In this document: in pieces, positions 1 to 9,568 of the stretch
Position numbering within the stretch: position 1 is the stretch's first letter
How the letters are laid out: each line of letters opens with the position of its first letter
Assembly: GCA_002297865.1 (NCBI GenBank)
Contig: DBKX01000047.1
Span: 1 to 9,568 of the forward strand
Length of the DNA: 9,568 bases
Direction of reading: 5' to 3'
Origin: Lachnoclostridium sp. UBA739
GTDB taxonomy: Bacteria; Bacillota_A; Clostridia; Lachnospirales; Lachnospiraceae
The notes under the pieces: generated by a model
The model's input: the letters and a program-made list of their open reading frames with translations, nothing else
Told to the model about the DNA's origin: nothing
Databases searched by the model: none
Made by a program: the position numbers and the translations under genes

Positions 1-15
1 CTTATAGACTAACTA

Positions 16-21
16 TGTCAA
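16..21 (-). promoter_or_regulatory. -35 box in the IS 3' end (junction promoter half)
   Basis: The minus strand carries a perfect TTGACA eight bases from the proposed core dinucleotide. If the IS excises as a circle, the ends join and this box lies 17 bases from TAAATT in the opposite end (about 1534-1539), just before the 5' stem-loop of the bridge RNA. IS110 circles are known to create such promoters. The assignment is inferred from this spacing. Confidence 0.55.
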
Positions 22-130
22 GTAATAAAAAATATTGTTTTTAGTAGGTTGGTCAGGGAAGAAAAAAGCGTACCAAAACCAAAGCACCCGTTAAGCTGCA
101 TCAAAAAGAAGATATTAATTAAGAGATGGT

Positions 131-1300
131 TTATGTAGCTTTATAAGTTAAATGCTCAATTTCTAATTTATATAGAACTCTAGTAAGTTTTTTTGCAACA
201 TGTGATACCGCAACAGTATAAGGTTTTCCTTCTGCTAGCTTTTTTTGCATGAAAGCTTTAAAGGTATTATCCCAGTTTGCGACATTTTTAGCTGCAGTAT
301 AAAGGGCGTAGCGTAAGTATTTGGAACCGCGTTTTACCATCTTCGCATGTGTCGAAGTATGTTGACCTGACTGATAGATGGATGGTTCCATGCCTGCAAA
401 TGCAAGTATTTTTCCGGCATTTGAAAATTTAGAGAAGTCTCCAATTTCTGCATGAAGCATTGCAGCGGTAATGTATGAAATTCCGGGTATATTGACAAAT
501 GGGGAATCAATTTCCTTCATGATTTCCTTAATGCGCTGTTCAACCATGCTAATCTGTTCTGTAAGAAGTAAAATACGTGCAATAGTATGACGAAGTTCAA
601 GAGTCTGGATACAGTCACTGCATCCAATAGAATTTCTGGCAGCATCGCGGATTTCAATTGCTTTGGAGCGGGAATAGTGTCCTTTGGAATACTTGCTTAA
701 AAGGTTAGTAAGATGAGTAAGGTGAGCATTGGCCAAAGAGGCTGTATCGGGGTATTCATTCATTAAATGGTAGACAGAATTCACCTGGAGCTCATGTACG
801 ATGCCCTGCAATTCAGGAAAGATAATATTCATGAGTCTGGTAAAAGAGATTTTTAGTTTGGAATTATCTTTTACAAGAGTAAATCGGTATCTGGTTAGTG
901 ACTTAAGTTCCTTTTCATGGTATGATATAGGAACATAGGACGTTAGCGTCTGTGTCATGAGCATTGATACGATTGATTGGGCATCTGCCTTATCCGTTTT
1001 TGTCTTTCTAAAGCTTAGACTTTTCTTGTAAAGACAGGTATGTAACGGATTGATGATAAAAATGTGGAGATTTTTAAAAGTCAAAAAATCAACGAGATTA
1101 TTGCTGTAATGACCAGTAGCTTCCAGTCCTATTTTTATTTCATCAAAATCAGAAGAACAGGACTGGATACGTTCAAAAAGAAGGTTGAAACCAGTCAGAT
1201 TGTTAGGAAATGAAAAAGAAGGATATAGAGTTCGTCCTTCAGAGTTTTTAATAATACAATCATGTTTGTCCTTTGCGACATCAATACCAACGTAAATCAT
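131..1300 (-). CDS. IS110 family transposase (DEDD bridge-RNA-guided recombinase)
   Basis: A 389-residue recombinase that would move the surrounding IS as a circular intermediate. The N-terminal RuvC-like DEDD domain shows Asp7 (GIDVAKDKHD), Glu60 (IGLEATGHY) and Asp103/Asp106 (KTDKADAQS). A helical and coiled middle (about 130-265) is followed by the C-terminal Tnp domain. This starts at PGISYITAAMLHAEIGDF (272 onward) and contains AGMEPSIYQSGQ, whose Ser-Gly (Ser311) is the likely serine nucleophile by family analogy. The ATG is preceded by AAGGAGC at normal spacing, which fixes the start. Length is normal (IS110 proteins are roughly 300-450 residues) and the frame is intact, so the copy may be active. 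The predicted bridge RNA lies just upstream on the same strand, which is the IS110-group rather than the IS1111-group arrangement. Confidence 0.95.
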   Translation of the reverse strand: MIYVGIDVAKDKHDCIIKNSEGRTLYPSFSFPNNLTGFNLLFERIQSCSSDFDEIKIGLEATGHYSNNLVDFLTFKNLHIFIINPLHTCLYKKSLSFRKTKTDKADAQSIVSMLMTQTLTSYVPISYHEKELKSLTRYRFTLVKDNSKLKISFTRLMNIIFPELQGIVHELQVNSVYHLMNEYPDTASLANAHLTHLTNLLSKYSKGHYSRSKAIEIRDAARNSIGCSDCIQTLELRHTIARILLLTEQISMVEQRIKEIMKEIDSPFVNIPGISYITAAMLHAEIGDFSKFSNAGKILAFAGMEPSIYQSGQHTSTHAKMVKRGSKYLRYALYTAAKNVANWDNTFKAFMQKKLAEGKPYTVAVSHVAKKLTRVLYKLEIEHLTYKAT

Positions 1301-1344
1301 TATATCAGCTCCTTAGTAGTTTTTTTGACACTGTATTATTCCAC

Positions 1345-1525
1345 AGAACTGTCCGCCATGTAGCCTCGTGCAAAATAAAACGTCAAGCGTTATCTAACTG
1401 ATCAACATTGAAGCAGACAACTGTGGTTAGAGCCTATAGCAAAACGTCAAAAGCGTTAGGAAAGTCCGACTAATCCACAGTGTCCATAAACAGTATACAC
1501 CTACTCAAGAAAAGAGTAGAGAACT
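1345..1525 (-). ncRNA. Predicted IS110 bridge RNA (target and donor loops)
   Basis: Read on the minus strand, three hairpins follow one another. A 5' stem-loop pairs CTACTC with GAGTAG (1501-1519). A first large loop is closed by ACTGTGG/CCACAGT (1470-1481 with 1420-1430). A second, directly abutting loop is closed by TGTCTGC/GCGGACA (1413-1419 with 1350-1356, one G-U pair). The two loop interiors resemble each other, sharing TAACGCTT..GACGTTTT and AGGCT, as expected of the target- and donor-binding loops of IS110 bridge RNAs. Guides: the target loop carries GGACTTTCCT (plus 1458-1467), identical to the insertion junction at 1545-1554, and a TATAG complementary to the other flank (3-7). The donor loop carries AGTTAG and ACGAGG, matching the two IS ends. 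The exact 5' and 3' ends are estimated. Confidence 0.78.
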
Positions 1526-1590
1526 AATATTAATTTAACATACGAGGAAAGTCCTCTGGGAGTCCTTCCCTATAAGTTAAAAAGAACCTA

Positions 1591-1735
1591 AAAAACAGGG
1601 GCTGGATGCACACGAACGGGTAAGAAAGTTAATCGCTAAAGAACAGCGACACCCGTTCGGTGCGGCAAAGTGCCTTCTTCCTCAAGATTGAGGGGCAGGG
1701 GAGTTGATTTGTGGAAGACACTTTGTTCCGTAATT
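1591..1735. other. Structured noncoding region of unknown class
   Basis: The roughly 330 bases between the IS and the next gene hold no convincing long ORF but have strong secondary structure. A long helix pairs GCAC-A-CGAACGGGT (1608-1621) with ACCCGTTCG-GTGC (1651-1663). It encloses a small hairpin TCGCT/AGCGA (1633-1649). A second helix pairs CAAAGTG (1666-1672) with CACTTTG (1719-1725), with CTTC/GAAG continuing it, and encloses the hairpin CCTCA-AGAT-TGAGG (1680-1693). This could be a noncoding RNA, a leader of the downstream membrane genes, or the decayed end of another mobile element. It does not match any riboswitch, tmRNA, 6S, SRP or RNase P pattern that I can recall. The strand is undetermined. 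Confidence 0.4.
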
Positions 1736-1758
1736 TAAGTGGCTTGAATGTGAGAAAC

Positions 1759-1788
1759 TTACACTTTTTTATTACATTATGGTATGAT
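1759..1788 (+). promoter_or_regulatory. Possible promoter for the glsB-rhomboid genes
   Basis: TTACAC (1759-1764) and TATGAT (1783-1788) are separated by 18 bases, about 90 bases before the first annotated membrane-protein gene. Both boxes deviate from consensus, so this is a tentative call. Confidence 0.3.
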
Positions 1789-1803
1789 AAAGAGGAATAT
1801 ATA

Positions 1804-1857
1804 ATGAAATTGATTAAAACATTACGAGAAAGGAAAAATTTACATAAGCGTAATTAG
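1804..1857 (+). CDS. Possible 17-residue leader ORF
   Basis: ATG with an upstream AAGAGG at about 8 bases, coding for the very basic peptide MKLIKTLRERKNLHKRN. It ends 21 bases before the start of the GlsB-like gene. It could be a leader peptide, a remnant of a longer gene (the start resembles the first helix of many HTH proteins), or chance. No function is proposed. Confidence 0.25.
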   Translation: MKLIKTLRERKNLHKRN

Positions 1858-1878
1858 TAGAAAAAGGAGGATACAATC

Positions 1879-2115
1879 ATGCATTTAATTAGTAATTTAG
1901 TCGTAGGTGGCCTATCAGGATGGATAGCAGGTAATATTATGAATAAGAAAGGTGGTCTGTTACGAAACATCATTCTTGGCATTTTAGGAGGAATTGTAGG
2001 AGGTATCGTACTTGGACTTATTGGAATATCAGGACATGGATTGATTGGCAATATGATAGTGTCTGTAGTGGGTGCCTGTATCTTGATATTTGGCTGCAAT
2101 GTAATCACGAAATAG
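1879..2115 (+). CDS. GlsB/YeaQ/YmgE family membrane protein
   Basis: A 78-residue, glycine-rich, hydrophobic protein with three predicted membrane segments (about residues 5-20, 28-48, 55-75). The pattern GGLSGWIAGNIM, then GLLRNIILGILGGIVGGIV, matches the GlsB/YeaQ/YmgE (transglycosylase-associated) family. These small envelope proteins are linked to general stress in several bacteria, but their biochemical role is unknown. The start is set by AGGAGG at 1865-1870, eight bases before the ATG. The next gene begins 13 bases after its stop, so the two probably form an operon. Confidence 0.85.
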   Translation: MHLISNLVVGGLSGWIAGNIMNKKGGLLRNIILGILGGIVGGIVLGLIGISGHGLIGNMIVSVVGACILIFGCNVITK

Positions 2116-2128
2116 GATTGGAGGGACT

Positions 2129-2707
2129 ATGAATTTTCACAGACTAAAAATTACCTATAATTCACCCGTTATTATAGGGTTTACAGGAATCTGTCTGGTT
2201 TCACTATTGCTCAATGTGTTTACCAATGGAATGTCCAATGCCATGTTATTCAGCGTATACCGTTCTTCCTTGTCGGAACCACTAACGTACCTTCGATTCG
2301 TAGGACATGTGTTTGGTCATGCCAATTGGGAGCATTTTATAGGGAATATTATGTTAATTCTTGTTGTAGGACCATTGCTTGAAGAAAAATATGGTTCAGG
2401 ACCTATTGTCTTTGTTATTATTACAACAGCTTTAGTGACTGGAATTGTACACTGGCTGCTTTTCCCTGGCACAATGCTTTTAGGGGCGAGTGGTGTGGTG
2501 TTTGCTTTTATTCTGCTGTCTTCTTTTACCAGTATGAAGGAAGGAGAAATTCCTCTGACAGTCATTCTGGTAGCATGTATTTATATTGGAGAACAGATAT
2601 ACCAAGGAATTATGATAAAAGATAATATCTCGAATCTGACACATATTCTAGGAGGAATTGTAGGTGCGTGTTTTGGAAGTGGATTAAATCACAGAAAAAG
2701 TATGTAG
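2129..2707 (+). CDS. Rhomboid family intramembrane serine protease
   Basis: A 192-residue polytopic membrane protein with about six hydrophobic segments. It has the rhomboid signatures in order: GHVFGHANWEHFIGN (His60, His64, His69, Asn73 of the oxyanion region), GASG with catalytic Ser121 (119-122), and catalytic His172 in NLTHILGG of the last helix. The catalytic dyad is therefore intact. Rhomboids cleave substrates within or next to the membrane; the substrate cannot be told from sequence. GGAGGG lies just before the ATG, and the gene follows the GlsB-like gene by 13 bases. The protein is short and lacks extra cytoplasmic domains, close to the minimal GlpG-like core. Confidence 0.9.
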   Translation: MNFHRLKITYNSPVIIGFTGICLVSLLLNVFTNGMSNAMLFSVYRSSLSEPLTYLRFVGHVFGHANWEHFIGNIMLILVVGPLLEEKYGSGPIVFVIITTALVTGIVHWLLFPGTMLLGASGVVFAFILLSSFTSMKEGEIPLTVILVACIYIGEQIYQGIMIKDNISNLTHILGGIVGACFGSGLNHRKSM

Positions 2708-2792
2708 GAGCTTGTATGTATTTCGTATTGACTAAATACTCCCTTTCATTTAAAATATACACCATTGAACGAATTAGAGAGGATAATGTTTT

Positions 2793-2969
2793 ATGAGTCG
2801 CAACATTACAGATATAGAGAATTATAGCAATCAGACAGAAAGACAGTTACATTTTATTGAACTTTGTAAGAAATGGGCAGCTGCACAACAGGAGAAATTA
2901 GGACGTCCACTTACAGCTTGTGTGAATACTTTTGGTTGTCAGATGAACACTGTTACCATGATTCTATAA
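2793..2969 (+). pseudogene. miaB: miaB, 5' fragment cut by an integrated element
   Basis: The ORF starts at ATG 2793 after AGAGAGG and reads 58 codons before a stop. Its last recognisable stretch is TACVNTFGCQMN, the hallmark N-terminal motif of MiaB, the radical-SAM enzyme that adds the 2-methylthio group to i6A37 of tRNAs. In MiaB this motif is normally followed by ARDSE and some 400 more residues, with the methylthiotransferase, radical-SAM and TRAM domains. Here family identity ends after Asn52 (base 2948), and six unrelated codons (TVTMIL) lead to TAA. The protein must be inactive: the first iron-sulfur ligand cysteine (Cys49) is present but all others are missing. The rest of miaB presumably lies at the far end of the element, outside this window. 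Confidence 0.88.
2937..2962. other. Probable attachment site junction (att half-site in miaB)
   Basis: Coding identity to miaB ends at about 2948 within TGTCAGATGAAC. Downstream DNA is noncoding for about 90 bases and then reaches the 3' end of a large serine recombinase gene. An integrase next to the junction with a host gene is the classical layout of a site-specific element. The exact two-base crossover cannot be read without the other end. Confidence 0.7.
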
Positions 2970-2995
2970 AGCTTGATTTTGCGACATTTCTTAAA

Positions 2996-3040
2996 AATAG
3001 AACAGGACAACTTGATGAAATTTAGCTGTCCTGTTCTATT
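2996..3040 (-). terminator. Intrinsic terminator of the recombinase gene
   Basis: A perfect 14-base inverted repeat (AATAGAACAGGACA at 2996-3009, TGTCCTGTTCTATT at 3027-3040) with a 17-base loop. On the minus strand it is followed by a T-rich stretch (TTTTTAAG). It touches the stop codon of the recombinase gene. It could also stop plus-strand transcription coming from the broken miaB. Confidence 0.8.
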
Positions 3041-4722
3041 TATTCTTTATATATAAATTCATGTACTAATCCATTTTTGAATGTAATTACAGAAGGCATA
3101 GATTTTAAAATCACAATATCATCAACTATTGCCCTAATAAAATCTTTTAGAACCTTATTATCAATCGTAAGCATAAGTTCTTTAAAATTTACTTCACCAG
3201 ACTTTAGTTTCTGAGTTAATATAAATGACGAAGCTGAAGAAATGAAAGCAGATTCATCTATTGAAGCATTAAAAATGTCATCTTCAAGCTCGGCTATTTT
3301 ATTCTTAGCAGCTATAAGATTAACTTCCAAATCTCTCTTTGTTGATAGATATTCTTCCTCACTCATAGAATCGTCATCAAAAAGGTATGCTTTTTTCAAT
3401 CTATCAAGTGCTCTTGTATACTTTTCAACTTCTGTACGTTTTTTGTCAAGAAGAGAAGAGCTTTCGTGGTTGGACTTGATTGTGCTAGTAGCTTGGTAAG
3501 CTACATTATAGGAACGTCCTTTTAACAAATTGAAGATTTCATTTAAAGTTGAGCTAGATATATAAGCAACATTTTTAAACTCCTTACCATCGAGTAATAT
3601 ATTTTCAAGTTCCTTCACATCTAATAACGTATTACGCTTTGAATAAGCTGAAAGAAAATTTACAATATATTTAAAAATAAAAGGACCTATTCGGACATCA
3701 GAAGCTGGTTTGGCAGAACAAACAGTTTTCCTTGCCCGTGATGCACAACGGTATTGAGATGGCCAAAATCCATCAGCACGCTTATCATCTTTGCCAGCAT
3801 GCATGTTAGAACCACATTCACCACACGTACAGATTCCACCAAATATATGAATGTGTTTCTTCATGGGTTCGAATCCAGGTAGATTCTTTCCAGTAGCGTT
3901 TTTGTCCATTGCAATATTACAACGTGCCCACTGTTCTTTTGAGATTATAGCAGGATGATTATCTTCTCTTACAATCCATTCTTCCTCTGGGCGTATTTTC
4001 CCATGTGGAGAATTCCTGTAATTATATCTATACGTACCTTTGTAAAAAGGATTCCTGATAATATCAGCAACTGTTTTGGTTGTCCATTCTCCATTTCTCT
4101 TTGTACGAATGCCATTATCATTCAGATACCGTGTGATGATGGTACTAGAATGGCACTCATCGTACATGTTAAATATAAGTTCAACAGTTTTTCTTTCGAT
4201 TTCATCAGGAGAAGGGAATTTCGTTTCTTCATCCCAATGATATCCAAGCGGCATATTTGCGCCATTCCATAGACCAGCAGATGCTCTGTCAAGCATTATA
4301 TCGGTAACACGTTCGGATGTAAGTTTACGTTCAAGCTCGGCAAATACAAGAATAATCTTTAAAACAGCTTCACCGATTGCAGAACTGGTATCGAATTGCT
4401 CATTAAGAGAAATAAAAGTAACTCTATGCTCTCTGAACTTATCATACATAAGAGAGAAATCAACAAGATTCCTGGAAATACGATCTATCTTATATACGAT
4501 AACGTGAGATATTTCATCAGATTCTATTTTATTCATCATTCTTTGAAAAGCTGGTCTATCTGTATTTTTGCCAGATCTACCAGCATCCTCGAAAATTTCG
4601 AGATTATCAAGATGCAAGACATGCTTACAGTAGTTCTTTAGTTCTTTTCTCTGGTGTGGAAGGCTGTCTTTATCAATTTGATGTCCAGTAGAGACACGAA
4701 CATATAGCGCAGCTTTTTTCAA
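3040..4722 (-). CDS. Large serine recombinase (integrase)
   Basis: A 560-residue site-specific recombinase that would integrate and excise the element. The resolvase catalytic domain occupies about residues 1-145, with the nucleophile Ser11 in YVRVSTGHQ, then EDAGRSGKNTDRPAF and the conserved arginines of KIDRISRN. A Recombinase domain follows (about 155-270; PLGY, then IIRNPFYKGTY). A zinc ribbon lies at about 295-337 (Cys298, Cys300, Cys303, Cys326, Cys335). A charged coiled-coil stretch (about 425-480) precedes the C-terminal tail. The size and domain order are those of phage and ICE integrases. The start is TTG at 4722, chosen because AGGAGA lies nine bases upstream and no in-frame ATG fits. 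Its 3' end is about 90 bases from the miaB junction, so it is the likely agent of that insertion. Confidence 0.95.
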   Translation of the reverse strand: MKKAALYVRVSTGHQIDKDSLPHQRKELKNYCKHVLHLDNLEIFEDAGRSGKNTDRPAFQRMMNKIESDEISHVIVYKIDRISRNLVDFSLMYDKFREHRVTFISLNEQFDTSSAIGEAVLKIILVFAELERKLTSERVTDIMLDRASAGLWNGANMPLGYHWDEETKFPSPDEIERKTVELIFNMYDECHSSTIITRYLNDNGIRTKRNGEWTTKTVADIIRNPFYKGTYRYNYRNSPHGKIRPEEEWIVREDNHPAIISKEQWARCNIAMDKNATGKNLPGFEPMKKHIHIFGGICTCGECGSNMHAGKDDKRADGFWPSQYRCASRARKTVCSAKPASDVRIGPFIFKYIVNFLSAYSKRNTLLDVKELENILLDGKEFKNVAYISSSTLNEIFNLLKGRSYNVAYQATSTIKSNHESSSLLDKKRTEVEKYTRALDRLKKAYLFDDDSMSEEEYLSTKRDLEVNLIAAKNKIAELEDDIFNASIDESAFISSASSFILTQKLKSGEVNFKELMLTIDNKVLKDFIRAIVDDIVILKSMPSVITFKNGLVHEFIYKE

Positions 4723-4759
4723 GTTTTATCATCTCCTAAGTTCACTTTCTAATAAGAAT

Positions 4760-4776
4760 AGCACATTAAAAGTGCT
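4760..4776 (-). terminator. Weak hairpin after hicB
   Basis: AGCAC (4760-4764) pairs with GTGCT (4772-4776) between hicB and the recombinase gene. Only five pairs and no long T-run, so termination would be leaky and some hicAB transcription may read into the recombinase gene. Confidence 0.3.
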
Positions 4777-4796
4777 TTGAAATTATTTCCGTTCTT

Positions 4797-5192
4797 CTAT
4801 TTGTCCTGTATTTTCATAATCAGGATTTCCTGCAGTGCATGTGAAAAGTTTATGCCTTTTTCAATTGCTTCTTCATTCAGCCATTGTGGAATGCTTAAAG
4901 TTTTTTTTACGGATCTGCTGTTAGTACGTTTCCTGTATGCTTGCATATCAAATTCGATTACAACAAGAAATCCATCTTCGACAGCTATTTTATCTGCCTG
5001 GCTCGGTTCTGGAATGACTTGGTTTTCATCGACACGGGATGCAAGAGAAAGACCTAATGCATCCACAGCCATTTCGTATGCCTGCTCCATGTTATCACCT
5101 TCAGTAAGACATTCAGGAAGATCGGGAAAGCTGACCCAGAAACCGCCTTCTTCTGCTTTGTGGAAAATAGCTGGATAAAATAATTTATTCAT
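4797..5192 (-). CDS. hicB: HicB family antitoxin
   Basis: A 131-residue antitoxin that would bind and block HicA and repress the operon. The N-terminal HicB fold (about 4-50) shows FYPAIFHKAEEGGFWVSFPDLPECLTEGDNMEQAYEMA in overlapping parts: an F/Y-PA entry, the PDLPEC turn and the following helix. The C-terminal part (KKTLSIPQWLNEEAIEKG, then FSHALQEIL) looks like a ribbon-helix-helix DNA-binding domain, as in one HicB subgroup. AAGGAGG lies just upstream of the ATG. The gene follows hicA by 23 bases on the same strand, the usual toxin-first order. Confidence 0.9.
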   Translation of the reverse strand: MNKLFYPAIFHKAEEGGFWVSFPDLPECLTEGDNMEQAYEMAVDALGLSLASRVDENQVIPEPSQADKIAVEDGFLVVIEFDMQAYRKRTNSRSVKKTLSIPQWLNEEAIEKGINFSHALQEILIMKIQDK

Positions 5193-5207
5193 GCCATACC
5201 TCCTTGT

Positions 5208-5231
5208 GGCAGGGCTTATTTTAGCCCTGCC
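5208..5231 (-). promoter_or_regulatory. Hairpin over the hicA stop, before the hicB RBS
   Basis: A perfect nine-base stem (GGCAGGGCT at 5208-5216, AGCCCTGCC at 5223-5231) with a six-base loop covers the hicA stop codon and ends a few bases before the hicB AAGGAGG. There is no T-run, so it does not look like a terminator. It may protect or tune the toxin-antitoxin mRNA; this is an inference. Confidence 0.6.
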
Positions 5232-5404
5232 TGTTTCAATATTGCCTGCTCCAAACCTCTTTTTAATGGCTTGGAATGATAAGGAACAATGGTTTGAGCA
5301 TTTGTATTAGTATTTTTCATTTTAACATGAGAGCCATTTTGGCTAACAATTTCAAAACCATTTTTCTTGAGATGTTTAATCATCTCTCGTGATGTCATTG
5401 GCAT
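5216..5404 (-). CDS. hicA: HicA family toxin (mRNA interferase)
   Basis: A 62-residue toxin with the double-stranded RNA-binding-like HicA fold: TSREMIKHLKKNGFEIVSQ, then the catalytic-histidine motif GSHVKM, then TIVPYHSKPLKRGLEQAILKQAG. HicA proteins cut mRNA and stop translation. The start at 5404 (MPMTSRE) was preferred over a farther upstream ATG at 5428 because AAAGGAGA precedes it at good spacing and the family begins near this methionine. It is the first gene of the operon, 30 bases from its -10 box. Confidence 0.92.
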   Translation of the reverse strand: MPMTSREMIKHLKKNGFEIVSQNGSHVKMKNTNTNAQTIVPYHSKPLKRGLEQAILKQAGLK

Positions 5405-5433
5405 ATATGTTTCTCCTTTCCTTATCATGTTAC

Positions 5434-5476
5434 ATTATAATACGTAATAATACGTATGTCAATAGAAAAATACGTA
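5434..5476 (-). promoter_or_regulatory. hicAB promoter with TACGTA operator repeats
   Basis: The minus strand carries TTGACA (5457-5462) and TATAAT (5434-5439) separated by exactly 17 bases, both perfect consensus. The palindrome TACGTA occurs three times: 5441-5446 and 5451-5456 inside the spacer, and 5471-5476 just upstream of the -35. This is the expected setting for HicB autorepression, inferred from position. Confidence 0.85.
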
Positions 5477-5532
5477 TTAACATGTGTTAAAATTGGAAAA
5501 TAAAGCTGTTAATTTTATCAACGACAAAATAC

Positions 5533-5561
5533 TACACAATTTAAAAATTAAGTGTTATATT
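5533..5561 (+). promoter_or_regulatory. Promoter of a short transcript, twin of the LytTR promoter
   Basis: TACACA (5533-5538), a 17-base spacer and TATATT (5556-5561). The same boxes with the same spacing occur before the LytTR receptor gene at 6242-6270. The following leader also matches it (AGAGGG, then AAGGAGTAGA, GGGGA, ATGAAC). Transcription from here would meet a strong terminator at 5653-5681, giving an RNA of about 115 bases. Confidence 0.5.
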
Positions 5562-5605
5562 TTAAGAGAGGGAAACAGAATATTGATAAGGAGTAGAAGG
5601 GGAGA

Positions 5606-5629
5606 ATGAACTTAACTAACATAATTTAA
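5606..5629 (+). pseudogene. Seven-codon ORF, apparent relic of a LytTR gene start
   Basis: ATG after AAGGAGTAGAAGGGGA, coding MNLTNII and then TAA. The later LytTR receptor begins MNIINVV after a nearly identical leader. It may be a decayed duplicate of that gene's 5' end or a functional micro-ORF or leader of a small RNA. No more of the receptor gene can be seen after it. Confidence 0.4.
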
Positions 5630-5652
5630 ATGAAGAAATTGTATAGAGCAGA

Positions 5653-5681
5653 AAAGCGGGTAATCATATTTGACCCGCTTT
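5653..5681. terminator. Bidirectional terminator
   Basis: AAAGCGGGT (5653-5661) pairs with ACCCGCTTT (5673-5681), nine pairs with an 11-base loop and A/T runs on both sides. On the minus strand it follows the TM2 gene by about 20 bases. On the plus strand it ends the short transcript starting near 5568. Confidence 0.8.
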
Positions 5682-5703
5682 CTTTGTATCTGGTTACACA
5701 TAC

Positions 5704-6153
5704 TCACCAATTTTTTATGAACATGCCGTATTTATCTCTAAACGAACCAATTATAATTAATATAAAATCAAATAATACTCCAAATCCAAAAAGACCAAGA
5801 GTTAGTATGTATATTATTCCTGTTCCAATTTTACCAGCATAAAACCTGTGGATTCCGAAGAATCCAAGAAATATGCATAATAGCAGAGAAACTAATCTGC
5901 TTTTGGGACTTATCATTTGGTTTACTGAATTAATTTGATTAACAGAACTAACAGAATTAGCAATATTATTGTTATTAATATTAATTGTTTGTGGTGATTT
6001 TGAAAGTTTTTCTTGCTCTGAAAAAGCTTTTCCTATACATGATTTGCAATAATTTTTTCCGTCAGCTTCAACAAGGCAATCATCACAAAAGAATTTTCCA
6101 CAAGATACACACACACCAGCTGCTTGGGTATTAGTATGATTTACACAATACAT
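5704..6153 (-). CDS. B-box-like zinc finger and TM2 domain membrane protein
   Basis: 149 residues. The N-terminus has a zinc-binding pattern C3-x2-H6, C15-x2-C18, C23-x2-C26, C36-x2-C39, like the B-box-type fingers often found at the start of bacterial membrane proteins. A low-complexity Asn/Ser/Ile linker (about 55-80) follows. The TM2 domain (about 84-138) has two hydrophobic helices around GIHRFYAGKIGTG and GVLFDFI. The function of TM2 proteins in bacteria is not established. The start at 6153 is chosen because GGAGGGAG lies directly upstream; a farther ATG would add 24 unrelated hydrophobic residues without a good RBS. The gene is divergent from the LytTR receptor gene and lies between the two twin promoters. 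Confidence 0.82.
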   Translation of the reverse strand: MYCVNHTNTQAAGVCVSCGKFFCDDCLVEADGKNYCKSCIGKAFSEQEKLSKSPQTININNNNIANSVSSVNQINSVNQMISPKSRLVSLLLCIFLGFFGIHRFYAGKIGTGIIYILTLGLFGFGVLFDFILIIIGSFRDKYGMFIKNW

Positions 6154-6241
6154 TTTTTTCTCCCTCCACGTACATTTATTTAGTACATGAATAATAATAC
6201 AACAAAAAATACATAAAAACAACAAATATGGAATAAAAAGC

Positions 6242-6270
6242 TACACATTTTTTCTAATGTATGGTATATT
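6242..6270 (+). promoter_or_regulatory. Promoter of the LytTR receptor-autoinducer unit
   Basis: TACACA (6242-6247) and TATATT (6265-6270), 17 bases apart, about 40 bases before the gene start. The -35 box is weak, which would fit activator dependence. No clear LytTR direct repeat could be picked out by eye. It is twinned with 5533-5561. Confidence 0.5.
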
Positions 6271-6309
6271 TTGAGAGGGATGAAATAATACAAAGGAGTA
6301 GAGGGGAAC

Positions 6310-7443
6310 ATGAACATAATAAATGTAGTGCTAATTTTAGCACTTATTATAGAACCAGTGATATGGATACATGCTGTCTGCTTGAAGTTTGAGAGGAAAT
6401 TTCAAAGACTTTGGCCATACGCAAGTTACATATTACTGGATATACTAATATCATGTATTAATGATTTTACTAAAGTGAATAAAATAATAGGGGATTTGTT
6501 TTTCACATTACTATTTATGGTATACATGATTTTATTTGTTTGTTTTGCATTTAAAGAAAAATTATATATGAAAATTCTATATGCGGGGATATTAATAATT
6601 TTATCACTTGTAAGTGATATTATAGTATTTATAATATTCTCGCTTTTTGGACTTAACACGCAGCAGATGTCAGAGTATGGAATATATAATGCAATGGCAA
6701 CATTGATTTCAAAGATCGTACTTTATATATTGATTATTATTTTAAATAGAAGAAAATTCAGCTTAAATAAATCAACAATAGGGATAATAGGTCTTTTATC
6801 TATAACAGAGCTTCCGTCTGTAGTGCTATTTAAAAATTCAGAGAAAGTAAGTAATTTGTTTTTGATAACATATATGGTAAGCCAAATTGCAGTTGTACTT
6901 CTGATAATGTATTTTAAGAGAGTAATTATGGCAAAGAAATATCAAGCAGACAAGGCTGTAGCAAGAGTAAGTGAATTGGAAGAGCAGACACAGAAAGCAA
7001 TAGCAAGAGCAGCAGAATTGGAAGTACAAACAGAAGAGGCAGCGGCAAGATTGATAGAGCTGGAAAGACAAACAAAGGAAGCAAGGACAAAAGCAATTGA
7101 ATTAGAAAAACAGCTAAACGATAGAAGTGAAATGATAGAAATTATTGAAAATAGAAAAAAAGTCTTAATCAGCATAGAGGATATTATGTATGCTGAGAAA
7201 GTTGATAGAAAGGTAACGATTAAAACTAAGAATAATTTGTATAGAGTAAATAAGTCGATTACATATTTAGAAGAGCAGTTAGGAGAGTCATTTTTAAGAA
7301 TTAATCAAGGTACGCTAGTAAATAAAGAATATATAGAAAGAGCAGGTGGATCCTCTCTTTGCATGAAAAATGGAGAGACATTTCACATACCAAGGGAAAG
7401 AACAAAAGATGTTAAAGATAGTTTAAGAAAGGAGATGATGTAA
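6310..7443 (+). CDS. Membrane-anchored LytTR transcription regulator, AgrC-like sensor part
   Basis: 377 residues in three parts. Residues 1-205 are strongly hydrophobic with six or seven membrane segments (about 4-24, 38-50, 61-81, 86-113, 128-146, 154-173, 182-204), resembling the polytopic sensor half of AgrC-type receptors. Residues 216-271 are a coiled coil of four 14-residue repeats. Residues about 281-374 are a LytTR DNA-binding domain (ISIEDIMYAEKVDRKVTIKT, then FLRINQGTLVNKEYIE). There is no histidine-kinase or receiver domain, so peptide sensing and DNA binding would be joined in one chain; this is inference. AAAGGAG and GAGGGG precede the ATG. The stop overlaps the start of the AgrD-like gene by one base (TAATG), so the two are co-translated. 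It could be autoregulated through its own promoter. Confidence 0.8.
   Translation: MNIINVVLILALIIEPVIWIHAVCLKFERKFQRLWPYASYILLDILISCINDFTKVNKIIGDLFFTLLFMVYMILFVCFAFKEKLYMKILYAGILIILSLVSDIIVFIIFSLFGLNTQQMSEYGIYNAMATLISKIVLYILIIILNRRKFSLNKSTIGIIGLLSITELPSVVLFKNSEKVSNLFLITYMVSQIAVVLLIMYFKRVIMAKKYQADKAVARVSELEEQTQKAIARAAELEVQTEEAAARLIELERQTKEARTKAIELEKQLNDRSEMIEIIENRKKVLISIEDIMYAEKVDRKVTIKTKNNLYRVNKSITYLEEQLGESFLRINQGTLVNKEYIERAGGSSLCMKNGETFHIPRERTKDVKDSLRKEMM
6955..7122 (+). repeat. Four tandem 42-base repeats coding a coiled coil
   Basis: Four consecutive 14-residue units: AVARVSELEEQTQK, AIARAAELEVQTEE, AAARLIELERQTKE, ARTKAIELEKQLND. Each has the pattern A-x-x-[RK]-x-x-ELE-x-Q, two heptads. 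The DNA units are similar but diverged, so copy number could vary between strains. The repeat sets the distance between the membrane and the DNA-binding domain. Confidence 0.85.
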
Positions 7444-7580
7444 TGAATAAGACAGCAGAAAAGGTTGTTGCAAAATTAGCTTATGCTACTGCGGAAAAAG
7501 AAGCTAATCAAGGATGCCCTTGGTTGTTCTATCAACCAAGACTTCCTGAAAAGGTACAGAAACTAAATAAATTCAAGTAA
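7443..7580 (+). CDS. AgrD-like cyclic lactone autoinducer precursor
   Basis: 45 residues. The N-terminal amphipathic helix (MNKTAEKVVAKLAYATAEKE) is followed by the core GCPWLFYQPRLPEKV and a basic tail. This matches the AgrD pattern: an N-terminal membrane-binding helix, a Cys-started ring, then a conserved Q/E-P-x-x-P-x-x-V/L recognition part. By analogy the ring would be Cys25 to Phe29 (CPWLF) as a thiolactone, with AgrB cleavage before Tyr30. The ATG overlaps the stop of the LytTR gene (TAATG), with AAAGGAGA seven bases upstream inside that gene. No AgrB protease or AgrC kinase is found nearby; processing would need an AgrB encoded elsewhere. An intrinsic terminator follows directly. Confidence 0.85.
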   Translation: MNKTAEKVVAKLAYATAEKEANQGCPWLFYQPRLPEKVQKLNKFK

Positions 7581-7581
7581 T

Positions 7582-7617
7582 AAAATAGCCTGTGTTCAGT
7601 GGAATACAGGCTATTTT
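7582..7617 (+). terminator. Terminator of the LytTR-autoinducer operon
   Basis: A 12-base perfect stem, AAAATAGCCTGT (7582-7593) with ACAGGCTATTTT (7606-7617), 12-base loop, with the T-run inside the 3' arm. It starts right after the stop codon of the AgrD-like gene. Confidence 0.9.
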
Positions 7618-7727
7618 CATGCATACGAAACAGACATGTTTATACAGAATAAGCAAATAGAAAAACGAAATAATCAATTATAAAAAACGGATTTGACATA
7701 CATAACATACGAGGTTGGCAAAGTCTA

Positions 7728-7756
7728 TTGAAAGGCATTTTGCAAAAATATATAAT
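7728..7756 (+). promoter_or_regulatory. Promoter of the 38-residue ORF
   Basis: TTGAAA (7728-7733), 17-base spacer, perfect TATAAT (7751-7756), about 40 bases before the ATG at 7795. A lone TTGACA at 7693-7698 has no good partner. Confidence 0.65.
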
Positions 7757-7794
7757 TCACTCGGTAAATAAAATTTAGGAGGTTATGCAGAAAA

Positions 7795-7911
7795 ATGAAC
7801 ACTGAAGAAAAGAGGAAATGTATAAAAACATGGCTTGAGGGAGCAAGCCAGAGCTGGATAGATATTATTTATAGCATGATATCTAATGTAAGAGAACCGA
7901 GTAAAAAGTAA
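7795..7911 (+). CDS. Small hypothetical protein, 38 residues
   Basis: MNTEEKRKCIKTWLEGASQS followed by WIDIIYSMISNVREPSKK. The N-terminal half is a charged helix with Trp and the middle is mildly hydrophobic. I do not recognise the family. The support is a good promoter, TAGGAGG at 7776-7782 (somewhat long 12-base spacing) and a defined end. Its stop (7909-7911) directly abuts the stop of the convergent XRE gene (7912-7914), with no base between. The last eight codons lie in one arm of a 20-base perfect inverted repeat. Confidence 0.6.
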   Translation: MNTEEKRKCIKTWLEGASQSWIDIIYSMISNVREPSKK

Positions 7912-7931
7912 TTACTCGGTTCTCTTACATT
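7885..7931. repeat. 20-base perfect inverted repeat shared by convergent gene ends
   Basis: Arms 7885-7904 and 7912-7931 are exact complements with a seven-base loop. The left arm codes for the end of the small ORF, and the right arm (minus strand) codes for the end of the XRE regulator. Neither side has a T-run, so although its position suits a bidirectional terminator, it is not a standard one. Confidence 0.85.
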
Positions 7932-8316
7932 CTGCCACTATTTCGAGGAGTTTTTCTTTGAGAATATTATAGCATTGTTCGTCATCAATAATTTCAGCAG
8001 CAGCATTTAAAAATAATGCTTTTAAAGGTTCATTTTCATCTGATAATATACGTCCAATACAGGCAGCAGTTCGCTCATTTCTAGAAATTTGTCTAAACAT
8101 TTCGCCTTCACCAGTTCTTAACCAATTTACATTTACATTAAACTCTTTGCAAATTGAATATACAACAGCAGCGGATGGATTTCTTCTACCAGTTTCGTAG
8201 CAGGTTAAATTATTTTGCGTAGAACCAATACGAGAAGAAAAATCTGCTTGGGTAAGCCTAAGAGCCTTACGAACTGTCCTAATATTTGTTCCGATACAAT
8301 TTGGAATTTCAGACAT
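7912..8316 (-). CDS. XRE family regulator (phage-type repressor)
   Basis: 134 residues. The helix-turn-helix domain spans about 8-68: IGTNIRTVRKALRLTQADFS, then the recognition helix SRIGSTQNNLTCYETGRRNPS and the SICKEFNVNVNWLRTGEGE tail typical of Cro/CI-like proteins. The C-terminal about 60 residues (ISRNERTAACIGRILSDENE onward) form a helical part without a LexA-type peptidase dyad, so RecA-triggered self-cleavage is not expected. It is divergent from the small ORF at 8446 across an intergenic region with palindromic sites, the usual repressor layout of a prophage or ICE. GGTGGTG precedes the ATG. Confidence 0.88.
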   Translation of the reverse strand: MSEIPNCIGTNIRTVRKALRLTQADFSSRIGSTQNNLTCYETGRRNPSAAVVYSICKEFNVNVNWLRTGEGEMFRQISRNERTAACIGRILSDENEPLKALFLNAAAEIIDDEQCYNILKEKLLEIVAECKRTE

Positions 8317-8340
8317 TTCAATTCACCACCTTACAAATAT

Positions 8341-8369
8341 ACAATACGATAAAAAAACGACATTGTCAA
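8341..8369 (-). promoter_or_regulatory. Promoter of the XRE regulator gene
   Basis: On the minus strand TTGACA (8364-8369) and TATTGT (8341-8346) are 17 bases apart. The -35 box lies inside one arm of the operator palindrome, so the regulator can probably repress itself. Confidence 0.75.
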
Positions 8370-8426
8370 TAAAAAAAATATTGACAATACGCTTTAGTAA
8401 TTGTATAATTACGACATAGTCAATAA
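8357..8426. promoter_or_regulatory. Operator cluster of the divergent switch
   Basis: ATTGTCAATA (8362-8371) and TATTGACAAT (8379-8388) are perfect inverted arms seven bases apart. A further copy, ACGACATAGTCAATAA (8411-8426), repeats 8357-8372 with 15 of 16 bases equal. The three sites cover both -35 boxes and the region just after the plus-strand -10, as binding sites of the XRE protein would. Confidence 0.75.
8381..8409 (+). promoter_or_regulatory. Promoter of the rightward early genes
   Basis: TTGACA (8381-8386), 17-base spacer, TATAAT (8404-8409): perfect consensus boxes, overlapped by the operator arm. It would be a strong promoter that is off while the repressor is present. Confidence 0.88.
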
Positions 8427-8445
8427 TATGAAAGGGAGTGGAGGT

Positions 8446-8580
8446 ATGAGAACGGTTGAAGAACGATTAGAAGAATTGGCGGAACTATTCAACCAAATTC
8501 CAGTTGAGAAACAAGAAGGAATAGTACTAGGTACACAGATGTTAGCAACATTATATAGTTCAAATAAGCAGACAGCCTAA
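8446..8580 (+). CDS. Small hypothetical protein, 44 residues
   Basis: MRTVEERLEELAELFNQIPV, then EKQEGIVLGTQMLATLYSSN and a short tail. Mostly helical and acidic. First gene after the rightward promoter, with GGAGTGGAGG directly before the ATG. By position it could be an early regulator such as an antirepressor or Cro-like factor, but it has no recognisable DNA-binding motif and I cannot name a family. Confidence 0.65.
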   Translation: MRTVEERLEELAELFNQIPVEKQEGIVLGTQMLATLYSSNKQTA

Positions 8581-8676
8581 GGTAGAACGTATATTGCAAA
8601 TTCATCAACATCATAAGAGAGGTCTGATAAGAAAAATGTCGAAAGTAAGGAGTAGCTAGAGAGAAAGGAGGATATC

Positions 8677-8832
8677 ATGAAATCTCTAAAACAGCGAATA
8701 GAAGAAGAATTACTAAAGATGGGAATACATAATGCAAAAGAGCTAGAAGAGGCAATAGCAAAGCAAGAGCCAATAGATATTGGAATATTTGTTACGCCGG
8801 TACTTGGTAAAAAAGAACAACAAAGAGCTTAA
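8677..8832 (+). CDS. Small hypothetical protein, 51 residues
   Basis: Starts after AAAGGAGG with seven-base spacing. A charged N-terminal helix (MKSLKQRIEEELLKMGI, then KELEEAIAKQ) is followed by a short hydrophobic stretch (IDIGIFVTPVLG). Family unknown. Probably cotranscribed with the 8446 ORF, 96 bases upstream; that gap holds no other convincing gene. Confidence 0.62.
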   Translation: MKSLKQRIEEELLKMGIHNAKELEEAIAKQEPIDIGIFVTPVLGKKEQQRA

Positions 8833-8883
8833 CATTATCTGTTTTAAGGTGAAACGGAAATACAGAACAATGGAGGAAGACAA

Positions 8884-9051
8884 GTGAAAAGGAATTTTAG
8901 TAGCAAAGACAAAGGAATTGTAACATTAGAAATTAATGTGAGTAGCACAACAGGAGATGAATCAAGAAGAATACTAGATGAAACAAGAAAAATGGTAAGA
9001 AGATTAAGAAAAGCAGGCAAAAATTATGGATATACATTGAAATTTAATTAA
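8884..9051 (+). CDS. Small basic hypothetical protein, 55 residues, GTG start
   Basis: GTG at 8884, seven bases after GGAGG; no in-frame ATG near the RBS. The sequence begins MKRNFSSKDKGIVTLEINVS and ends in an arginine/lysine-rich helix (ETRKMVRRLRKAGKNYGY), which suggests a nucleic-acid contact. Family unknown. It is the third of three small rightward genes and ends in a hairpin terminator. Confidence 0.6.
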   Translation: MKRNFSSKDKGIVTLEINVSSTTGDESRRILDETRKMVRRLRKAGKNYGYTLKFN

Positions 9052-9077
9052 GCCTGGAACATAGACTCCAGGCTTAA
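9048..9077. terminator. Hairpin between convergent genes
   Basis: TTAAGCCTGGA (9048-9058) pairs with TCCAGGCTTAA (9067-9077), 11 perfect pairs and an eight-base loop. It overlaps the stop of the 8884 gene and ends two bases before the stop of the opposite gene. A/T-rich on both sides but without a long T-run. Confidence 0.7.
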
Positions 9078-9079
9078 GA

Positions 9080-9313
9080 TTAAGGTTCAAGACCCATTTC
9101 AGACTTATAATCCCAAGATACGTCGATGTGTTCGATTGATTCATAATCGATTCCGCCACCGAAGCCATCGTATGCAGAAAAGCTAAGAGCAGGAGGAATT
9201 GTTTCACCATCCATTTCATCTGCATCAAGTTCGGTAATTTCAACATATTCGATACCATCGTTAGATAAATCTTGAGCCATTTTCAATAACTCGGAAACTT
9301 TTACAGTGATCAT
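9080..9313 (-). CDS. Small acidic hypothetical protein, 77 residues
   Basis: Begins MITVKVSELLKMAQDLSNDG and continues with many Asp/Glu residues, including an AYDGFGGGIDYESIEHID segment. Net charge is strongly negative; no membrane segment. Start chosen at 9313 because AAAGGA lies upstream and the sequence farther upstream in the frame is a different, hydrophobic composition. Family not recognised. Strongly acidic small proteins on mobile elements are sometimes DNA mimics or inhibitors, but nothing here proves that. Confidence 0.65.
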   Translation of the reverse strand: MITVKVSELLKMAQDLSNDGIEYVEITELDADEMDGETIPPALSFSAYDGFGGGIDYESIEHIDVSWDYKSEMGLEP

Positions 9314-9341
9314 AATAACTAATTTCCTTTCTAACTTACTA

Positions 9342-9352
9342 GGTGTTACACC
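9342..9352. promoter_or_regulatory. Short palindrome between divergent genes
   Basis: GGTGTTACACC, five pairs around a central T, between a TATAAT-like box for the minus-strand gene (9362-9367) and its start. Possibly an operator; weak evidence. Confidence 0.25.
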
Positions 9353-9418
9353 AGTACATATATTATAAGGGAATATGATAGAAAATAATGTCGAAAGACA
9401 AAGGAAGGATGGAAGAAT

Positions 9419-9568
9419 ATGCAGAAACAAGTAATGTTTAAGGACTCTGAACATAAAGAGTTCTACAATCAGAAAATCATGGAGTATGTAAACACAGGAA
9501 AGAAGGTAGATAGCCATATAAAGCCTCTTTTCTATTTGTTAGCCATGACAGAAGACACTAGAAATAAC
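9419..9568 (+). CDS. DUF6075-like protein, N-terminal part (cut by the window edge)
   Basis: 50 residues in view, open at the right edge: MQKQVMFKDSEHKEFYNQKI, then KVDSHIKPLFYLLAMTEDTR. The pattern F-x-D-x-EH-x-x-FY, then about 20 residues, then LFYLL-x-x-T-x-DTR recalls DUF6075-type proteins common on Clostridia mobile elements; this is from memory and not searched. The start is placed after GGAAGG/GGAAG. A second ATG at 9388 in another frame gives a 17-residue ORF without an RBS and was not used. Confidence 0.55.
   Translation, partial: MQKQVMFKDSEHKEFYNQKIMEYVNTGKKVDSHIKPLFYLLAMTEDTRNN

Follow-up and report, generated by a model that had tools for sequence, protein, structure and literature searches.

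The window analysed here (the whole stretch of DNA, 9,568 bases) carries two overlapping genes that encode a membrane protein fused to a DNA-binding domain and an AgrD-family peptide precursor. This unit is made up of the following features:

6242 to 6270, forward strand: probable operon promoter (TACACA-17-TATATT, with TG before the second hexamer; 9/12)
6310 to 7443, forward strand: fused receptor ORF (377 amino acids; seven hydrophobic segments in residues ~1-206, coil in ~207-275, LytTR in 284-372)
6310 to 6924, forward strand: putative AgrC-type sensor domain of the receptor (residues 1 to ~205; profile match to the AgrC of locus L022, shuffles, and the motif K88-x14-D103)
7159 to 7425, forward strand: LytTR DNA-binding domain of the receptor (residues 284-372; PF04397, E 9.7e-17; Foldseek)
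7443 to 7580, forward strand: AgrD-family peptide precursor ORF (45 amino acids; TIGR04223 and an independent AgrD profile)
7582 to 7617, forward strand: hairpin, probable end of the two-gene transcript (16-bp arms, 94% complementary)

The final A of the receptor stop codon TAA is also the first base of the peptide gene's ATG (TAATG, 7441-7445), and AAAGGAG lies directly upstream of the peptide start. The overlap of the two genes and the hairpin that follows them (-21.8 kcal/mol, z -6.7) point to a probable operon of two genes; the coordinates and the TAATG overlap that the initial annotation had given for the receptor and a 45-residue AgrD-like ORF thus hold. Such an overlap suggests that receptor and agrD belong together as cognates, as their counterparts do at classical agr loci. 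Sites of the type found at 6242 occur in the region about as often as expected (15 found versus 16.0 expected), and this promoter is therefore weak when taken alone.

The receptor combines a polytopic membrane part and a LytTR domain in one protein. LytTR is the sole Pfam domain above the cut-off, and the predicted domain resembles solved LytTR domains including that of AgrA (Foldseek, TM-score by target up to 0.83). No receiver, GHKL or MHYT domain is listed by Pfam at E values up to 1, the weaker matches lying mainly within the coil. A match to the NCBIfam model of the RegB histidine kinase spans the last segments and the coil, and was taken as chance (E 0.15, 10.3 bits versus a cut-off of 570). 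The coil shows heptad periodicity at 3.5 residues, and the predicted model of the receptor has a single helix from residue 181 to 270. These data agree with the initial reading of the protein as a polytopic N-terminus, coil and LytTR domain in one chain that lacks both kinase and receiver. A structure model of the sensor alone was of fair quality (pLDDT 72, pTM 0.63), and a fold search with it gave no significant match and no AgrC membrane structure among the matches.

This architecture is shared by a small family. The window protein and six relatives were found among 5.8 billion proteins, and a search with a sensor-only profile added three more, giving ten clusters (window plus nine). In all ten, PF04397 is the only domain marked; they align over their full length, with the window protein 40-83% identical to the other nine, and display the same sensor-coil-LytTR layout. 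The match list of the sensor-profile search, which scored only the 7,995 candidates with shared short words, ends at E 5e-62, with nothing more up to the limit of E 10. Seven hydrophobic segments are found at the N-terminus in 10/10 members, and the positive-inside rule predicts an N-out/C-in orientation in every one of them (17-21 basic residues on the C-terminal side versus 1-6). Invariant positions include W19, K84, K88, D103, P169 and Q192 in the sensor and R300, Q333, G334 and R362 in the LytTR domain. The coil differs in length from that of the window protein by -20 to +5 residues in 4/9 relatives; these differences are not multiples of seven and therefore argue against a strict rigid-rotation relay.

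Searches of nucleotide collections were nearly empty. In the genome collection, scans with the single protein and with a 7-row profile returned 29 and 124 pattern-bearing stretches, none of which was confirmed as the receptor. The same two queries found no receptor in IMG/VR, where a 10-row profile gave 42 stretches with one confirmed, namely L022, matched through its AgrA. The receptor had no match in plasmids, the sensor part alone none in phages, and the window DNA none in either; two phage records that matched the receptor were read as ordinary AgrA-type regulators. Evidence on the relatives thus comes nearly all from a protein database that holds no genome context: the receptor-AgrD pair is seen in the window only, and the nine other fused receptors are known without their gene neighbours.

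The peptide had been described as AgrD-like with a CPWLFYQPRLP core, and two models bear this out. The 45-residue ORF passes the NCBI AgrD model TIGR04223 (34.7 bits, cut-off 19), and an independent profile built from eight other AgrDs, seven of them adjoining an agrB, gives it 46 bits, with 9.9 bits for the next frame (264 small window frames). When aligned with the eight reference AgrDs, GCPWLFYQPRLP shows the conserved Cys, a Gln (mostly Gln-Pro) 5-7 residues further on, and a downstream Pro. The predicted ring is CPWLF, followed by YQPRLP; its end was placed by this alignment and by what we take to be the AgrB cleavage site. Cys, YQP and LP are invariant between the window peptide and two other AgrD clusters, which at 96% and 87% identity are too close for this to be telling. 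Reference AgrDs were drawn from weak matches in tblastn searches with the window peptide (four phage records, best E 0.09, and seven plasmid records, best E 0.3); 7/11 records were used (L005-L011), and H6 and H7 (chance, archaeal), H11 and H12 were omitted.

A scan of IMG/VR for C-x4-YQP[KR]x-P-[ED] returned 53 stretches, of which 38 belong to one phage protein family, 14 are chance frames and a single one is an AgrD (L038, on the contig of L022). As most occurrences are not AgrDs, the motif alone is insufficient to call one, and with 1/53 stretches real we rejected the scan as a way to find them; the sole match of an earlier motif scan (L004) was also due to chance. The phage protein family (L024-L076), presumably exonuclease-like, carries WCDYVVYQPKLPE, which mimics the AgrD motif and accounts for its 38/53 matches.

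The surroundings of the unit look like those of a mobile element:

131 to 1300, reverse strand: IS110-family transposase (NF033542, 207 bits)
2129 to 2707: rhomboid-family protease (PF01694, E 1.5e-19)
2793 to 2969: truncated ORF of 58 residues with CVNTFGCQMN near its end, adjoining the recombinase
3040 to 4722: large serine recombinase of 560 amino acids (phrog_95 integrase, E 4.8e-118)
4797 to 5428, reverse strand: HicB/HicA toxin-antitoxin pair
5704 to 6225, reverse strand: TM2-domain protein, divergent from the receptor operon

The order in the window is recombinase, HicB/HicA, TM2-domain protein, operon and, beyond the operon, a gene for a helix-turn-helix regulator. A gene for a transglycosylase-associated protein lies to the left of the recombinase, and between 1300 and 1870, after the transposase, we recognised no gene and Rfam gave nothing at gathering thresholds. 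The 58-residue ORF, unrecognised by Pfam and NCBIfam, is presumably the start of miaB and a possible integration site. The window thus seems to hold an integrative element's left end, perhaps inserted in miaB, with the other end outside the window, and the serine recombinase and HicBA support the earlier placement of the unit on a mobile element. A perfect TTGACA-17-TATAAT promoter (5462-5434) is found upstream of hicA, and the TM2-domain protein has a B-box-like stretch just below the Pfam cut-off.

Upstream of the operon, the start of the receptor gene seems to have a counterpart:

5533 to 5629, forward strand: twin of the operon promoter, leader, ribosome-binding site and ATGAAC start (alignment to the operon leader)

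The hexamers of this twin (5533-5561) are identical to those of the 6242 promoter and the leader is similar, the alignment of the two scoring 75 versus 60 for the best of 1,000 shuffles. Its reading frame stops after seven codons. The twin may be what remains of another receptor gene, or it may serve as a further target promoter, and the stretch 5533-5690 may correspond to a short transcript or to a relic. A hairpin follows the twin's stop within 5533-5690 (whole-stretch z -1.1). Direct repeats upstream of either promoter were not significant (103 and 198 of 500 shuffles did equally well).

What the membrane part might sense is suggested by a single locus, L022, on the prophage-like IMG/VR contig IMGVR_UViG_2599185221_000009. 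Its genes run in the order agrC-agrA-agrD; the kinase carries a GHKL domain (PF14501, E 2.5e-18) and the peptide scores 32.7 bits with TIGR04223. The cluster occupies 1581-3879 of the contig (L022/L038), between DUF739 genes and apparent phage replication genes. A profile of the ten receptor sensors, from which LytTR had been removed, gave a full-length match to residues 7 to 226 of the L022 kinase (31.0 bits, E 2.6e-10), the next among 24 targets reaching 7.8 bits. The excised L022 sensor scored 34.3 bits, and none of its 3,984 scored shuffles exceeded 9.4 (2,000 were made freely and 2,000 with the hydrophobicity pattern preserved; 16/4,000 were not reported by hmmsearch). Over 265 ORFs of the collected loci, the best score from any contig other than that of L022 was 7.3 bits. 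As L022 had been fetched through the LytTR domain of its AgrA and not through the sensor, the sensor match constitutes an independent test. Only 1/13 AgrC-type kinases has a clear score with the profile, the best of the other 12 being 7.4 bits, and an hhalign comparison of the profile with ten AgrC sensors, L022 not among these, was not significant (1.5% probability).

The motif [KR]-x14-[DE] entering the fourth segment, K88-x14-D103 in the window receptor, is present in 10/10 fused receptors, 7/13 AgrC-type kinases and 0/31 other polytopic ORFs, and no other [KR]/[DE] spacing from 8 to 20 occurs in more than 1/13 kinases; it was noticed by eye before counting, which limits its weight. The 24-target set and the 13 kinases leave out L011 (a near copy of L008), L021 (on the contig of L012), L015, L017 and L019 (partial or of another type), the AgrA of L002, and both AgrA and AgrB of L008-L011. 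L013 and L018 have no GHKL ORF by the motif used, L023 and L038 are on the same contig as L022, and the sensors of L008, L009 and L011 appear shortened at their annotated starts. By profile match, shuffles and motif, the fused receptors and an AgrC-type kinase have related sensors; the proposed likeness of the membrane part to peptide receptors thus stands for the L022 AgrC, one kinase in 13. Since this kinase is encoded beside an AgrA and an AgrD, a split counterpart of the fused receptor exists. In IMG/VR the L022 AgrC is found on its own contig only, and its matches in 44 phage and 20 plasmid records, none over 80% of the query, lie mostly in the kinase half, with H14 and H15 extending into the sensor.

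We read the unit as a compact agr-type circuit with its own AgrD, and give this reading a probability of about 0.58. A receptor that responds to its own AgrD, the putative ligand, is the likeliest reading of the pair. An AgrB encoded outside the window, most likely that of the host, would cleave the AgrD precursor and close the ring CPWLF, and the exported cyclic peptide would bind the seven-helix AgrC-type sensor. The signal would then travel along the last membrane helix and the coil that continues it, reaching the LytTR domains in a receptor dimer at the inner face of the membrane, which would bind promoter DNA directly and involve no phosphorylation. The likeliest targets would be the 6242 promoter itself and its twin at 5533, resulting in positive feedback. 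More tentatively, and at somewhat less than even odds, the receptor could be a phosphorylation-free, one-component thiolactone receptor of an element that carries AgrD and borrows AgrB from its host, carrier cells counting each other and switching element genes from the membrane.

The supply of AgrB is central to this circuit. No window ORF among those scanned matched AgrB (9.6 kb; Pfam, NCBIfam), in keeping with the initial claim that none lies nearby. The 12.3-kb L022 contig likewise has no recognised agrB, judged by its ORF list and a motif only; both systems would thus need an AgrB from outside. In the reference loci L005, L006, L007 and L012 (by motif or eye) and in the annotated plasmid loci L008-L011, agrB is found next to agrD. 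That agrB is not visible in two mobile-looking settings with agrD and a receptor suggests that the enzyme is borrowed from the host, and peptide maturation by a host AgrB seems most likely. The same observation would fit a receptor that mainly detects the cyclic peptide of the host, with the AgrD of the element serving as a competing or blocking peptide made through the host's AgrB; in staphylococcal agr, receptors are commonly inhibited by the AIPs of other agr groups. We regard such eavesdropping or interference as unlikely, the overlap of receptor and agrD suggesting instead a cognate pair.

The window unit shares with the Agr system of Firmicutes (AgrB/AgrD/AgrC/AgrA) an AgrD-family precursor, a sensor related to that of an AgrC-type kinase and a LytTR output. 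It differs in that receptor and output form one chain, with no GHKL kinase or receiver in the receptor, and from a canonical agr locus in that AgrB is absent among the window ORFs. L022/L038 resembles it in the related sensor, LytTR, AgrD and an agrB that is not recognised on the contig, but there the sensor acts through a histidine kinase, and the response regulator is a protein of its own. An agr cassette on a mobile element is also known from phage phiCDHM1 (agr3), described in the accessible part of the source as agrB, agrD and a GHKL agrC with no response regulator (PMC3901668). The LytTR regulatory systems (LRS) of streptococci likewise have a membrane-controlled LytTR output that operates without phosphorylation; they use a separate downstream membrane inhibitor, whereas the window unit is fused and its next gene is the AgrD ORF, followed by the hairpin.

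Polytopic N-termini joined to LytTR in one protein, able to work from the membrane, are known from CoxC of Afipia carboxidovorans, HigX and LytTRs of Bacteroides. In the accessible parts of the respective papers, CoxC is a membrane-bound one-component regulator that senses CO with an MHYT domain (PMC11347149), a domain not listed for the window receptor; HigX is a membrane-bound LytTR regulator, presented with the phrase 'fused LRS' (PMC13384398); polytopic Bacteroides LytTRs are described (PMC6193735); and LytTR proteins are counted among the transmembrane transcription regulators (PMC10269533). None of CoxC, HigX and the Bacteroides LytTRs is described there with a peptide gene. We found no AgrC-type sensor fused to LytTR, and no such protein with an AgrD, among the matches listed from titles and abstract openings of the open-access PMC literature, which holds few subscription journals and no preprints. 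One-component LytTR regulators in the membrane having been described before, what is new here is the type of sensor and the AgrD partner rather than the presence of LytTR on a polytopic protein.

That HigX and CoxC work without peptide ligands, so far as these partial sources tell (PMC13384398, PMC11347149), and that the AgrD pairing is seen in the window only, would agree with a receptor for another cue, such as membrane state or a bacteriocin, with AgrD as a passenger or target gene. We consider this improbable, given the sensor's homology to a kinase whose gene lies two genes away from an agrD, and the translational overlap of the receptor with agrD. Least probable is a variant, compatible with the agr-type circuit, in which peptide binding leads to cleavage and the LytTR part is freed as a soluble factor: a rhomboid-family protease is encoded in the window (2129-2707) and a released domain would tolerate the varying coil lengths, but the recombinase gene separates the rhomboid gene from the operon, and the rhomboid gene is probably chromosomal.

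Agr signalling has so far been viewed as a two-component system. An AgrC-type sensor fused to LytTR in nature would show the perception of a cyclic peptide wired to DNA without phosphotransfer, and would offer a minimal receptor for biochemistry and synthetic sensors. To the known ways in which mobile elements communicate by peptides, it would also add one with no maturation enzyme of its own.
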